This document shows, one piece after another, positions 1-64,000 of a DNA stretch of 64,000 nt; positions within the stretch are counted from its first letter, which is position 1, and the number at the start of each line of letters is the position of its first letter. Origin of the DNA: Enhydrobacter sp. (GTDB lineage Bacteria; Pseudomonadota; Alphaproteobacteria; Reyranellales; Reyranellaceae); assembly GCF_030246845.1 (NCBI RefSeq), contig NZ_CP126889.1:4955001-5019000 (forward strand), read 5' to 3'. The notes under the pieces are model-generated. The model ran no database searches. It was not told where the DNA came from and was given only the letters and a program-made list of their open reading frames with translations. The translations under genes and the position numbers were made by a program.

Positions 1-57
1 CACGGTCGTGCCCAGGCCGGATATGGTGGTGTTGGCGGGTTTCATGGGCTTTGTCAT
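1..57 (-). CDS. Aminotransferase class I/II, N-terminal fragment cut by the window edge
   Basis: Only the first 19 codons are inside the window, read leftward from an ATG at 57 (a second ATG lies at 45). The peptide ends in SGLGTTV, which matches the start of PLP-dependent aminotransferases of the kynurenine/methionine aminotransferase type (typically GLGTTIFEVMSALA). The gene is divergent from glnB. The call rests on a short N-terminal match only, so it is tentative. Confidence 0.45.
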   Translation of the reverse strand, partial: MTKPMKPANTTISGLGTTV

Positions 58-155
58 GATGCAACTTGAGGCAGAGTCCTGAACATCTTTTGACCAGTTC
101 GCCTATTCTTGGACCAGCGAACCATATCGTTCCCCGCGATCTTTGTGGAAAACTT

Positions 156-577
<422 letters not shown>

Positions 578-630
578 GAAACGGCCCTTGGGGGGCCCGA
601 CGTCAACCAAAGGAAAGGGACGAACGACAT

Positions 631-2037
631 ATGGATGCCAAGCAAGTTCTCGCGATGATCAAGGAGAAGGACGTGAAGTTCGTCGACTTCCGTTTCACCG
701 ATCCTCGCGGCAAGTGGCAGCACACGGCCCGCATGGCCTCCGCTACCGATGAAGGCACGTTCGTCGACGGCGTCATGTTCGACGGGTCCTCGATCGCCGG
801 CTGGAAGGCGATCAACGAGTCCGACATGATCCTGATGCCCGACACGTCCACGGCGGTGCTCGATCCCTTCACCGCGCAGACCACGCTGATCGTCAACTGC
901 GACGTCGTCGAGCCCTCGACCGGCCAGCTCTACTCGCGCTGCCCGCGCTCGACCGCCAAGCGGGCCGAGGCCTTCCTGAAGTCGTCCGGGGTCGGCGATA
1001 CGGCCGTCTTCGGACCGGAGCTCGAGTTCTTCGTGTTCGACGACGTGCGCTTCGACGTGCAGATGTCGGGCAGCTACTACAAGATCAACTCGAGCGAGTC
1101 GCCGTGGAACACGGGAGCGGAGTTCGAGGGCGGCAATATGGGCCACCGGCCCGGCGTCAAGGGCGGCTACTTCCCGGTGCAGCCGGTCGATTCGATGAAC
1201 GACCTGCGCGCCGAGATGATGTCGGTGGCTACCGAGATGGGCCTTTCGATGGAGATCCATCACCATGAGGTGGCGCCGAGCCAGAACGAGCTCGGCTTCA
1301 AGTTCGACACGCTGGTAAAGACGGCCGACAACGTGCAGAAGTACAAGTACACGCTGCACAACGTCGCCCACAGCTACGGCAAGTCGCTGACCTTCATGCC
1401 GAAGCCGCTCTATGGCGACAACGGCTCGGGCATGCATACCCACCAGTCGATCTGGAAGGACAACAAGCCCCTGTTCGCAGGCTCGGGCTACGCCGACCTC
1501 TCCGAGACGGCGCTTTATTACATCGGCGGCATCATCAAGCATGCCAAGGCGCTCAACGCTTTCTGCAACGCCAGCACCAACTCCTACAAGCGCGTCATTC
1601 CGGGTTTCGAGGCACCGGTGCTGCTCGCCTACTCGTCGCGCAACCGTTCGGCCTCGTGCCGCATCCCCTACTCGGCCTCGCCCAAGGGCAAGCGCGTCGA
1701 GGTCCGCTTCCCCGATCCGTCGGCCAACCCCTATCTCGCCTTCGCGGCGATGCTGATGGCCGGCATCGACGGCATCCAGAACAAGATTCATCCTGGCGAT
1801 CCGATGGACAAGAACCTGTACGATCTGCCGCCGGAGGAGCTGACCAAGGTGCCGACCGTCGCCGGCTCGCTGCGCGAGGCGCTGAATTCGCTCGATGCCG
1901 ACCGCACCTTCCTCACCAAGGGCGGCGTGTTCACCGATGACCAGATCGACGCCTACATGGAGCTCAAGTGGGAAGAGGTCTATGCCTGGGAGCATCAGCC
2001 CTCGCCCGTCGAATACAAGATGTACTATTCGATCTGA
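631..2037 (+). CDS. glnA: Glutamine synthetase type I
   Basis: The product is the 468-residue dodecameric glutamine synthetase that makes glutamine from glutamate, ammonia and ATP in the cytoplasm. Visible motifs include the N-terminal FVDFRFTD and DGSS segment, the metal-binding GPELEFF, GMHTHQS and RVEVRFPDP stretches, and NLYDLPPEE. Its tyrosine falls exactly at residue 397, the site adenylylated by GlnE, so activity is probably also controlled post-translationally. The ATG at 631 follows an AGGAAAGG ribosome site. It is co-transcribed with glnB, and a strong terminator follows. Confidence 0.98.
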
Positions 2038-2068
2038 CACCGAACCGGCGATCGTTTTCGAAGCATGG

Positions 2069-2100
2069 AAGGGCCCGCACAGGCGGGCCCTTCTTTTATT
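2069..2100 (+). terminator. Rho-independent terminator after glnA
   Basis: A perfect 10-base stem, AAGGGCCCGC with GCGGGCCCTT around an ACAG loop, is followed by CTTTTATT on the plus strand. It ends the glnBA unit 32 bases after the glnA stop. Confidence 0.9.
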
Positions 2101-2153
2101 GGAGCAGCGGGCGAGGCGTGCGAATCTCCCGTAATCACGCGAGGGACGGAAGC

Positions 2154-3023
2154 ATGACGGAGTGGATGGACAAGGCGATGGAGACGTTGCGCCCGTGGAT
2201 CGGGCGGGTGCGCATGGTGGAGGACGACATCGGCCTGATGGCGGTGCGGCGCGCCGCCGGCACCTTCGATCTGGCTCCCGCGAGCTTTTCCCGCGGCACC
2301 GAATTGCCGCCGCATTGGTTCACTCTCTTCTTCGCCGAGACCGTCAGGCAGGACGAGATCGGCCCTGACGGCCATCCCAACAAGGGCATCGTGCTGCCGC
2401 CCATTCCGATGCCGCGGCGCATGGGCGCCGGTCGGCGGGTGAAGGTCATGGGCCGCCTGCGCGCGGGCGAGCCGGCGGTCAAGAAGGCCGAGGTTGCCAA
2501 CATCGTCCCCAAGACCGGGCGCTCCGGCGACATCTTCCTGCTGACCATGCGTCATACGATCGAGCAGCACGGCAAGGTGCTGGCGGTGGACGAGTTCGAC
2601 GCGATCTACCGGCCGGCCGTTCCGCCAGGTCAGAAGACCACGGCCACCGTGCCTACCCCGGCGCCCGGTGGCCATGCCTGGAGCGCAACCACCAACGTCA
2701 CCAACACCCTGAACTTCCGCTACTCGGCGCTGACCTGGAATGCGCACCGGATCCACTACGACGCCGACTATACCCGCGCCGAGGAAGGCTATCCGGCCCT
2801 CGTCTCCAACGGCGGGCTGTCGATGCACCTCATGGTCGATGCCGCCCTCGAGCATGCCTCGGGCACGCTTACCGGCTACACCGCCCGGCTCGTCCATCCG
2901 ATCTGGGTCGGCGATTTGATCGAGGTGCGCGGCGACATGCAGAAGGACGGGCGGCTCAAGATCTGGGCCGCCGACAAGAACGGCGTGCTCTGCGGCCAGA
3001 TGGAGCTGGAGTTCGCGAAATGA
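2154..3023 (+). CDS. HTD2/FAS1-type acyl-CoA hydratase (mesaconyl-C4-CoA or itaconyl-CoA hydratase-like)
   Basis: This 289-residue protein has the double-hotdog layout of the HTD2-like hydratases (3-methylfumaryl-CoA/mesaconyl-C4-CoA hydratase Meh): an N-terminal FAS1-like dehydratase half, and a C-terminal half with AHRIHYDADY and GGLSMHLMVD. ATG 2154 is chosen because GAGGGACGG precedes it. The stop overlaps the next start as ATGA, so it is translationally coupled to a class III CoA-transferase. Meh and the mesaconyl-CoA C1-C4 transferase Mct are exactly such a pair. Substrate remains inferred; long-chain 3-hydroxyacyl thioester dehydration is the alternative. Confidence 0.75.
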   Translation: MTEWMDKAMETLRPWIGRVRMVEDDIGLMAVRRAAGTFDLAPASFSRGTELPPHWFTLFFAETVRQDEIGPDGHPNKGIVLPPIPMPRRMGAGRRVKVMGRLRAGEPAVKKAEVANIVPKTGRSGDIFLLTMRHTIEQHGKVLAVDEFDAIYRPAVPPGQKTTATVPTPAPGGHAWSATTNVTNTLNFRYSALTWNAHRIHYDADYTRAEEGYPALVSNGGLSMHLMVDAALEHASGTLTGYTARLVHPIWVGDLIEVRGDMQKDGRLKIWAADKNGVLCGQMELEFAK

Positions 3024-4243
3024 CGGCCGCTTCCGGCGGTGGCCCGTTGGCGGGCGTCCGCGTGATCGATCTCACGACGGTGGTGGTTGGCCCCGTCTGC
3101 ACGCGGACGCTGGCCGACTACGGAGCCGACGTCATCAAGGTCGAGGCTCCCGGCGGCGATCTCTTGCGCACCATGGCGGAGGGCAGTCGCCATCCCGGCA
3201 TGTCGGGCAAGTTCATCAACTTCAACCGCAACAAGCGCTCGATCGTGGTCGACCTCAAGAAGCCGGAAGGCCATGCCGCCCTCCTCCGCCTGATCGACTG
3301 CGCCGACGTCTTCGTGAGCAACGTCCGCCCCGAGGCGCTGGCGCGGGCCGGCCTCGATGCCGCCAGTCTCGCCGAAAGATGTCCGAGGCTGATCCATTGC
3401 TCGATCCTCGCCTTCGGCCGCGGCGGCCGCTACTTCAACCGCCCGGCCTACGATCCCGTCGTGCAGAGCCTCTCCGGGGTCGCCGGCACCCTCGCCCGCG
3501 CCACCGGCGAGCCGCGCTTCGTGCCGATGGTGATGAGCGATCACGTGAGCGGCCTGATCGCCGCGCAATGCATCGGCTTCGCCCTCTATCGGCGCGAGAA
3601 GACCGGCAAGGGCGAGGCGATCGATGTGCCGATGCTCGAGAACATGGCTTCGTTCGTGGCCAGCGAGCACCTCGGCGCCATGACCTTCGATCCGCCGGTG
3701 GGCCCGAGCGGCGACGGACGGCTGCTCAGCCCCGACTATCGGCCGCTCCCTACCCGGGACGGCTACATTACCGTCCGCCCCAACACCAACGCCCAGGCCT
3801 TCGCCTTCTTCGACGCGATCGGCCGCCCCGAGCTCAAGACCGATCCCCGCTTCGACAGCGCGGCCGCCCGCACGCGCAATGCCAAGGCCTATTTCCAGGT
3901 CCAGCGGGAAGGCCTCGGCAGCCGGACCACCGACGAATGGGTCGAATTGTTCGACAAGCTCGACGTGCCGGCCGCGCGGTACAATTCGATCGACGATCTC
4001 CTCACCGACCCGCACCTGAAGGATGTCGGATTCTTCCAGGAAGAAGACCATCCCAGCGAAGGCAGGATCCGCCGCACCAGGCTCGCCAATACCTTCTCGG
4101 GCGGCGCGCGCGGGCAGGAAGGCCATGCGCCGCTGATGGGGCAGCAGACGCGCGAGATCCTGGCCGAGGCCGGCTACAGCGCCGCCGAGATCGACAAGCT
4201 GGTCGCCTCCGGCGCAGTGCAGGAGAGCCCGGCCCGTCAGTAG
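3020..4243 (+). CDS. Class III CoA-transferase (CaiB/BaiF family)
   Basis: This 407-residue protein carries the full CaiB/BaiF fold. Features include an N-terminal LAGVRVIDLT, DYGADVIKVEAPGGD, FNRNKRSIVVDLK and GEAIDVPMLENMASF. The family's catalytic aspartate should lie near PAYDPVVQS/EAIDV. It moves CoA between carboxylic acids without free intermediates. It is coupled by ATGA to the hydratase upstream, suggesting a mesaconyl-, itaconyl- or citramalyl-CoA type substrate. The 3' end overlaps the convergent dioxygenase gene by 7 bases. Confidence 0.9.
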   Translation: MTAASGGGPLAGVRVIDLTTVVVGPVCTRTLADYGADVIKVEAPGGDLLRTMAEGSRHPGMSGKFINFNRNKRSIVVDLKKPEGHAALLRLIDCADVFVSNVRPEALARAGLDAASLAERCPRLIHCSILAFGRGGRYFNRPAYDPVVQSLSGVAGTLARATGEPRFVPMVMSDHVSGLIAAQCIGFALYRREKTGKGEAIDVPMLENMASFVASEHLGAMTFDPPVGPSGDGRLLSPDYRPLPTRDGYITVRPNTNAQAFAFFDAIGRPELKTDPRFDSAAARTRNAKAYFQVQREGLGSRTTDEWVELFDKLDVPAARYNSIDDLLTDPHLKDVGFFQEEDHPSEGRIRRTRLANTFSGGARGQEGHAPLMGQQTREILAEAGYSAAEIDKLVASGAVQESPARQ

Positions 4244-5082
4244 GGTCGGTCACCCTCGATCAGCACGCGCTGCATGACCCGTGCTTCGCCGACCGGATAG
4301 TCGACGTCGACGCGATGCATGGTGGCGCGGTTGTCCCAGACCACGATGTCGCCGAGCGACCAGGCGTGGCCATGGTGGTGCTCGGGCTTGCGCGCCTCGA
4401 CGGCGAGCGCGTCCAGCAGGGCATCGCTCTCCTCGCGCTCCATCCCGACGATGCGGTCGAGGCGATTGAAGTTGAGGTAGAGCGCCTTGCGGCCGGTCTC
4501 CGGATGGGTCCGCACCAATGGATGCTCGACGTCGGGCGTCTCGGCGACCTCCTGCGCGGTGCGCCGCGACGGCCGGTTGCGGGCGCGGCTCGTGTCGTAG
4601 GAATGGATGGCCCGTTTGCCGTCGATCCGCCGGCGCACCGCTTCCGGCAGGGCCTCGTAGACCGAATGCATATTGCAGAACCACGTCGTTCCGCCCTGAC
4701 TCGGCAGCTCGATCGAATGGAGCAGCGTCGCCTTGGCGGGCGTGGCGAGATAGGAATCGTCGGTGTGCCAATCCTCCGAGCGCAACGCCGTCTTGTCCGT
4801 CGTGCCGTCGGCCATCAGCGTGCTGACCATGATCGAGACTTCCGGGACCGTGCCGCTGCGCTTGTAGCGCAGCACCTGCGGCTTGGGCCTGCCGAAGGCC
4901 GAGGCGAAGCCGCGCATCTGCTCCGGCGTCATGCGCTCGCCCGGCACGATCACCAGCAGATGCTCCCCCAGCGCCCGATTGAGCAACGATGCGATCTCCG
5001 GCCTGCCGGCATCGGCGCGATCCAGCCCTTCGATGCGCGCGCCCAGCGGCGCTTTCAGCGGGACGACTTCGGGCGACGCCAT
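4237..5082 (-). CDS. TauD/TfdA-family 2-oxoglutarate-dependent dioxygenase
   Basis: This 281-residue non-haem iron oxygenase has the 2-His-1-carboxylate triad: His106 and Asp108 in EDWHTDDSY, and His256 in NRATMHRVD. A 2-oxoglutarate-anchoring arginine lies near 267-272 (EARVMQR). The family cleaves taurine, alkyl sulfates, aryloxyacetates or related acids using 2-oxoglutarate and oxygen. No sulfonate transporter is adjacent, so the substrate is open. It lies 30 bases after the small membrane protein gene read in the same direction. Confidence 0.88.
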   Translation of the reverse strand: MASPEVVPLKAPLGARIEGLDRADAGRPEIASLLNRALGEHLLVIVPGERMTPEQMRGFASAFGRPKPQVLRYKRSGTVPEVSIMVSTLMADGTTDKTALRSEDWHTDDSYLATPAKATLLHSIELPSQGGTTWFCNMHSVYEALPEAVRRRIDGKRAIHSYDTSRARNRPSRRTAQEVAETPDVEHPLVRTHPETGRKALYLNFNRLDRIVGMEREESDALLDALAVEARKPEHHHGHAWSLGDIVVWDNRATMHRVDVDYPVGEARVMQRVLIEGDRPY

Positions 5083-5112
5083 GGCATTCCTCCGACATCT
5101 CGTTGTCGGAAG

Positions 5113-5622
5113 CTAGCGCGCCAGGAGGCCGGACACCAATTCCGCGATCCGGACGCGCATGCGCGCGATCAAATCCGCCGCCTTGCGCCAGGCCGGCAGG
5201 CTGCGCACGAAGGCATAGGCCCAGTCCCGCCATTCGAAGAACTTGCGGTCGGCCCAGGCGAACCAGCCCAGCGCCAGCAGGTTGGGCCGCAGGATGCGGT
5301 ACAGCCGCGCCACGATCGCGGTGGCCAGCACCTTGCCCAGCGCCACCGCGGCAAAGGCCAGGACGAAGCGGTGATGGGCCACGAACCAGAGAGCGGAAAG
5401 CTTGACCGGCAGGATGAGGATGGACGGCGCGGCAAAGGCCAGAACGGCCGCCGACGGCGGCAAGCGCTGGAGGAAGGCCTCGACTCGCGCGACCGGAGGC
5501 CAGCGCGCGAACGCCGCCATCATCAGGTTGAGATAGCGGATGAGCGTCTGCTCGAGGAACACGACCGCAGCGGCGATCGGCACCAGGACGACCTCGAGAG
5601 CGTGCTTCAGGCGCTGCTCCAT
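5113..5622 (-). CDS. Uncharacterised small membrane protein
   Basis: ATG 5622 gives 169 residues. Hydrophobic stretches are visible at about residues 11-25, 57-72 and 86-108, followed by an aromatic, positively charged tail (WFAWADRKFFEWRDWAY, then Arg-rich helices). I do not recognise a characterised family. It lies between the tartrate dehydrogenase-like gene and the dioxygenase on the same strand, 92 and 30 bases away. Three transmembrane segments and a cytoplasmic basic tail are my inference. Confidence 0.7.
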   Translation of the reverse strand: MEQRLKHALEVVLVPIAAAVVFLEQTLIRYLNLMMAAFARWPPVARVEAFLQRLPPSAAVLAFAAPSILILPVKLSALWFVAHHRFVLAFAAVALGKVLATAIVARLYRILRPNLLALGWFAWADRKFFEWRDWAYAFVRSLPAWRKAADLIARMRVRIAELVSGLLAR

Positions 5623-5714
5623 CGGCGCAATGTAGGCGACGCAACCGCCAGGCACAGCAGCGCCACCAACAAAATAGTTGGGAGCCGGCCTTGCAATCGC
5701 CCTTTTGCCGGGTG

Positions 5715-6782
5715 TCAGACCGTCTTCACCAGCTCGGCGATCGCCGCCCCTACGGTCTTGGTGTCGCCATTGCCGCCGAGATCGCGCGTACGCGGGCCGC
5801 CCTCGACCAGCGAGGCGGCGATCGCCCGCTCGATCGCCTCGGCCGCCTCGGGATAGCCGAGGTGGCGCACCATCATCGCGCCCGACCAGATCTGGCCGAT
5901 CGGATTGGCGATCCCCTTGCCCGCGATATCGGGCGCCGAGCCGTGCACCGGCTCGAACATCGACGGATACTTGCGCTCTGGATTGATATTGCCCGACGGC
6001 GCGACGCCGATCGAACCGGTGAGCGCCGGCCCGAGATCCGAAAGGATATCGCCGAACAGATTGGAGCCCACCACGACGTCGAACCAGTCGGGATTGCGCA
6101 CGAAATGCGCCGTCAGGATGTCGATATGGTACTGGTCGGCCTCGATGTCGGGATAGTTCTTCTTCATCTCGGCGAAGCGCTCGTCCCAGAACGGCATGGT
6201 GTGGATGATGCCGTTGGACTTGGTGGCCGAGGTGACATGCTTCTTCCTCGTGCCGCGCGCGAACTCGAAGGCGAACCTCAGCACGCGGTCGACGCCCTTG
6301 CGGGTGAAGATCGCCTCCTGGACCGCGAACTCGTTCTCCGTGCCCTGGAACATGCGGCCGCCGAGCTGGCTGTACTCGCCCTCGGTGTTCTCGCGCACGA
6401 CCCAGAAATCGATCTCGCCGGGCTTTCGGTTGGCGAGCGGCGAGGGCACGCCCTCGAACAGGCGCACCGGCCGCAGGTTCACGTACTCGTCGAAGTCGCG
6501 CCGGATCGGAATCAGGAGGCCCCACAGCGAGACATGGTCGGGCACGCCCGGCCAGCCGACGGCACCGAGGAAGATGCTCTCGAACGCCTTGAGCTGCGCC
6601 ATGCCGTCGTCCGGCATCATCTTGCCGGTCTTCAGCAGGCGATCGCACGACCAGTCGAAGTCGGTGAACTCCAGCTCGAAATTGAACCGGCGCGCCGCGG
6701 CCTCCAGCACGCGAACGCCCTCCGGCAGGACTTCCTTGCCGATTCCGTCACCCGGAATGAGTGCGATCTTGTGCCTGGCCAT
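5715..6782 (-). CDS. Tartrate dehydrogenase / 3-isopropylmalate dehydrogenase-family enzyme
   Basis: This 355-residue beta-decarboxylating dehydrogenase uses NAD and a divalent metal on a malate-like substrate. Visible motifs are IPGDGIGKEV at residues 9-18, LRPVRLFEGV with the substrate-binding arginines, the family block VRENTEGEYS, and the metal/NAD region NLFGDILSDLGPAL followed by EPVHGSAPDIAGKG. The VRENTEGEYS and GVPSPL context fits the tartrate dehydrogenase/decarboxylase (TtuC/DmlA) subgroup rather than LeuB, and no leuCD genes are nearby. ATG 6782 follows GAGGGGCAACGG. Confidence 0.88.
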   Translation of the reverse strand: MARHKIALIPGDGIGKEVLPEGVRVLEAAARRFNFELEFTDFDWSCDRLLKTGKMMPDDGMAQLKAFESIFLGAVGWPGVPDHVSLWGLLIPIRRDFDEYVNLRPVRLFEGVPSPLANRKPGEIDFWVVRENTEGEYSQLGGRMFQGTENEFAVQEAIFTRKGVDRVLRFAFEFARGTRKKHVTSATKSNGIIHTMPFWDERFAEMKKNYPDIEADQYHIDILTAHFVRNPDWFDVVVGSNLFGDILSDLGPALTGSIGVAPSGNINPERKYPSMFEPVHGSAPDIAGKGIANPIGQIWSGAMMVRHLGYPEAAEAIERAIAASLVEGGPRTRDLGGNGDTKTVGAAIAELVKTV

Positions 6783-6810
6783 CCGTTGCCCCTCCTCGCA
6801 TTGAGGGACG

Positions 6811-6816
6811 TATAAT
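6811..6816 (+). promoter_or_regulatory. Possible -10 box for the D-aminoacylase gene
   Basis: A consensus TATAAT lies 24 bases before the ATG at 6840 in the short divergent gap, with a plausible ribosome site GGGAG following it. No good -35 sits at 16-18 bases; the nearest candidate, TTGCCC, is 19 bases away. This is weak evidence. Confidence 0.35.
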
Positions 6817-6839
6817 GGACGCATATTCGGGAGCAAGCC

Positions 6840-8525
6840 ATGTCCTATGACCTGAAGATCACGGGCGGAACCATCGTCGATGGCACCGGCAAGCCGGGCT
6901 TCATCGGCGACCTCGGCATCAAGGACGGCAAGGTCGTGGCGATCGGCAAGGCCGACGGCCCGGCGACAACGACCATCGCCGCCAAGGACAAGGTGGTGTC
7001 GCCGGGCTTCGTCGACGTGCACACCCACTACGACGCGCAGGTGCTGTGGGACCGCATGCTCTCCATCTCGCCCTGGCACGGCGTCACCACGACCGTGATC
7101 GGCAATTGCGGCTTCGGCGTCGCTCCCACGCGCGCGGCGCATCGCAAGCTGATCCTGCAGACGCTCGAGAAGGTCGAGGGCATGAGCCTCGATGCCCTGC
7201 AGGCAGGCCTGGGCGATGCCTGGCCGTTCGAGACCTTTCCGCAGTATCTCGACACGCTCGAGAAGAGCGGCACGGCCATCAATATCGCCGCGCTGTTCGG
7301 CCATACGCCGCTCAGGCTCTACGTCATGGGCGAGGCGTCCACGGAGCGCGCCGCGACGGCCGAAGAGATCGGCGCGATGAAGAAGCTGGTGCGCGAGGCC
7401 ATGGAAGCCGGCGCCATCGGCTTCGGCACCTCGATGTCGGTGACCCACAACGGCTATGCCGGCAAGCCGGTGCCCAGCCGTCAGGCCACGCCGGAGGAGA
7501 TGGATGCGCTGGTCTCGGTGATGGGCGAGATGAAGCGCGGGCTGATGCAGATCACCATCGGCCGCGAGTTCTCGACCAAGGCGATGGCCGAGGTGAGCCG
7601 CAAGTACGGCATCCCTGTCACCTGGACCGCCCTTCTCTCCTACCTCTACGGCCCCGGCGGACATCGCAGGCAGCTCGATCTCGCCGCCGAGCAGCGCAAG
7701 TCGGGGGCGCTGGTCATCCCGCAGGTGAGCTGCCGGCCGCTCAATTTCGAGTTCACCTTCGCCGAGCCGTTCATCTTCGACGTGCTGAAGTTCATGAACG
7801 AGCTTGCGGTCGAGGAGGCCCGCTCGCCCGGCGCGCGCCGTCGCGCCTATGCCGATCCCGCCTGGCGGCGCAAGCTCGCGACCGAGCTGACGCCGCTGTT
7901 CCAGCGCTGGTGGGATCGCACGACCATCGCCTGGGCGCCCTCGGCGCGGGAACTGGAGGAGCAGCCGCTCGCCGACGCCGCGCGCAGGCTGGGCAAGGAT
8001 CCGGTCGACCTCGCCCTCGACCTCGCGCTCGACAACGACCTGCAGGCGCGCTTCCGCATGGCGGTGATGAACTTCGACGAGCGCGAAGTGGCCGAACTGA
8101 TCACCGATCCCAACACGATCATCGCCCTTTCCGATGCCGGCGCGCACGCGAGCCAGCTCTGCGACGCCTGCTACTCGACGCATCTGCTCGGCCACTGGGT
8201 GCGCGAGCGAAAGACGTTCACCCTCGAGCAGGCCGTGCACAACCTGACGCAGCGGCCGGCCGAGATGTTCGGCATCACCGATCGCGGCGTACTGGCCGAG
8301 GGCCGGCCGGCCGATGTCGTGGTGTTCGATCCGACGACCGTTGCCCCCGGCCCGCTCAAGCGGGTCTACGACCTGCCGGCGGGCGCCGATCGGCTGGTAT
8401 CCGAGGCGCACGGCATCGAGGCCGTCATCGTGAACGGCAGGTTGATCCGCCGTGACGGCAAGGATGTCGTGGCGGACAACGATCGTTTGCCCGGGCGCCT
8501 GCTGCGCCACGGCCGCGCCGCCTAA
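6840..8525 (+). CDS. N-acyl-D-amino-acid deacylase / D-aminoacylase family amidohydrolase
   Basis: This 561-residue metal-dependent hydrolase belongs to amidohydrolase family 3. The N-terminal beta-sandwich strand (DLKITGGTIVDGTG) leads into the metal motif VDVHTHYDAQ near residue 60, then NCGFGVAPTR, and a late SDAGAH aspartate motif. The enzymes remove acyl groups from N-acyl-D-amino acids or hydantoin-like compounds. The alpha/beta barrel is complete and the length is typical. A short quinol-monooxygenase-like gene follows 20 bases on and may be co-transcribed. Confidence 0.85.
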   Translation: MSYDLKITGGTIVDGTGKPGFIGDLGIKDGKVVAIGKADGPATTTIAAKDKVVSPGFVDVHTHYDAQVLWDRMLSISPWHGVTTTVIGNCGFGVAPTRAAHRKLILQTLEKVEGMSLDALQAGLGDAWPFETFPQYLDTLEKSGTAINIAALFGHTPLRLYVMGEASTERAATAEEIGAMKKLVREAMEAGAIGFGTSMSVTHNGYAGKPVPSRQATPEEMDALVSVMGEMKRGLMQITIGREFSTKAMAEVSRKYGIPVTWTALLSYLYGPGGHRRQLDLAAEQRKSGALVIPQVSCRPLNFEFTFAEPFIFDVLKFMNELAVEEARSPGARRRAYADPAWRRKLATELTPLFQRWWDRTTIAWAPSARELEEQPLADAARRLGKDPVDLALDLALDNDLQARFRMAVMNFDEREVAELITDPNTIIALSDAGAHASQLCDACYSTHLLGHWVRERKTFTLEQAVHNLTQRPAEMFGITDRGVLAEGRPADVVVFDPTTVAPGPLKRVYDLPAGADRLVSEAHGIEAVIVNGRLIRRDGKDVVADNDRLPGRLLRHGRAA

Positions 8526-8545
8526 CCTGAGATCGGGAGAAGATC

Positions 8546-8854
8546 ATGATCCATGTCATCGCCATCATCACTGCCAAGCCGGGCAAGCGCGACGAGATTC
8601 TCGGCCATTTCCGCGCCAACGTGCCGGCGGTGAAGGCCGAGAAGGGCTGCATCGAATACGGTGCCACGATCGACGCCGAAGGCATGGGCTCCTTCCAGAC
8701 CAGGTTCGGGCCGGACACCTTTGTCGTCGTCGAGAAGTGGGAAAGCCCGGAGGCGCTCAAGGCCCATGCCGCCGCGCCGCACATGGCCGCCTACGCGGCC
8801 AAGACCAAGGAGCATATCGCCAGCCGCGTCATCCACGTCCTCTCGCCTACCTGA
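8546..8854 (+). CDS. Antibiotic biosynthesis monooxygenase-domain protein (YgiN-like quinol monooxygenase)
   Basis: This 102-residue single-domain protein has the ABM ferredoxin-like fold. It starts VIAIITAKPGKRDEIL, has EKGCIEYGATID in the middle, and ends with VVEKWESPEALKAHAAAPHM, in which HxxxxH-type histidines are typical. Members oxidise quinols or act as cofactor-free monooxygenases, and many have no known substrate. It lies 20 bases after the deacylase gene with a GGGAGAAG ribosome site. Confidence 0.85.
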   Translation: MIHVIAIITAKPGKRDEILGHFRANVPAVKAEKGCIEYGATIDAEGMGSFQTRFGPDTFVVVEKWESPEALKAHAAAPHMAAYAAKTKEHIASRVIHVLSPT

Positions 8855-8905
8855 CGCATGCACTCAGGGTGCCACCAACAGGAAATAAAATCGGCGCCGC
8901 CCCCT

Positions 8906-8981
8906 GTGTCGTCCCGAGCGGAGCGAGGGACCCTTGGCCGGCGTCGCGAAAGATCCCTCGCCCTTCGGCTCGGGATGACAC
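8906..8981. repeat. Intergenic palindromic repeat, family A module 1, copy 1
   Basis: The outer arms are GTGTCGTCCCGAGC and GCTCGGGATGACAC. Between them sit the nested GCGAGGGA and TCCCTCGC. It resembles the copies at 18117-18191, 53340-53412 and 58088-58118. No ORF is credible here. Confidence 0.9.
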
Positions 8982-8994
8982 GGCTTTGCCATAC

Positions 8995-9044
8995 CCGTTT
9001 CATCCCCGAGGGTCGGCTTTGCCGGTGGGCAACTCCAGTGGCGC
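8995..9044 (+). repeat. Family A module 2, copy 1
   Basis: This 50-base stretch begins CCGTTTCATCCCCGAGGG and ends AACTCCAGTGGCGC. The same 50-base length and both end blocks occur in reverse orientation at 58017-58066, again beside a module 1 copy. Confidence 0.75.
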
Positions 9045-9068
9045 AATCTTCCTGTTTGACCAGCGAGG

Positions 9069-9740
9069 CTAAGACAGCCGCACGACGCCGCGTACCGCCA
9101 GGTCGATCATGCCGGCGATCAGGGTGTCGCGTCTGGCTGACGGCACCTCGGGTCGGCTGATGAGGGCGGCCACCAGACCGTGCAGGCTCATCCACACCAG
9201 CTCCGCCGCAGTCTCGACCGGATAGTAGAGCGGCATGCCGGCATTCTCGATGTCGCGGAACATGGCCATCAGCTTGGCGAAGGCGATCGCGCTACCCGCC
9301 CCCTGCTCGTTGGGATCGATTGGTCCCGGCTCGTGACCGCCTCCGCCTTCCTTGACGTGTTTCGGCATGTTGCCCGACAGAAACGTCAGCCAGTATTCCT
9401 GCGGGTTGTCCAAGGCGAAGCGGACATAGGACTCGCCGCAATGGCGCAGGCGTTCGATCGGCGGCAGGCCTTCCTTCTCGATCGTCGCCATCCGCTCGAT
9501 CAGGCCGCCGAAGGTCTGGTCGCAAAGCGCCAGCATGATGGCTTCCTTGTCCCTGAAGTACAGGTAGAGCGCCGGGGCCGAAACGCCGACGACGTCGGCA
9601 ATACGACGGATCGTCGTCGCCTCGTACCCTTCCTTCAGGAACAGTGTCTTCGCAGCCCAGAGGATCTCGTCCCGACGGGTATGGCCCTCGCCGCGCTTCT
9701 TACGGGTGCCCGGCACTGCCGTGGACAATTCGCTTCCCAT
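9069..9740 (-). CDS. TetR/AcrR-family transcriptional regulator
   Basis: The ATG at 9740 gives 223 residues. The N-terminal helix-turn-helix is clear (ILWAAKTLFLKEGYEATTIRR, then VVGVSAPALYLYFRDKEAI), followed by a TetR ligand-binding domain. A Lys/Arg-rich tail (GTRKKRGEGHTRRDE) precedes the HTH. The regulated gene is uncertain; pcp lies 52 bases upstream on the same strand. No sharp operator palindrome is visible between 9741 and 9792. Confidence 0.88.
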   Translation of the reverse strand: MGSELSTAVPGTRKKRGEGHTRRDEILWAAKTLFLKEGYEATTIRRIADVVGVSAPALYLYFRDKEAIMLALCDQTFGGLIERMATIEKEGLPPIERLRHCGESYVRFALDNPQEYWLTFLSGNMPKHVKEGGGGHEPGPIDPNEQGAGSAIAFAKLMAMFRDIENAGMPLYYPVETAAELVWMSLHGLVAALISRPEVPSARRDTLIAGMIDLAVRGVVRLS

Positions 9741-9792
9741 CCCGAGGTGCAACGGATCATCGATACTCCACAAGTGGAGCGCGGTCCAACGT

Positions 9793-10434
9793 CTATGACA
9801 GTCGCCCCTCGGCCGTGCGAATGTCGCTGGTGCGGGCCGCGCTGACCGCGAGCACGATCTCGATGCCGCGCACGATGTCATCGAGCGCCATCGAGGGCTC
9901 GCCGCCGAGCCGCGCCGCCTGCTCGGGCAGATAGGGGATGTGCAGGAAGCCGCCGCGGAACGCGAGGCCGTCCCGGTGCGCCACGTCCATCAGGGTGTAG
10001 AACACGTGATTGCAGACGAAGGTCCCGGCGCTGTTGGAAACCGTCGCCGGCAGGCCGGCGCGGCGCAGCTCCGCCACGCAGGCCTTGATCGGGAGCGTCG
10101 CGAAGTAGGCGGCCGGGCCGTCGCGCACCACGGGCCGGTCGATCGGCTGCTTGCCGTCGTTGTCGCGGATGCGCGCGTCCTGGACGTTGATGGCAACCCG
10201 CTCGAGGCTGAGCTCGCCGCGGCCGCCCGCCTGTCCGACGCAAAGCACGAGGTCGGGCCGCACCTCGTGCAGGGCGGTGCGCAAGGCGATCGCCGAGCGG
10301 GCGTAGGAGGTCGGCAGAACGGCGGTATGGACCGCCAGGCCGCCCCTTCGCGCTTTGAGCCGGCCAACGGCCAGCGACGAGGGATTGACCTTGTCGCCGC
10401 CGAACGCGTCGAAGCCTGTCACCAGCGCTTTCAT
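9793..10434 (-). CDS. pcp: Pyroglutamyl-peptidase I
   Basis: This 213-residue C15 cysteine peptidase removes N-terminal 5-oxoproline from peptides in the cytoplasm. The catalytic triad is visible: Glu78 in LSLERVAINV, Cys141 in SAGTFVCNHVFY and His165 in GFLHIPYLPEQ. The start MKALVTGFDAFGG is the family signature. It follows the coxSLM terminator, so it probably has its own promoter. Confidence 0.95.
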   Translation of the reverse strand: MKALVTGFDAFGGDKVNPSSLAVGRLKARRGGLAVHTAVLPTSYARSAIALRTALHEVRPDLVLCVGQAGGRGELSLERVAINVQDARIRDNDGKQPIDRPVVRDGPAAYFATLPIKACVAELRRAGLPATVSNSAGTFVCNHVFYTLMDVAHRDGLAFRGGFLHIPYLPEQAARLGGEPSMALDDIVRGIEIVLAVSAARTSDIRTAEGRLS

Positions 10435-10455
10435 CGAAGTCGATCCTCGTTGCCA

Positions 10456-10486
10456 GCAAAAAGGGCGCCCCGAACGGGGCGCCCGA
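10456..10486 (-). terminator. Rho-independent terminator after coxSLM
   Basis: The stem GGGCGCCCC/GGGGCGCCC with a GAAC-type loop at 10463-10484 is followed on the minus strand by CTTTTTGCTGG. It lies 26 bases after the coxM stop and separates that operon from pcp. Confidence 0.85.
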
Positions 10487-10511
10487 CGTTACCGCCGCCC
10501 AACGGCGGCAT

Positions 10512-11309
10512 CTACCTGTTCGCCGCGTCCACGGCGCGGCGCGCCATGACGTTCACCAGGTGGGCGCGATACTCCGCGCTGCCGTGAATGTCGCTGTTGA
10601 GGCCGTCGGCGGGAATCTTGATGTCCTTGATCGCGGCCGACGAGAAGTCCTTCGCCAGCGCGTCCTCCATCGCCTTGACGCGGAAGACCGACGGGCCGGC
10701 GCCCGTGACGGCGACCCGCACGTTGCTGCCCGTCTTGGCTACGAACACACCCACCATCGCGTAGCGCGAGGCCGGGTTGCGGAACTTCATGTACGCCGCC
10801 TTGTCCGGCTTGGGGAAGCTGAACGAGGTGATGAGCTCGCCATCGCCGAGCGCCGTCTCGAACAGGCCCTTGAAGAAGCCGTCCGCCGCGTGCTTGCCGG
10901 TGTTGGTCGTGATGGTGGCGTTCAGGCCGAGCACCGCCGCGGGATAGTCCGCGGCCGGATCCGAATTGGCCACCGAGCCGCCGATCGTGCCGCGGTTGCG
11001 AACGGCCGGATCGCCGATCATGCCGGCAAGCTCGGCGAGCGCCGGAATCAAGCGCTTGACGTCGGCCGAGGTCGCCACGTCGGCGTGCCTGGTCATGGCG
11101 CCGATCACGAGGTTCGAACCCTCGACCTTGATGCCCGCCAGCTCCTTGATGCCGCCGAGATCGACGACATCGGTCGGCCGTGCCAGCCGCTGCTTAAGCG
11201 TCGGGATCAGGGTCATGCCGCCGGCCATGGGCCGCGCCTCGTCCTTGCCCTTCAACGCATTCGCCGCATCGGCAAGGGACTTCGGACGATGATAAGCGAA
11301 ATCGTACAT
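10512..11309 (-). CDS. coxM: CO dehydrogenase-like medium (FAD) subunit
   Basis: This 265-residue FAD-binding subunit of a molybdenum hydroxylase passes electrons from the iron-sulfur subunit to FAD. FAD-binding motifs [10 protein letters not shown] (about residues 29-38) and [16 protein letters not shown] (about 111-126) are intact. ATG 11309 follows GGGAGGAGAGAA. It is the last gene of the coxS-coxL-coxM operon and lies 13 bases after coxL. Confidence 0.93.
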
Positions 11310-11322
11310 TTCTCTCCTCCCG

Positions 11323-13707
11323 TTACTCGGCCGCCGCGTGCTGGGCGCCATGGATGGTCTGCCACACGCTGAGCGGCGTGGCCGGCATCGGCACATGGGT
11401 GACGCCGAGCGGCGCCAGGGCATCGCGAACGGCATTCATGACGGCGGCGGGCGCGGCGATTGCGCCGGCCTCGCCGCATCCCTTCACGCCCAGCGGATTG
11501 TGCGGACAGGGCGTGACCTTGTAGCCGAGCTTGAACGACGGCACGTCGTCGGCGCGCGGCATGGTGTAGTCCATGTACGAGCCGCTCACGAGCTGGCCCG
11601 TCTCCTTGTCGTAGACCGCGTTCTCGAGCAGCGCCTGGCCGACGCCCTGGACGATGCCGCCGTGCACCTGCCCCTCGACGATCATCGGGTTGATGACGTT
11701 GCCGAAATCGTCGACGGCAGTGAAGTTCACGATCCGGGTCTCGCCGGTGTCGGGGTCGATCTCGACCTCGCAGATCTGAGTGCCGGCCGGATAGACGAAA
11801 TTCGCCGGGTCGTAGAAGGCGTTCTCGTCCATGCCGGGCTCGATCTCGCCCAATGGATAGTTGTGCGGGACATAGGCCGCGAACACGGCCTGCGCCAGCG
11901 GCACGTTCTTGTCGGTGCCGGCGACCTTGAAGGTCCCGTTCTCGAACACGACGTCGTCGACCGACGCCTCCATCAGATGGGCGGCGATCTTCTTGCCCTT
12001 GGCGATGATCTTGTCGGCCGCCTTCATGATCGCCGAGCCGCCAACCGCCAGCGACCGCGAGCCGTAGGTGCCCATGCCGAACGTCGTCGTCGACGTGTCG
12101 CCGTGGACGACTTCGATATTCTCCAGCGGCACGCCGAGCTTGTCGGACACGATCTGCGCGAAGGTCGTCTCGTGGCCCTGGCCGTGGCTGTGCGACCCGG
12201 TAATGACCTGGACATTGCCGGTCGGGTTGAACTTGAGCTGCGCCGACTCCCACTGGCCGACGCCGCCACCCAGCTGGCCGATCACCTGTGACGGCGCCAG
12301 CCCGCAGGCCTCGATGTAGGACGAGAAGCCGATGCCGCGCAGCTTGCCGCGCGACTTGGCCTCGGCCCGGCGCGCCTCGAAGCCCTTGTAATCGGCGATC
12401 TTCATCGCCTCGTCGATGATCGGCGGATAGTTGCCCGAGTCGTACTGCAAGGCGACCGGGGTCTGATACGGGAACGCCGTCGATGGGATGAAGTTCTTCC
12501 GGCGCAGCTCCGCCGGATCCATCTTCAGCTCCTTCGCCGCGCGGGAAACGATGCTCTCGATCACGAACGTCGCCTCGGGGCGGCCCGCGCCGCGATAGGC
12601 ATCGACCGGCGCGGTGTTCGTCAGCGCCGCCCGGACATTGGCGTAGATCAGCGGCGTCGTGTACTGGCCGGCGAGCAGGGTGGCGTAGAGATAGGTCGGC
12701 ACCGCCGTCGAGAAGGTCGAAAGATAGGCGCCCATGTTGGCGATGGTGTCGACCTTGAGCGCCAGGAACTTGCCGTCCTTGTCGAGCGCCAGCTCGGCAT
12801 GGGTCACGTGGTCCCGGCCGTGTGCATCGGTCATGAAGGACTCGGCCCGCTCCGCCGTCCACTTGATCGGACGGCCGACACGACTCGCCGCCCAGCACAC
12901 CGCCGTCTCTTCGTTGTAGCAGAAGATCTTGCTGCCGAAGCCGCCGCCGACGTCCGGCGCGATCACGCGCAGCTTGTGCTCGGGGATGCCGAGCACGAAG
13001 GCCGACAGGATCAGCCGCAGCACGTGCGGATTCTGCGAGGTGGACCAGAGCGTGTATTGCCCTGTCCCCTTGTCGTACTCCGCCGCCGCGGCGCGCGGCT
13101 CCATGGCGTTCGGGATCAGGCGGTTGTTGACGATATCGATCCTGGTGACGTGGGCGGCCTTGGCGAAGGCGGCGTCGACGTCGGTTTTCACGCCGAGCTC
13201 CCAGTCGTAGATCAGGTTGCCTGGCGCCTCCGCATGCACCTGCGGCGTACCCTTGTCGAGGGCCTTGGCGAGATCGACGTTGGCGGACTTCACCTCGTAG
13301 TCGACCTTGATCGTCTCGGCTGCGTCCTTGGCCTCGTCGTGGCTGTTGGCCACGACCATGGCGACCGGATCGCCGACATAGCGCACCGTATCGACCGCCA
13401 GCACCGGATGTGGCGGCGCCTTGTGCGGCTGGCCGTGCTTGTCCTTCACCACCCAGCCGCAGATCAGGCTGCCGACCTTGGCCTCGGCCAGATCCTTGCC
13501 GGTGTAGATCGCGACCACGCCCGGCATCTTCTCCGCCGCCGAAAGGTCGATGCCCTTGATCCCGGCGTGCGCATGCGGCGAACGCAGGAAGTACGCGTAA
13601 GTCGCCCGCGCGAGGGGCAGATCGTCGACATAGCGGCCCGTGCCGGTCAGGAAGCGCAGGTCTTCCTTCCGCTTGACACGGGCGCCGATCCCGGTGGCGG
13701 CGGTCAT
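11323..13707 (-). CDS. coxL: CO dehydrogenase-like large (molybdopterin) subunit, form II
   Basis: This 794-residue catalytic subunit of the xanthine oxidase family has the active-site loop AYRGAGR at residues 370-376, the form II signature. True CO-oxidising form I enzymes carry AYXCSFR with a selenium/copper-bound cysteine, which is absent here. Molybdopterin-binding GGGFGSK and the base-supplying Glu in KGCGEAGA near residue 757 are present. Oxidation of an aldehyde, purine-like or other carbonyl substrate is as likely as CO. It starts 2 bases after the coxS stop. Confidence 0.93.
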
Positions 13708-13709
13708 GG

Positions 13710-14195
<486 letters not shown>

Positions 14196-14316
14196 TATTC
14201 TTCTCCCTCACATGTTGGTTCACGCAGCGCCAAGGCGCGCCGCAGAGCCTTCGCGCGACTCTCGCAAGGCGTCGATACGCCGGTCAAGCGAATTACGGAG
14301 AATGCATAACGGCCGG

Positions 14317-14338
14317 CAAAAAGCCGCGGCTAGCGGCT
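14317..14338 (-). terminator. Terminator after the GH17-coxG-small peptide unit
   Basis: The stem AGCCGC/GCGGCT around a five-base loop is followed on the minus strand by TTTTTGCC. The left arm overlaps the last codons of the 39-residue peptide gene. The stem is short, so efficiency is uncertain. Confidence 0.6.
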
Positions 14339-14449
14339 GAGCAGGAACACGACGATCAGGATCGCAGCGCCGATACCGATGATCGTCCAGTGCCGGTACC
14401 CCCGCCGTGTCGCAGCCGCCGGAAGCGGCGGCGGATCGTCGGAGACCAT
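14330..14449 (-). CDS. 39-residue single-pass membrane peptide
   Basis: The ATG at 14449 begins 4 bases after the coxG stop (TAG CCCG ATG). The peptide has a proline-rich N-terminus (DDPPPLPAA), a basic stretch TRRGYRHW, and then a hydrophobic helix of about 17 residues ([15 protein letters not shown]) ending SR. The terminator immediately after it supports a real last gene. I know no family name; a membrane-embedded or assembly peptide is inference. Confidence 0.6.
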
Positions 14450-14453
14450 CGGG

Positions 14454-14918
14454 CTATTCCGCCGAGGCGACCGGCGCCGGCGCACCCACGCTTTCGGCGA
14501 ACTTGCCGAAGAACTGGTCGGCGAGCTTCTTCGCCGTGCCCGAGATCAGGCGGGCGCCGACCTGGGCGATCTTGCCGCCGACCTGGGCGTCGACATCGTA
14601 GGTCAGCACCGTGACGTCGCCGTCGTCGGCAAGCCTGACCACCGCGCCGCCCTTGGCGAACCCGGCGACGCCGCCCTGCCCTTCGCCGCTGATCTTGTAG
14701 CCGTTCGGCGGGTCGATGTCGGACAGCGTGACCTTGCCGTTGAAGGTCGCGCTCACCGGCCCGATGCGCAGGCGCACCTTGGCGGTCATCTCGGTGTCCG
14801 ACAGTTTCTCGAGCGATTCGCAGCCCGGGATGCAGGCCTGCAGGACGGCCTGATCGTTGAGCGCCGCGAAGACTTTTTCACGTGGCGCCGCGATTCTGTA
14901 TTCGCCCTTGATTTCCAT
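14454..14918 (-). CDS. coxG: CoxG-family SRPBCC protein
   Basis: This 154-residue START/SRPBCC-fold protein begins MEIKGEYRIAAPREKVFAAL and contains IPGCESLEKLSD, the CoxG hallmark. In CO-oxidising bacteria CoxG helps anchor the dehydrogenase to the membrane. Here it is separated from coxSLM by the small peptide gene and a terminator, yet lies only about 260 bases from coxS on the same strand, so a functional link is likely. The C-terminus (FFGKFAESVGAPAP) may be the membrane-contact tail. Confidence 0.9.
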   Translation of the reverse strand: MEIKGEYRIAAPREKVFAALNDQAVLQACIPGCESLEKLSDTEMTAKVRLRIGPVSATFNGKVTLSDIDPPNGYKISGEGQGGVAGFAKGGAVVRLADDGDVTVLTYDVDAQVGGKIAQVGARLISGTAKKLADQFFGKFAESVGAPAPVASAE

Positions 14919-14945
14919 GAGGTTACTCCGCTTCTCGGGCCAGCT

Positions 14946-16880
14946 TTACCACTTGCTGGTATAGGAGTCCGGCGGCGGTTCTGCCAGTGGCTCGCGGACC
15001 GAGAGGTAGATGGTGGCAAGGTATGGGACAGCCATCAGCACCGCCAGGCCGGCAAGCCAGTCCGACTGGGTGTTCCAGAAGAGTGTCCTGATTACCCAGC
15101 GGCCGCCGTCCGCGGCTATGAACCCGCCGATGCCGCCGTCATAGAGCTTGATGGCGCCTTCGGTCAGCACGAGGACGGCCGCCCAGAAGATCAGCAGGCT
15201 GGCGAGGATGATCTCCGGCAGGACCGGCCGCAGACGGCTCAGCCTGCGGTTCATGCGGACATAGCCGCGACTCGCGTCGTAGCCCAGGAGGCGGCCGAAC
15301 GAGAGCGCGCGCAGCAGCCGGGCCGGCCGCGGCACGGCCTGGGTGCGAAACAGCGTCGTGACCTTCCAGACCATCAGACAAATGCCCGGGATGACGAAGC
15401 TCCAGATCGGGAAGTCGCGGTAGCGCCCGTCGATCGCGATCTGGCGGAACCAGGTATCGCTCAGCCGAATGACGCCGTCGTACCAGTCGATCGAGATCAC
15501 CACGAGATAGAAGATGCAGAGCACCGTGAGCGCCAGATAGAGGATCTGCGCCATCAGGTCGGCGCGCTGAAGGATGCGAAAACGCGGCAGCTCGCGCCAG
15601 GCCTGCCAGGCCTCGCGCACGCGGGCGCCGTAAAGCGACGGATCGGCCATCCGCCCGGTGAGGTTGTCGGCAATGCCGCGCAGCAGGGCGTAGCTGAAGG
15701 CACCGAGCAGTGCCGCCCAGAAGACCACGCCCAGCCATTTCTCGACATAGAAGGTCCGAGTCAGATCGATCCAGACGGACTGCACGTAGCAGGTGGCGAC
15801 AAGCTGCGCGAACAGGGCGAAGAGGGCGATCTGCCGACCTTTCGAGCGCTTGCGGCCGACCGTGAAGGCCAGCACGAGCAGCCCCGCCATCACAGTCGAT
15901 ATGACGAACAACAATCGCCAGTGCGGCTCCGCCACAACGGGCTTGCCGAGTTCGAACTTGTCATGGCGATAGGCGTCGAGCAGGCCCCAGCTCGCGCCGA
16001 CAGTGCCTTCCTGCCGCGCCTTCCAGTACTGGTCGAACGCCTCGACGAAGTTGTAATCGAAGTGCTCGCGCTCGGCCAGGGAGCGGAACATCGAGAAGAA
16101 GCGCACCTGCTCCACCCGACCAGGACGTGCATCCGACCGCATGCGTCCGTCGGACGGCCAGCCGGTCTCGCCGATCACAATCTTCTTTCCCGGGAAGCGG
16201 GCCTGCACCCGGTGATAGATGTCAAGGATATGCTTCTCGATGCTCAGCGTCCCATCGGGTTCGCGCCGGTCCATGCCGATCGGCTCGTCCTCCCAGTAGG
16301 GCAGCATATGGATGGTGATGAAGTCGACATCGTCCGCGAGCGTGGGATTGCGCAGCCAGAATTCCCAGACATCGGCGTAGGTCACCGGCTGGCGGACACG
16401 CTGCTTGACCATGCGGATGTAGGCGCGGAGCTGGTTGACCGTCAGGTCCTTGCGCAGCAGCACCTCGTTGCCGACGATCACCCGCTCGACCGTGTCGGGA
16501 TAGCGGTTGGCGTGATCGATCAGCAGGTTCACCTGCTCGAGATTCTCCTTGTCGTTGCTGTTGAGCCAGGCGCCTTCCCAGACCTTGAGGCCGTACTTCC
16601 CGGCACGCTGCGGCACGGTCTCCAGATTCTCCGCTGCCGAGTAGGTGCGTACCGCCCGCACCTTGCCCTGCAGGCGCTTCAGGTCCTGCTCGATCTGGTC
16701 GGGAGTCGGGAAAGTGCGGGACAGCGGGCTCTGGCCCGGCCGATAAGGAGCAAAGGAGACGCTCTGGAGAGGGGCGCTGGTCCAGCCGGCGACCTCGATC
16801 GGCCTGTTGGGCAGCCACCACCACAAGAGATTGAGCGCCGTCACGACCGCGAACGCGAGCAACGCTGCCAAGGCACGCAT
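14946..16880 (-). CDS. GH17-family beta-1,3-glucanase/glucanosyltransferase with C-terminal membrane domain
   Basis: This 644-residue protein has an N-terminal signal anchor (residues 5-22) and then a GH17 barrel. The proton donor is Glu139 in VIVGNEVLL and the nucleophile is Glu238 in IGETGWPS. The second half, from about residue 335 on, has many hydrophobic helices, probably eight or more. This layout resembles bacterial GH17 glucan-modifying enzymes that trim or branch periplasmic or exported beta-glucans. It lies 27 bases before coxG on the same strand, an unusual neighbour. Confidence 0.82.
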   Translation of the reverse strand: MRALAALLAFAVVTALNLLWWWLPNRPIEVAGWTSAPLQSVSFAPYRPGQSPLSRTFPTPDQIEQDLKRLQGKVRAVRTYSAAENLETVPQRAGKYGLKVWEGAWLNSNDKENLEQVNLLIDHANRYPDTVERVIVGNEVLLRKDLTVNQLRAYIRMVKQRVRQPVTYADVWEFWLRNPTLADDVDFITIHMLPYWEDEPIGMDRREPDGTLSIEKHILDIYHRVQARFPGKKIVIGETGWPSDGRMRSDARPGRVEQVRFFSMFRSLAEREHFDYNFVEAFDQYWKARQEGTVGASWGLLDAYRHDKFELGKPVVAEPHWRLLFVISTVMAGLLVLAFTVGRKRSKGRQIALFALFAQLVATCYVQSVWIDLTRTFYVEKWLGVVFWAALLGAFSYALLRGIADNLTGRMADPSLYGARVREAWQAWRELPRFRILQRADLMAQILYLALTVLCIFYLVVISIDWYDGVIRLSDTWFRQIAIDGRYRDFPIWSFVIPGICLMVWKVTTLFRTQAVPRPARLLRALSFGRLLGYDASRGYVRMNRRLSRLRPVLPEIILASLLIFWAAVLVLTEGAIKLYDGGIGGFIAADGGRWVIRTLFWNTQSDWLAGLAVLMAVPYLATIYLSVREPLAEPPPDSYTSKW

Positions 16881-16958
16881 GAGGGCTTTGTAGCAGGATC
16901 GCCGGGGAGGCGAATGGCTTTTTGCCGTTTGTCCCCAGTCGCCCCCGCGACGGGAGGC

Positions 16959-18056
16959 CTAGATCGCGCCGAGCTGCACGCCTGCGATGGCCTGCCGCAT
17001 GACCTGGTGGCCGCGGAACAGCACCGCTTCCTTCCAGTCGTCCGTGTCGGGGTAGAACTGCCGTCGCATGGCGGCGCGCACCGGGCCCGCTTCCTTGCCC
17101 AGCGGATCGCCATATTTGTGCAGCCAGTGGTCGGCGCGGAATGCCTTCTGGCCGCTCTCGCGATCGAACGTGCCGAATTCGAGCGTGCACATGGTGAGCC
17201 GGGTCTCGGGCTCCTTCAGCACGCGATTGAGATTGTAATGGCCGAGCCCGTCGCGAGCCTGCGAGGCCGTCTGGCCGCGCTTGGACTCCGTTACCGATTC
17301 CCCCCAGAAGGCGCGCACGCGGCGTGAGCCCGGCGAGTCGATGTCGTAGTGCGTGATCGGCTCGCCGTAGCCGTAGGGGCCAAGGCCGGTGTGGAAGTCG
17401 ATCACCGCGACATCGCGGCGCCCCTTGAGGAAGCAGTCGGCGATCGCATGCATGGTGCGGTTCGACCAGCTCGGGCCGCCACCGCCGAAGAACATGCCGT
17501 CGGGATGGCTGTACTGGCCGCCGGAAACGGCGCGGTAGTACGCCACGTCGCCCACTTTCTTGCGGTACGCCGCGAGCTTGGCGTCGGCCGCCTTGACGCC
17601 CGCGTCGCTGAAATCCGCCGGCACCAGCCAGTCGGCGATTTCGAGATAGCCCTCGTTCACCGGATAGGGCTTGCTGTGATCGACGTAGTTGCGGTTGAGA
17701 TCGTTGCCTTCCTCCGTGACCCGTCGCGTCCAGGCGAAGCCGTAGGGGTTGATCGCGTGGACGAACAGCACCGCCGTATCCTTCGGTAGTCCTCCTGCGC
17801 CGACCGTGGCCAGCCAGTCCACCTGCAAGCCCGAGCCGCAATAGCCTTCCACACCGTGCGTGCTGGAGATCGCGACGACGATCTTGGAGGCATCGTCCGG
17901 ACCGAGGCACGCCACATCGGTCGACAGCGATTCGCCTCGCGGCCCCTTGACCGGGTTGTCGTAGCGCGACGTTGCCGCTCCGGCGATCCGCGCGGCGGCC
18001 AGGAACTTGTCGCGGGCCTCGCTGTAGGTGGCGGCAAAGGAATGGATGCAGGACAT
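16959..18056 (-). CDS. DUF2817 / M14-like zinc metallopeptidase-family protein
   Basis: From ATG 18056 this is 365 residues; starts at 18065 or 18086 are also possible because no ribosome site is decisive. The start FAATYSEARDKFLAAARIAG is typical of DUF2817 proteins. Zinc-ligand-like motifs are STHGVEGYCG (His and Glu) and IDFHTGLGPYG (His), with NDLNRNY and a late LEFGTF glutamate region as in carboxypeptidase A folds. Peptide or amide hydrolysis is inferred from the fold. It reads on the same strand as the GH17 gene, 78 bases away. Confidence 0.8.
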   Translation of the reverse strand: MSCIHSFAATYSEARDKFLAAARIAGAATSRYDNPVKGPRGESLSTDVACLGPDDASKIVVAISSTHGVEGYCGSGLQVDWLATVGAGGLPKDTAVLFVHAINPYGFAWTRRVTEEGNDLNRNYVDHSKPYPVNEGYLEIADWLVPADFSDAGVKAADAKLAAYRKKVGDVAYYRAVSGGQYSHPDGMFFGGGGPSWSNRTMHAIADCFLKGRRDVAVIDFHTGLGPYGYGEPITHYDIDSPGSRRVRAFWGESVTESKRGQTASQARDGLGHYNLNRVLKEPETRLTMCTLEFGTFDRESGQKAFRADHWLHKYGDPLGKEAGPVRAAMRRQFYPDTDDWKEAVLFRGHQVMRQAIAGVQLGAI

Positions 18057-18116
18057 TGGGCTCATCTGCTTTCGATGGCAGAGCATTCTACCGGCGACTG
18101 GTTCATATCACATCCA

Positions 18117-18191
18117 GTGTCATCCCGAGCGATAGCGAGGGATCCTCCGTCGACATTGCGAAAGATCCCTCGCTATCGCTCGGGATGACAC
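18117..18191. repeat. Intergenic palindromic repeat, family A module 1, copy 2
   Basis: This 75-base near-perfect palindrome has arms GTGTCATCCCGAGCGATAGC and its complement, with GAGGGATC/GATCCCTC inside. It is the best-preserved copy in the window. It fills the gap between two minus-strand genes. Confidence 0.92.
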
Positions 18192-18206
18192 CAAAAAGGT
18201 AAGATC

Positions 18207-18962
18207 CTACGTCCGGAGCGTCAGCCCGCCATCGACCACCAGCTCGTGGCCGGTGATGAAGTCGGCCTCGTCGGAGGCCAGCAGCAGCGCGCCGCGGGCG
18301 ATGTCGATCGGCTGGCCGAGCCGGCGCAGGGCCGCCTTCTTCTCCCAGACGGCGCGGATCTCCGGATTGTCGAAGTTGGTTCGCGTCATGCCGGTATAGA
18401 TGGCACCCGGACAAACATAGTTGGCCGTGATGTTGAATTTGCCGAGTTCCAGCGCCAGCGTGCGCGTCAGTCCGCCGACGCCCGCCTTGGAGGCGCAGTA
18501 GGCCGCGAGCCCATAGTCGGTGTCGAACGCCATCACCGAGGCGGTGTTGACGATCCGCGCGCGCCCCTTTTCCCTGGCCCGCGCCTTGAGCGCCGGAATG
18601 GCCGCCCGACAGAGCCGGAACATGGCGCGCACGTTGACCGCGTTCACCCGGTCCCACATTTCGTCCGTCATTTCCTCGACGAACGCCCGGCCGCTCACGC
18701 CGGCATTGTTGAACAGGATGTCGAGCGCGCCGAACTGGGAGAGCGCCGCCGCGACGATGGACCTGGGTGCATCGTCCCCCGTGATGTCCGCCTTGAAGGG
18801 TGCGATGGCCTCGCTGCCCGCGTGCACCGAGTCGATCTCCGACTCGGGGCGGTCGACAGCCAGCACCTCGGCGCCCTCCTCGGCGAACAGCTTTGCCGAG
18901 GCGGCGCCAATCCCCGAGGCGGCGCCCGTCACGATGGCGATCTTGCCCGAAAGCCGGCCCAT
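18207..18962 (-). CDS. Short-chain dehydrogenase/reductase
   Basis: This 251-residue SDR has the cofactor motif TGAASGIG at residues 12-19, NNAG at 85-88, and the catalytic Ser142, Tyr155 and Lys159 (YCASK). Asp37 after the second strand suggests NAD preference. The substrate is not deducible. The quinone oxidoreductase-like gene ends 7 bases upstream on the same strand, so the two are probably one operon. Confidence 0.92.
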   Translation of the reverse strand: MGRLSGKIAIVTGAASGIGAASAKLFAEEGAEVLAVDRPESEIDSVHAGSEAIAPFKADITGDDAPRSIVAAALSQFGALDILFNNAGVSGRAFVEEMTDEMWDRVNAVNVRAMFRLCRAAIPALKARAREKGRARIVNTASVMAFDTDYGLAAYCASKAGVGGLTRTLALELGKFNITANYVCPGAIYTGMTRTNFDNPEIRAVWEKKAALRRLGQPIDIARGALLLASDEADFITGHELVVDGGLTLRT

Positions 18963-18969
18963 CGTCGGC

Positions 18970-19947
18970 TCACGCGACCGTCAGCACGACCTTGCCGGTC
19001 GCCTTGCGCGACAGCAGGGCGTTCATGGCGTCCGCTCCCTTCTCCAGCGGGAAGCGCATGGAGATGTGGGGCTTGAGCTTGCCGTCGGCGTACCAGGCCA
19101 GCAGCTCGTCGAAATTCTTGCGCGCCTCCGCCGGCTCCCGGCCGCGCCACGCACCGTAGAACACACCGCGCACATCGCAGCTCTTCAGCAGCGCGAGGTT
19201 CGCGGGCAGCGACGGGATGCGGCCGGCGGCGAAGCCCACCACCAGAAGGCGACCGTACCAGGCGATGCAGCGGATCGACTCGTCGAACGCGTCACCGCCG
19301 ACCGCATCGTAGATGATGTCCGCACCCTTGCCGCCGGTGAGCTCCTTCACCTTGTCGCGCATCTTCTCCTTGCTGTAATTCACGAACATGGTGGCGCCGT
19401 ACTTCCGGCAGACCTCGATCTTCTCGTCCGAGCCGACGGCGGCGATCACCTTCAGGCCCATCAGCGCGCCCAGCTCGACCGCCGTGAGGCCGACACCGCC
19501 GGAGGCGCCCGTGACGAGCAGGGTCTCGCCTGGCTTCAGGCTGCTGCGCTGCTTCAGCGCGTAGTACGAGGTGCCGTAGGTCATGGTGAAGGCGGCGCCG
19601 TCCTCGTAGCTCATGTTCTGCGGCATCGGCAGGAGCTGGCCCTGCTCGGCGACGACCTCCGTGGCATAGCCGCCGTGGCCGATCATGCCGATCACCCGGT
19701 CGCCCACCTTGTAGGCGCCGACGCCCGCGCCCACCTCGGTGATGTCGCCCGCCACCTCGTGGCCCGGTGCGAAGGGGCGCGGCGGCTTGAACTGGTACTT
19801 GTCGGCGATGATCAGCGTGTCGGGAAAGTTCACGCCCGCCGCGCGCACGGCGATGCGCACGTCGCCCTTGCCCAGTGGCCTGGACGGCACCTCCATCAGC
19901 TTGAGACTCTCCGGTCCGCCCGGCGTTTCGCTGATCATGGCCCGCAT
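18970..19947 (-). CDS. NADPH:quinone oxidoreductase-like medium-chain reductase
   Basis: This 325-residue zinc-free MDR protein has an N-terminal GroES-like domain ([25 protein letters not shown]). The Rossmann domain contains [15 protein letters not shown] near residue 145. The catalytic zinc cysteines of alcohol dehydrogenases are missing, which fits the QOR branch. Reduction of quinones or enoyl substrates is likely. It is the upstream partner of the SDR gene and divergent from the MaoC gene. Confidence 0.9.
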
Positions 19948-20054
19948 CGCTCGCTCCGCATGCTCGAGTTTCGTCCTGTGGCGGCATTGATACGATGGCG
20001 GATGGCCCAGCGTCCATCCGTGCTAGAAGACGTGGAACTTTCGCGAGGAGGAAG

Positions 20055-20510
20055 ATGGCGGGGCTCTATTTCGAGGAACTGACGGTCGGCCGCACGTTCG
20101 ATCATGCCTGGACACGCACCGTCACGGAGATGGACAACGTGCTGTTCAGCTCGCTCACCATGAACGTGCAGCCGCTGCACCTCGACGAGGAGTTCGCTTC
20201 CGCGACCGAGTTCGGGCAGCGCATCGTGAACAGCCTGTTCACGCTCGGCCTCATGATCGGCATCACGGTCAACGACACCACGCTCGGCACGACCGTGGCC
20301 AATCTCGGCATGACCGACGTCCGCTTCCCCAAGCCGGTTTTTCATGGCGACACGCTCAAGGTGCAAACGAAGGTCCTCTCGGCGCGGGAAAGCAAGTCGC
20401 GCCCCGACGCCGGCATCGTCGAGTTCGGCCACACGGCCTTCAATCAGCGCGGCGAGACGGTCGCCCAATGCACGCGACAGGCGCTCATGCGCAAACGCCC
20501 CAGGAGCTGA
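20055..20510 (+). CDS. MaoC-family acyl-CoA hydratase
   Basis: This 151-residue single-hotdog hydratase has the R-hydratase motif pattern: [24 protein letters not shown] carries the expected Asp and His region. Start 20055 follows GAGGAGGAAG. It sits 8 bases before a CoA-ester lyase, so mesaconyl-CoA to beta-methylmalyl-CoA, or a related hydration followed by lyase cleavage, is a reasonable inference. A general enoyl-CoA hydratase is the alternative. Confidence 0.88.
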
Positions 20511-20518
20511 GGTCTTTC

Positions 20519-21382
20519 ATGCGTTCCTTCCTGTTCGTTCCCGCCGATTCCGAGCGCAAGCTCGCCAAGGGGCCGCAATCCGGCGCCGACGGCCTGATCC
20601 TCGATCTCGAGGATTCGGTCGCCGCCGACCGCAAGAAGACGGCCCGCGACATGGCCCTCGCCTACCTCCACGCGGCGAGCCGCAATGGTGGCCCCAAGCT
20701 CTATGTTCGCGTCAATGCGCTCGATACCGGTCTCACGCTCGGCGATCTCGCGACCGTCATGCAGGGCAGGCCCGACGGCATCGTATTCCCCAAGTGCATC
20801 GGCCAGCGCGACCTCGACCTGCTCGGCAGCTATCTGGATGCCTTCGAGGCTCGCGAGAACATCGAGCAAGGCACCACCCGCATCCTGACGGTCGCGACGG
20901 AAAGCGCGGCCGCCGTCCTCGCCCTGACCGCCGCGCCGGCGAAGCATCCGCGCCTGATGGGTCATTCGTGGGGCGGCGAGGATCTCATGGCCGATCTCGG
21001 CGCGCTGGCGAAAGGCCCTGCGCCCGGCGTCTACGACGACACCTTCAGGCTCGCGCGCACGGTCAACCTGATGGCGTCGGTGGCGGCCGGCGTCACGGCC
21101 TATGACACCGTCTATCCCGACATCAGGAATGTCGACGGCCTGCGCGCCGAGGCGCAGGACGCGCGCCGCATGGGCTATGGCGGCAAGATCGCCATCCACC
21201 CCAACCAGGTCGCGATCATCCACGAGGTGTTCACACCGTCCGCCCAGGAGGTCGAATGGGCGCGGCGCGTCGTCGCCACCTTCGAGAGCAACCCGGACGC
21301 CGGCGTGCTCACCCTCGACGGCAAGATGCTCGACAGGCCCCATCTCGTGCTTGCCCGCCGCCTGCTCGCCCGCGCGGGATGA
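20519..21382 (+). CDS. CoA-ester lyase, HpcH/HpaI/CitE family (malyl-CoA or citramalyl-CoA lyase-like)
   Basis: This 287-residue TIM-barrel lyase starts RSFLFVPADSERKLAKG and has GLILDLEDSVAADRK with the metal-side Glu/Asp. It also has RVNALDTG with the CoA/carboxylate-binding arginine, VATESAAAVL and IHPNQVAIIHEVF. It cleaves or forms 3-hydroxyacyl-CoA esters such as malyl-CoA or citramalyl-CoA. The start at 20519 follows GGAGCTGAGG. It is coupled to MaoC upstream and overlaps exoD by ATGA. Confidence 0.9.
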   Translation: MRSFLFVPADSERKLAKGPQSGADGLILDLEDSVAADRKKTARDMALAYLHAASRNGGPKLYVRVNALDTGLTLGDLATVMQGRPDGIVFPKCIGQRDLDLLGSYLDAFEARENIEQGTTRILTVATESAAAVLALTAAPAKHPRLMGHSWGGEDLMADLGALAKGPAPGVYDDTFRLARTVNLMASVAAGVTAYDTVYPDIRNVDGLRAEAQDARRMGYGGKIAIHPNQVAIIHEVFTPSAQEVEWARRVVATFESNPDAGVLTLDGKMLDRPHLVLARRLLARAG

Positions 21383-21990
21383 GCGAACGCGGCGGGCTGC
21401 TTCCCGTTCTCGAACGGCTGTTCGAGGGGCCGCGCGAGTCGAAGCTCACGCTCGAGGCGTTTGTCGCCGGCCTCGAGGCACGCTCATACGCTTTCATCAT
21501 CGCGGCCCTCGACCTGCCGAACTGCGTCCCCACAGGCATTCCGTTCCTCTCCACCGTGACCGGCGTTCCGATGCTGATCCTCGCGGCGCAGGCCTGGCTC
21601 GGCCGTCCGTCGCCTTCCCTGCCGTCGTTCCTTGCCGGGCGGTCGTTGCCGAGAGGCCGGCTTCAGGATTTTCTGGTCCGCGCACGGCGGCATATCGAGC
21701 GGATAGAGGCCGCCGTCCATCCCCGGCGCGATTGGTGGTTGACCGGCACCCCCCGCCGGCTGCTGCAATTTGCGCTCGGTCTCATGATCCTCGTTCTGGC
21801 CGTTCCGATCCCTTTCGACAATCTGCTGCCGGCGTGGTCGATCCTGTTCTTCTGCCTGGCGCTGATCGAGGGCGACGGCCTGATGGCGATGCTGGGCTGG
21901 GCGTTCGCCGTCCTGGGCGTTGTCTTGACGGCCTTCCTCCTGATCGTCGGCCCGCTCGTCGTGATCGACCTTGTCAAGTCGGCGACTTGA
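21379..21990 (+). CDS. exoD: ExoD-family membrane protein
   Basis: This 203-residue protein matches the ExoD exopolysaccharide-synthesis family: ARSYAFIIAALDLPNCVPTGIPFLSTVTG is the conserved first membrane segment. Hydrophobic helices then follow at about 133-150, 152-165 and 175-198. ExoD affects exopolysaccharide production and alkaline tolerance in rhizobia, with no defined reaction. The start overlaps the lyase stop as ATGA, although a functional link to it is unclear. Confidence 0.85.
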   Translation: MSERGGLLPVLERLFEGPRESKLTLEAFVAGLEARSYAFIIAALDLPNCVPTGIPFLSTVTGVPMLILAAQAWLGRPSPSLPSFLAGRSLPRGRLQDFLVRARRHIERIEAAVHPRRDWWLTGTPRRLLQFALGLMILVLAVPIPFDNLLPAWSILFFCLALIEGDGLMAMLGWAFAVLGVVLTAFLLIVGPLVVIDLVKSAT

Positions 21991-22036
21991 TATCCTGGGT
22001 TACGGCCTGTTTCGCGGATGTCGAAGATGAATCCCC

Positions 22037-23203
22037 TCAATACGAGCGCGGCAGGCCGAGCACGTGCTCGGCCACAAAGTTCAGGATCATGTTGGTGGAG
22101 ATCGGCGCCACCATGTAGAGCCGCGTCTCGCGGAACTTGCGCTCGATGTCGTATTCCTCGGCAAAGCCGAAGCCGCCATGGGTCTGCACGCACATGTCGG
22201 CGGCGGCCCAGGCCGCCTCGGAGGCAAGGAGCTTCGCCATGTTCGCCTCCGCCCCGCAGGGCAGCCCCGCCTCGTAAAGCGTCGCCGCCTTGCGCACCAT
22301 CAGGTCGGCCGCCTCGGTCTGGGCATAGGCGCGGGCGATCGGGAATTGCACGCCCTGGTTCTGGCCGATCGGCCGGCCGAACAGCTTGCGTTCCTTGGCG
22401 TAGTCGCTCGCCTTTTCGATGAACCAACGCGAATCGCCGATGCATTCGGCCGAGATCAGGATGCGTTCGGCATTCATGCCGCCCAGGATGTAGCGGAACC
22501 CCTGCCCTTCCTCGCCGATCAGGTTCTCCGCCGGCACTTCCATATTGTCGAAGAACACCTCCGTGCTGTTGTGGTTCATCATGGTGCGGATCGGCCGGAT
22601 GGTGAGGCCGTGACCCAGCGCCTGGCGCATGTCGACGAGGAATACCGAAAGTCCCTCGGTGCGCTTCTTCGTCTCCTCGCGCGGCGTGGTCCGTGCAAGA
22701 AGAAGCATCAGGTCGGAATGCTCGGCGCGACTGGTCCAGACTTTCTGGCCGTTCACGACGTAGGTGCTGTTGTCCTTCTTCACCGCCGTCGTGCGCAGCG
22801 CCAGCGTATCGGTACCGCTTGTGGGCTCGGTGACACCGAAGGCCTGCAGGCGCAGCTCGCCGCTGGCGATCTTGGGCAGGTAGCGCTGCTTCTGTTCGGC
22901 ACTGCCGTGCCGCAACACCGTTCCCATCGTGTACATCTGGGCATGACACGCCGCACCGTTGCAGCCGGCGCGCTGGACCTCCTCCAGGACTGCCGCGGCC
23001 GCCGAGATGCCGAGGCCGGCGCCGCCGTATTCCTCGGGGATGAGCGTCGCGAGCCACCCCGCATCGGTCAGCGCCTTCACGAACTCGGTCGGATAGCCAC
23101 GTTCACGGTCGAGCTTGCGCCAGTAGGCACCATCGAACTTGAGGCAAAGGGCGCGAACCGCGTCGCGGATTTCGAGGTGTGTCGGCGCGTAGGGATTTTC
23201 CAT
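22037..23203 (-). CDS. Acyl-CoA dehydrogenase
   Basis: This 388-residue flavoprotein oxidises an acyl-CoA at the alpha-beta bond. Visible blocks are AFGVTEPTSGTDT (FAD and substrate binding), NGQKVWTSRAEHSD, and the C-terminal catalytic-base region QTHGGFGFAEEYDIERKFRETR. The position that is usually Glu lies in this last region. It is convergent with exoD and is followed upstream by the glutamate cyclase-like gene 11 bases away. Confidence 0.93.
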   Translation of the reverse strand: MENPYAPTHLEIRDAVRALCLKFDGAYWRKLDRERGYPTEFVKALTDAGWLATLIPEEYGGAGLGISAAAAVLEEVQRAGCNGAACHAQMYTMGTVLRHGSAEQKQRYLPKIASGELRLQAFGVTEPTSGTDTLALRTTAVKKDNSTYVVNGQKVWTSRAEHSDLMLLLARTTPREETKKRTEGLSVFLVDMRQALGHGLTIRPIRTMMNHNSTEVFFDNMEVPAENLIGEEGQGFRYILGGMNAERILISAECIGDSRWFIEKASDYAKERKLFGRPIGQNQGVQFPIARAYAQTEAADLMVRKAATLYEAGLPCGAEANMAKLLASEAAWAAADMCVQTHGGFGFAEEYDIERKFRETRLYMVAPISTNMILNFVAEHVLGLPRSY

Positions 23204-23214
23204 GGCCGCGCAAC

Positions 23215-24120
23215 CTAGTCCGCGGCCTTCCCCCAGGCAATGCGGCGCAGCTCGTCGATGAGCGCACCATGAATCTCCGGACCGAAGCCGTCGACCGTGG
23301 CTTCGCGGCGCGCCGTCACGCCGTCGACGGCGCCGGCCCGCACGATGGCTCGCGTGAGTGCGAGGTCGCGCTCCGCGGTAAGGAATTCCGACAGGATCGG
23401 GGACCAGCTCCCCTGCACGAGGGCCAATCCTGCCATCAGTCCGTAGGCGCCCCAGTTCGAGACTCCGGCCACGACGAGATGGTCGCAGCCCGTCACGCAG
23501 GCGATGCGCTCGCCGTTCGGGACCGATCGGCCAATCAGGCCCGCCGGCAGCTTGCCCATGCCCAGCTCGTTGCCACCGTCGCCGACGCCGATGCGGGTCC
23601 AGGCGCCGGCAGCGAACAGGTCGTCGAGCGGAGCGGTCCAGGGCGACACATCCACGCCGCGCATGTTGCGCGGCCGGCCGTCGCGGCTGATGCCGCAGCG
23701 CTCGATCGCGACGACGTGGCTGATGCCGGCCGCGCGCCAGGCCTCTATCACGCGCTCCAGCCCTGGCCGGTCCTCGACGCCGACTTCATCGACCGATACA
23801 TGCCGTCCAGCCTCGCGGACGGCGGCGCGCACCACGTCCGCACAGGGCGAGTCGACGGCTATGCGCACCGGCAGTCCGCACGCTTCGAGGCCCGCGGCGA
23901 GCAGGGCGGTTCCGACCGGTCCGTCGGTCTCTGGCGCAGCGACATCGTCGCGGGGCACGAAGAAGCCGGTGATCAGGCCGACGCTCCTCGCCTGCGCGAG
24001 CGCCATCGCGGCCGCTCCGAGCTCACCCCGGCTTGCCTCGATCAATGGCTGCGTTCTGCGCCCGACATCCCGACAGACCACCGCCTCGATGGCGGCCAAC
24101 GCACTTTTCCTTGGCGACAT
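23215..24120 (-). CDS. DUF4392 / D-glutamate cyclase-like protein
   Basis: From ATG 24120, 301 residues; a GTG at 24177 in the same frame would add 19. The signature blocks are LITGFFVP, GPVGTALLAAGLE, IAIERCG, the glycine-rich IGVGDGGNELGMGK, VAGVSNWGAYGL and DGFG. These match the domain shared with mitochondrial D-glutamate cyclase, which converts D-glutamate to 5-oxoproline. The actual substrate here is unproven. It lies between the acyl-CoA dehydrogenase and the PaaK-like ligase. Coding-like sequence continues upstream in another frame (see 24121-24286). Confidence 0.75.
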   Translation of the reverse strand: MSPRKSALAAIEAVVCRDVGRRTQPLIEASRGELGAAAMALAQARSVGLITGFFVPRDDVAAPETDGPVGTALLAAGLEACGLPVRIAVDSPCADVVRAAVREAGRHVSVDEVGVEDRPGLERVIEAWRAAGISHVVAIERCGISRDGRPRNMRGVDVSPWTAPLDDLFAAGAWTRIGVGDGGNELGMGKLPAGLIGRSVPNGERIACVTGCDHLVVAGVSNWGAYGLMAGLALVQGSWSPILSEFLTAERDLALTRAIVRAGAVDGVTARREATVDGFGPEIHGALIDELRRIAWGKAAD

Positions 24121-24286
24121 ACACACCGCTCCAGTCTGCAGCGCTTCGTCGACCAGACTGGCGTTCCGCGCGCGCACGATGTCGTAATAGCCTTCTTTCC
24201 GCCTGGCTATCGGCCCGCACTGCGAAGCGGTCGTACGGCCTGCCCAGCGTCTCCCTCTCCGCGAGTTCGGCGACGGTCGGCGCCAT
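24121..24286 (-). other. Possible frameshifted 5' extension of the DUF4392 gene
   Basis: An ATG at 24286 lies 3 bases after the ligase stop and opens a well-composed reading frame (MAPTVAELAERE, then RFAVRADSQAE). After GCGGAAAGAAGG (about 24201-24212) this frame turns rare-codon-like (RRLLRH). The frame one base further on gives EGYYDIVRARNASLVDEALQ and runs straight into the DUF4392 start. Removing one A gives a smooth ADSQAEEGYYDIVRARN. It could be a frameshift, a sequencing error or chance. Confidence 0.35.
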
Positions 24287-24289
24287 GGG

Positions 24290-25525
24290 CTATGTGTACT
24301 TTCGGATGTCGTCGATCACCTTGCCGTCGTTCGGCAAGGTGCCGTGCCCGAAGAACTCGACCTTTCCCCCCACCTTGCAGACGGCCCGGATCGTGTCCGC
24401 CAGCGCATCGGCGAGTGCGGGCGAGGTGTCGGCGCTCTCGGCCTTCAGGACCATGACGTCGGCCTGGTTCACCCAGTCGATCACGAGCCGAAGGCGACCC
24501 AGGCCGGGATGCCTGCGCGCGATCTCCGCGATCTGCTCGGGGTCGACGAACATGCCGCGCACTTTGGTGCGCTGGTCGGCCCGCCCCATCCAGCCCTTGA
24601 TGCGCATATTGGTGCGTCCGCACGGGCTTTCCCCCGGCAGGACCGCCGACATGTCGCCGGTGCCGAACCGGATCAGCGGATAGGCGCGGTTGAAAGTGGT
24701 GACCACGACCTCGCCCACATCGCCCTCGGGGACGGGATCGCCCGTGCCGGGCCGGACGATCTCCACGATCACACCCTCGTCGACGATCATGCCCTCGATC
24801 GCCTCCGATTCGTAGGCGATGGTCCCGACATCGGCGGTGCCGTAGCTCTGCAGGCAGGAGATGCCGGCATCCTGGAACATGCGGCGCAGCGACGGCGGCA
24901 GGGCTTCGGCACCCACGAAGGCCTTCTTGAGCGACGAGACATCCTTGCCCGATTCGGCGCCCTTCTCGATGAGTATCTTCAGGAAGGACGGCGTGCCGGC
25001 ATAGCCGACCGGCTTTATCGCCGCGATGGCGTCGAGCTGCAGCTCGGTGTTGCCGATACCGCCCGGCACGACCGGACAACCGAGCGCCCGCAACGCCGAT
25101 TCCATCATGATGCCGGCCGGCGTCAGGTGATAGGAGAAGGTGTTGTAGACCACATCGCCACGCCGGAAGCCCGCGGCATACATGGCCCGCGCGCCGCGAA
25201 AATAATCGGGCTCGTCGGTGTCGATCTCGAAGATCGGTCCGGGCGACATGAAAACGTGCCTCGCCTCGGCGAGCGGCACCGCGATCAGGCCTCCCATCGG
25301 CGGGTCGGCCTTCTGCACCTCGCCCAGCTTGGACTTGCGCAGGACCGGCAGCCGGGCCAGTGCCTCCCGCGACGTGATCGCCGCCGGATCGACGTCCTTC
25401 AGCCACTCGGCGAAGAAGGGGGCGTTGGCCTTGGCGTGGGCGATCTGCCCGGGGAGCGCCTGCATCAGTGCGGCTTCCCGCTCCTCGCGCTTGCGGGTTT
25501 CCAGGGTGTCGTAATGCCCGGACAT
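24290..25525 (-). CDS. Phenylacetate-CoA ligase (PaaK)-family adenylate-forming enzyme
   Basis: This 411-residue protein belongs to the short PaaK-like branch: LPVLRKSKLGEVQ near the N-terminus, GYAGTPSFLKILIE (adenylation core), SLKKAFVGAEALPPSLR, QSYGTADVGTIAYE and IRFGTGD. It activates an aromatic or other carboxylic acid to its CoA thioester. ATG 25525 follows AAGGGAAAG. The acyl-CoA dehydrogenase downstream on the same strand suggests a shared catabolic role. Confidence 0.85.
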   Translation of the reverse strand: MSGHYDTLETRKREEREAALMQALPGQIAHAKANAPFFAEWLKDVDPAAITSREALARLPVLRKSKLGEVQKADPPMGGLIAVPLAEARHVFMSPGPIFEIDTDEPDYFRGARAMYAAGFRRGDVVYNTFSYHLTPAGIMMESALRALGCPVVPGGIGNTELQLDAIAAIKPVGYAGTPSFLKILIEKGAESGKDVSSLKKAFVGAEALPPSLRRMFQDAGISCLQSYGTADVGTIAYESEAIEGMIVDEGVIVEIVRPGTGDPVPEGDVGEVVVTTFNRAYPLIRFGTGDMSAVLPGESPCGRTNMRIKGWMGRADQRTKVRGMFVDPEQIAEIARRHPGLGRLRLVIDWVNQADVMVLKAESADTSPALADALADTIRAVCKVGGKVEFFGHGTLPNDGKVIDDIRKYT

Positions 25526-25776
25526 TGGTCTTTCCCTTCGACATTGCGGGCCGAAGGCGACCCTAGACAGCGTCCCCGGCCGTTTCAATGTTCGATCGGC
25601 CGGAGTCCCTTCCGCCGCTTCGGGCCGAGCACTTCGAGCCGAGCGCGCCGTCCCGAGCCGATGGTCGCAGGAGTCCCTTTGACCCGGTCCCCCTGGACGG
25701 ATTTGTTGCCTTCGGCATGCGGAACCCACATGATGCAGGGCAAGTAAAGAAACAGGGTCGGTTTCAGGGAGGCGTC

Positions 25777-26598
25777 ATGATGGGGGTGTCTGCCCGGTGC
25801 GCTGCGGCGCGCCGGGGTGACAACCAGCTCGCTGTCGAGGGTGTGTCCAAGAAGTTCGGTGGCGTCACCGCCGTGCAGGATGTGTCGCTCGAGGTGCCGC
25901 GCGGCGGCATCCTCTCGATCATCGGTCCCAACGGCGCCGGCAAGACCTCGCTTCTGAACATGCTCTCCGGCTTCTACAAGCCCGACACGGGGCGCGTGGT
26001 GCTGGAGGGCCAGGACATCACCCACAGGAAGCCGAGCGAGATCGCCGCGCTCGGCGTCGCTCGAACCTTCCAGAACATCGCCCTGTTCAGCGGCCTTACC
26101 GTCCTCGACAATCTGATGCTGGGTCGTCACGTCCGCATGAAGGCGGGCGTGCTTTCGAGCATGATCTACTGGGGCCTCGCCCAGAAGGAAGACATCGCTC
26201 ATCGCGAGGCGGTCGAGGAGATCATCGAGTTCCTGAAGCTGCAGGACTTGCGCAAGCTGCAGACGGCGACGCTGGCCTACGGCCTGCGCAAGCGCGTCGA
26301 GCTCGGCCGCGCGCTGGCGCTCGAGCCCAAGGTGCTGCTGCTCGACGAGCCGATGGGCGGCATGAACCAGGACGAGAAGGAAGACATGGCGCGCTACATC
26401 CTGGACGTGAACCAGGAGCGCGGCGTCACCGTCGTGCTGATCGAGCACGACATGGGTGTCGTCATGGACATCTCGGACAAGGTCGTCGTGCTCGACCGCG
26501 GCCGCCGTATCGCCTCGGGCACACCCGAGGAAGTGCAAGGCGACGCCCAGGTGATCGAGGCCTATCTCGGGACGGCCAGGAGCGGAGGACCAACATGA
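25777..26598 (+). CDS. livG: Branched-chain-type ABC transporter ATPase (LivG-like)
   Basis: This 273-residue ATPase has Walker A GPNGAGKT, Walker B VLLLDEP and the LivG-specific GGMN, with EHDMGVVMDISDKVVVLD. The signature segment reads LAYGLRKRVELGRAL instead of LSGGQ-like, a known LivG-type divergence. ATG 25777 is chosen because CAGGGAGG precedes it; a second ATG follows directly. It is the first gene of the importer cluster and overlaps the acyl-CoA ligase by ATGA. Confidence 0.92.
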   Translation: MMGVSARCAAARRGDNQLAVEGVSKKFGGVTAVQDVSLEVPRGGILSIIGPNGAGKTSLLNMLSGFYKPDTGRVVLEGQDITHRKPSEIAALGVARTFQNIALFSGLTVLDNLMLGRHVRMKAGVLSSMIYWGLAQKEDIAHREAVEEIIEFLKLQDLRKLQTATLAYGLRKRVELGRALALEPKVLLLDEPMGGMNQDEKEDMARYILDVNQERGVTVVLIEHDMGVVMDISDKVVVLDRGRRIASGTPEEVQGDAQVIEAYLGTARSGGPT

Positions 26599-28535
26599 GC
26601 CTGCTCGACTCTTCGACCACGGACACGCTTCCCAAGCTCCTGGAACGCAATGCGCGGGAGCGGCCGGCCGGCGCCGGCATCCGCGAGAAGACGCGAGGCG
26701 TGTGGCAGACCTTGTCCTGGGCCGACTATCGCAACCAGGTGCGGGATTTCGCGCTCGGCCTCGCTGCGATGGGATTCAGGCGTGGCGACAAGCTCAGCGT
26801 CGTCGGCGACAACCGCCCCCAGCTCTACGTCGCCCAGCTTGCGTCGCAGGTGCTGGGCGGCATGTCGGTGCCGGTCTATCAGGATTCGATCGCGGCCGAG
26901 CTGGTCTATGTGCTGAACCACGCCGAGACTTCCGTGATCGTGGCCGAGGACCAGGAGCAGGTCGACAAGGTCCTGTCGCTGAAGGACCGGCTGACCAATC
27001 TGCGCTCGGTCGTCTTCGACGATCCGCGCGGCCTTTGGGGCTACGACGATCCGATCCTGTGCTCGTTCGAGAGCGTGCTGCGGGCCGGGCGCGACTTCGG
27101 CGCCGCCCATCCCGAGCTCTATGCGACGGAGCTCGCCAAAGGCAAGGCGGACGACATCGCGATGATCGCCTACACGTCGGGCACGACCGGCAATCCCAAG
27201 GGCGCGATGCTCAGCCATCGCAACATGATCGCGGCGGCGGAGTCCTTCATCGAGGTCAACGACGTGCGGGCGGGCGACAACTGGCTGTCCTATCTGCCGA
27301 TGGCATGGCTGGGCGACGCCGCCTTCTCCCTCGGCATGGCGCTGGTCGGCCAGCTCACGGCGAACTGTCCGGAAAGTCCCGAGACCGTGCAGCGCGACCT
27401 GCGCGAGCTCGGCCCCGACGCGATGCTGGCGCCGCCGCGCATCTGGGAGAACATGCTGACCCAGGTGCAGGTCAAGGCGGACGACGCCTCGCCGGTCAAG
27501 CGCCGGGTGTTCGACTATTTCCGCGGGCTGGCCGAACGCTGCGAGCTGCGCCGCGCCGATGGCAGGCCGCCTTCCCTTGCCGAGCGGCTCGGCCTCGCGG
27601 CCGGCGAGTTCCTCGTCTACGGCCCGGTGCGCGACCAGCTAGGCCTGCGCAACGCGCGATGGTGCTACACCGGCGGCGCGCCACTCGGCCCTGACACCTA
27701 CCGCTTCTTCCGCTCGTTCGGCATCAATCTGAAGCAGATCTACGGCGCCACCGAAGCCTCGGCGCTGGTCACCTGCCAGGCCAACGCCGAGGCGAGCCCC
27801 AACACGGTCGGCCGTCCCATGCCGCGCGTCGAAGTCAGGATCGACGACCGCGGGGAAGTCATGCTCAAGGGCCCGAACGTGTTCAGAGGCTATTTCAAGC
27901 AGGAGGAAAGCACGCGCGACACCATGACCGCCGAAGGCTGGCTCAAGACCGGCGATGCGGGATTCTTCGACAAGCAGGGTCATCTCGTCATCATCGACCG
28001 CGCCAAGGATGTCGGAAAGCTCCTGGACGGCTCGGCCTTCGCGCCGCAATTCATCGAGAACAAGCTGAAGTTCAGCCCCTACATCCGCGAGGCGGTGGCG
28101 TTCGGCGACGGCCGGCCGATGGTCGTGGCCATGGTCGCCATCGACATGCAGACGGTCGGTGCCTGGGCCGAGAAGAAGGGCCTCGCCTACACGAGCTACA
28201 TGGATCTCAGCCGCAAGCCCGAGGTGGCGGCACTGATCGGCGACGAGATCGCCAAGGCGAACGCCACCCTGCCGGACGTGCAGCAGGTCAAGCGCTTCCT
28301 GCTGCTGAGCAAGGAGCTGGAGGCGGACGACGCGGAGATGACGCGCACCCGCAAGGTGCGCCGGCGCTTCGTGGCCGAGAAGTATGCCGCGGTGATCGAG
28401 GCCTTCTATGGCGGCGCGAGCCGCGTTCAGGTGACGATGGAAATCACCTTCGAGGACGGACGCAAGTCGTTGCTCACCTCCGACATCGACATCCACGATC
28501 TCGTCGTGATCGAGCCCGCCCGGCAGGCGGCCTGA
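26595..28535 (+). CDS. Long-chain-type acyl-CoA ligase embedded in the ABC importer operon
   Basis: This 646-residue AMP-forming ligase has YTSGTTGNPKGAM (P-loop), QIYGATEASALVTC, LKTGDAGFFDKQGHL and IDRAKD with hinge residues. The length fits the FadD15/FACS group (over 600 residues). It is coupled at both ends: ATGA with livG and 10 bases to livH. Its location suggests that the imported compound is a carboxylic acid that is trapped as its CoA ester, which is inference. Fatty or aromatic acids are candidates. Confidence 0.9.
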   Translation: MSLLDSSTTDTLPKLLERNARERPAGAGIREKTRGVWQTLSWADYRNQVRDFALGLAAMGFRRGDKLSVVGDNRPQLYVAQLASQVLGGMSVPVYQDSIAAELVYVLNHAETSVIVAEDQEQVDKVLSLKDRLTNLRSVVFDDPRGLWGYDDPILCSFESVLRAGRDFGAAHPELYATELAKGKADDIAMIAYTSGTTGNPKGAMLSHRNMIAAAESFIEVNDVRAGDNWLSYLPMAWLGDAAFSLGMALVGQLTANCPESPETVQRDLRELGPDAMLAPPRIWENMLTQVQVKADDASPVKRRVFDYFRGLAERCELRRADGRPPSLAERLGLAAGEFLVYGPVRDQLGLRNARWCYTGGAPLGPDTYRFFRSFGINLKQIYGATEASALVTCQANAEASPNTVGRPMPRVEVRIDDRGEVMLKGPNVFRGYFKQEESTRDTMTAEGWLKTGDAGFFDKQGHLVIIDRAKDVGKLLDGSAFAPQFIENKLKFSPYIREAVAFGDGRPMVVAMVAIDMQTVGAWAEKKGLAYTSYMDLSRKPEVAALIGDEIAKANATLPDVQQVKRFLLLSKELEADDAEMTRTRKVRRRFVAEKYAAVIEAFYGGASRVQVTMEITFEDGRKSLLTSDIDIHDLVVIEPARQAA

Positions 28536-28545
28536 GGCACCGGCG

Positions 28546-29445
28546 ATGTCGTCGGAAGACTTCGGCTTCCTGCTGGCACTGCTGCTGAACGGTGTCTCGA
28601 TCGGGCTGATGTATGCCCTGATCGCGCTGGGCTTCGTGCTGGTCTACAAGGCGACCGACGCCATCAATTTCGCCCAGGGCGAGTTCGTGATGATGGCCGG
28701 CCTGATCGCCGCCGCTGTGATGGGGCCCGAGGGCACGTGGCTGATCCTCGCGATCCTGGCGACCCTCGCCATCATGGTCGGCTTCGGCTTCGCGCTCGAG
28801 CGCGTGGTGCTGCGCCCGCTGCTGGGCCGGCCCGTGGTCGCCGTCATTATGGCGACCATCGGCCTCGCCGCCGTGTTGCGCGGGCTGACGCCGATCATCT
28901 TCGGCAGCTCGACAATGGGCGTGCTGCTGCCGATCGGCGACGAACCGATCACCATCGGCCCGGCGAGCCTGCCGCCCATCCAGGTTCTCGGCGCCGCGGT
29001 GGCCGTCCTGTTCTTCGCGGCCTTCGGCTGGTTCTTCAAGAAAAGCCGGATGGGCGTCGCCATGCGCGCCGTCGCCGACAACCAGCAGGTGGCGCAGGCG
29101 ATGGGCATCAACGTCGAGCGCTATTTCGCGATCGCCTGGGCGATGACCGGCGTCGTCTCCGCGCTCGGCGGCATCGTCTGGGGCAGCATGCTGGGTGTCG
29201 ACATCCAGCTCGCCCTGGTCGGGCTGAAGGTCTTTCCGGTAGTGATCCTGGGCGGCCTCGATTCGATCGGCGGCGCGCTGCTCGGCGGCGTGATCGTGGG
29301 CGTCGTCGAAAGCCTCGCCGCCGGCTACCTCGACCCCTATGTCGGCGGCGGTACCAAGGACTTCGCGCCCTACGTGTTGATGATCCTGGTCCTCATGTTC
29401 CGTCCCTACGGCATGTTCGGCCGGCGCCAGATCGAGCGGGTATGA
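28546..29445 (+). CDS. livH: Branched-chain-type ABC transporter permease (LivH-like)
   Basis: This 299-residue inner-membrane permease has about eight hydrophobic helices. LivH hallmarks are NGVSIGLMYALIALGFVLVY, DAINFAQGEFVMM, and the ATPase-contact segment GMGINVERYFAIAWAMTG near residues 180-200, followed by LVGLKVFPVVILGGLDSIGGALLGG. It overlaps livM by ATGA. Confidence 0.93.
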   Translation: MSSEDFGFLLALLLNGVSIGLMYALIALGFVLVYKATDAINFAQGEFVMMAGLIAAAVMGPEGTWLILAILATLAIMVGFGFALERVVLRPLLGRPVVAVIMATIGLAAVLRGLTPIIFGSSTMGVLLPIGDEPITIGPASLPPIQVLGAAVAVLFFAAFGWFFKKSRMGVAMRAVADNQQVAQAMGINVERYFAIAWAMTGVVSALGGIVWGSMLGVDIQLALVGLKVFPVVILGGLDSIGGALLGGVIVGVVESLAAGYLDPYVGGGTKDFAPYVLMILVLMFRPYGMFGRRQIERV

Positions 29446-30515
29446 CGATGTTCCATCGTGAAGCCGGCGTCTTCAAGACCACCTACGCCGCCGACATGGC
29501 GCTGTTCCCGCTGCCGGTCGCCCGATGGACGGTTGCGGCGCTCGCCGTCCTGTTCGTGGCCATCGTGCCGCTGGCGCTGGGCGAGTACTACCTTTCCATC
29601 CTGAACCTGATCTTCATCGCCGTCGTCGGTGCGCTCGGCCTCAACATCCTCGTCGGCTACACCGGCCAGATCTCGATCGGCCACGGCGCATTCATGTCGG
29701 TCGGCGCCTATACCGCGGCCAACCTGGCGGTGAAGCTGGGATTGCCGTTCTGGATCACGCTGCCGGCCGGCGGCCTGATGGCGGCGCTGATCGGCGTCCT
29801 GGTCGGCATCCCGAGCCTGCGCATCAAGGGATTGTATCTCGCCATCGCCACACTCGCCGGCCAGCTCATCATCGAGTGGACGATCAACCACGTCCCGGCG
29901 ATCTCCGGCGGCGCGCAAGCGTCGATCCAGGTGCCCCGCCCGCATCTCCTCGGGTTGACCCTGGACAGTCAGAGCCGGCTTTATTTCTTCCTGCTGTTCT
30001 TCGCCGTCCTGGCGATCGTGGCGACGCTCAACCTAGTGCGCAGCCGGATCGGCCGCGCCTTCGTCGCCGTGCGCGATCAGGACATCGCGGCCGAGATCAT
30101 CGGCATCAACATCTTCCGCTACAAGCTCCTGTCGTTCGCCATTTCGTCCTTCTACGCCGGCGTCTGCGGGGTGCTGTACACTTACTATTTCGGCATCGCC
30201 AACTACGAGCAGTTCCAGCTCATCGTGTCGATCGACTATCTCGCCATGATCATCATCGGCGGGCTGGGGTCGGTTTTGGGCTCGATTTTCGGCGCGATCT
30301 TCGTCACGCTGCTGCCGATCGTCCTGCGTTTGCTGCTCGAGAGCGTTGGCTCGCTGTTCTTCGACGAGTCCGATCTGGCGAACGTCATATCGGGCACGCG
30401 TCTCGCCGTGTTCGGCGCGCTGATCATCTTCTTTCTGATCGTCGAGCCCGAGGGGCTCAACAGGCTGTGGCGGAATATCCGGAGCTATTTCCGGGTCTGG
30501 CCCTTCTCCTACTAG
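29442..30515 (+). CDS. livM: Branched-chain-type ABC transporter permease (LivM-like)
   Basis: This 357-residue permease pairs with LivH. It has NILVGYTGQISIGHGAFMSVGAYTAA, the coupling-helix region RDQDIAAEIIGINIFRYKLLSFAISSFYAGV and IIGGLGSVLGSIFGA. An N-terminal cytoplasmic stretch of about 30 residues precedes the first helix. The start at 29442 overlaps the livH stop. Confidence 0.93.
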   Translation: MTMFHREAGVFKTTYAADMALFPLPVARWTVAALAVLFVAIVPLALGEYYLSILNLIFIAVVGALGLNILVGYTGQISIGHGAFMSVGAYTAANLAVKLGLPFWITLPAGGLMAALIGVLVGIPSLRIKGLYLAIATLAGQLIIEWTINHVPAISGGAQASIQVPRPHLLGLTLDSQSRLYFFLLFFAVLAIVATLNLVRSRIGRAFVAVRDQDIAAEIIGINIFRYKLLSFAISSFYAGVCGVLYTYYFGIANYEQFQLIVSIDYLAMIIIGGLGSVLGSIFGAIFVTLLPIVLRLLLESVGSLFFDESDLANVISGTRLAVFGALIIFFLIVEPEGLNRLWRNIRSYFRVWPFSY

Positions 30516-30548
30516 CGAAGGGCAATGTTCGAGCAAAGGGAGGTCCCC

Positions 30549-31799
30549 ATGCGGAAGTTCGTTAAGAGTTGGCTGGGAGTGGCGGTCGCGTCCGGCGCCT
30601 TGGCGGCCGGCGCTTCCGGCGCGGTGGCCCAGCAGAAGGAGGTCGTGTTCGGGCTGCAGTGCGACCGGACCGGACCGACGGCATTGGTCGGCACGGTGCT
30701 TTGCCCCGGCTATCACGACTACATCGATCTGGTGAACAGCAAGGGTGGCGTCGACGGCTACAAGATCAAGGTCATCGAGGTCGACAACGAGTACAAGGTG
30801 CCGCCGGCGATGGAAGCGCACGAGCGCTTCAAGAAGGAAGGCGAGGTCATCGAAGGCGTGTACGGCACGCCGCAGACCCTGGCCCTGACGAAGAAGCTCG
30901 AGGAGGACAAGATTCCTGGCACGTCGCCGGGCTTCGGCAACGCAGCAGCGGCCGACGGCAAGCGCTTCCCCTATGTCTTCCCGATCGCGGCCAGCTACTG
31001 GTCGCAGGCGGGCGCGGCGATCGAGTTCGTCAAGGAGAAGCTGGGTGGAAACCTCAAGGGCAAGAAGATCGCCTATCTGTTCTACGACAATCCGGCCGGC
31101 AAGGAGCCGCTGCCGATCCTCAACGAGCTCGCCAAGGAGGAGGGCTTCGAGCTCAGGACCTTCGCGGTGCCGGCGCCCGGCATCGAGATGGGGGCCCAGA
31201 TCCTCGACATCACCAGCCGCTACAAGCCCGACTTCGTGGTCGCCCACCTGTTCGGACGCTCGCCGTCGGTCTCGATCAAGGAGCTGAAGGGCAAGGGCTA
31301 TCCACTGAGCAAGGTCGTTTCCTTCGTCTGGGGTAGCGCCGAGCCCGACATCATCGCCGCCGGCGGATATGCCGTTGCCCAAGGCTACAACACCCTGCAG
31401 TTCGCCGGCGTCGGCAAGGACTTCCCGGTGCTGAAGGACATCGTCGCCATGTACAAGGCGGAGGGCAAATCTCCACCGAAGGAGATGGACTCGACCGTCT
31501 ACTACAATCGCGGCGTCATGACCGCAGCGGTCCACGTCGAGGCGCTGCGCAATGCCCTCAAGGCCACGGGCGGAAAGAAGCCCACAGGCGAAGATCTCCG
31601 CAAGGGCCTGGAGCACATCAAGGACTTCACGCTCGGCGGGCTGGTGCCGCCACTGACCATCACGCCGACCGACCATGAAGGTGGCGGCTGGTGCTCGGTC
31701 TGGACGGTCAAGGGCGACAAGCTCGTCAAGACCAAGGACTGGTACCAGGGCTTCCGCAAGGTGGTCGAGAAGCAGATCGCGGCCGACGCCAAGTCCTGA
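30549..31799 (+). CDS. Periplasmic substrate-binding protein of the branched-chain-type importer
   Basis: This 416-residue protein has a Sec signal peptide (MRKFVKSWLGVAVASGALAAG, cleavage probably after SGAVA). It then has a type I periplasmic binding fold of the LivK/amide family: GLQCDRTGPTALVG, GVYGTPQTLALTKKLEEDKIPG and a conserved hinge. ATG 30549 follows AAAGGGAGG. GC-rich hairpin sequence follows the stop. The ligand is unknown, though the embedded ligase points to a carboxylate. Confidence 0.93.
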   Translation: MRKFVKSWLGVAVASGALAAGASGAVAQQKEVVFGLQCDRTGPTALVGTVLCPGYHDYIDLVNSKGGVDGYKIKVIEVDNEYKVPPAMEAHERFKKEGEVIEGVYGTPQTLALTKKLEEDKIPGTSPGFGNAAAADGKRFPYVFPIAASYWSQAGAAIEFVKEKLGGNLKGKKIAYLFYDNPAGKEPLPILNELAKEEGFELRTFAVPAPGIEMGAQILDITSRYKPDFVVAHLFGRSPSVSIKELKGKGYPLSKVVSFVWGSAEPDIIAAGGYAVAQGYNTLQFAGVGKDFPVLKDIVAMYKAEGKSPPKEMDSTVYYNRGVMTAAVHVEALRNALKATGGKKPTGEDLRKGLEHIKDFTLGGLVPPLTITPTDHEGGGWCSVWTVKGDKLVKTKDWYQGFRKVVEKQIAADAKS

Positions 31800-31813
31800 C
31801 ACACCGAAGGAGT

Positions 31814-31836
31814 GGGCGGCGGGACGACCGCCGCCC
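31814..31836 (+). promoter_or_regulatory. Intercistronic hairpin between the binding-protein gene and livF
   Basis: A perfect 9-base stem, GGGCGGCGG/CCGCCGCCC, surrounds a GACGA loop, with no U-tract after it. It sits 14 bases after the binding-protein stop and 9 bases before the livF start. It probably stabilises the upstream message or partly limits downstream expression, giving excess binding protein. The role is inference. Confidence 0.6.
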
Positions 31837-31845
31837 AGCGTTCGC

Positions 31846-32637
31846 ATGCTGTCGATCAACAATATCGAGGTCGTCTACGACCGCGTCATCCTCGTCCTGA
31901 AGGGCGTGTCGATCGACGTGCATGACGGCGCCATCACGACGCTGCTGGGCGCCAACGGCGCCGGCAAGACGACGACCCTGAAGGCGATCTCCGGGGTCCT
32001 GCGCAGCGAGCGCGGCGAGGTCACCAAGGGGACGATCCATCTCGGCGACCGCCGCATCGACGGCATGCGGGCGAACGAGGTGACGCGGCTCGGCCTCGTG
32101 CAGGTCTTCGAGGGCCGGCGTGTCTTCGAGCACCTGACGGCCGAGGAGAACCTGATTGCGGGAGGCCATCTCCAGGGCGGCGCCTCCCTCAGGCAGGGCA
32201 TCGACATGGTCTTCACCTACTTCCCTCGCCTGCGCGAGCGGCGGGGCCAGCAGGCCGGCTACCTCTCGGGCGGGGAGCAGCAGATGCTGGCCATCGGGCG
32301 GGCGCTGATGAGCCGGCCCCGCGTCGTGCTGCTGGACGAGCCGTCACTGGGGCTGGCCCCGCGGCTCGTCGAGGAAATCTTCGGCATCGTCGGTCGGCTG
32401 GTGAGGCAGGAGAAGCTGTCGGTGCTGCTGGTCGAGCAGAATGCCGCCATGGCGCTCGCCGTGGCCGAGCATGGCTATGTCATGGAGAACGGCCGGATCG
32501 TGCTCGAAGGGCCGGCGGCCAAGCTGCGCGACAATTCCGACATCAAGGAGTTCTATCTCGGCCTCAACGAGGGCGGGACGCGCAAGTCCTACCACGACAC
32601 CAAGCACTACAAGCGGCGCAAACGCTGGCTGCATTGA
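31846..32637 (+). CDS. livF: Branched-chain-type ABC transporter ATPase (LivF-like)
   Basis: This 263-residue ATPase has Walker A GANGAGKTT, signature YLSGGEQQMLAIGRAL, Walker B VVLLDEPSLGLAP and the LivF-type VEQNAAMAL. A C-terminal tail rich in His, Lys and Arg (SYHDTKHYKRRKRWLH) extends beyond the usual end near residue 240. The second ATPase completes the five-component importer. Confidence 0.93.
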   Translation: MLSINNIEVVYDRVILVLKGVSIDVHDGAITTLLGANGAGKTTTLKAISGVLRSERGEVTKGTIHLGDRRIDGMRANEVTRLGLVQVFEGRRVFEHLTAEENLIAGGHLQGGASLRQGIDMVFTYFPRLRERRGQQAGYLSGGEQQMLAIGRALMSRPRVVLLDEPSLGLAPRLVEEIFGIVGRLVRQEKLSVLLVEQNAAMALAVAEHGYVMENGRIVLEGPAAKLRDNSDIKEFYLGLNEGGTRKSYHDTKHYKRRKRWLH

Positions 32638-32738
32638 GTGGACGGGCGCCTAAACCACTGAGTCCTCTGTGGCTTTTGCAGCGGGACCGTTTCTTGTCGG
32701 CATTGACGAAAAGACCTCCAATCCACATCTTGTAGGAC

Positions 32739-33071
32739 ATGAGCGAGACCCCTTTTTCGGTTACCGAGAACGCCGCCAGGCGCATCGCGTTCCTGGCCTC
32801 CCAGGAAACCAGGCCCGTGATGATGCGGGTGGCAGTGCTGGGCGGCGGCTGCTCGGGCTTCCAGTACAATTTCTCGTTCGAGGAGCAGCGCAACGACGAT
32901 GACCTGCTCATCGAGCGCAACGGCGCCGCTGTGCTGGTCGACAGCACGTCGCTCGAGCTGCTGAAGGGCAGCGAGCTCGACTATGTCGAGGAGATGGTCG
33001 GCTCGTCCTTCCAGGTGAAGAACCCGAACGCCACCTCCTCCTGCGGCTGCGGCAACTCCTTCAGCGTATGA
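32739..33071 (+). CDS. erpA: Iron-sulfur cluster insertion protein, HesB/IscA family
   Basis: This 110-residue A-type carrier delivers Fe-S clusters to target apoproteins. The three ligand cysteines are in GGGCSGFQY and SSCGCGNSF. The start MSETPFSVTENAARRI is typical of ErpA-like members, and the adjacent xth gene is a common alphaproteobacterial arrangement. The cox and Rieske enzymes in the window are possible clients, but only by inference. Confidence 0.92.
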   Translation: MSETPFSVTENAARRIAFLASQETRPVMMRVAVLGGGCSGFQYNFSFEEQRNDDDLLIERNGAAVLVDSTSLELLKGSELDYVEEMVGSSFQVKNPNATSSCGCGNSFSV

Positions 33072-33081
33072 TCGTGCCGCG

Positions 33082-33867
33082 ATGAAGGTCGCGACATGGA
33101 ACGTCAACTCGATCCGCAAGCGGACGGGGAACCTTGTGGCCTGGCTGCAAAAGGCCAGGCCTGACGTCGTTGTCCTGCAGGAGATCAAGGCCCAGGAGGC
33201 GCAGTTTCCCCGGCTCGAGGTCGAGGCGGCCGGCTACAAGGTCGAGATCGTGGGCCAGAAGGGCTTCAACGGGGTGGCCCTGCTCTCGCTGCATCCGGTC
33301 GAGATCACGGCCCGCAGCCTGCCCGATGCCGAGACCGACGAGCAGGCCCGCTATATCGAAGGCAGGATACAGACAGCCAGGGGGCCCTTGACTGTGGGCG
33401 GTCTGTACCTGCCCAACGGCAACCCGATCCACACCGACAAGTTCGCCTACAAGATCGCCTGGATGGACCGCCTCGCCAAGCGGGCGCGCGCCCTGCTGGC
33501 GCAGGAGGAGATGTTCGTGCTGGGCGGCGACTACAACGTCTGCCCGACGGACGCCGATGTCTTCAGTCCCGCCGCCTTCGCGAACGACGCCCTCTGCCAG
33601 CCGCAGTCGCGGCAGGCCTTGCGCGCCCTCCTCTACCTCGGCCTGACCGACGCGGTCCGGGCCTTCCATGTCGAAGGCCCGCAATACACCTATTGGGACT
33701 ACCAGGCAGGCGCCTGGCAGAAAGACAACGGCCTCAGGATCGACCACCTGCTCCTCTCGCCTAAGGCCGCCGACCGCCTCGCCGCTGTGGGCATCGACAA
33801 GGAGGAGCGCAGCCGGCCGGAGCCCTCCGATCACGTGCCGGTCTGGTGCGAGCTCGACATCGGCTGA
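33082..33867 (+). CDS. xth: Exodeoxyribonuclease III / AP endonuclease
   Basis: This 261-residue base-excision repair nuclease cleaves DNA at abasic sites and trims 3' ends. Catalytic motifs of the EEP fold are present: ATWNVNSIRKR, LQEIKAQE with the metal Glu, LGGDYNVCP with Asp and Asn, and DHVPVW with the terminal His. It starts 10 bases after erpA. Confidence 0.95.
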   Translation: MKVATWNVNSIRKRTGNLVAWLQKARPDVVVLQEIKAQEAQFPRLEVEAAGYKVEIVGQKGFNGVALLSLHPVEITARSLPDAETDEQARYIEGRIQTARGPLTVGGLYLPNGNPIHTDKFAYKIAWMDRLAKRARALLAQEEMFVLGGDYNVCPTDADVFSPAAFANDALCQPQSRQALRALLYLGLTDAVRAFHVEGPQYTYWDYQAGAWQKDNGLRIDHLLLSPKAADRLAAVGIDKEERSRPEPSDHVPVWCELDIG

Positions 33868-33870
33868 CGG

Positions 33871-34638
33871 CTATTCGGCGCCGGATCCGATCACGCCGCC
33901 GTCAGCGATGATGCATTGGCCGCAGATGAAGGCGGCCGCCTTCGACGCCAGGAAGACCGCTACGCCGCCGATATCGTCGGGCTGGCCGATCCGCTTCAGC
34001 GCCGCCTTGTTCTCCTGGGCGCTCCGGATCTGCGGATTGTCCCACAGGGCCTTGGCGAAGTCGGTCTGGATCAGCCCCGGCGCGATCGCGTTGACCCGGA
34101 TGTTGTGCCGGCCCCACTCCATGGCGAGCGACTTCACGAGCGACAGGTCGGCGGCCTTGCTCATGTTGTAGGCCGCGATATGCGCCGAGCCGACGAGCGC
34201 GCCGATCGACGAGACGATGATGAAGGCCCCGTCCCTGCGTTCCGCCATCTCCGGCCCGACCATGTTCATCAGCCAGAGGTTGGACATGACGTTGTTCATC
34301 ATGATCTTCTGGAACACGTCCTCCTTCAGACCCGTGAGCGGCCCGAAATAGGGATTGGTCGCCGCATTGCAGACCATGATGTCGATCTTGCCGTAGGTCT
34401 TGCGCGCCGTGGTGACGAGGTTCTCGAGCTGCCCCCTGTCGGAAATGCTGGCCGCGACCGCGGTCGCCTCGCCGCCGCCCGCCTCGATGGCCTTCACGAC
34501 CTCCTCGCAGGCCGGCAGCTTGCGGCTCGAGACCACGACCCTGGCGCCGTGGGCGGCCATCTGCTCGCAGATCGACCGGCCGATGCCGCGGCTGCCGCCG
34601 GTCACCACGGCCACCTTCCCCGAAAGGTCGAACATCAT
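33871..34638 (-). CDS. Short-chain dehydrogenase/reductase
   Basis: This 255-residue SDR has TGGSRGIG at residues 13-20, CNAATNPYFGPL near 90, a catalytic Ser at 143/144, Tyr157 and Lys161. The NPYFGP and ALWDNPQIRSAQENKAALKRIGQP stretches resemble the DHRS4-like branch. The substrate is unknown. It is convergent with xth, with a 3-base gap, and sits last in a run of minus-strand genes. Confidence 0.9.
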   Translation of the reverse strand: MMFDLSGKVAVVTGGSRGIGRSICEQMAAHGARVVVSSRKLPACEEVVKAIEAGGGEATAVAASISDRGQLENLVTTARKTYGKIDIMVCNAATNPYFGPLTGLKEDVFQKIMMNNVMSNLWLMNMVGPEMAERRDGAFIIVSSIGALVGSAHIAAYNMSKAADLSLVKSLAMEWGRHNIRVNAIAPGLIQTDFAKALWDNPQIRSAQENKAALKRIGQPDDIGGVAVFLASKAAAFICGQCIIADGGVIGSGAE

Positions 34639-34669
34639 CAGCTCATCTCCTCGATTGTGCGCGGCGACC

Positions 34670-35926
34670 TTAACGGCGGGCCAACAGCGCGATCAACTCC
34701 AGATGGGCCGACCACAGGAACTGGTCGATCGGCAGCAATTTCTCCAGCCGGTATCCGCCGTTCTGCAACCTGCGGGCATCGCGCGCGAAGCTGCCCGGAT
34801 CGCAAGAAGCATAGACGAGGCGCGGCACGCGCGATGCAGCGAGCTCGGCGACTTGCGCCGCCGCGCCGGCGCGCGGCGGATCGAGCAGCACGGCATCGAA
34901 AGCCTCGAGCTCCCTCGGCGTCAGGGGATTGCGGAACAGGTCCCGCCGTTCGGCCGCCACACGATGGCCGCCGATCCGGCGCGCCGCGGTGTTCACGGCC
35001 GCCACGCTGGCCCGGTCGCTCTCGAACAGGGAAAGCCGGCGGAGCCGGCCCAGCGACAGCGAGCCCACGCCGGCAAAGAGATCGGCGAGCCGCGGCGCGT
35101 CGCCGGACCAGTCGGCCACCGCCGCCCGCATCGTCCGTTCACCGCGCTTGGTCGCCTGCAGAAAGGCGCCCGGCGGCGGCTCGACCGTGACATCGCCCAG
35201 GGCAATCAGCGGCCGGCGGCGGATCACGACGGGTTCGGCGCTCGCTCGGTCGCCCCAGCTCAGCCGCGCGAGATCCGCACGTTCGGCGAGTTCCACCAGG
35301 ATCTGACGTCGGTCGATGGACAGGTCGAGCCGCTTGTGCGGGCGGATCAAAACGTCGAGGCCGGTGTCCACCTCGTTCACGACCGCGTCGGCGGTGGCGC
35401 CATCGGGAAGAATCTCGGCCAATGTCGCCCGCAACGGCCCGAGCAGCGTGTTGAGCGGCAGCCGCGCGACGACGCAGGTGCCGACATCGACGACACGGGG
35501 ACTCGCCCGCTCATGGAAACCTGCCAGCAGGCGCCGCCCCTGGCGTCGCGCCACGAAGTCCACGCGCCGTCGTTCGCCGGGCACGCCCACCATCGCCGGC
35601 TCGAAAGGCGGCGCCTCGACTCCGCGCTGCTTCAGCGCACCTTCGATCAGGCCCACCTTCCAGGCGGTGTAGGCATCGCGGCGCCAATGCTGCAGGGCGC
35701 ACCCGCCGCATACCGTGAAATGCGCGCAAGGCGGCGTCTCGCGGTGCCGCGAAGGTGACAGCACATCGACCGGCCGCGCGGCGATGCCCTCGCCACGCCG
35801 GCCGAGCGGCTCGGCCTCGACGGTCTCGCCCGGCAGAGTGAACGGCACGAAATAGCGACTGCCCCCATCCTCGGCGATTCCGTCGCCCCGCGCGCCCATC
35901 TCGAGGATATCGAGCGTGATCGTCAC
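34670..35926 (-). CDS. TrmA/RlmD-family RNA (uracil-5-)-methyltransferase
   Basis: This 418-residue SAM-dependent methyltransferase has an N-terminal TRAM-like segment. [4Fe-4S] ligand cysteines are Cys67, Cys73 and Cys76 in PPCAHFTVCGGC, with a further Cys in DVGTCVVAR. LFAGVGSLSLG is the SAM site, LLDPPRAG follows, and the catalytic motif is YASCDPGSFARD. It methylates a uridine in 23S rRNA or tRNA. The exact position modified (RlmD, RlmC or TrmA) cannot be told from sequence alone. Confidence 0.9.
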   Translation of the reverse strand: MTITLDILEMGARGDGIAEDGGSRYFVPFTLPGETVEAEPLGRRGEGIAARPVDVLSPSRHRETPPCAHFTVCGGCALQHWRRDAYTAWKVGLIEGALKQRGVEAPPFEPAMVGVPGERRRVDFVARRQGRRLLAGFHERASPRVVDVGTCVVARLPLNTLLGPLRATLAEILPDGATADAVVNEVDTGLDVLIRPHKRLDLSIDRRQILVELAERADLARLSWGDRASAEPVVIRRRPLIALGDVTVEPPPGAFLQATKRGERTMRAAVADWSGDAPRLADLFAGVGSLSLGRLRRLSLFESDRASVAAVNTAARRIGGHRVAAERRDLFRNPLTPRELEAFDAVLLDPPRAGAAAQVAELAASRVPRLVYASCDPGSFARDARRLQNGGYRLEKLLPIDQFLWSAHLELIALLARR

Positions 35927-35938
35927 GCTCCCGCACTC

Positions 35939-36940
35939 CTACCCCAGCCAGCTCTTGGCCGGCCGCAGCTCGCCCACCAGCAGGCCGACCACGTTCCTGA
36001 CCGGCGGATGCAGGAGCTCGTCCTTCTGCTGTGGCGGCAGAACACCGAGGTGGCCCAGCAGAGTTGCCATCGCGACCTCCGATGCGCGCGCCGCGCCATC
36101 CCACATCTTCAGGGCGACCCCCAGTCCCAGCCCGGGCAGCATGCCGCAGAACACGCCTTCGGCGCCGGTCTTGACCTGTGCCACGCCCGGCAGTGCGCCG
36201 TTGATGCGTGTGCAGAACCGGCCGGTGCCGGCCACCATGAAGGGCTCGGCATTCATGGCGGCGCGAATCCGGCTCGCCGCCTCGGCCCGCTTGCTCGAAA
36301 GCCGCGATGGATCGGCCATGCTCGCCATCGCCTGGGCCAGCCGCCGCAGCGGCGTCGCCAGAGTCGGGATGCCGCAGCCGTCGGTGCCGTAGGCAAAGCC
36401 ATCGGCGTCGACGCCGCAGAGGTCGGTCATCACCTCGCGCAGCCGCCGCTGCACCGGATGATCGTACCTGATATAGCCGCGTGTCGGCTCGCCGTAGGCC
36501 ACCGCCGTCGTCAGAAAGCCGCTGTGCTTGCCCGAGCAGTTGTTGAAGGCAGCCGTGGCCATCGCTCCCGCCCGTGCCAGCGCCTCGATGGTGGCCTGCA
36601 GCCGCGGCGGATGGGTGCCGCATTCGAGGTCCGCTTCGCTTAGTCCCACCTTGCCGAGCCAGGCCCGCACCGTCTCGACATGGCGCGGCTCGCCGCTGTG
36701 CGAGGCGCAGGCGAGCGCAATATGCTCGTTGCCGAGGCCGAACCGCTCGATCGCGCCGCTTTCGACGAAAGCCATCGCCTGGATCGGCTTGTTGGCCGAC
36801 CGCGGCAGGATGGCGGCATCGATGTCGCCCCACGAGGCTACGACCGTGCCGTCGGCTTTCAGGACGGCCGCGATGCCTTCGTGCCGGCTTTCGACCACCG
36901 GACCGCGCGTGACCTCGATGACGACAGGACCGCCGCTCAT
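35939..36940 (-). CDS. Asparaginase II family protein (Rhizobium etli thermolabile type)
   Basis: ATG 36940 gives 333 residues. The blocks VVASWGDIDAAILPRSANKPIQAM, LACASHSGEPRHVETVRAWL, ECGTHPP and NNCSGKHSGFL identify the AsnA-II family, which is unrelated to the E. coli enzymes. It hydrolyses asparagine to aspartate and ammonia in the cytoplasm. Its start overlaps the phosphatase stop by ATGA, and the RNA methyltransferase starts 12 bases later. Confidence 0.9.
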   Translation of the reverse strand: MSGGPVVIEVTRGPVVESRHEGIAAVLKADGTVVASWGDIDAAILPRSANKPIQAMAFVESGAIERFGLGNEHIALACASHSGEPRHVETVRAWLGKVGLSEADLECGTHPPRLQATIEALARAGAMATAAFNNCSGKHSGFLTTAVAYGEPTRGYIRYDHPVQRRLREVMTDLCGVDADGFAYGTDGCGIPTLATPLRRLAQAMASMADPSRLSSKRAEAASRIRAAMNAEPFMVAGTGRFCTRINGALPGVAQVKTGAEGVFCGMLPGLGLGVALKMWDGAARASEVAMATLLGHLGVLPPQQKDELLHPPVRNVVGLLVGELRPAKSWLG

Positions 36941-37644
36941 GGCGCCCGTTCCAGCTTGACGATCGTGACATTGTCCTGGTGCGGGACGCCGGCCGCCAGC
37001 ACCGCGGCAATCAGCTCCTGCACCGGCCGCGACGCCTGCGCGGCAAGGGCATCGTCGTCGATGCTGTGGACGCCGTCGCTGCACAGCAGGAGCCGGCTGT
37101 CACGGTCGAGACGTCGGCTGCCTTCGTCGATCAGCTTGAGCGGTTGGCCCATGACGGCCTCGCGCAGCGTATGGCGGCCGGGATGGGCGGCGGCCTCCTC
37201 GGCTGTCAACATGCCGCGCGCCTGCAGCGCGTCGATCTGCGGCGCCATCGAATGGTCGGCATTCAGCCGCTCCAGCGCCCTGCCCGAGACGATGTAGAAC
37301 GGCGAATCGCCGACGCTGATCCAGCGAACTTCGTCGCCGGCCACGAGGGCGGCGACGACGGTGGAGCCCATGCCGTCGAGATCGGGCCGGCCCTTGCCGC
37401 CCTCCAGCACGGCTGCATTCGCAACCTGCAGGGCGTCGGCCAGCGAACGCTGCTGCTCGATCGCCTGCACCATTGCCTCGACCACCAGTTTCGAGGCCGT
37501 CGCGCCGCCCGCGTGCCCGCCCATCCCGTCGGCGACCACCGCCAGCAGCGATCCGTCGGCAAGCGGGCGCATCGCCCAGCTATCCTCCTGATACGGGCGG
37601 CCGCCGCGATGTTGGCCCCCTTCGCCGCGCCAGCGCCAGCTCAT
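36937..37644 (-). CDS. PP2C-family serine/threonine phosphatase
   Basis: This 235-residue protein contains the PP2C metal-centre motifs: GGRPYQEDSW, VADGMGGHAGG, MGSTVVAALV, LLCSDGVHSIDD and a final DNVTIVKL. It dephosphorylates protein Ser/Thr residues with Mn/Mg. No Hanks-type kinase or FHA gene lies next to it. It starts 3 bases after the P450 stop and overlaps the asparaginase gene, so all three are probably one transcript. Confidence 0.92.
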   Translation of the reverse strand: MSWRWRGEGGQHRGGRPYQEDSWAMRPLADGSLLAVVADGMGGHAGGATASKLVVEAMVQAIEQQRSLADALQVANAAVLEGGKGRPDLDGMGSTVVAALVAGDEVRWISVGDSPFYIVSGRALERLNADHSMAPQIDALQARGMLTAEEAAAHPGRHTLREAVMGQPLKLIDEGSRRLDRDSRLLLCSDGVHSIDDDALAAQASRPVQELIAAVLAAGVPHQDNVTIVKLERAP

Positions 37645-37647
37645 GCC

Positions 37648-38880
37648 CTAGTGCCACACCGCTGGAAGCTTGTTGAGACCGCGCAGCGTGAAGCTGCCCC
37701 TCCATTCGGGACGGTCCTTCTCCGGCAGGTCGAGAGCCGGCAGACGCTCGACGAGGGCGGCGAAGACCAGCTCGGCCTCGAGACGGGCGAGCTGCGCACC
37801 CAGGCAGCGATGGATCCCGCCGCCGAACGACATCGGCCGCACATTCTCGCGTCCGATATCCAGCCGGTCCGGATCGGAATATTGCGCCGGATCGCGATTG
37901 GCCGCGCCCAGCAGCGTCACCACGTTCTCGCCGGCCGGAATGGTCACGCCACCCACCGTGACGTCGGTGTTGGTCACCCGCCCTGTCATCTGTACCGAGG
38001 AGTCGAAACGCAAGAGCTCCTCGACCGCGCCCGGAATGAGGGAAGGGTCGTCCTTCAACCGCTGCCACTGGTCGGGCGAACGATGCAGCGCCAGGAGCCC
38101 GTTGCCGATCAGGTTGGTGGTGGTTTCGTGGCCCGCGCCGAACAGGAGGCTGATATTGGCGCGCAGTTCCTCGGTGCTCAGCCGGTCGCCCGCCTCCTCG
38201 GCCTTCACGAGCTCGGTCGTGAGATCGTCCTGCGGCTCGCGGCGGCGCAGATCGCAAAGCTGGTCGAAATAGGCATTTCCGGCCGCGGTCATCGCGTTGG
38301 CGTGATCGAGCTCTTCGCGTGTCATGGGCACCGGGTCGAGCACGCGGCCGGCGACGTTGCTGCTCGCCAGGAACGGTGCGCGGTGCTCTTCCGGGATTCC
38401 CAGCATGTCGCAGATCACGATGACCGGCAGACGGTGGGCGAGGTCGCGGATCACGTCCATGCGGCCTTGGCCGATCACGCGGTCGAGCTGCTGGTCGACC
38501 AGCCGGCGGATGCGCGGCCGCATGTCGGCCACCCGGCGGGCCGTGAAGGCCTTGGTCACCAGGCTGCGCAGGCGCGTATGGTCGGGCGGGTCGAGCACCA
38601 GCATGGTGCGTGACAGATTGGCGATGGTCGGTTCCCTCAGCCGATCCTCGCCATAGCGCCGGCGGATCGAGCCCGCGAAATCCTTGCCGAAGCGCTTGTC
38701 GCGCAGGGTGAAAGCGACGTCTTCGTACCTCGTCAGCAGCCAGAACCCCTGCTCCGCCTTGAAGACCGGTGCCGTTTCCCTCAGCCGACGATAGAAGGGA
38801 TAGGGATCGGCGAGAAAGCCGGGGTCGAGCGGATCGAAGACCAGCCGCGTCCCCGCCGGCGGACGGCTCATATCGTTCAT
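37648..38880 (-). CDS. Cytochrome P450
   Basis: This 410-residue soluble bacterial P450 has an oxygen-binding helix AGHETTTN at residues 249-256, the ExxR pair Glu288/Arg291 and the haem ligand Cys359 in FGGGIHRCLG. No ferredoxin or reductase gene is adjacent, so redox partners must come from elsewhere. The substrate is not deducible; acids, terpenoids and alkanes are all possible for this type. Confidence 0.94.
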   Translation of the reverse strand: MNDMSRPPAGTRLVFDPLDPGFLADPYPFYRRLRETAPVFKAEQGFWLLTRYEDVAFTLRDKRFGKDFAGSIRRRYGEDRLREPTIANLSRTMLVLDPPDHTRLRSLVTKAFTARRVADMRPRIRRLVDQQLDRVIGQGRMDVIRDLAHRLPVIVICDMLGIPEEHRAPFLASSNVAGRVLDPVPMTREELDHANAMTAAGNAYFDQLCDLRRREPQDDLTTELVKAEEAGDRLSTEELRANISLLFGAGHETTTNLIGNGLLALHRSPDQWQRLKDDPSLIPGAVEELLRFDSSVQMTGRVTNTDVTVGGVTIPAGENVVTLLGAANRDPAQYSDPDRLDIGRENVRPMSFGGGIHRCLGAQLARLEAELVFAALVERLPALDLPEKDRPEWRGSFTLRGLNKLPAVWH

Positions 38881-38941
38881 GGTCTTTCCTCTAGCACGAT
38901 ACCTCTTGCGGTGCGAATGAAGGGCACCCTAGCATCTCACC

Positions 38942-39859
38942 ATGCATGCATTGACCTCGGGACTGCATCGGGCCGTCGAGCAGAAGCCGGACGCGCAGTC
39001 GACGAGCTTCGCGCCCCGTCGCCGGACCTGGCGGCAAACGGCCGACCGCGTCGGCCGGGTCGCAGGGGCTTTGCATATGCTGGAGGTGGGACGGGGCGAC
39101 CGGGTCGCCATCCTGGCCCAGAACAGCGACCGCTATTTCGAGCTGATGTATGCCGCCGCCTGGGTGGGCGCCGTCCTGGTGCCGATGAACACGGGCCTTG
39201 CCTCGGCAGAGGTCGGGCAGGTGCTCGCCGACTCGGGTGCGGTCGTTCTTTTCATCGACGGAACGATGGCCCACCATCTGACCGGCCTCGAGGACAAGAT
39301 GCCCGATGTGCGCGAAGTCATATGGATCGACGACATCTCGTCGCCGGAAGGCATGCTGCACTACGAGGATCTGACGGCCTACGAGCCCGTCCCCGACGTC
39401 CGGGCCTGTGGCGGCGATCTCGCCGGCCTCTTTCACGAAGGCATCGACAGCACGGCGCTCAGCCATGCCGCCATGGTCGGCAATGCCATCGAGGCGACCG
39501 GCCAGCTCGGCTTCGACAGCGACACGGTATACCTTCACGCCTCGCCGATGTTCGAGCGCGCCGAGGATGCCCTGACCTTCGGCGTCACCCTGGCGGGCGG
39601 CCGCCACGTGTTCGTGCCGCGCTTCGAACCGCGCGAGGTGCTGCAGATCGTCACCATCGACAAGGTCACGCACGCGCAACTCCGGCCCGACATGATCGAC
39701 CAGCTCCTTTCCCATCACCGATTCAGCGACTTCGACCTTTCGTCTCTCTCGACCATCCTCCATGGGCCGACGCCGATCCCCGAACCCGTCCTCGGCAAGG
39801 CCTCGGTCCTGCTGCCGGGCGTCCGGCTGATCGATGCCGACGGCCGGGCCGCGAGCTGA
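38942..39859 (+). pseudogene. Decayed acyl-CoA synthetase relic lacking all catalytic motifs
   Basis: This in-frame 305-residue ORF matches the N-terminal domain of AMP-dependent acyl-CoA synthetases: QTADRVGRVAGAL, GDRVAILAQNSDRYFELMYA, then LHASPMF, FGVTLAGGRHVF and ILHGPTPIPEPVL. The P-loop expected as YTGGTTGxxKG is replaced by FHEGIDSTALSH, and the protein stops where GYGMTE should appear. The whole C-terminal domain is missing. Codon composition is still normal, so it may be a recent relic or a non-catalytic protein. It is coupled (TGA CC ATG) to the next relic. Confidence 0.75.
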
Positions 39860-39861
39860 CC

Positions 39862-41095
39862 ATGCCCGGCATCCCTCCCTACTACGACTGGATCGCCCAT
39901 CATGCCGGCCGGCGGCCGCGTCAGCTCGCGATCCACGATCTGCAGACGGAACGGAAGTTCAGCTACGCCGATCTCGACCGCCGCAGCGATCGCCTGACCG
40001 CCGCGCTGGCAGCGCTGGGGGTCGCCAGGGGCGATCGCGTCGCCCTTCTCGCCCCGAACTGCGCCGAATATTTCGAGCTTCAATTCGCTTGCGGCCGCAT
40101 CGGTGCCATCATGCTGCCGCTCAACTGGCGGCTCACCGTGCCGGAGCTCGAATATATCCTGGGCGATTCCACCCCCAAGCTCCTGATCCACGACAAGGGC
40201 TTCGCCGCCGCCGCCCGCGAGCTCACCAAGCGATGCAGCGTGCCGCATCTCATCGAGATCGATCACGAGCGGTCCGACAGCGCCTACGAGCGCGCGCTCG
40301 CTGCCGATGCGCCCGTCCCGCCGCCCGTCGCCCTGACGCACGACGATATCGGCATGGTGATGTACACCTCGGGCACCACCGGGCATCCCAAGGGCGCGAT
40401 CATCACCCACGGCATGGTGCTGTGGAATTGCGTCAACCTCGGCATTCCCGCCTTCATCTCGCCCAGGACCGTGCAACTCGTGGTGCTGCCGCTGTTCCAT
40501 ACCGGGGGCCTCCACGGACGCCATCCGCAAGCTTGGGTCGGCCGGCAAGGCCATGATACACACCGCGATCCGCATCGTCGACGAGCAGAACCGCGACGTG
40601 GCCGACGGCGCCGTCGGCGAGCTTTTGATCAAGGGGCCGAACATCACGCCGGGCTACTGGAACAAGCCGGAAGCGACAGCCAGCGCCTTCACCGACGGCT
40701 GGCTCCATACGGGCGACGCCGCGCGCATGGACGAGGAGGGCTTCGTCTATATCGTCGACCGCTGGAAGGACATGTACATCTCCGGCGGCGAGAACGTCTA
40801 TCCGGCCGAGGTCGAGAACGTCCTCTTCCAGCTTCCCCAGGTGGCCGACGCCGCCATCATCGGCGTACCCGACCCACGCTGGGGCGAAGTCGGCATGGCG
40901 ATCATCGTGCGCAAGCCGGACCAGGCGCTGGAGGAAGGCGACGTGATCCGGCACTGCCTGGGAAGGCTCGCCAAGTTCAAGGTGCCGCAGTCGGTCGCCT
41001 TCGTCGAAGCCCTGCCCCGCAATGCGACCGGCAAGGTGCTGAAGCGCGAACTGCGAACTCAGTTCGTCGGAACCGACAAGCCGGCGATCACCTGA
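39862..41095 (+). pseudogene. Acyl-CoA synthetase pseudogene with internal deletion and frameshift
   Basis: The first 218 codons are a good synthetase N-terminus, including MYTSGTTGHPKGAIITH and LPLFHTGGL. Near 40510 the frame changes by one base and continues as DAIRKLGSAGKAMIHT, then TDGWLHTGDAARMDEEGF, DRWKDMYISGGENVYPAEVE and the final NATGKVLKREL. About 105 codons expected between HTGGL and GSAGK, including the GYGMTE adenylation motif, are gone. The C-terminal part could restart at ATG 40553. The deletion plus frame change makes an active enzyme unlikely. Confidence 0.82.
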
Positions 41096-41100
41096 TCGCC

Positions 41101-41454
41101 TCAGACCAGCGGAACGTAGTCGTATTCGCCCATGCCCTGCAGGACGAGGAAGGTGAGCGACGTCGTTCCGGCATTGGTCACGAGGTGCGGCCGCCTGGCT
41201 GCCGCGACGTAGCTCTCGCCCGGTCCCAGCCGCACCTCCTCCTTGGGTTCCTGCAGGAAGAGCCGCATCTGCCCTTCGAGCACGTAGAAGGTGTCGCTGA
41301 CGTTGGTGTGATAGTGCCAAGGCACTTTCTGGCTCGGCGAAAGCTGCAGCTCGCTGATGTGGAAGCCGGGCCGCACCGCATGGCGCGCCCGACGCTCCAC
41401 CTCGTAGAGGTTGCTCGCATCCTTCACCGGTTGGAGCCTCTGTGTGTTCGTCAT
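41101..41454 (-). CDS. Cupin-domain protein
   Basis: This 117-residue single cupin has motif 1 as PWHYHTNVSDTFYVLEG (two His and a downstream Glu-containing LEGQM) and motif 2 as PGESYVAAARRPHLVTN with the third His. A metal-bound beta-barrel is expected. The reaction or ligand is unknown. It is convergent with the synthetase relic, 5 bases away. Confidence 0.88.
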   Translation of the reverse strand: MTNTQRLQPVKDASNLYEVERRARHAVRPGFHISELQLSPSQKVPWHYHTNVSDTFYVLEGQMRLFLQEPKEEVRLGPGESYVAAARRPHLVTNAGTTSLTFLVLQGMGEYDYVPLV

Positions 41455-41556
41455 CCGAAAAGCCTAGACCTGCACAAGTCGATCAACAAGCGCGACGGGG
41501 ACTGCAGTTTGTTGACGCGCGACAAGGATCGACCCACCTGATAGACAGGCTCCGCC

Positions 41557-42210
41557 ATGTTGACGATCTACGGCGTCTATCGCTCGCGCGCTTCGCGCAA
41601 TATCTGGCTGGCCCATGAGCTCGGCCTGCCGTTCAAGCATGTCCCGGTGATCCAGCAGTATCGGTTGGCCGATCCGTCGGCAGCCGATGCGCCGCTCAAT
41701 ACGCGATCGCCGGCCTTCCTCGAGGTCAATCCCAACGGCCATGTTCCGTCGATCGACGATGACGGCCTCGTGCTGCACGAGTCCCTCGCCATCAATCTCT
41801 ATCTGGCCAAGAAGCATGGTGGGCCGTTGGCGCCGGCCAACGTCGCCGAGGACGGCCAGATGACGATGTGGGCGCTGTGGGCCGCGACGGAGGTCGAGAC
41901 CCAGGCGCTCAATATCGCGTCCCATCGAGGCGGCAACCCGAGCGGCAAGGATCCGAAGATCGCCGATGCCGCCGTGGCCGCCTTGCGCCGGCCTTTCGCG
42001 GTGCTCGACCAGGCGCTGGCCCGCAGCGGCTATCTGGTCGGTGGCCGTTTCACGGTGGCGGACATCAATGTCGCCGAGATCGTGCGCTACGCGCTGCCCG
42101 CGCCGGAGCTTTTCGAGGCCGCTCCCAAGGTGAAGGCGTGGCTCGACGCCTGCCACAGCCGGCCCGCCTTCAAGAAGATGTGGGAGGCACGCGACAAGGA
42201 GCCGGCCTGA
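41557..42210 (+). CDS. Glutathione S-transferase family protein
   Basis: This 217-residue protein has an N-terminal thioredoxin-like half ([23 protein letters not shown], then [23 protein letters not shown], where Glu-Ser binds the glutathione gamma-glutamyl group). The C-terminal helical half has [12 protein letters not shown]. Serine near residue 8-10 is the likely catalytic residue. The substrate is unknown. Confidence 0.9.
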
Positions 42211-42227
42211 CCGGCGACCAGTCCGCC

Positions 42228-42689
42228 TCAGGCCGCCAGCACGAGGCGGTCGGAGGCTCTGGCGAAACCGAAGCTTTCATAGAAGCGCTTGGCGTCCCGG
42301 TTGACGTCGCCCACGATCGCCTCGACCTGGACCGCGCGGCGCTGGCGGGACCATTCGACGGCGGCCGCCAGCAGGCGGCGGCCGATGCGGCGCCCGCGCT
42401 GGTCGGCGCGCACGACGAGATTGTCGACCTCGACGATCTTGTGGATGGCGCCGTCGGGCCGCGGCACGACTCGTGTGACCAGCACGGCCACGCCCAGCAC
42501 GCCCATCTCGCCTTGGGCAACCAAGAGTGTCGTTCCCGGGCTCGCCAGCCAGGTCATCACCTGCTCGCGGGCGTGCTCGGGATTGTCCAGTAGCGTGCAC
42601 AACGCATCGCCGTCGCGTGGGCCTGCGAGCCGCACGCGAATCGGGGGCGGCGGTGCGGCCCTCGTCTCTTCAGCTTCAACGATCGACAT
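42228..42689 (-). CDS. GNAT-family N-acetyltransferase under attenuator control
   Basis: This 153-residue GNAT protein has acetyl-CoA motif A as VDNLVVRADQRGRRIGRRLLAAAVEWSR and a late AKRFYESFGFARASDRLVL. ATG 42689 follows GACGGAGGATGAG. It is convergent with the GST gene. Upstream lies its own promoter, a leader peptide with Trp-Tyr-Phe codons and a terminator hairpin (42744-42880). Its expression is therefore probably tied to aromatic aminoacyl-tRNA supply. The acetylated substrate is unknown; an aromatic amino acid or its analogue is a testable guess. Confidence 0.88.
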   Translation of the reverse strand: MSIVEAEETRAAPPPPIRVRLAGPRDGDALCTLLDNPEHAREQVMTWLASPGTTLLVAQGEMGVLGVAVLVTRVVPRPDGAIHKIVEVDNLVVRADQRGRRIGRRLLAAAVEWSRQRRAVQVEAIVGDVNRDAKRFYESFGFARASDRLVLAA

Positions 42690-42743
42690 CTCATCCTCCG
42701 TCTGCGGTCCTGCCGCGGCCCGGAGGCCCTCTCCAGAAACACA

Positions 42744-42768
42744 GAAGCCGCCGGGAAGCGGCGGCTTC
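42744..42768 (-). terminator. Attenuator terminator hairpin in the GNAT leader
   Basis: A perfect 10-base stem, GAAGCCGCCG/CGGCGGCTTC around a GGAAG-type loop, is followed on the minus strand by TGTGTTTCT. Its upstream arm (GCCGCC) can instead pair with GGCGGC at about 42787-42793 in the preceding hairpin. The U-tract is interrupted, so termination may be partial. Confidence 0.7.
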
Positions 42769-42793
42769 GTCAGGACACAACCCTTCGCGCCGC

Positions 42794-42844
42794 CTATTTT
42801 GGCGACGTAAAGTACCAACCCTTCTGGAGCAGGTGCGTTGTCAT
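42794..42844 (-). CDS. 16-residue leader peptide of the GNAT attenuator
   Basis: The minus-strand ORF runs from ATG 42844 to TAG 42794-42796 and reads MTTHLLQKGWYFTSPK. The residues Trp10, Tyr11 and Phe12 are consecutive. The codons right after them (ACG TCG CC) form the left arm of a 7-base hairpin with GGCGGCG (one U-G pair, AAAATA loop). The ATG coincides with the predicted transcription start, so the mRNA would be leaderless, as known for trpL in Sinorhizobium. No Shine-Dalgarno sequence is present. Confidence 0.7.
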   Translation of the reverse strand: MTTHLLQKGWYFTSPK

Positions 42845-42850
42845 GACGAT

Positions 42851-42880
42851 TGTATAAGGCGGCGCGCCGCGGTCTGTCAA
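42851..42880 (-). promoter_or_regulatory. Sigma-70 promoter of the GNAT leader
   Basis: On the minus strand a perfect -35 TTGACA (42875-42880) and a -10 TATACA (42851-42856) are 18 bases apart. The start point predicted about 7 bases downstream falls at 42844, the first base of the leader ATG. The -35 begins immediately after the stop codon of the upstream DapA-like gene. Confidence 0.7.
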
Positions 42881-43822
42881 TCACTCGGCCGCAACGGCCA
42901 TCGCCTGCTTGAGCCCGGGCATGGTGAAGCCGAGCTTGTCGAGCTTGGCGATCATGTCCTTGCCCTGCGCGTCGGCCGTCTCCACGAGCGGCGGACGGAC
43001 CGGCGTCCAGGCGGCGTCGCCGCCGTAATGGGCAATGCAGTATTTCAGCGCCGGGATCATCACATAGCCCTGCATGACGCCGCGGACCTCGTTGATCCAG
43101 CCTTGCAGCTTCTCGCCTTCCGGCATGGCGTGCTTGCTGTAGGTCTCGGCGATCTTGCCCGGGTTGATGTTGGCGGTGGCGCTGATGCAGCCCGCGCCGC
43201 CCGCCTTCACGTTCTCGATCAGCGGCTTCTCGTTGCCCGAGAAGACGTCGAAGCCGTCCTTGGCGAAGGCGTCGATCATGCTCCTGGTGTGCGGCCAGTC
43301 GTCCGACGAATCCTTCATGCCGGCGATCTGCCTGGGATAGGCCTTCATCAGCCGCTCGACGAGCTTGTGCGTGATCGGCACCGCCGATACCGGCGGGATG
43401 TGATAGAGATAGACGCGCAGCCGGTCGTCGCCGACACGCTGCACCACCTCCGAGAAGAAGCGGAACAGCCCCTCCTCCGGCACGCCCTTGTAGTAGAAGG
43501 GCGGCAGCATCAGCACGCCGGCAACGCCGAGCCTGGTCGCATGGGCGCTGACCTTCGCCGCCTCCACGATCGAGCAGGCGCCGGTGCCGGGCATCATGCG
43601 GCCGGTCGGCACGCCGGCGGCCACGACCTTCTCCAGCAGCTCCATGCGTTCGTCGGCCGCCATCGAGTTGGCCTCGGAATTCGTGCCGAACATGGCGAGC
43701 CCGCAATCCTGGCTCAGCAGCCACTTGCAGTGGGCGATGAAGCGGCCGACGTCGGGCGACAGATCGCGCTTGAAGGGAGTGACGACCGGCGAAAGAACGC
43801 CTTTGATCCGCGCTGCGGCCAT
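42881..43822 (-). CDS. DapA-family aldolase/dehydratase (dihydrodipicolinate synthase-like)
   Basis: This 313-residue class I aldolase-fold protein has the Schiff-base Lys170 in AGMKDSSDD and Tyr140 in YLYHIPPVS. The usual TTGE motif reads GTNSE at residues 47-51, which argues against genuine DapA and for a keto-acid aldolase or dehydratase such as KDG aldolase or a pyruvate lyase. ATG 43822 follows GGAGAG. It is divergent from an FAH-family gene, and together they could form a sugar-acid or aromatic meta-cleavage branch. Confidence 0.85.
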   Translation of the reverse strand: MAAARIKGVLSPVVTPFKRDLSPDVGRFIAHCKWLLSQDCGLAMFGTNSEANSMAADERMELLEKVVAAGVPTGRMMPGTGACSIVEAAKVSAHATRLGVAGVLMLPPFYYKGVPEEGLFRFFSEVVQRVGDDRLRVYLYHIPPVSAVPITHKLVERLMKAYPRQIAGMKDSSDDWPHTRSMIDAFAKDGFDVFSGNEKPLIENVKAGGAGCISATANINPGKIAETYSKHAMPEGEKLQGWINEVRGVMQGYVMIPALKYCIAHYGGDAAWTPVRPPLVETADAQGKDMIAKLDKLGFTMPGLKQAMAVAAE

Positions 43823-43880
43823 GATTTTATCTCTCCGGAGATGGCGCGTCTGTTTTGCAACGAAGCGCCGGAGAGGTCCA

Positions 43881-45005
43881 GTGGCTTCGACCAGCGATAT
43901 CCTTCCCGAGGACGGCACAGCCGGCACCCTGGTGGGCCGGGTGCGACGAAAAGCGGGGCCCAGCGTGATCGCCGTGCGCGCCGAGGGCGTGTTCGACATC
44001 ACCGGCGCCGCACCCACGATGGCCGATCTCTGCAATGCCGGCGATCCCGTGGCGCTCGCGCGCAGCAAGGGCGAACGCGTTGGCTCGCTGGCGGACGTTG
44101 TCGACGACTTGCTGGCGCCGATCGACCTGCAGGCGATCAAGGCGGCGGGCGTCACCTTTGCCGTGAGCCTGCTGGAGCGGCTGATCGAGGAGCACGCCAA
44201 GGGAGACCCCGCTCGCGCCAAGCAGGTCCGCGAGGAGCTGAACGCGATCATCGGCGCCGACGTGAGCGCGATCAAACCCGGCTCGGCCGAAGCGGAGGCG
44301 CTCAAGAAGACGCTGATGGCGCGCGATGCCTGGTCGCCCTACCTCGAGGTCGGCATCGGCCCTTACGCTGAGATCTTCACCAAGGCGCCGCCGATGGCGG
44401 CAGTCGGCCATGGCGCGGAGATCGGCATCCGGCCCGATTCCCATTGGAACAATCCCGAACCCGAGGTGACGCTGATCGTGAACGCCAAGGCCGAGATCGT
44501 CGGCGCCACGCTCGGCAACGATGTCAATCTGCGCGACATCGAAGGCCGCAGCGCCCTGCTGCTGGGCCAGGCCAAGGACAACAACGCGTCCTGCGCCATC
44601 GGCCCCTTCATCCGGCTGTTCGACGCCACCTTCTCGCTCGACGACGTGCGGCAGGCGAAGGTCGAGCTGGAGGTGACCGGGCCCGACCAGTTTCGCCTGC
44701 GCGGCCAAAGCGATCTCTCCAGGATCAGCCGCGATCCGACCGAGCTCGTCGCGCATGCGATGGGCAAGACGCACCAATATCCTGACGGCATGGCCTTGAT
44801 GACCGGCACGCTGTTCGCGCCCACCGAGCCGCGCACACCGGGCGGCCCTGGCTTCACCCACATGGTGGGCGATCTCGTCTCCATCCGCTCACCCAGGCTC
44901 GGCACGCTCAGCAACAGGGTGAATCACTGCGACAGGATTCCGCCCTGGACGTTCGGCGTATCGGCCCTGATGCGCAACCTGGCCGCGCGAGGGCTGCTGC
45001 GATGA
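43881..45005 (+). CDS. Fumarylacetoacetate hydrolase-family protein
   Basis: This 374-residue protein starts at GTG 43881, preceded by CGGAGAGGTCC; no ATG fits. The FAH core lies in the C-terminal half: YAEIFTKAPPM, HWNNPEPEVTLIVN with metal-binding Glu residues, GATLGNDVNLRDIEG and AKDNNASCAIGPFI. This variant resembles 2-keto-3-deoxy-arabinonate dehydratase-type enzymes more than fumarylacetoacetase. Its stop overlaps the amidase start by ATGA. Confidence 0.82.
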   Translation: MASTSDILPEDGTAGTLVGRVRRKAGPSVIAVRAEGVFDITGAAPTMADLCNAGDPVALARSKGERVGSLADVVDDLLAPIDLQAIKAAGVTFAVSLLERLIEEHAKGDPARAKQVREELNAIIGADVSAIKPGSAEAEALKKTLMARDAWSPYLEVGIGPYAEIFTKAPPMAAVGHGAEIGIRPDSHWNNPEPEVTLIVNAKAEIVGATLGNDVNLRDIEGRSALLLGQAKDNNASCAIGPFIRLFDATFSLDDVRQAKVELEVTGPDQFRLRGQSDLSRISRDPTELVAHAMGKTHQYPDGMALMTGTLFAPTEPRTPGGPGFTHMVGDLVSIRSPRLGTLSNRVNHCDRIPPWTFGVSALMRNLAARGLLR

Positions 45006-46426
45006 CGGACGACCTCACCCGCCTCCCCGCCTCGACGTTGCGCGACTACATCGCGACCAGGAAGGTCTCGCCGGTCGAGCTCATGAAGGCTGTGCTGGCG
45101 CGGGTGGAGAAGCTGCAACCGGTGCTCAACTGCTTCATCACACTCGTGCCCGAGAAAGCCATGCAGGCCGCGCGGGAGGCCGAGGATGCCGTCATGCAGG
45201 GCAGGCCGCTCGGCCTGCTGCACGGCATTCCCTATGCGGCGAAGGATCTCGTGAACACGGCCGGCGTGCGCACGACATTCGGTTCGCGGCTCTACGAGCA
45301 GAACGTGCCCAAGGAGGACGCGGTCGCGACCGCCCGCATGAAGCAGGCCGGCGCCATCCTGTTCGGCAAGACGACGACGCCCGAGTTCGGCCACAAGGCG
45401 CTGACCGACGCCCCTCTGTTCGGCCGTACCCGCAACGCCTGGAGCGCCGAGCGCACTTGCGGCGGGTCGAGCGGCGGCGCGGCGGCGGCGGTGGCTGCCG
45501 GCATCGGCCCGATCGGCATCGCGACCGACGGCGGCGGCTCGACGCGCATCCCCGCCGCGGCGAACGGCCTGGTCGGACTGAAGCAGAATTTGGGGACCAT
45601 CCCGCACAGCCAGGCGCCCGACGCGTTCGGCAACTACACCTACGTGACGCCCATGACGCGCACGGTGATGGATACCGCCCTGATGATGCAGGCAATGGCG
45701 GGGCCGCATCCGTCCGATCCGTGGTCGCTGGGGGCCACCCCACAGGACTACCTCGCTGCGGCTGGGACCTCGGGCGACCTCAGGGGCAAGAAGATCCTGT
45801 ACAGCGCCACCTTCGGCAACAAGGCCGTGGCGAAGGATGTGCGCACCGCGTTCGAGCGCGCCCTCGGCCGCCTGCGCGAGCTCGGGGCGGAGCTGATCGA
45901 ACTGACGGACGCGGTCCCCGACATGGAGGCGGTGTGGAAGGTCATCAACCACACGACCTGGCGGGCGCGCTTCGACGACATGATCCGTCGCGACGGCGAG
46001 CGCATGTCGCCGTCGCTGGTGCGGCAGGTGGCGATGGCGATGGACTGGACCGGCGCCGACTACCAGCGCGCCATGTTCCAGCGCGCGGAGATCTTCCGGC
46101 TGGTGCAGCGCTGGTTCGAGCATGCCGATTTCCTCGTCATGCCCACCCTCTCGCGCACCGCCCTGCCGATCGACCAGGATCTCTTCGAGCCGATCAATAT
46201 CGACGGCGTCGAGGTGGGCGAGCTCCGGCGCAACTGGTTCCCCTACACCATGGCCTTCAACATCACCGGCCATCCGGCATTGACGCTGTGCTGCGGATAC
46301 GATGGCGACGGCCTGCCGATCGGCCTGCAGTTCGTCGGGCGCTTTCGCGACGACGCCTCGGTGCTGCAGGCGGCGGCGCTCTACGAGGCGAGCGAAAGCT
46401 GGCTCGCGCGCTGGCCGGACCTGTGA
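45002..46426 (+). CDS. Amidase signature-family hydrolase
   Basis: This 474-residue amidase has the complete Ser-cisSer-Lys triad: Lys81 in YAAKDLV, Ser156 in CGGSSGGA and nucleophile Ser180 in DGGGSTRIPA, 24 residues after Ser156 as in the family. The reaction is amide hydrolysis with unknown substrate. Overlaps on both sides (ATGA and GTGA) couple it to the FAH-family gene and the pseudouridine synthase gene. Confidence 0.92.
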   Translation: MTDDLTRLPASTLRDYIATRKVSPVELMKAVLARVEKLQPVLNCFITLVPEKAMQAAREAEDAVMQGRPLGLLHGIPYAAKDLVNTAGVRTTFGSRLYEQNVPKEDAVATARMKQAGAILFGKTTTPEFGHKALTDAPLFGRTRNAWSAERTCGGSSGGAAAAVAAGIGPIGIATDGGGSTRIPAAANGLVGLKQNLGTIPHSQAPDAFGNYTYVTPMTRTVMDTALMMQAMAGPHPSDPWSLGATPQDYLAAAGTSGDLRGKKILYSATFGNKAVAKDVRTAFERALGRLRELGAELIELTDAVPDMEAVWKVINHTTWRARFDDMIRRDGERMSPSLVRQVAMAMDWTGADYQRAMFQRAEIFRLVQRWFEHADFLVMPTLSRTALPIDQDLFEPINIDGVEVGELRRNWFPYTMAFNITGHPALTLCCGYDGDGLPIGLQFVGRFRDDASVLQAAALYEASESWLARWPDL

Positions 46427-47124
46427 GGCGCCCGCCACCGCTCCCGGCGACAGGAATCCAGGCGCGAGTGCTCTACCGGGACGGCCTGATCCTGGTGATC
46501 GACAAGCCGGCCGGGCTTGCGGTCCATGCCGGCCCCAGCAAAGCGCCCAATCTCGAGGAGTGCTTCGACGCCCTGCGCTACGGCCTGCCACGACCACCGG
46601 CGCTGGCGCACCGTCTCGATGCCGACACGTCGGGCGTGCTGGTGCTGGGACGCCATCCCAAGGCGCTGCGCAAGCTCGGCCGCCTGTTCTCGGGCCGCGG
46701 CACGGAGAAGATCTACTGGGCGGTCGTCCACGGCGCGCCGCCGAAGGACGAGGGCGTGTTCGACTGGCCGCTGCTGAAGCTCAACACGAAAAGCGGCTGG
46801 TCGGTGAAGGTCTCGGACAAGGGCCAGCCCGCCGCGACGCGCTATCGGGTCCGCGGCCGCACGCCCGACATGACCTGGCTGGAGCTGAGGCCCGAGACCG
46901 GCCGCACGCACCAGATCCGCGTGCATTGCGCGCACGCCGGCTGCCCTGTCGTCGGTGATCGGCTTTACGGGAAGGTCGAGCCCGGCCGGCCGCTCCATCT
47001 GCATTCCCGCGCCATCGTGCTGCCGCTCTCCACGACCAGGCCGCCGATCGAGGTCGAGGCGCCACCGCCGCCGCATATGCTCGAGGCCCTGCAGGCTTGC
47101 GGCTACGTCAGTCCCGCGCCTTGA
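46423..47124 (+). CDS. RluA-family pseudouridine synthase
   Basis: This 233-residue protein starts at a GTG that overlaps the amidase stop (GTGA). RluA-family motifs are LVIDKPAGLAVHAGPS, the catalytic Asp66 in HRLDADTSG, YWAVVHG, and LRPETGRTHQIRVH followed by VVGDRLYG. It lacks an S4 domain. It converts uridine in rRNA or tRNA; the target position is not clear. The 3' end overlaps the convergent gene by 17 bases. Confidence 0.9.
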   Translation: MRRPPPLPATGIQARVLYRDGLILVIDKPAGLAVHAGPSKAPNLEECFDALRYGLPRPPALAHRLDADTSGVLVLGRHPKALRKLGRLFSGRGTEKIYWAVVHGAPPKDEGVFDWPLLKLNTKSGWSVKVSDKGQPAATRYRVRGRTPDMTWLELRPETGRTHQIRVHCAHAGCPVVGDRLYGKVEPGRPLHLHSRAIVLPLSTTRPPIEVEAPPPPHMLEALQACGYVSPAP

Positions 47125-47782
47125 CCCAGATCCGCAAGGGATCGCCGATCTCGAAGCCCGCCTTGTGCGCCGCGGTCAGCTCGTCACCCGACTCGTAGCC
47201 GACCAGCGGCAGGCCGGGGAAGGTGGCGGCGGCAAGCGAGCAGAGATCGCGCCACACCCCCGGCTCGTCGTCGGCATCGGCCACCACATTGGAGAGCCCG
47301 ACCACCTTGTCGGCGCGGTAAAGGGTGCCGCCGGCCACGATCGCGCCGTCACGCCGGCCGGAGAACATCGCGAAGTTCTCGTCGCCGTACAGCATCGTGG
47401 GAAAGGCCTCGCCGCCGGGACCGGCCCGTTCCCAGGCCAGCCCGGACACCAGAGGCGCCGGCTTCGGTTGCTGCTTGCGGATCCAGCTCGCCTCCTGCAG
47501 CACCTCGAAGCCGAGCCGCGCGATGTCGAGGGTGCCGAAGCTGTCCTTCACGGCCCAGCGCCCGGGCAGGTGGGATTTCAGCAGGATGCGCACCGCCTGG
47601 CGCTGCTCGGCGATGTCGGCTTGGCCGGCCGTCAGGGTGACGACATTGGGATAGAATCGCGGCACCGGCTCGGCATTGACCCAGGTATGGACCAAAAAAC
47701 GGCCGGTCGTGCCATGCGCGAAGCACACGGCATTGCACCAGCGCGCATTGTTGAGCGCGGCGGTGAGCGTCCAGTCTTTCAG
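47108..47782 (-). CDS. Uncharacterised GNAT-like protein with a probable CTG start
   Basis: No ATG or GTG opens this 224-residue frame. A CTG at 47782 overlaps the upstream permease stop as CTGA, mirroring the ATGA couplings elsewhere. The C-terminal part (LYRADKVVGLSNVVADADDE, then FPGLPLVGYESGDELTAAHKAGFEIGDPLRIWVK) has the shape of an acetyltransferase C-terminus. The N-terminal half (LNNARWCNAVCFAHG) is not recognised. Function is unknown; its position suggests it modifies something related to the exporter. Confidence 0.65.
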   Translation of the reverse strand: MKDWTLTAALNNARWCNAVCFAHGTTGRFLVHTWVNAEPVPRFYPNVVTLTAGQADIAEQRQAVRILLKSHLPGRWAVKDSFGTLDIARLGFEVLQEASWIRKQQPKPAPLVSGLAWERAGPGGEAFPTMLYGDENFAMFSGRRDGAIVAGGTLYRADKVVGLSNVVADADDEPGVWRDLCSLAAATFPGLPLVGYESGDELTAAHKAGFEIGDPLRIWVKARD

Positions 47783-48750
47783 GCGCGCACTTCCTCGCGC
47801 TGGAAGATGACGTAGGAGGCCGAGAACACCACGATCATGCCGGCAATCAGACCGGTAACCTGCGGCCAGATCAAGAGCAGGCTTTGGTCGAGCGGCAGCG
47901 GCGCGCCGATGATCGCCCCGCGCATCTGGCTCGGCAACATCGGGCCCAGCGTCCTGGTCTCGGGATTGAGCAGGGCCAGGACCGCTTCGCTGAACAGCGT
48001 GCCCGGCGAGATGCGCTGCAGCGCCAGGGCCAGCTCCTGCAGGCCGACGAACTGGTCGAGGCTGGTGATCTCCGGCGGCACGAAGGCCATGGTGATCGCC
48101 TGGGCGATCAGCGGCCAGAGGATGAAGAAGAACAGCCAGAGGCCGAGCGCGCACAGCGCCGATGTCGCGGTCGAGCGGAAGATCACCGAGAAGAACATGG
48201 CGATGGCGAGCCAGACGCCACCATAGGCGATGGCGACGACGAGGAAGCCCAGAGCCCTCGCCACCTCGACGGCGCGCGGCGGCAGGCCGAGCAGCAGCAG
48301 ACCTGCGCCGAACACGATCAGCCACAGCGCCACGAGCGCCACCGCGATCGTCGTGAGGCCCGCCAGAAACTTGCCCAGCAGCAGGGCATCGCGATAGAGC
48401 GGCTGCGACAGCACGCGGCTGAGCGTCCGGCGGTTGAACTCGCTGTTCACGAGGTCGAAGCCCAGCCCGATCGCCATCAGCGGGATCACGAAGTTCAGCG
48501 CCTGGACGAAGGGGATGGGCACCTGCTGCGGCGATATGGTGAAGATGCGCAGGAACAGATAGGCGTCGGAGCCGATGGTGGTGCGAAGCTGCTGCAGCGA
48601 GGACGCCACCGGGAACGCACCGAAGACGATGATGAACAGCGTCAGCACCAGCATGCGCACGCTGCTGAGATTGTCGGCCAGCTCCTTCATGAAGACCGGC
48701 CCGATCCCGGTGAAGGGCGATCCCTCGCGACCGGCGCGGCTACGCGGCAT
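47779..48750 (-). CDS. ABC-2-type transporter permease
   Basis: This 323-residue protein has six hydrophobic helices: around residues 31-50, 85-103, 130-158, 165-190, 195-220 and 290-310. The cytoplasmic segment [24 protein letters not shown] is the ABC-2/NosY-type signature. It pairs with the ATPase whose 3' end it overlaps by 11 bases. It probably exports or moves a hydrophobic compound or lipid-linked molecule; the substrate is unknown. Confidence 0.88.
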
Positions 48751-49678
48751 GGCGCGCCTCCTGGAAGTAGCGGGTGTAGACCTCCTCGAGGCTGGGCTGC
48801 AGGTCGGAAAGCTTGGTCAGCCCGCCACCGCCCGTCACGATGCGCTGCGCGACCTCGGCCCGCACGTCGCGGTCGGCGGTGATGCGCCAGGCGCTCTCGC
48901 CCGCCGGCACGACCTGCTGCACGCCCGGAATTCCGCGCAGCGTGCCGGCGACATCCCTCCCCGTCGCCTCGATCAGGAGCGGATGGCCCGCACCCAGCAC
49001 CTGGTTGGCGAGCTCGACCACCGTCCCCATCAGGGCGATCCGACCCCGGTTGAACAGCGCCACCCGGTCGCAAACGCTCTGCACCCGATCGAGCAGATGC
49101 GAGGACAGCAGCACGGCCACGCCCGCCCGTTTCAGGCGGCGGATCATCTCCAGCAGCTCGAAGGTGGCATGAGGGTCGAGGCCGGACGTCGGCTCGTCGA
49201 GGATCGCCACCTCGGCCTTCTTCATCACGATCTCGGCGATGCCGAGCCGCTGGCGCATGCCGCGCGAATAGGTCGCCACCCGCTTGTCGGCGACCTCGGC
49301 CAGATCGACGTTGTGCAGCGCCTCCATGATCCGGCCATCGGTCTCGCGCCGCGGGATATCGAGCAGGCGCGCCGTGTAGGTGAGGTTCTCGCGGGCCGTC
49401 AGATGGTCGTAGAAGCCGACCGCGTCGGGCAGGTAGCCGACGCGCCGCTTGACCTCGAGCGGCTGACGCACGGGGTTGAAGCCCAGCACGTCGACGCTGC
49501 CGCCGCTGATCTCGGTCAGGCCCAGCATCATCAGGATCGTCGTCGTCTTGCCGGCCCCGTTGGGGCCCAGCAGACCGAAGATCTCGCCGCGCCGGATGCT
49601 GAGATCGATGGCGTCGACCACGCGGGCCGTCCCATAGACCTTCAGCAGTCCGCGGGCCTCGATGACATTGTCGCTCAT
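48740..49678 (-). CDS. ABC transporter ATP-binding protein
   Basis: This 312-residue ATPase has Walker [10 protein letters not shown], signature [14 protein letters not shown] and Walker [14 protein letters not shown], and a C-terminal extension of about 90 residues ending [13 protein letters not shown], as in NatA/CcmA-like exporters. ATG 49678 is used. It follows the NEW3 protein gene by 10 bases and overlaps the permease gene. Confidence 0.93.
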
Positions 49679-49688
49679 CGCCGCGGTC

Positions 49689-50879
49689 TTACCGACGGCC
49701 AAAGCGCGCCACCGCGCCCAGCAGCACCAGCAGCGCCACGGCAATGATGGCAACGGCGACGATGCCCCAGAGCGTCGAGGTCGTCACCGTGATGCGGAAG
49801 TCGGCATTGGCCGAATCGCCACGCGCGCCGGCGCGGAAGGTGGCCACGTAGTCGCCGGCGATCGCCTTGTCGGAAGGCGTCACGATCGCCTGGACCTCCT
49901 TCTTCTCGCCGGGCGCAATGCTCTGGATGTCCTTGGGGTTGAACTCGACCTTCCAGTTGGTCGGAACCGTCCCGGACATCTCCACATCCCTGAGCGGCGC
50001 GGTGCCGTCGTTGCCGACGACGAGGTCGTAGGTCGCGGTCTTGCCGACCGTGGCGTCGCCGCTCAGCCGCCCGTCCTTGGTGGTGAGCGAAAGCTTGCCC
50101 TGGCCGCTGATCTGCAGGGTCACGCGCTGCTCGGCGGTCGCCCCTTCGGCGGAGACCTTGACCAGCACGGGGTAGTCGCCGGCCTTCACCTCGCGCGGCG
50201 GCGTCACCTTGATCTTGATGTCCTTGGACGCGCCGGCCGCGATCGGAATCGAGCTGATCTCGTTGCTGCCGTAGCCCTCGGTGAAGGTCGTCTGGAAGTT
50301 GCTCGGCGCCTGCGCGGCGAGCGCGACCGTGAGGTCCTTGCCGCTGTCGTTGGTGACGGTGAGCGTATAGTCGAACGACGACTTCGGCGTGCCGCGCAGC
50401 GCCGGCAGGTTCGACTTGATCTCGAGCTTGGCCGGCGCGATCTCGCCGATCGTCAGCGTCACCGGCAGATCGACCGAATGGTTGGCGCCCTTGGCGTGGA
50501 TCGTGACGACGTGCGAGCCGGGCTTCGCGCCCTTGGGCACATCGACGCGCAACTGAAGGCTGACGCTCTCGTTCATCGCGGGCATCGCCGCCGCCACCGG
50601 CTGGCCGCTTCCCATCAACTCGATCTTCCAGCCGGCCGGCACGTCGCTCAGCGAGAGCGCCAGCGGCTCCGGCGGCAAGCCCATGTTCTGCAACTTGAAG
50701 TGGACGTTCGTCACTTCGCCGGCGCGCACCGTCTGCGACGGATAGTCGGTGAGCAGCCATAGGCCCTTGGCCGCGGGCGTCGAGGCGGCGGTCTGTGCCG
50801 GCGGTGTGGCGGCGAGGACTTGGACAGCGACAAGGGTGGGAGTGGCGATCAGAGCCAGTAGAGCAAACAGACGGCGCAT
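49689..50879 (-). CDS. NEW3-domain exported protein with C-terminal membrane anchor
   Basis: This 396-residue protein has a signal peptide ([20 protein letters not shown]). Three tandem Ig-like NEW3 repeats follow, around residues 50-150, 150-260 and 265-365, each with PAGWKIEL- or PTNWKVEF-type blocks. A terminal helix [20 protein letters not shown] ends in RFGRR. It would face the periplasm, anchored next to the ABC exporter encoded directly downstream. NEW3 domains bind sugars or sit beside glycosidases, so a glycan-related role is possible but unproven. Confidence 0.85.
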
Positions 50880-50950
50880 TTGAAGTCCCTGCGTCTTATT
50901 GAAAACATCCCCGTTTTATCGGGCGCGAAGCTAGGTCCCGGAAAACGACG

Positions 50951-50985
50951 AAAAAAAGGCAAGCCGCCCAATTCATTCAGGCGGC
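50951..50985 (-). terminator. Rho-independent terminator overlapping the GST stop
   Basis: On the minus strand the stem GCCGCC/GGCGGC around an 11-base loop, which includes the TGA stop, is followed by TTGCCTTTTTTT. It ends the glutathione S-transferase transcript. Confidence 0.75.
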
Positions 50986-51591
50986 GGCGCTTGGTCGCGC
51001 CTTCATCCGCTCGAACCATGCCGTGAGATTCCTGCAAGCGGGATCGAGCGCCTGGCCGACGCCCTTCAGGAAATCGAGGAAGGCGAACAGCAATATGTCC
51101 GCCATCGTGAGCTTCGCGCCGGCAATGAACGGCTTGTCGCCCATCAACCGGTCGAGCCATACGAGCCTTTCGCGCGCGACCGCCTTGAGATCGTCGGCCG
51201 CCTGCGGGATGCAGCGGATTCGATTCTGGAAGAGCTTGAGACCCTCGGCATAGCGGAAGCCGTTCGTCGCCGGCTCGGCAATGTTGAGATCGATACGGCG
51301 CGTCCACATGCGCGTCTTCGCGCGCTCCTCCGCCGTGTCGCCGATCAGGGACGGCGTGTCCTTCTTGATCTCGTCGACATACTCGCAGATCGCCGTGATC
51401 TCGGCCAGGACGGTGCCGTCATCGAGCTCCAGCGCCGGAAGCTGGCCGGAAGGATTGACCTTCAGATATGGTTCCCGCCGATTCTCCCCGCCGCGCAGAT
51501 CCACCTCGATCTTGGGGACCGTGAACCCCTTCTCCGCCATGAACATCCGCACCGTACGCGGATTCGGCCCGATTGAATTGTAGAGCTTCAT
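50977..51591 (-). CDS. Glutathione S-transferase family protein
   Basis: ATG 51591 gives 204 residues and follows AGAAGG. The N-terminal half reads KLYNSIGPNPRTVRMFMAEKG, then VNPSGQLPALELDDGTVLAEITAICEYVDE, where Glu-Ile binds the peptide moiety. The C-terminal helical half has IAGAKLTMADILLFAFLDF. The catalytic Ser or Tyr is likely in the first ten residues. A terminator overlaps the stop. Confidence 0.9.
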   Translation of the reverse strand: MKLYNSIGPNPRTVRMFMAEKGFTVPKIEVDLRGGENRREPYLKVNPSGQLPALELDDGTVLAEITAICEYVDEIKKDTPSLIGDTAEERAKTRMWTRRIDLNIAEPATNGFRYAEGLKLFQNRIRCIPQAADDLKAVARERLVWLDRLMGDKPFIAGAKLTMADILLFAFLDFLKGVGQALDPACRNLTAWFERMKARPSAAA

Positions 51592-51694
51592 TCGCCTTCT
51601 GCCTCTCCCTTCTCGTTTCGCCTCCGGATGGTGGAGGAACTTCTCTTTGTCATAGGCAATGGCCTGCCCGGAAGGGAAGAGACGAAAGGAAGCA

Positions 51695-52714
51695 CTACCG
51701 CCAGGGCTCGACCAGGATTTTCGTGTGCCGTTCGGGATTGCCGAGCTCCCGGAACGCGTTCTTGACATCGTCAAGACCAATCTTGCCAGTGATCAGGGCC
51801 GGTGCATCGATCACCCCTTCCGCCAGCAATCGCAGCGAGCGCGCGAACTCCTCCGGCGTATAGCCCAGCACGAACTGCAGGCTGAGCTCCTTCACGATGC
51901 CGAACATCGGCTCGATCGCGTCGGCCTCCATGCAGACCCCGACCACGACGATCCGGGCGTCGCGCGGCGCCTTCTCGAGGGTCTGCTGGATCAGCCCCGG
52001 CACACCGACGCACTCGAACAGCACGGCGCGCCTGCCCGCGGCCAGCTTCGCGTAGGGATCCTCCTTCGCCGGGTCGAGGACAATGTCGGCGCCCATCCTG
52101 ATCGCAAGCTCGCGGCGCTTGGGCGAGAAGTCGGCGGCGACGATCGGCCGGATTTCCTTCAGCCGAAGGGCCGCGATCACGGCGAGCCCGACCGGCCCGC
52201 AGCCGATCACCAGCGGCGCGTCGTCGCCCTTCAGCAGCCCCTTCTCCACCGCATGGACCCCCACCGCCAACGGCTCGGTGAGGGCCGCGTGCTCGGTCGG
52301 CAGGCCGTTCGGCACCTCCAGCATCAACGGCGCCGAAAGCAGCATCTGCTCGGCATAGCCGCCGACATAGCTGTTGGAATAGCCCATGCCCTTCGGTCCG
52401 TCGGCTTCCATCATCACCGGCATGGAACAGACGCGCGTGCCGGGCTTCAGCTTCCTCTCGGTCCTCGGACCATAGTCGAGCAGCTCGCAGCAGAACTCGT
52501 GGCCGAACACGATGTCGCGCGAGAGGTCCATCGGCACGCGCCCGGGAATGCGCCGGGTCACCTCGACCATGCGATGGGCGTGCTTGGCGGCGTGAAGGTC
52601 CGAGCCGCAGATGCCGCACGCCAGCGTCTTCACCAGGACCTGCCCCTCGCCCGGCACCGGTGTCGGCATCGTGTCGACGACCAGGTCGCCGCCGCGGAAG
52701 ATCGCTGCTCTCAT
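51695..52714 (-). CDS. Zinc-dependent alcohol dehydrogenase family protein
   Basis: This 339-residue MDR enzyme has the catalytic zinc region CGICGSDLHAAKH (Cys and Asp) and FGHEFCCELLD (His-Glu). The NAD-binding GCGPVGLAV motif lies near residue 170. The four structural-zinc cysteines are not obvious. It belongs with sorbitol/threonine dehydrogenase-like members, substrate unknown. Its ATG overlaps the uracil-DNA glycosylase stop (ATGA). Confidence 0.9.
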   Translation of the reverse strand: MRAAIFRGGDLVVDTMPTPVPGEGQVLVKTLACGICGSDLHAAKHAHRMVEVTRRIPGRVPMDLSRDIVFGHEFCCELLDYGPRTERKLKPGTRVCSMPVMMEADGPKGMGYSNSYVGGYAEQMLLSAPLMLEVPNGLPTEHAALTEPLAVGVHAVEKGLLKGDDAPLVIGCGPVGLAVIAALRLKEIRPIVAADFSPKRRELAIRMGADIVLDPAKEDPYAKLAAGRRAVLFECVGVPGLIQQTLEKAPRDARIVVVGVCMEADAIEPMFGIVKELSLQFVLGYTPEEFARSLRLLAEGVIDAPALITGKIGLDDVKNAFRELGNPERHTKILVEPWR

Positions 52715-53313
52715 TGACGGTCTCCTTCCGACAGGGCCTTGCGCACCGCCACCCGCAGCGCCGGCAGGACCTCCGCTTCGAACCACGGGTTGCGCTGCAT
52801 CCAGATACCACTTCGCCACGAGGGATGCGGCAGTGGGAAAAAGAGCGGCCCATGCTCTGCGAAATGCCGCACGATCTCGGTCAGCGTCTGCCGCCGCGCC
52901 TCGGGCAGGTATCGCGCCTGGGCAAAGCCGCCGACCAGCAGGATCAGGCGCCTGGCCTCGAGGCTCGCCAGGATGCGGTCGTGCCAGAGCGGCGCACACT
53001 CGGAGCGCGGCGGCCGGTCGCCGCTCGGCCCCGCCCCCGGGTAGCAGAACCCCATGGGCACGAGCGCCACCTTCGCCGGATCGTAGAACTCGCGCCCGTC
53101 GAGGCCCGTCCATTCGCGCAGCCGCACGCCGCTGCGATCGTCCCACGGGACGCCACTCTCATGCACGCGCGATCCCGGAGCCTGCCCGATGATGACGAGC
53201 CTCGACCGGCTGCTGAACTGCACGACCGGGCGCGGTCCCGCCGGCAGCGCCTTCGCGCACGCGGTGCAAGCTCGCACTTCCGCCAGCAGGGCTTCGGCTT
53301 TGGATCTCGGCAT
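52711..53313 (-). CDS. Uracil-DNA glycosylase family protein
   Basis: ATG 53313 gives 200 residues; the frame upstream is family A repeat DNA, so longer starts are rejected. Family motifs are VIIGQAPGSRVHESGVPWDDRSG (motif A region), LLVGGFAQARYL, and PLPHPSWRS with the motif B histidine. The start SKAEALLAEVRACTACAKAL resembles a cysteine pair seen in Fe-S UDG families, but only two Cys are visible. It likely excises uracil or a related base. Confidence 0.85.
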   Translation of the reverse strand: MPRSKAEALLAEVRACTACAKALPAGPRPVVQFSSRSRLVIIGQAPGSRVHESGVPWDDRSGVRLREWTGLDGREFYDPAKVALVPMGFCYPGAGPSGDRPPRSECAPLWHDRILASLEARRLILLVGGFAQARYLPEARRQTLTEIVRHFAEHGPLFFPLPHPSWRSGIWMQRNPWFEAEVLPALRVAVRKALSEGDRQ

Positions 53314-53339
53314 CGAACTCTTCACGTGCTCCAGGTTCC

Positions 53340-53412
53340 GTGTCATTCCGAGCGCAGCGAGGGATCTTTCACGACAGTGCTCAAGGATTCCTCGCTGCGC
53401 TCGGAATGACAC
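53340..53412. repeat. Intergenic palindromic repeat, family A module 1, copy 3
   Basis: Arms GTGTCATTCCGAGCGCAGCGAGG and CCTCGCTGCGCTCGGAATGACAC enclose about 27 bases. It sits 26 bases upstream of the uracil-DNA glycosylase start. Confidence 0.9.
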
Positions 53413-53433
53413 GGTGACTGTGGAGTACCCGCT

Positions 53434-54318
53434 TCAAACGATGAAGGTGCGGATGGTCGCGACAAAGGCGTCCAGCCGGTCGTGATGCACCCAGTGGCCG
53501 GCGTTCTCGAACTCCACCACCTTCGCCGTCGTGAAATGCTGCAGTCGGCCGTCCTTCTCCGGATTGGAGGCCCAGCTCTCCTTGCCATAGACGAGCAGCG
53601 TCGGACAGGCGATGCGCCGCCACAGGCTCTCGATGTCGGCATGGGTCATGTCGTAGGGCGGCCAGGTGCGGACATAGTTGTCGAACTTCCAGCTATAGGT
53701 GCCGTCCTCGTTCTGGTTGACGCCTTGCTGCGTGAGATGCCGCGCCTGCTCGGCCGACAGATGCTTGTTCTCCTCCTGCATGCGCTTGAAGGCGTCCTCG
53801 ATGGTGGGATATCGCCGCGGCAGGCGGCCCGACAGCTTGCGCTGCTCGTCGATCCATTCCTGCATGCGCGCGGCCATGCTCTTGTCGGCGCGTTCGGCGA
53901 TCGCCCTGGGCGACGGTCCGAGGCCTTCGATCGCCACCAGCTTGCGCACCTTGTCCGGGTAGATGCCGCTGTAGCGCAGACAGATGTTGCCGCCCAGCGA
54001 ATGGGAGACGATCGTCACCGGGGCCAGCGCCTGTTGATGAATGAGCTGCGCCAGGTCGTAGATATAGGCCGACATCGAGTAGTTGCCGTCGGGCGACCAT
54101 TGGCTGTCGCCGTGCCCGCGCAAATCGGGGCAGATGATATGCCAGTCGCGGCGCAGCGCCTGCGCCACCCAGTCCCAGTTGCGGCAATGGTCGCGCCCTC
54201 CGTGCACCAGCAGAAGCGGCGGCGCCTCGGGATTGCCCCAGTCGACATAGTGGAGGCGCAGGCGCTGGGAGAAGAAGTGCCGGGAGGTCGGCCCGGGCAT
54301 GCCGTTCAATGTGTCCAT
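53434..54318 (-). CDS. Alpha/beta-hydrolase
   Basis: This 294-residue hydrolase has the HGGRDHCRNW oxyanion region and nucleophile Ser in VSHSLGGNICLRY. The acid is probably in the TLLVYGKESW region, and the base His lies in FENAGHWVHHD. A TTG at 54327 would add three residues. The lid region (residues 140-220) is charged and helical. Substrate is unknown. It reads with the IclR gene 34 bases upstream on the same strand. Confidence 0.88.
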   Translation of the reverse strand: MDTLNGMPGPTSRHFFSQRLRLHYVDWGNPEAPPLLLVHGGRDHCRNWDWVAQALRRDWHIICPDLRGHGDSQWSPDGNYSMSAYIYDLAQLIHQQALAPVTIVSHSLGGNICLRYSGIYPDKVRKLVAIEGLGPSPRAIAERADKSMAARMQEWIDEQRKLSGRLPRRYPTIEDAFKRMQEENKHLSAEQARHLTQQGVNQNEDGTYSWKFDNYVRTWPPYDMTHADIESLWRRIACPTLLVYGKESWASNPEKDGRLQHFTTAKVVEFENAGHWVHHDRLDAFVATIRTFIV

Positions 54319-54352
54319 CGTCGCCAATCTAGCGGCGAGCGGCGCGTCATGG

Positions 54353-55153
54353 CTAGACGAGCCGTTCCTTGAGCGCCGCCGCTTCCCTCATCAGGAACGG
54401 CGCATGCTGGGCGATCATGACCTTGGCCGGCACCTGCTCGGGCTGCACGCCGATATTGATCGCCGCCACCACCTTGCCGTCGAAGCGGATGAGCGGCACG
54501 GCGAGCGAGCGGATGCCCACCTCCGCCTCCTGATCGGCGAGCGCATAGCCCTTCCTGCGAACATCGAGGATCAGGCGGCGGATCTCGGGCTTGGCAAGCA
54601 CGGTCTGACGCGTGAAGCGGACCGGCTTCAACCGGACCAAATACGCATCGAGCTCGGGATCGGGCATGGCGCTGGCCAGCACCCGGCCCAGAGCGCTGCA
54701 GAAAAGCGGCAGCCTGTAGCCGAGCCCGAGGCCCACCGACGCAGGGCGCGCCGGCACCGCGCGGGCGATCATGACGCACTCGTCGCCGTCGCGGACGGCG
54801 ACGGAGCAGGAAGCGCCGACCTCGCGGCAGATGCGCTCGCAAAGCGGCTGCAGCACGCCCGGCACCGGATCGGAAGAGAGATAGGCGATCGCGAGCTTCA
54901 GGATCCGCGGCGTGAGGCGAAAGAGGCGGCCTTCGTTCTCCACGTAGCCGAGCTCGACCAGCGTCGCGAGCGCGCGGCGGGCGGTGGCGCGCGGCAGATC
55001 GACGGCGCGGGCGACATCGCTCAGCGTCATCTGCCGCTGCTGCCGGTCGAACGCATCGATCACGGCGAGTCCACGCGCCAGCGCCTCGGAGAAATCGGCG
55101 CCGTTGGCGCGGCGGGCACGCTTCTCGGCATCTTGCGGGCGAAGGCGGCTCAT
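54353..55153 (-). CDS. IclR-family transcriptional regulator (PcaR/PobR-like)
   Basis: ATG 55153 gives 266 residues; a TTG four codons earlier is possible. The winged helix-turn-helix is TLSDVARAVDLPRATARRALATLVELGYVE, and the effector domain includes GYRLPLFCSALGRVLASAM and YALADQEAEVGIRSLAVPL. PcaR/PobR relatives respond to aromatic acids. It is divergent from the Rieske-GS operon, with palindromic operators in the 78-base gap, and so is its likely regulator. Confidence 0.92.
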   Translation of the reverse strand: MSRLRPQDAEKRARRANGADFSEALARGLAVIDAFDRQQRQMTLSDVARAVDLPRATARRALATLVELGYVENEGRLFRLTPRILKLAIAYLSSDPVPGVLQPLCERICREVGASCSVAVRDGDECVMIARAVPARPASVGLGLGYRLPLFCSALGRVLASAMPDPELDAYLVRLKPVRFTRQTVLAKPEIRRLILDVRRKGYALADQEAEVGIRSLAVPLIRFDGKVVAAINIGVQPEQVPAKVMIAQHAPFLMREAAALKERLV

Positions 55154-55158
55154 GGGAT

Positions 55159-55193
55159 TGTTCAATATAGAACGAATGTTCGTTAATTGAACA
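55159..55193. promoter_or_regulatory. Nested palindromic operator between the IclR gene and the Rieske operon
   Basis: The inner inverted repeat AACGAA-TG-TTCGTT (55171-55184) is perfect. An outer pair, TGTTCAAT (55159-55166) and ATTGAACA (55186-55193), is also perfect and is centred 1.5 bases away. Both lie between the two divergent starts. IclR-family proteins commonly bind such imperfectly nested repeats to repress themselves and control the divergent operon. Confidence 0.7.
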
Positions 55194-55231
55194 TCGCTTT
55201 CGTCCTATCATCGGCCGGAGGAGGCGCCGCC

Positions 55232-56566
55232 ATGATGAGCCCCGAGCAGAACGAGCTGATCACCCGCATCGGTCCCGGCACCAAATGCGGCGCACTGATG
55301 CGGCACTACTGGCATCCGGTGGCGCTCGTCGAGGAGCTCGCGGCCGAGCGCCCGGCGAGGGCGGTGCGCGTCCTGGGCGAGGACTTCGTGCTGTTTCGCG
55401 ACGAGCGTGGCCGGCACGGCCTGCTCGATCGCCACTGCCCGCATCGCGGCGTCGATCTCGCCTACGGCCGGCTAGAGGATGGCGGCCTGCGCTGCCTGCT
55501 GCATGGCTGGCTGTTCGATGTCGACGGCAAATGTCTCGAGACGCCGGCCGAGCCCGAGGGCAGCGTGCTCTGCCAGCGGGTGCGCCAGCGCGCCTGTCCA
55601 GTGGTGGTGAAGAACGGCATCGTCTTCGCCTATCTCGGTCAAGGCGAGCCTCCGGCTTTTCCCGACCTCGACTGCTTCCTGGCGCCCGCCACGCACGCCT
55701 TCGCCTTCAAGGGCCTGATCGACTGCAACTGGCTGCAGGCGCTGGAGGTCGGCATCGATCCCGCCCACGCCTCCTTCCTGCATCGCTTCTACGAGGACGA
55801 GGACCCCTCCGGCGAAGCCTATGGCCGGCAGTTCCGGGCCTCCTCCTCCGACTCCGACATCCCGATGACGCGGCTGATGCGCGAGCACCCGCGGCCGCAG
55901 ATCGAGGTCGAAGGCACGGACTACGGCATGCGCCTCTTCACCCGCCGCAGGATCAACGACAGGCACACGCATCTGCGCGTGACCAACCTCGTGTTCCCCT
56001 ACGCCTTCGTGATCCCGATGAGCCCGGAGATGACCATCACGCAGTGGCATGTGCCGATCGACGACACCTCCTGCTACTGGTATGCGATCTTCACCTCGTT
56101 CGGAAAGCCGGTGAATCACCGGCAGATGCGCGAGCAGCGGCTGCAGCTCTACGAGCTTCCCGACTATCGGCCGCGCCTCGGCCGGCACAATCAGTACGGC
56201 TACGATGCCGTCGAGCAGAAGAGCCGAACCTTCACCGGCATGGGCTTCGACATCAACGTCCACGACCAGTGGGCAATCGAAAGCCAGGGCCGCATCCGGG
56301 ACCGCACCCGCGAGCACCTCGGCACGACCGACAAGGCGATCGTCGCCTATCGCCGCATGCTCGTCTCGGCGATCGGCCAGGTGGCGAACGGCGAGAAGCC
56401 GCCGATGTGGCTCGATGCGGCGCGGGCGGCGACGATCCGCGGGCCGATCACGGTCGACGGCATGGGACCGACCGAGGGCTGGCAGACCTACTGGAAGGAG
56501 TTCGACGCCCGCCGCCGCGCCGCCTCGAGCTGGGCCGCCACGACCCGCTCGCCGCTCGCCGCCTGA
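55232..56566 (+). CDS. Rieske non-haem iron oxygenase, large subunit (phthalate dioxygenase type)
   Basis: This 444-residue protein starts at 55232 (a second ATG follows) after GGAGGAGG. The Rieske [2Fe-2S] ligands are Cys69 and His71 (CPHRG) and Cys88 and His91 (CLLHGW). The mononuclear iron site is GIDPAHASFLH with two His. The protein has the long single-subunit type seen in phthalate 4,5-dioxygenase and related monooxygenases. No reductase gene is adjacent. It is 5 bases before the GS-like gene and likely oxidises an aromatic or amide substrate. Confidence 0.93.
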   Translation: MMSPEQNELITRIGPGTKCGALMRHYWHPVALVEELAAERPARAVRVLGEDFVLFRDERGRHGLLDRHCPHRGVDLAYGRLEDGGLRCLLHGWLFDVDGKCLETPAEPEGSVLCQRVRQRACPVVVKNGIVFAYLGQGEPPAFPDLDCFLAPATHAFAFKGLIDCNWLQALEVGIDPAHASFLHRFYEDEDPSGEAYGRQFRASSSDSDIPMTRLMREHPRPQIEVEGTDYGMRLFTRRRINDRHTHLRVTNLVFPYAFVIPMSPEMTITQWHVPIDDTSCYWYAIFTSFGKPVNHRQMREQRLQLYELPDYRPRLGRHNQYGYDAVEQKSRTFTGMGFDINVHDQWAIESQGRIRDRTREHLGTTDKAIVAYRRMLVSAIGQVANGEKPPMWLDAARAATIRGPITVDGMGPTEGWQTYWKEFDARRRAASSWAATTRSPLAA

Positions 56567-56571
56567 CCGAG

Positions 56572-58011
56572 ATGCATCTCGCCGAGAAAGCCGGTCTCTG
56601 GACCGACGACCGCAAGGCCGCCGCGCGCGAGGTCGAGCGTCGCATCCAGGCAGCCGAGCTCACGGTCGTGCGGCTCTCCTTCGCCGATCAGCACGGCATC
56701 CTGCGCGGCAAGACGCTGGTCGCCGGCGAGATCGCGGCGGCGATGAAGGGCGGCGTGGGCTTCAGCGCCACGATGCTGCTCAAGGACACGTCGCATCGCA
56801 CGGCCTTTCCGGTGTGGGGGCCGGGCGGTCCGTTCGGGGCCGTGGAATGGGAAGGCGCGGCGGACGTGATGATGCTGCCCGATCCCACGACGTTTCGCGT
56901 GCTGCCCTGGGCGCCGCACACGGGCTGGATGCTGTGCGACATCGTCTTCGCCGATGGCCGGCCGGTGCCGATCGGCACCCGGCATGTCTACCGCCAGGCG
57001 CTCGCCGCCCTCGCCGATGCCGGTTACGACTTCTTCGCCGGCCTCGAGGTCGAGTTCCATCTGTTCAAGCGGGAGAAGACGAGCCTCGGCCTGCGCGACG
57101 CCGCTCAGCCCGGCCAGCCGGGAACGCCGCCGGAGGTCTCGTTGCTCAACCAGGGCTACCAGTACCTGACCGAGCAGCGCTACGACGAGATGGACCCGAT
57201 CCTGGAGATTTTGCGCACCAATATCGCGGGCCTCGGCCTGCCGCTGCGCTCCCTCGAGGTGGAGTTCGGGCCGAGCCAGATCGAGTTCACCTTCCGCGCC
57301 GGCACGGGCCTCAAGCCCGCCGACGCCATGGTCCTGTTCCGCAGCGCCACCAAGCAGGTGGCCGAGCGCAACGGCTATCATGCGACCTTCATGTGCCGGC
57401 CGAAGCTGCCCAACATCATGTCGAGCGGCTGGCACCTGCATCAGTCGCTCAGGGACCGCAAGACCGGCGCCAACGCCTTCACCGGCGGCAAGGAGCTGCT
57501 GTCGCCGGTCGGCATGTCCTTCATGGCGGGCCTCCTCGAACACGCGGCCGCGGCAGCGGCCTTCAGCACGCCGACGCTCAACGGCTACAAGCGCTACCGT
57601 CCCTTCTCGCTCGCCCCCGACCGCGCCATCTGGGGCCGCGACAATCGCGGCGTGATGGTGCGCGTGCTGGGCGCGCCCGGCGATCCCGCGACCCATCTCG
57701 AGAACCGGGTGGGCGAGCCGGCGGCCAATCCCTATCTCTACATGGCGAGCCAGGTCGTCTGCGGCCTCGACGGCCTGAAGCGCACGGCCGATCCCGGACC
57801 GTCGGCCGACAAGCCCTATGACACGAAGGCGGCGATGCTGCCGCGCACGCTGGCCGATGCGGTAGCGGCGCTGCGGGAAAGCAAGGTCTTGCGCGCCGGC
57901 CTGGGCGATTTCTTCGTCGACTACTATGTGAGGCTGAAGCAGGCCGAGATCGACCGCTTCAACCTCGAAGTCAGCGACTGGGAGCAGCGGGAATATTTCT
58001 CGATCTTCTAG
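56572..58011 (+). CDS. Glutamine-synthetase-like gamma-glutamyl ligase
   Basis: This 479-residue protein keeps the GS catalytic layout: DQHGILRGK near the N-terminus, GLEVEFHLF and EVEFGPSQIEF for the metal glutamates, SSGWHLHQSL with the metal His, NGYKRYRPF, and LENRVGEPAANPY. The adenylylation tyrosine region of GlnA is not conserved. Members of this class (PuuA, IpuC, AtdA1/TdnQ) ligate glutamate to amines rather than ammonia. Its 5-base spacing from the Rieske gene suggests a shared amine substrate. Confidence 0.9.
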   Translation: MHLAEKAGLWTDDRKAAAREVERRIQAAELTVVRLSFADQHGILRGKTLVAGEIAAAMKGGVGFSATMLLKDTSHRTAFPVWGPGGPFGAVEWEGAADVMMLPDPTTFRVLPWAPHTGWMLCDIVFADGRPVPIGTRHVYRQALAALADAGYDFFAGLEVEFHLFKREKTSLGLRDAAQPGQPGTPPEVSLLNQGYQYLTEQRYDEMDPILEILRTNIAGLGLPLRSLEVEFGPSQIEFTFRAGTGLKPADAMVLFRSATKQVAERNGYHATFMCRPKLPNIMSSGWHLHQSLRDRKTGANAFTGGKELLSPVGMSFMAGLLEHAAAAAAFSTPTLNGYKRYRPFSLAPDRAIWGRDNRGVMVRVLGAPGDPATHLENRVGEPAANPYLYMASQVVCGLDGLKRTADPGPSADKPYDTKAAMLPRTLADAVAALRESKVLRAGLGDFFVDYYVRLKQAEIDRFNLEVSDWEQREYFSIF

Positions 58012-58016
58012 CCCGA

Positions 58017-58066
58017 GCGCAACTGGAGTTCGTCGTCGGTCGCGTCGGCCCTCGGGAATGAAACGG
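58017..58066 (-). repeat. Family A module 2, copy 2 (reversed)
   Basis: The reverse complement begins CCGTTTCATTCCCGAGGGCC and ends AACTCCAGTTGCGC. It is 50 bases, the same length as the copy at 8995-9044, and lies beside a family A module 1 relic. Confidence 0.75.
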
Positions 58067-58087
58067 CACTGCTCGCCACAAAATGGG

Positions 58088-58118
58088 GTGTCATCCCTCG
58101 CGCCGCTCGGGATGACAC
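58088..58118. repeat. Family A module 1, shortened copy 4
   Basis: This 31-base remnant keeps the outer arms GTGTCATCCC and GGGATGACAC but has lost the interior. With module 2 copy 2 it forms a reversed version of 8906-9044. Confidence 0.85.
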
Positions 58119-58194
58119 GGAAGTGGCTGCAGCGAATGACTCGTTTCTTGTTAGTGGCGCACTTCTCGAGACGTTCTGAACAAGGAGTCCCTGC

Positions 58195-58506
58195 ATGACC
58201 GCCATCGCCGTCGTCACCACGGTGGGCAGCAAGAAGGAGGCGCGCCGCATGGCGCATGCCCTGGTCGAGGCGAAGCTCGCCGCCTGCGCGCAGATCTCCC
58301 GGATCGAAAGCATCTACGCCTGGAAAGGCGCCATCGAGCACGGCAAGGAATACCGCGTGCTGTTCAAGACGACGGCCGAGCGCTACGACGCCGTCGAGCG
58401 CGCCATCCGCGACCTGCATTCCTACGAGCTGCCGGCCATCCACGCCTTCGCCTTCGAGCGCATCAGCGCGCCCTACGCCGACTGGATCGAAAGCAGTTCG
58501 CGCTAG
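58195..58506 (+). CDS. cutA: Divalent-cation tolerance protein CutA
   Basis: This 103-residue trimeric PII-like protein has IAVVTTVGSKKEARRMAHALVEAKLAACAQI, then SIYAWKGAIEHGKEYRVLFKTT and YELPAIHAF, all family signatures. A copper- or zinc-tolerance role is traditional, although the biochemistry is unclear. The 3' end overlaps the nitronate monooxygenase stop by 4 bases. Confidence 0.94.
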   Translation: MTAIAVVTTVGSKKEARRMAHALVEAKLAACAQISRIESIYAWKGAIEHGKEYRVLFKTTAERYDAVERAIRDLHSYELPAIHAFAFERISAPYADWIESSSR

Positions 58507-59579
58507 GCGAGGCGCGCGATGGCCGCGGCCGCCTCCTCGACCAGGATCGCCACCAGCGCCGAGGTCGGCATCTCGCGCGCCAGGGTCGGCGCCTGGCCGC
58601 TCCAGAGCGGCGTGAAATCGGTCGAGCCCTTGGGCTCGCTCGCCGCCCGCAGAGGATGGGCGGCGCCCGCCGCCAGCGGGAACGCCGGCGCATCGGGACT
58701 CATCGGCCCGACCTCGCGGACGTAGCGGTTGACGATGCCGCGCGCCGGGCGACCGGTGAAGACATTGGTGAGCGCCGTGCTGTTGTCGTGCGCCTGCCTG
58801 AGCGCGGCGCGATGCAGCGCCGAGATCTTGGCCTCGGGGGTCAGAAGGAAGCCCGTGCCGATCTGCGCGCCCGCCGCACCCAGCGCCAGCGCGGCGGCGA
58901 TGCCCCGGCCGTCGCCGATGCCGCCGGCGGCGATCACCGGCACCTTCACCGCATCCACGACCTGCGGCACCAGCGCCATCGTGCCCGCCTGGCGGCTGAT
59001 GTCGTCGTTCAGGAACATGCCGCGATGGCCGCCCGCCTCCGCGCCCTGGGCGATGATCGCGTCGCAGCCGCCCGCCTCGAGCCAGCGCGCCTCCTCGGCG
59101 CTGGTCGCCGAGCCGATCACGACGATGCCGCCGTCCTTCAGCCGCCGCACGAGGCCTGCCTCCGGCAACCCGAAATGGAAGCTCACGACCCTGGGCTTGT
59201 ACTCGAGCACCACCTCGCACAGCGCCGAGTCGAAAGGCGCGCGAACGGGGCCGCCGACGCCGGCGTCCGGCGGCAGACCGAGCTCGCGATAATAGGGAGC
59301 GAGCCGCTTGCGCCAGTTGGCCTCGCGCTCGGCATCCGCGGCCGGCGCCTTGTGCACGAAGAAGTTCACGTTGACCGATCGCGACGTCGCCTGCCGCACG
59401 AGCTGCAGCTCCGTCCGCAGCGTATCCGGCGTCAGCATGGCGGCCGCCACGGCGCCCAGACCGCCCGCCTCCGACACCGCGATCGCCATCGGCGTCGAGC
59501 TGGCCCCCGCCATGGGCGCCTGCAGGATGGGATGATCGATGCCGAACAGATCGAGCAGACGACGATCCTGCCACTTCAT
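58503..59579 (-). CDS. Nitronate monooxygenase (2-nitropropane dioxygenase family)
   Basis: From ATG 59579 (GGAGAG upstream) this is 358 residues; ATG 59591 would add four. The TIM-barrel FMN enzyme has LGIDHPILQAPMAG-type start, SFHFGLP, IGSATSAEEARWLEAGGCDAIIAQGAEAGGHRG with the conserved His, and VIAAGGIGDGRGIAAALALGAAGAQIGTGFLLT. It oxidises alkyl nitronates, sometimes with denitrification. Its function here is unknown, although reduced-flavin monooxygenation is likely. Confidence 0.92.
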   Translation of the reverse strand: MKWQDRRLLDLFGIDHPILQAPMAGASSTPMAIAVSEAGGLGAVAAAMLTPDTLRTELQLVRQATSRSVNVNFFVHKAPAADAEREANWRKRLAPYYRELGLPPDAGVGGPVRAPFDSALCEVVLEYKPRVVSFHFGLPEAGLVRRLKDGGIVVIGSATSAEEARWLEAGGCDAIIAQGAEAGGHRGMFLNDDISRQAGTMALVPQVVDAVKVPVIAAGGIGDGRGIAAALALGAAGAQIGTGFLLTPEAKISALHRAALRQAHDNSTALTNVFTGRPARGIVNRYVREVGPMSPDAPAFPLAAGAAHPLRAASEPKGSTDFTPLWSGQAPTLAREMPTSALVAILVEEAAAAIARLA

Positions 59580-59591
59580 GCCACTCTCCAT

Positions 59592-60049
59592 CTCCGGCGC
59601 CGACCCTAACGCCGTCACGGCATGTCCGATAGTGCCAACGCGGCGCGGGGCGACCCGGTTCGTCCTCCATCGATCCGAAGATCGCAACCATTCGGAATCT
59701 TTGCGGTCTTTGACACTGGAGCAGCGGAAAACGCTTATTTCATCGATACTCTTCCAAAGACCGCAAAGAGCCTGAGCTGTTGCGGTCTTCGCACCCGCTC
59801 GCGGCCTTCGGGCGTCGACAGCGGCAGCTTGCATGAATCTTCGCAATGCCCATTCTCTATCATTCCAAACAAAGGCCGAAGGCCCGCGTGAAGGAACCTT
59901 GTCTCAGCGATGGGCCGCAAGCGGTTGGGAGAAGCTCACTCAACGTCACTACTCCTTTGACGACCGAGTAGGGCCAAAACTCAGCGCGCTCCGCATCTAC
60001 TCCCTGACTACGTTAAGCTATATCTTCGCGGTCATTAGGATGGCTCAAG
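59592..60049. other. Gene-poor, lower-GC intergenic stretch left of the IS element
   Basis: Apart from repeat family B I see no credible gene. Short ORFs such as 59735-59920 have repeat-derived, low-complexity translations. GC content is clearly below that of the flanking genes, suggesting decayed or acquired DNA. Confidence 0.7.
59676..59769 (+). repeat. Intergenic repeat, family B, copy 1
   Basis: This 94-base element starts with the hairpin CGAAGATCGCAACCATTCGG and its partner TTTGCGGTCTTTG, continues through ATTTCATCGATACTCTTCC, and ends AAAGACCGCAAAG. It matches the inverted copy at 62409-62501. A third TTGCGGTCTTCG follows at about 59780-59791. Confidence 0.85.
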
Positions 60050-60083
60050 TGACCTGCCCTGTTTCTTCGGACCACGGATAACT

Positions 60084-61028
60084 TTAGAGAACTGGCGTCT
60101 CCTGGCTCTGTTGTCCTTTCAAGGACGGTGTTGCAACGGGCCGGGGCGCGAAGCCCCCGATGAGCGCAGCGTCCCGGCCCGTTGCGGAAGCGGGAACTGC
60201 GTCGGTCTGTTTGAGCTTCGCGGCGAAGGCCGTCGGCGTCAAATAGCCCAGACTCGAATGCGGCCGCACCTCGTTGTAGTGCCGCCGCCAGGATTCGATC
60301 ACAACCTTGGCCTCGGCGCGCGAGCGGAACCATTCGAGGCTGAGGCACTCGTCGCGGAACTTGCCGTTGAAGCTTTCGCTGACGCCGTTCTGCCACGGCT
60401 TGCCGGGATCGATCAGGGCGGTCTCGATCTTCTGGTCGGCCATCCACTTCAGCAGTGCGCGGGCGACGAACTCCGGGCCGTTGTCGGAACGCAGATACAG
60501 CGGCGCGCCGCGCTCGCTGATCAGCCGCGCCAGCACCTCGATGACCCGGCCGGAGCGGAGGCGGCCGTCGACCTCGATCGCCAGGCTCTCCTTGGTCCAC
60601 TCGTCGGTCACGGTCAGGCACTTGAGCTGCTGGCCGTTGGCGCACCAGTCGAACACGAAGTCGTAGGACCACACCTGGTTGGCGTCGCCGGGTGCCTGCG
60701 GCCTTGGCCGGACACCAGCGATGCGCTTGCGCGGCCGCTTGCGAGGAACCTGCAGGCGGGCGCGCCGCCATAGCTGCCAGCAGCGGCCCCAGCTCATGGC
60801 GTGGCCCTCGCGCTCCAGGAAGATGCGGATGCGCCGGTAGCCGAAGCGCGGGTACTGCGCGCTGAGTGCCGTCATCCGCGCCAGCACCGGCGCATCCTTC
60901 TCAGCCTTGATCGATCGATAGCCCAATGACGAGCGCGCCACCGCGAGCAGCGTGCACGACCTGCGTTGCGACAGCCCGCGGCGCCTTGCATACGCCACTT
61001 GCTCGCGACGGACCGGCACGCCTACCAT
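60084..61028 (-). CDS. IS3-family transposase OrfB
   Basis: This 314-residue rve integrase-core domain protein has the catalytic triad Asp123 (SYDFVFD), Asp182 (RSDNGPEF) and Glu218 (NGVSESFNGKFRDE), with 35 residues between the last two as in IS3 elements. It overlaps OrfA at an A7 run, where a -1 frameshift is expected to make the OrfAB fusion transposase. Confidence 0.93.
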   Translation of the reverse strand: MVGVPVRREQVAYARRRGLSQRRSCTLLAVARSSLGYRSIKAEKDAPVLARMTALSAQYPRFGYRRIRIFLEREGHAMSWGRCWQLWRRARLQVPRKRPRKRIAGVRPRPQAPGDANQVWSYDFVFDWCANGQQLKCLTVTDEWTKESLAIEVDGRLRSGRVIEVLARLISERGAPLYLRSDNGPEFVARALLKWMADQKIETALIDPGKPWQNGVSESFNGKFRDECLSLEWFRSRAEAKVVIESWRRHYNEVRPHSSLGYLTPTAFAAKLKQTDAVPASATGRDAALIGGFAPRPVATPSLKGQQSQETPVL

Positions 61029-61285
61029 TTTTTTGCAGCGATCTCCTTCATCACCTCGATCTCGAGATCCCGCTCGGCCAGTAGCTTCTTCAGCTTGGCG
61101 TTCTCCCCCTCGAGCTGCTTCAGACGCCGCACGTCATCGGGCTGGAACGACCCGAAGCGCTTCCTCCATGTGTAGATCGACTGCTCGCTCACCCCGTGCC
61201 GCTTGGCCACCACCGGCACCGCATCACGGTCCGTCTCGCGCAGGATCGCGACGATCTGCTCCTCCGTAAACCTCGACCTCTTCAT
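61022..61285 (-). CDS. IS3-family transposase OrfA
   Basis: ATG 61285 gives 87 residues. The start MKRSRFTEEQIVAILRE, the HTH (VAKRHGVSEQSIYTWRKRFG) and the C-terminal leucine zipper (LKQLEGENAKLKKLLAERDLEIEVMKE) are typical. The last codons GCA AAA AAA TGG TAG hold the A7 slippery run for frameshifting. Confidence 0.92.
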   Translation of the reverse strand: MKRSRFTEEQIVAILRETDRDAVPVVAKRHGVSEQSIYTWRKRFGSFQPDDVRRLKQLEGENAKLKKLLAERDLEIEVMKEIAAKKW

Positions 61286-61349
61286 CCCCCTGCCTCCTCG
61301 CGGAGGCCAGTCTCTCAACTAATCGATGGCCCGAAAACCCGGGAGCAGG

Positions 61350-62171
61350 TCACCCCAGCTCACGCTTTCCGTTCTGTCGCATCCAATCAATAACCCTTTT
61401 TGCAATCTGGAATCCTCTTCCTCCTCCGATTGTCTCTCGCAACTTGCCGAGTAGGGAGGCCTCATCCCATTGCGGTCCCAAGCCGGTTCGACTTTTCGAT
61501 GTTTCTTGCTTCTGACCATAAACCGTTGGGACGATTGTCTTGAGATTTTGACCTTGGAACTGTCTCAACTCGACCGCCAGAACCTCCGTTTGTTCCATCT
61601 GATCGTTGAGAAATTCGACTACTCGTCTGAGCTCAACAGGGACGACATCGGCCACGAACAGCAATCGAATCTTCTTGGCCAGTAAATTGGTCTTTACCCT
61701 CTGCCAAAAGGTCTCGATATCGCTGTCCTGCCCGATCAACTCATGTAACGCTTCCTCGGCGGACGAGCCCTTCTCCTTGCAGGTATTTTCGAAACTAGAC
61801 CGCAAGGTGTCGACCGACCAATAGGCCGTGCAATTGGCAGCGTAGTCGAGCATCTGCCCCACCACCTCGCGCCGAATCCGACTGTCGCTTTGGCGTTTGA
61901 CTTCTACAAGGGTCGGGATGCCGTCCTGGTCGAGAAATACATGATCAATCGACCATTGAGATGCGCCGACTTCACCTGTGGAAACGGACTGCTCTCGTTT
62001 GACCAACACCCAGCGCCTCGGGTTTTCGGGATCGATCTGGTCTCCGACTAGAAGCGCGGGAAAACGAGATAACAAGTGTTGGAAGTCGTCCTCTTTCGCA
62101 AATTGGGCCGGCTCCATCGCAAGCAGCGAATCGGTGCCCTGCAAGACAAATACCCCGGATTGCTCAGCCAC
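61350..62171 (-). pseudogene. PD-(D/E)XK nuclease-like protein, C-terminus truncated by the IS
   Basis: This 273-residue ORF starts at GTG 62171 after a very strong GGGGAGGGGGAG site. The nuclease core is Asp76 (SIDHVFLD), Glu90 and Lys92 (TLVEVKRQS), and Gln106/Tyr110 (GQMLDYAAN), matching DUF91/RecB-like folds. The reading frame ends GKRELG, where the stop TGA is formed by the first three bases of the IS inverted repeat. The C-terminal region expected in this family is gone, and the missing part is not found beyond the IS. Confidence 0.75.
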
Positions 62172-62605
62172 CTGCTCCCCCTCCCCTTTTTCAACGATAG
62201 CGCCGTTAAGCTACTCGGGTCGCAATGCAGAGCAAAGGAACGACTCTGGCCAGACTGCTTTGCACCTTCGGTCTGTTTGGAGAGGACAATATCTACCCGA
62301 TTTGGGTAGCTCCTTTGGTCCCGGGTGACCCGGCTCCGCCCGAAACTGTGCGGATAGATATGCGCTCTTGTTGGCCAAGGTCCTGTCGGAGACAGCAGAA
62401 TCGTCAAACCTTTGCGGTCTTCGGCAAAGTATCGATGAAATGGGTCTTTCCTGGTACTCCTCCACCGAAGACCGCAAGATTCCGAACGGTTGCGGTCTTC
62501 GTCTCGTCCTGCGGCTTCAGCGGGATGCGACTTCGATGTTGCTGAGCTCGATCGCAACATGATCTTCTTCGGCGCGAACACCCCGAGGATCCGAAGGAAG
62601 CAGAA
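62172..62605. other. Gene-poor intergenic stretch between the nuclease relic and the amidase
   Basis: It holds repeat family B copy 2 and otherwise low-GC sequence with no supported gene. The antisense open frame that runs through it into the amidase region is a shadow. A ribosome site CCGAAGGAAGCAGAA for the amidase is at the end. Confidence 0.7.
62409..62501 (-). repeat. Intergenic repeat, family B, copy 2
   Basis: This 93-base element, read on the minus strand, starts with CGAAGACCGCAA and its partner TTGCGGTCTTCG, contains ATTTCATCGATACT and ends GACCGCAAAGG. It is the inverted counterpart of 59676-59769, so the IS and nuclease relic are bracketed by inverted copies. Confidence 0.85.
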
Positions 62606-64000
62606 ATGGAACTGTGGCAGCTCGACGCGACCGATCTGGCGCGGCTCATTCGCAACGGCCGGGCGTCGGCGGTCGAAGCGGTGGACGCCGTCCTGAAGCG
62701 CCTGCACAAGGTCAATCCGGCCATCAATGCCGTCGTGCGCGTCTACGAGGAGGAGGCGCGGACGGCCGCCGAGACCGCCGATGCGGCGCGCGCCCGCGGC
62801 CATGCGCTGCCGCCGCTGCATGGCGTGCCGGTCACCGTCAAGATCAACGTCGATGTCGCCGGTCAGCCGACCGACAACGGCGTGACGGCGCTCAAGGACC
62901 TGATCGCCACCGAGGACAGCCCGGTGGTCGCCAACCTCAGGCACGCCGGCGCCATCATCATCGGCCGCACCAATGCGCCCGCCTTCTCGATGCGCATCTT
63001 CAGCGACAACGCGCTGCACGGGCGCACGCTCAACCCGCGCGACCCCGGCGTCACACCCGGCGGCTCGAGCGGCGGCGCCGGCGCCGCCACGGCGACCGGC
63101 ATCGGCGCCATCGCGCACGGCAACGACATCGGCGGCTCGGTGCGCATCCCGGCCTATTGCAACGGCGTCGTCGGCCTGCGCACCGGCTTCGCGCGCATTC
63201 CCTCCTTCAACCCGACCAGCGCCAATGTCGGCCGACCGATCGGCGCCGTGCTGATGGCGGTGCAGGGCCCGCACACCCGCACCGTGCGCGATGCACGTCT
63301 TGCGCTCGAGGTCATGGCGCGCGGCGATCGCCGCGACTGGCGCTGGAACGACGTGCCGATGCAGGGTCCGCCGCCGGCACGCCCGATCAAGGCCGCGATC
63401 GTGCCCGAGTTTCCCGGTGCCAGGACCCATCCGGCGCAGGCCGCCGCCGTTCGGCAGGCCGGCAAGCATCTGCAGGCGGCGGGCTACGTGGTCGAGGAGG
63501 TCCTGCCGCCGGACCTCGAGCGCGGCGTCGAGCTCTGGCACATGATCTGCGTGACCGACGTCTTCGGCGGCCTGTGGCCGCAGATGCAAAAGATGGGCGA
63601 CCCCGACGGCATCGCGGCCATGCGCGCGTGGCTGGAGCTGCACAAGCCGGTCGACCTCGCGACCTACGTCGCCGCGCTGACCGAACGCGAGGGCATGCTG
63701 TTCCGCTGGATGAGCTTCCTGCAGCAATGGCCGCTGGTCATCCTGCCGACGCTCGCCGATCTGCCGCCCAGGCAGGTGGCCGACGTCACCGTCGAGGGGC
63801 AGCGGCAGGTGCTCGACTCGATGCGCCCGGCGCTGATCGCACCCCTCCTCGGTCTGCCGGGCCTCGCCATTCCTGTCGGCAGCCACGGCAGGCTGCGCAC
63901 CGGCGTGCAGATCATGGCGATGCGCAATCGCGAGGATCTCTGCCTCGACGCCGGCGAGGTGATCGAGGCGGCCGAAGGCGTCGTCACACCGATCGACCCT
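62606..64000 (+). CDS. Amidase signature-family hydrolase, cut by the window end
   Basis: The first 465 codons are present from ATG 62606 and no stop is reached. The triad is complete: Lys79 in PVTVKINVD, Ser154 in GGSSGGAG and nucleophile Ser178 in DIGGSVRIP, 24 residues apart. It is close to Asp-tRNA(Asn)/Glu-tRNA amidotransferase-like amidases but no gatB or gatC is adjacent, so a general amidase is more likely. The last residues visible are VVTPIDP. Confidence 0.9.
   Translation, partial: MELWQLDATDLARLIRNGRASAVEAVDAVLKRLHKVNPAINAVVRVYEEEARTAAETADAARARGHALPPLHGVPVTVKINVDVAGQPTDNGVTALKDLIATEDSPVVANLRHAGAIIIGRTNAPAFSMRIFSDNALHGRTLNPRDPGVTPGGSSGGAGAATATGIGAIAHGNDIGGSVRIPAYCNGVVGLRTGFARIPSFNPTSANVGRPIGAVLMAVQGPHTRTVRDARLALEVMARGDRRDWRWNDVPMQGPPPARPIKAAIVPEFPGARTHPAQAAAVRQAGKHLQAAGYVVEEVLPPDLERGVELWHMICVTDVFGGLWPQMQKMGDPDGIAAMRAWLELHKPVDLATYVAALTEREGMLFRWMSFLQQWPLVILPTLADLPPRQVADVTVEGQRQVLDSMRPALIAPLLGLPGLAIPVGSHGRLRTGVQIMAMRNREDLCLDAGEVIEAAEGVVTPIDP

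Follow-up and report, generated by a model that had tools for sequence, protein, structure and literature searches.

Prediction of a trp-type attenuator with a Trp-Tyr-Phe leader ORF ahead of a GNAT acetyltransferase gene in Alphaproteobacteria

The window (the whole stretch of DNA that was analysed, 64,000 nucleotides) carries on its minus strand a gene for a GNAT acetyltransferase of 153 aa (42228 to 42689), preceded by a promoter, a very short ORF and several hairpins, which raises the question of what such a leader would sense and why it would stand before an acetyltransferase gene. The first-pass annotation had read the leader as a trp-type attenuator and had regarded a GNAT as an unusual target for one. 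The trp-type reading was borne out computationally, as orthologues kept both the codons and the pairing and similar leaders were found before aromatic-supply genes. The unusual target was agreed upon, and it was also found to recur in other families, including Sinorhizobium meliloti, beyond what had been claimed. The best explanation, which we regard as very probable, is a ribosome-dependent trp-type attenuator with a probable Shine-Dalgarno layer, the GNAT being an aromatic-starvation gene.

Every coordinate given in the first-pass annotation for the promoter, the 16-codon ORF, the hairpin, the terminator and the GNAT checked on the minus strand, to which all coordinates below refer. The -35 element TTGACA (42875 to 42880) and the -10 element TATACA (42851 to 42856) were separated by an 18-nt spacer, and the -10 element was located 6 nt 5' of the leader ATG. 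This promoter was absent from a simple promoter scan because TATACA does not end in the required T. The leader ORF (42794 to 42844), of leaderless type, was MTTHLLQKGWYFTSPK followed by TAG and read M T T H L L Q K G W Y F T S P K stop, with the sensor codons TGG TAC TTT (Trp10, Tyr11 and Phe12) at 42809 to 42817. The folding energy of the window's leader alone was modestly unusual (z -2.6; 3 of 200 shuffles were equally good), and the attenuator case therefore rests on comparison.

A total of 56 leaders were fully read. The ORF was 16 codons long in all of them, and the consecutive Trp, Tyr and Phe codons that had been noted in the window encoded the same residues in 56/56, while residues 2 to 9 varied. 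The Tyr11 codon varied synonymously (TAT in 42 leaders, TAC in 14), and the Trp and Phe codons were constant. The -35 element matched at 6/6 bases in 51 of the 56, and the best-scoring -10 element was 6 nt ahead of the start codon, also in 51/56. This constant spacing, with a variable sequence in between, favours a leaderless start of the kind that S. meliloti trpL has, and the position of the promoter thus argues for a predicted transcript start at the leader ATG, in agreement with the start point at ATG 42844 proposed earlier.

Promoter, leader, terminator and Shine-Dalgarno hairpin were present in 30/30 same-genus GNAT orthologues inspected (the best GNAT match per genome in 30 genomes, including the window's own), so that the alignment of orthologous upstream regions suggested in the first-pass annotation showed the leader codons and the pairing to be kept. 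An alternative account would make the hairpins just the terminator of the upstream gene, with an ordinary promoter driving the GNAT, and it draws on the window's leader promoter starting directly at the stop of an upstream DapA-like ORF. The sequence 5' of the -35 element, however, differed between the same-genus loci while promoter and leader stayed constant, and the leader retained its reading frame and sensor codons, which makes this account highly improbable.

The predicted attenuator was then composed of alternative pairings. Segment 1 (CGTCGCC, 42801 to 42807), identified by folding and pair counts, would be covered by a ribosome stalled at Tyr or Phe. Segment 2 (GGCGGCG, 42788 to 42794) can pair with segment 1 or segment 3 according to folds and pair counts, and hairpin 1-2 in the window joins 42807-42801 to 42794-42788 with a loop that adjoins the stop codon. 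Segment 3 (GAAGCCGCCG, 42759 to 42768) is the terminator 5' arm, with segment 4 or segment 2 as partner, and segment 4 (CGGCGGCTTC, 42744 to 42753) is the 3' arm; the former was supported by sequence, folds and pair counts, the latter by sequence and pair counts. Together they form an intrinsic terminator, GAAGCCGCCG-CTTCC-CGGCGGCTTC (42768 to 42744), with a 10-bp stem and then the T-rich tail TGTGTTTCTG (42734 to 42743). Across 46 distinct leaders, 97.6% of the terminator stem cells were paired. The inner pair 64-76 of the antiterminator occurred as GC, GU, UA and AU in the same 46, and the covariation score of the antiterminator inner hairpin was reached by 1/500 shuffles. Hairpin 1-2 received weak support in pair counts. 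Tests of cognate against swapped arms across families gave no covariation signal for 1-2 or 2-3, as these arms are near-constant across families, and there was little covariation within the genus because the leader sequence is too conserved. On visual inspection and in a few minimum folds, the AUG region at the 5' end had seemed able to pair with the linker that follows segment 2, but this pairing was rejected after the swap test (p 0.23 and 0.53).

Folding with a stalled ribosome was simulated on a transcript that ended before segment 4, its RNA being blocked from the 5' end up to the edge of a ribosome on the W, Y or F codon. In the GNAT leaders folded in this way, segment 3 paired with segment 2 at 0.65-0.83 (the whole 6-7 bp stem) for a ribosome on one of these codons, and at near 0 to 0.23 for one on the stop codon (0.36 in L185). 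The GNAT leader L065 paired segment 3 upstream even without a ribosome, and in the leaders before tyrS (L041) and a class II DAHP synthase (L040) the stop state was about the same as the stalled state. The mutually exclusive terminator and antiterminator through segments 2 and 3, as first described for the window, were kept in orthologues, and ribosome position selected the pairing in silico. At equilibrium, folding of the full leader in the stalled state favoured the terminator over the antiterminator in most leaders, so the choice of segments must be made kinetically, which is also how classical attenuators work.

In the proposed mechanism, the transcript would begin at the leader AUG and the ribosome would initiate leaderless. 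With charged tRNA-Tyr (also tRNA-Phe and tRNA-Trp) plentiful, the ribosome would reach UAG and cover segment 2, the 3-4 terminator would form and the GNAT would stay untranscribed. With aromatic aminoacyl-tRNA scarce, stalling on UGG-UAY-UUU would cover segment 1, the 2-3 antiterminator would form and transcription would go on. As a computational prediction, a trp-type attenuator that responds to the supply of aromatic aminoacyl-tRNA is well supported. Comparison at the sequence level showed conservation of the leaderless-type ORF, the sensor codons, the predicted antiterminator and the 5-6 hairpin described below, and recurrence of the leader before aromatic-supply genes and related GNATs.

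The distribution was examined with a model of the leader RNA (R1) and a broader model (R2). R1 matched 59 of the 65 genomes of the genus, and 42 of the 44 more complete ones of good quality. A scan of named genomes with the GNAT alignment gave 74 loci, 59 alphaproteobacterial and 15 from other groups, and many of the closest were labelled Reyranella (R. massiliensis 521, R. soli and R. aquatilis). By R2, the leader stood ahead of 57/59 alphaproteobacterial GNAT relatives, and both exceptions were cut by contig ends: the L108 sequence starts 65 bases ahead of its gene, and L135 comes second in a GNAT tandem whose first gene is cut by the end of the contig. No leader was found upstream of the 15 GNAT homologues outside Alphaproteobacteria (0/15). 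Flanking genes differed between GNAT loci and gave no functional hint. In many genomes a second, related GNAT followed the first within about 150 bases, and the two genes abut in L135. A decayed duplicate leader with a truncated GNAT was observed at L123:232-340, and the intact copy follows about 1.1 kb downstream; the duplicate reads Trp-His-Phe, the Tyr codon being lost, and its terminator arms are damaged and no longer match. A second close leader match likewise lies 1.1 kb away in G427:C325.

The GNAT leader was the sole strong match of the leader model in the window's own genome, where inspection by eye of the regions upstream of DAHP synthase, tyrS and trpS revealed no such leader. The same genome carries, outside the window (G000:C1:2050244-2050368), a leader-like ORF MISFAFLRSRRRRLSKRREGVRA with stop codon after TTGACA, followed by a terminator-like repeat and an argC-like gene, a possible Arg-codon attenuator.

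Matches of R1 and R2 outside the genus were examined singly and were counted solely where leader and gene were supported; gene families were checked with Pfam for eight representatives, and the remainder were assigned by similarity to those. Leaders with aromatic codons were found before GNATs (L036, L038 and L065), standalone S4 proteins (L037, L039, L044 and L066-L072), tyrS (L041), prephenate dehydrogenase (L042, L076 and L214), class II DAHP synthase (L040 and L077-L079) and class I DAHP synthase (L047 and most of L175-L187). The layout was leaderless in most of them, and those of class II DAHP synthase were matched inside a longer frame. The S4 proteins are 87-97 aa long and weakly resemble the C-terminal domain of TyrRS, with scores under the Pfam cut-offs, and their leaders take two forms, with TAG after 16 codons or continuing to HTGGAQGFV-like ends. 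The class I DAHP synthase loci among L175-L187, as well as L216, showed the leader type MITVATSYFWYFSYDSSLAAGGSRSI with stop codon and belong to two families of large-genome relatives. Further GNATs were found by R2 in two more families (L171-L174 and L185-L186) behind leaders such as MIKNAHITSTYFWLYL, MITNAPIAHTYFWLFR and MTDRIRIAAPYFTAPH, each ending in a stop codon. These GNATs are 33-37% identical between the two families, and L171-L174 are about 26-31% identical to the window GNAT; by sequence they appear to be its relatives, with orthology unproven. A search of a plasmid collection with one of these GNATs matched Sinorhizobium and Shinella replicons, and the three loci examined there had the leader MIKNAPISSVYFWLFR or MIKSTHIAATYFWLFR, each with its stop codon, and a promoter ending at the ATG. 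The leader of the S. meliloti GNAT copy was MIKNAPISSVYFWLFR followed by a stop codon.

Some candidates were discarded. When the scan was widened to the phylum, four R2 matches with E around 1e-4 (L213, L215, L217 and L218) were chance matches to gene ends followed by terminators, and L177 and L184 also look like chance. A leader with two aromatic codons was sought at 25 general GNAT homologues in the class, and none was found. One GNAT relative (L188, family f24) has a possible leader, MINALKIARY and stop, after TTGACG, which the two-aromatic rule missed; Tyr is its sole aromatic codon and stands directly before the stop.

Tyr was the aromatic residue found in nearly every leader across families, and the peptides otherwise differed (GWYFT, RWYFS, TYFWLYL, VYFWLFR and APYFTAPH), having mainly a Tyr-centred aromatic codon in common. 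The GC-rich arms shared by distant leaders are partly a product of selection, as the same models found those leaders. The occurrence of similar leaders before aromatic-supply genes fits sensing of aromatic aminoacyl-tRNA. It counts, together with the differing peptides, against a leader that senses a ribosome-targeting drug or acts through a nascent peptide (stalling like that of erm, cat or TnaC) with the GNAT as an induced resistance enzyme, since the genes concerned include DAHP synthase, tyrS and prephenate dehydrogenase. Resistance genes under leader control do exist, the leader peptide is conserved within the genus, and the window GNAT is weakly similar to models of aminoglycoside and streptothricin acetyltransferases, but those scores are far below the curated NCBIfam cut-offs. 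The synonymous variation of the Tyr codon also speaks against a drug or peptide sensor, though a peptide sensor would permit that too, and we consider this explanation unlikely. Much the same low probability is given to a main product that is the terminated leader RNA or the peptide acting in trans, possibly alongside attenuation. The strong conservation of the leader in the genus and the precedent of rnTrpL and peTrpL in S. meliloti (PMC7298713) would suit it, whereas the leader stays beside a GNAT or aromatic-supply genes and the peptide is variable in its N-terminal half.

Downstream of the terminator, a 5-6 hairpin hides the GNAT Shine-Dalgarno sequence. Segment 5 (GCCTCCGGG, 42719 to 42727), the anti-Shine-Dalgarno strand by fold and swap tests, has segment 6 or segment 4 as possible partner; segment 6 (CGGAGG, 42695 to 42700) holds the Shine-Dalgarno sequence according to sequence and pair counts, and an inner helper hairpin GCGG/CCGC (42704 to 42716) within the 5-6 stem was invariant in the 46 distinct leaders. 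The terminator loop and segment 4 together offer segment 5 another complementary stretch, mostly with a single mismatch, and in the window the stretch able to pair with segment 5 by duplex and swap tests is CCCGGCGGC (42747 to 42755). Through this pairing of segment 4 with the anti-Shine-Dalgarno strand, antitermination could also free translation. In this probable second layer, segment 3 would be taken by segment 2, the freed segment 4 would pair with segment 5, and segment 6 would be released kinetically, helping translation.

The 4-5 complementarity was first noticed by eye and was tested afterwards. Cognate 4-5 duplexes were stronger than swapped ones among 16 representatives (p 5e-5); among 11 less related representatives, p was 1.6e-4 for 4-5 and the same for 5-6, with 0.3-0.6 for two control pairings. 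In later-found held-out leaders, the cognate arrangement ranked 4/720 for 4-5 and 1/720 for 5-6; there are close relatives among these six leaders, and in a set of four from the six 4-5 ranked 1/24. Individual 4-5 duplexes were often no better than shuffles. Forcing segment 4 free opened the Shine-Dalgarno sequence clearly only in some leaders (L006, L036 and L041, and partly L028), and the window's own leader gave the opposite result, with the Shine-Dalgarno sequence open at 0.81 with segment 4 occupied and at 0.01 with it free. The swap tests thus support 4-5 pairing, and the folding energies show no clear preference for it.

These results bear on a purely transcriptional attenuator, in which the 4-5 complementarity would be a by-product of a GC-rich terminator that resembles a Shine-Dalgarno sequence (GGCGG being similar to GGAGG). 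Consistent with it, equilibrium folds often retained 5-6 even with segment 4 free, 4-5 did not covary within the genus, and a shuffled region 5 paired almost equally well with segment 4 in several leaders. Against it stand the cognate-versus-swapped result in the less related representatives and the held-out rank for 4-5, as well as terminator-loop bases outside the stem that also match segment 5: CCAG/CTGG in the tyrS leader, GGTC/GACC in S4 leaders and CATCAGG/CCTGATG in Sinorhizobium. We regard the purely transcriptional form as a serious possibility at clearly less than an even chance, and a second layer coupling antitermination to Shine-Dalgarno access as somewhat better than even. The full proposal is a six-segment chained attenuator that is spread across Alphaproteobacteria and absent from Rfam. 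In it, a single stalled ribosome would set both termination and Shine-Dalgarno access (1-2/3-4/5-6 against 2-3/4-5/6 free), and the GNAT would be a recurrent aromatic-starvation effector that might, for example, inactivate a mimic of an aromatic amino acid or an inhibitor of a tRNA synthetase. Taken as a whole, it is judged to fall slightly short of even.

The window GNAT matched Pfam PF00583 (E 3.9e-12), and its AlphaFold model showed a confident GNAT fold (pLDDT 88.5). Foldseek matched generic GNAT structures with no pointer to a substrate. The L171 GNAT, from another family with a similar leader, matched thialysine and diamine acetyltransferases in the PDB. The window GNAT has the fold and the acetyl-CoA domain in common with RimI-like and SSAT/thialysine acetyltransferase-like members of PF00583, but it reached no curated NCBIfam cut-off. 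It is probably made just when Trp, Tyr or Phe run short. Amino-acid attenuators normally control the pathway making the sensed amino acid, and the recurrent GNAT target would therefore place the enzyme in aromatic amino-acid homeostasis. The first-pass annotation had suggested that it could acetylate an aromatic amino acid or analogue. For a GNAT made when aromatic aminoacyl-tRNA is short, removal of a charging competitor (an aromatic analogue or a synthetase inhibitor) or tuning of the pathway by acetylation would make sense. A putative role in removing an aromatic mimic or tRNA-synthetase inhibitor is the favoured guess among roles, and a tentative one.

The new elements are the GNAT as a recurrent attenuator target and a probable Shine-Dalgarno layer. 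Some of the leaders before DAHP synthase or tyrS may already be listed in a 2004 comparative survey of proteobacterial attenuators. Neither the window leader nor 14 related loci had an Rfam match at gathering score, and for the window nothing relevant was returned even at E 10. Searches of the open-access literature turned up neither an aromatic attenuator preceding a GNAT nor the chained layout; acetyltransferases are mentioned neither in a genome-wide study of premature terminators (PMC2965389) nor in a study of alphaproteobacterial RNA motifs (PMC1273637). The leader context offers a handle on GNAT function, and the S. meliloti copy makes the GNAT attenuator testable in a model organism.

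Among known systems, the E. coli trp, phe and his attenuators choose 2-3 or 3-4 pairing through coupled translation of sensor codons, as proposed here. Their leaders are Shine-Dalgarno-led and control biosynthetic operons, whereas the GNAT leader is of predicted leaderless type with a GNAT as target. The B. subtilis trp leader combines transcription attenuation and Shine-Dalgarno sequestration in one leader with the protein TRAP as sensor; in the GNAT leader, the ribosome would set both layers by chained pairing and, if this is true, it shows how control of transcription and of translation can be coupled by one stalled ribosome, with no protein as sensor. The S. meliloti trpL/trpE(G) attenuator has in common with the GNAT leader consecutive aromatic codons and a mutually exclusive antiterminator and terminator, and its leaderless ORF at the transcript 5' end is the arrangement predicted for the GNAT leader (PMC7298713). 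The leaderless trpL of Sinorhizobium invoked in the first-pass annotation was confirmed there, rnTrpL beginning at the trpL ATG, and both rnTrpL and peTrpL were reported to act in trans (PMC7298713). The S. meliloti trpL reads Trp codons and controls trpE(G), whereas the GNAT leader has Trp-Tyr-Phe codons and a GNAT as target, with possible coupling to the Shine-Dalgarno sequence.
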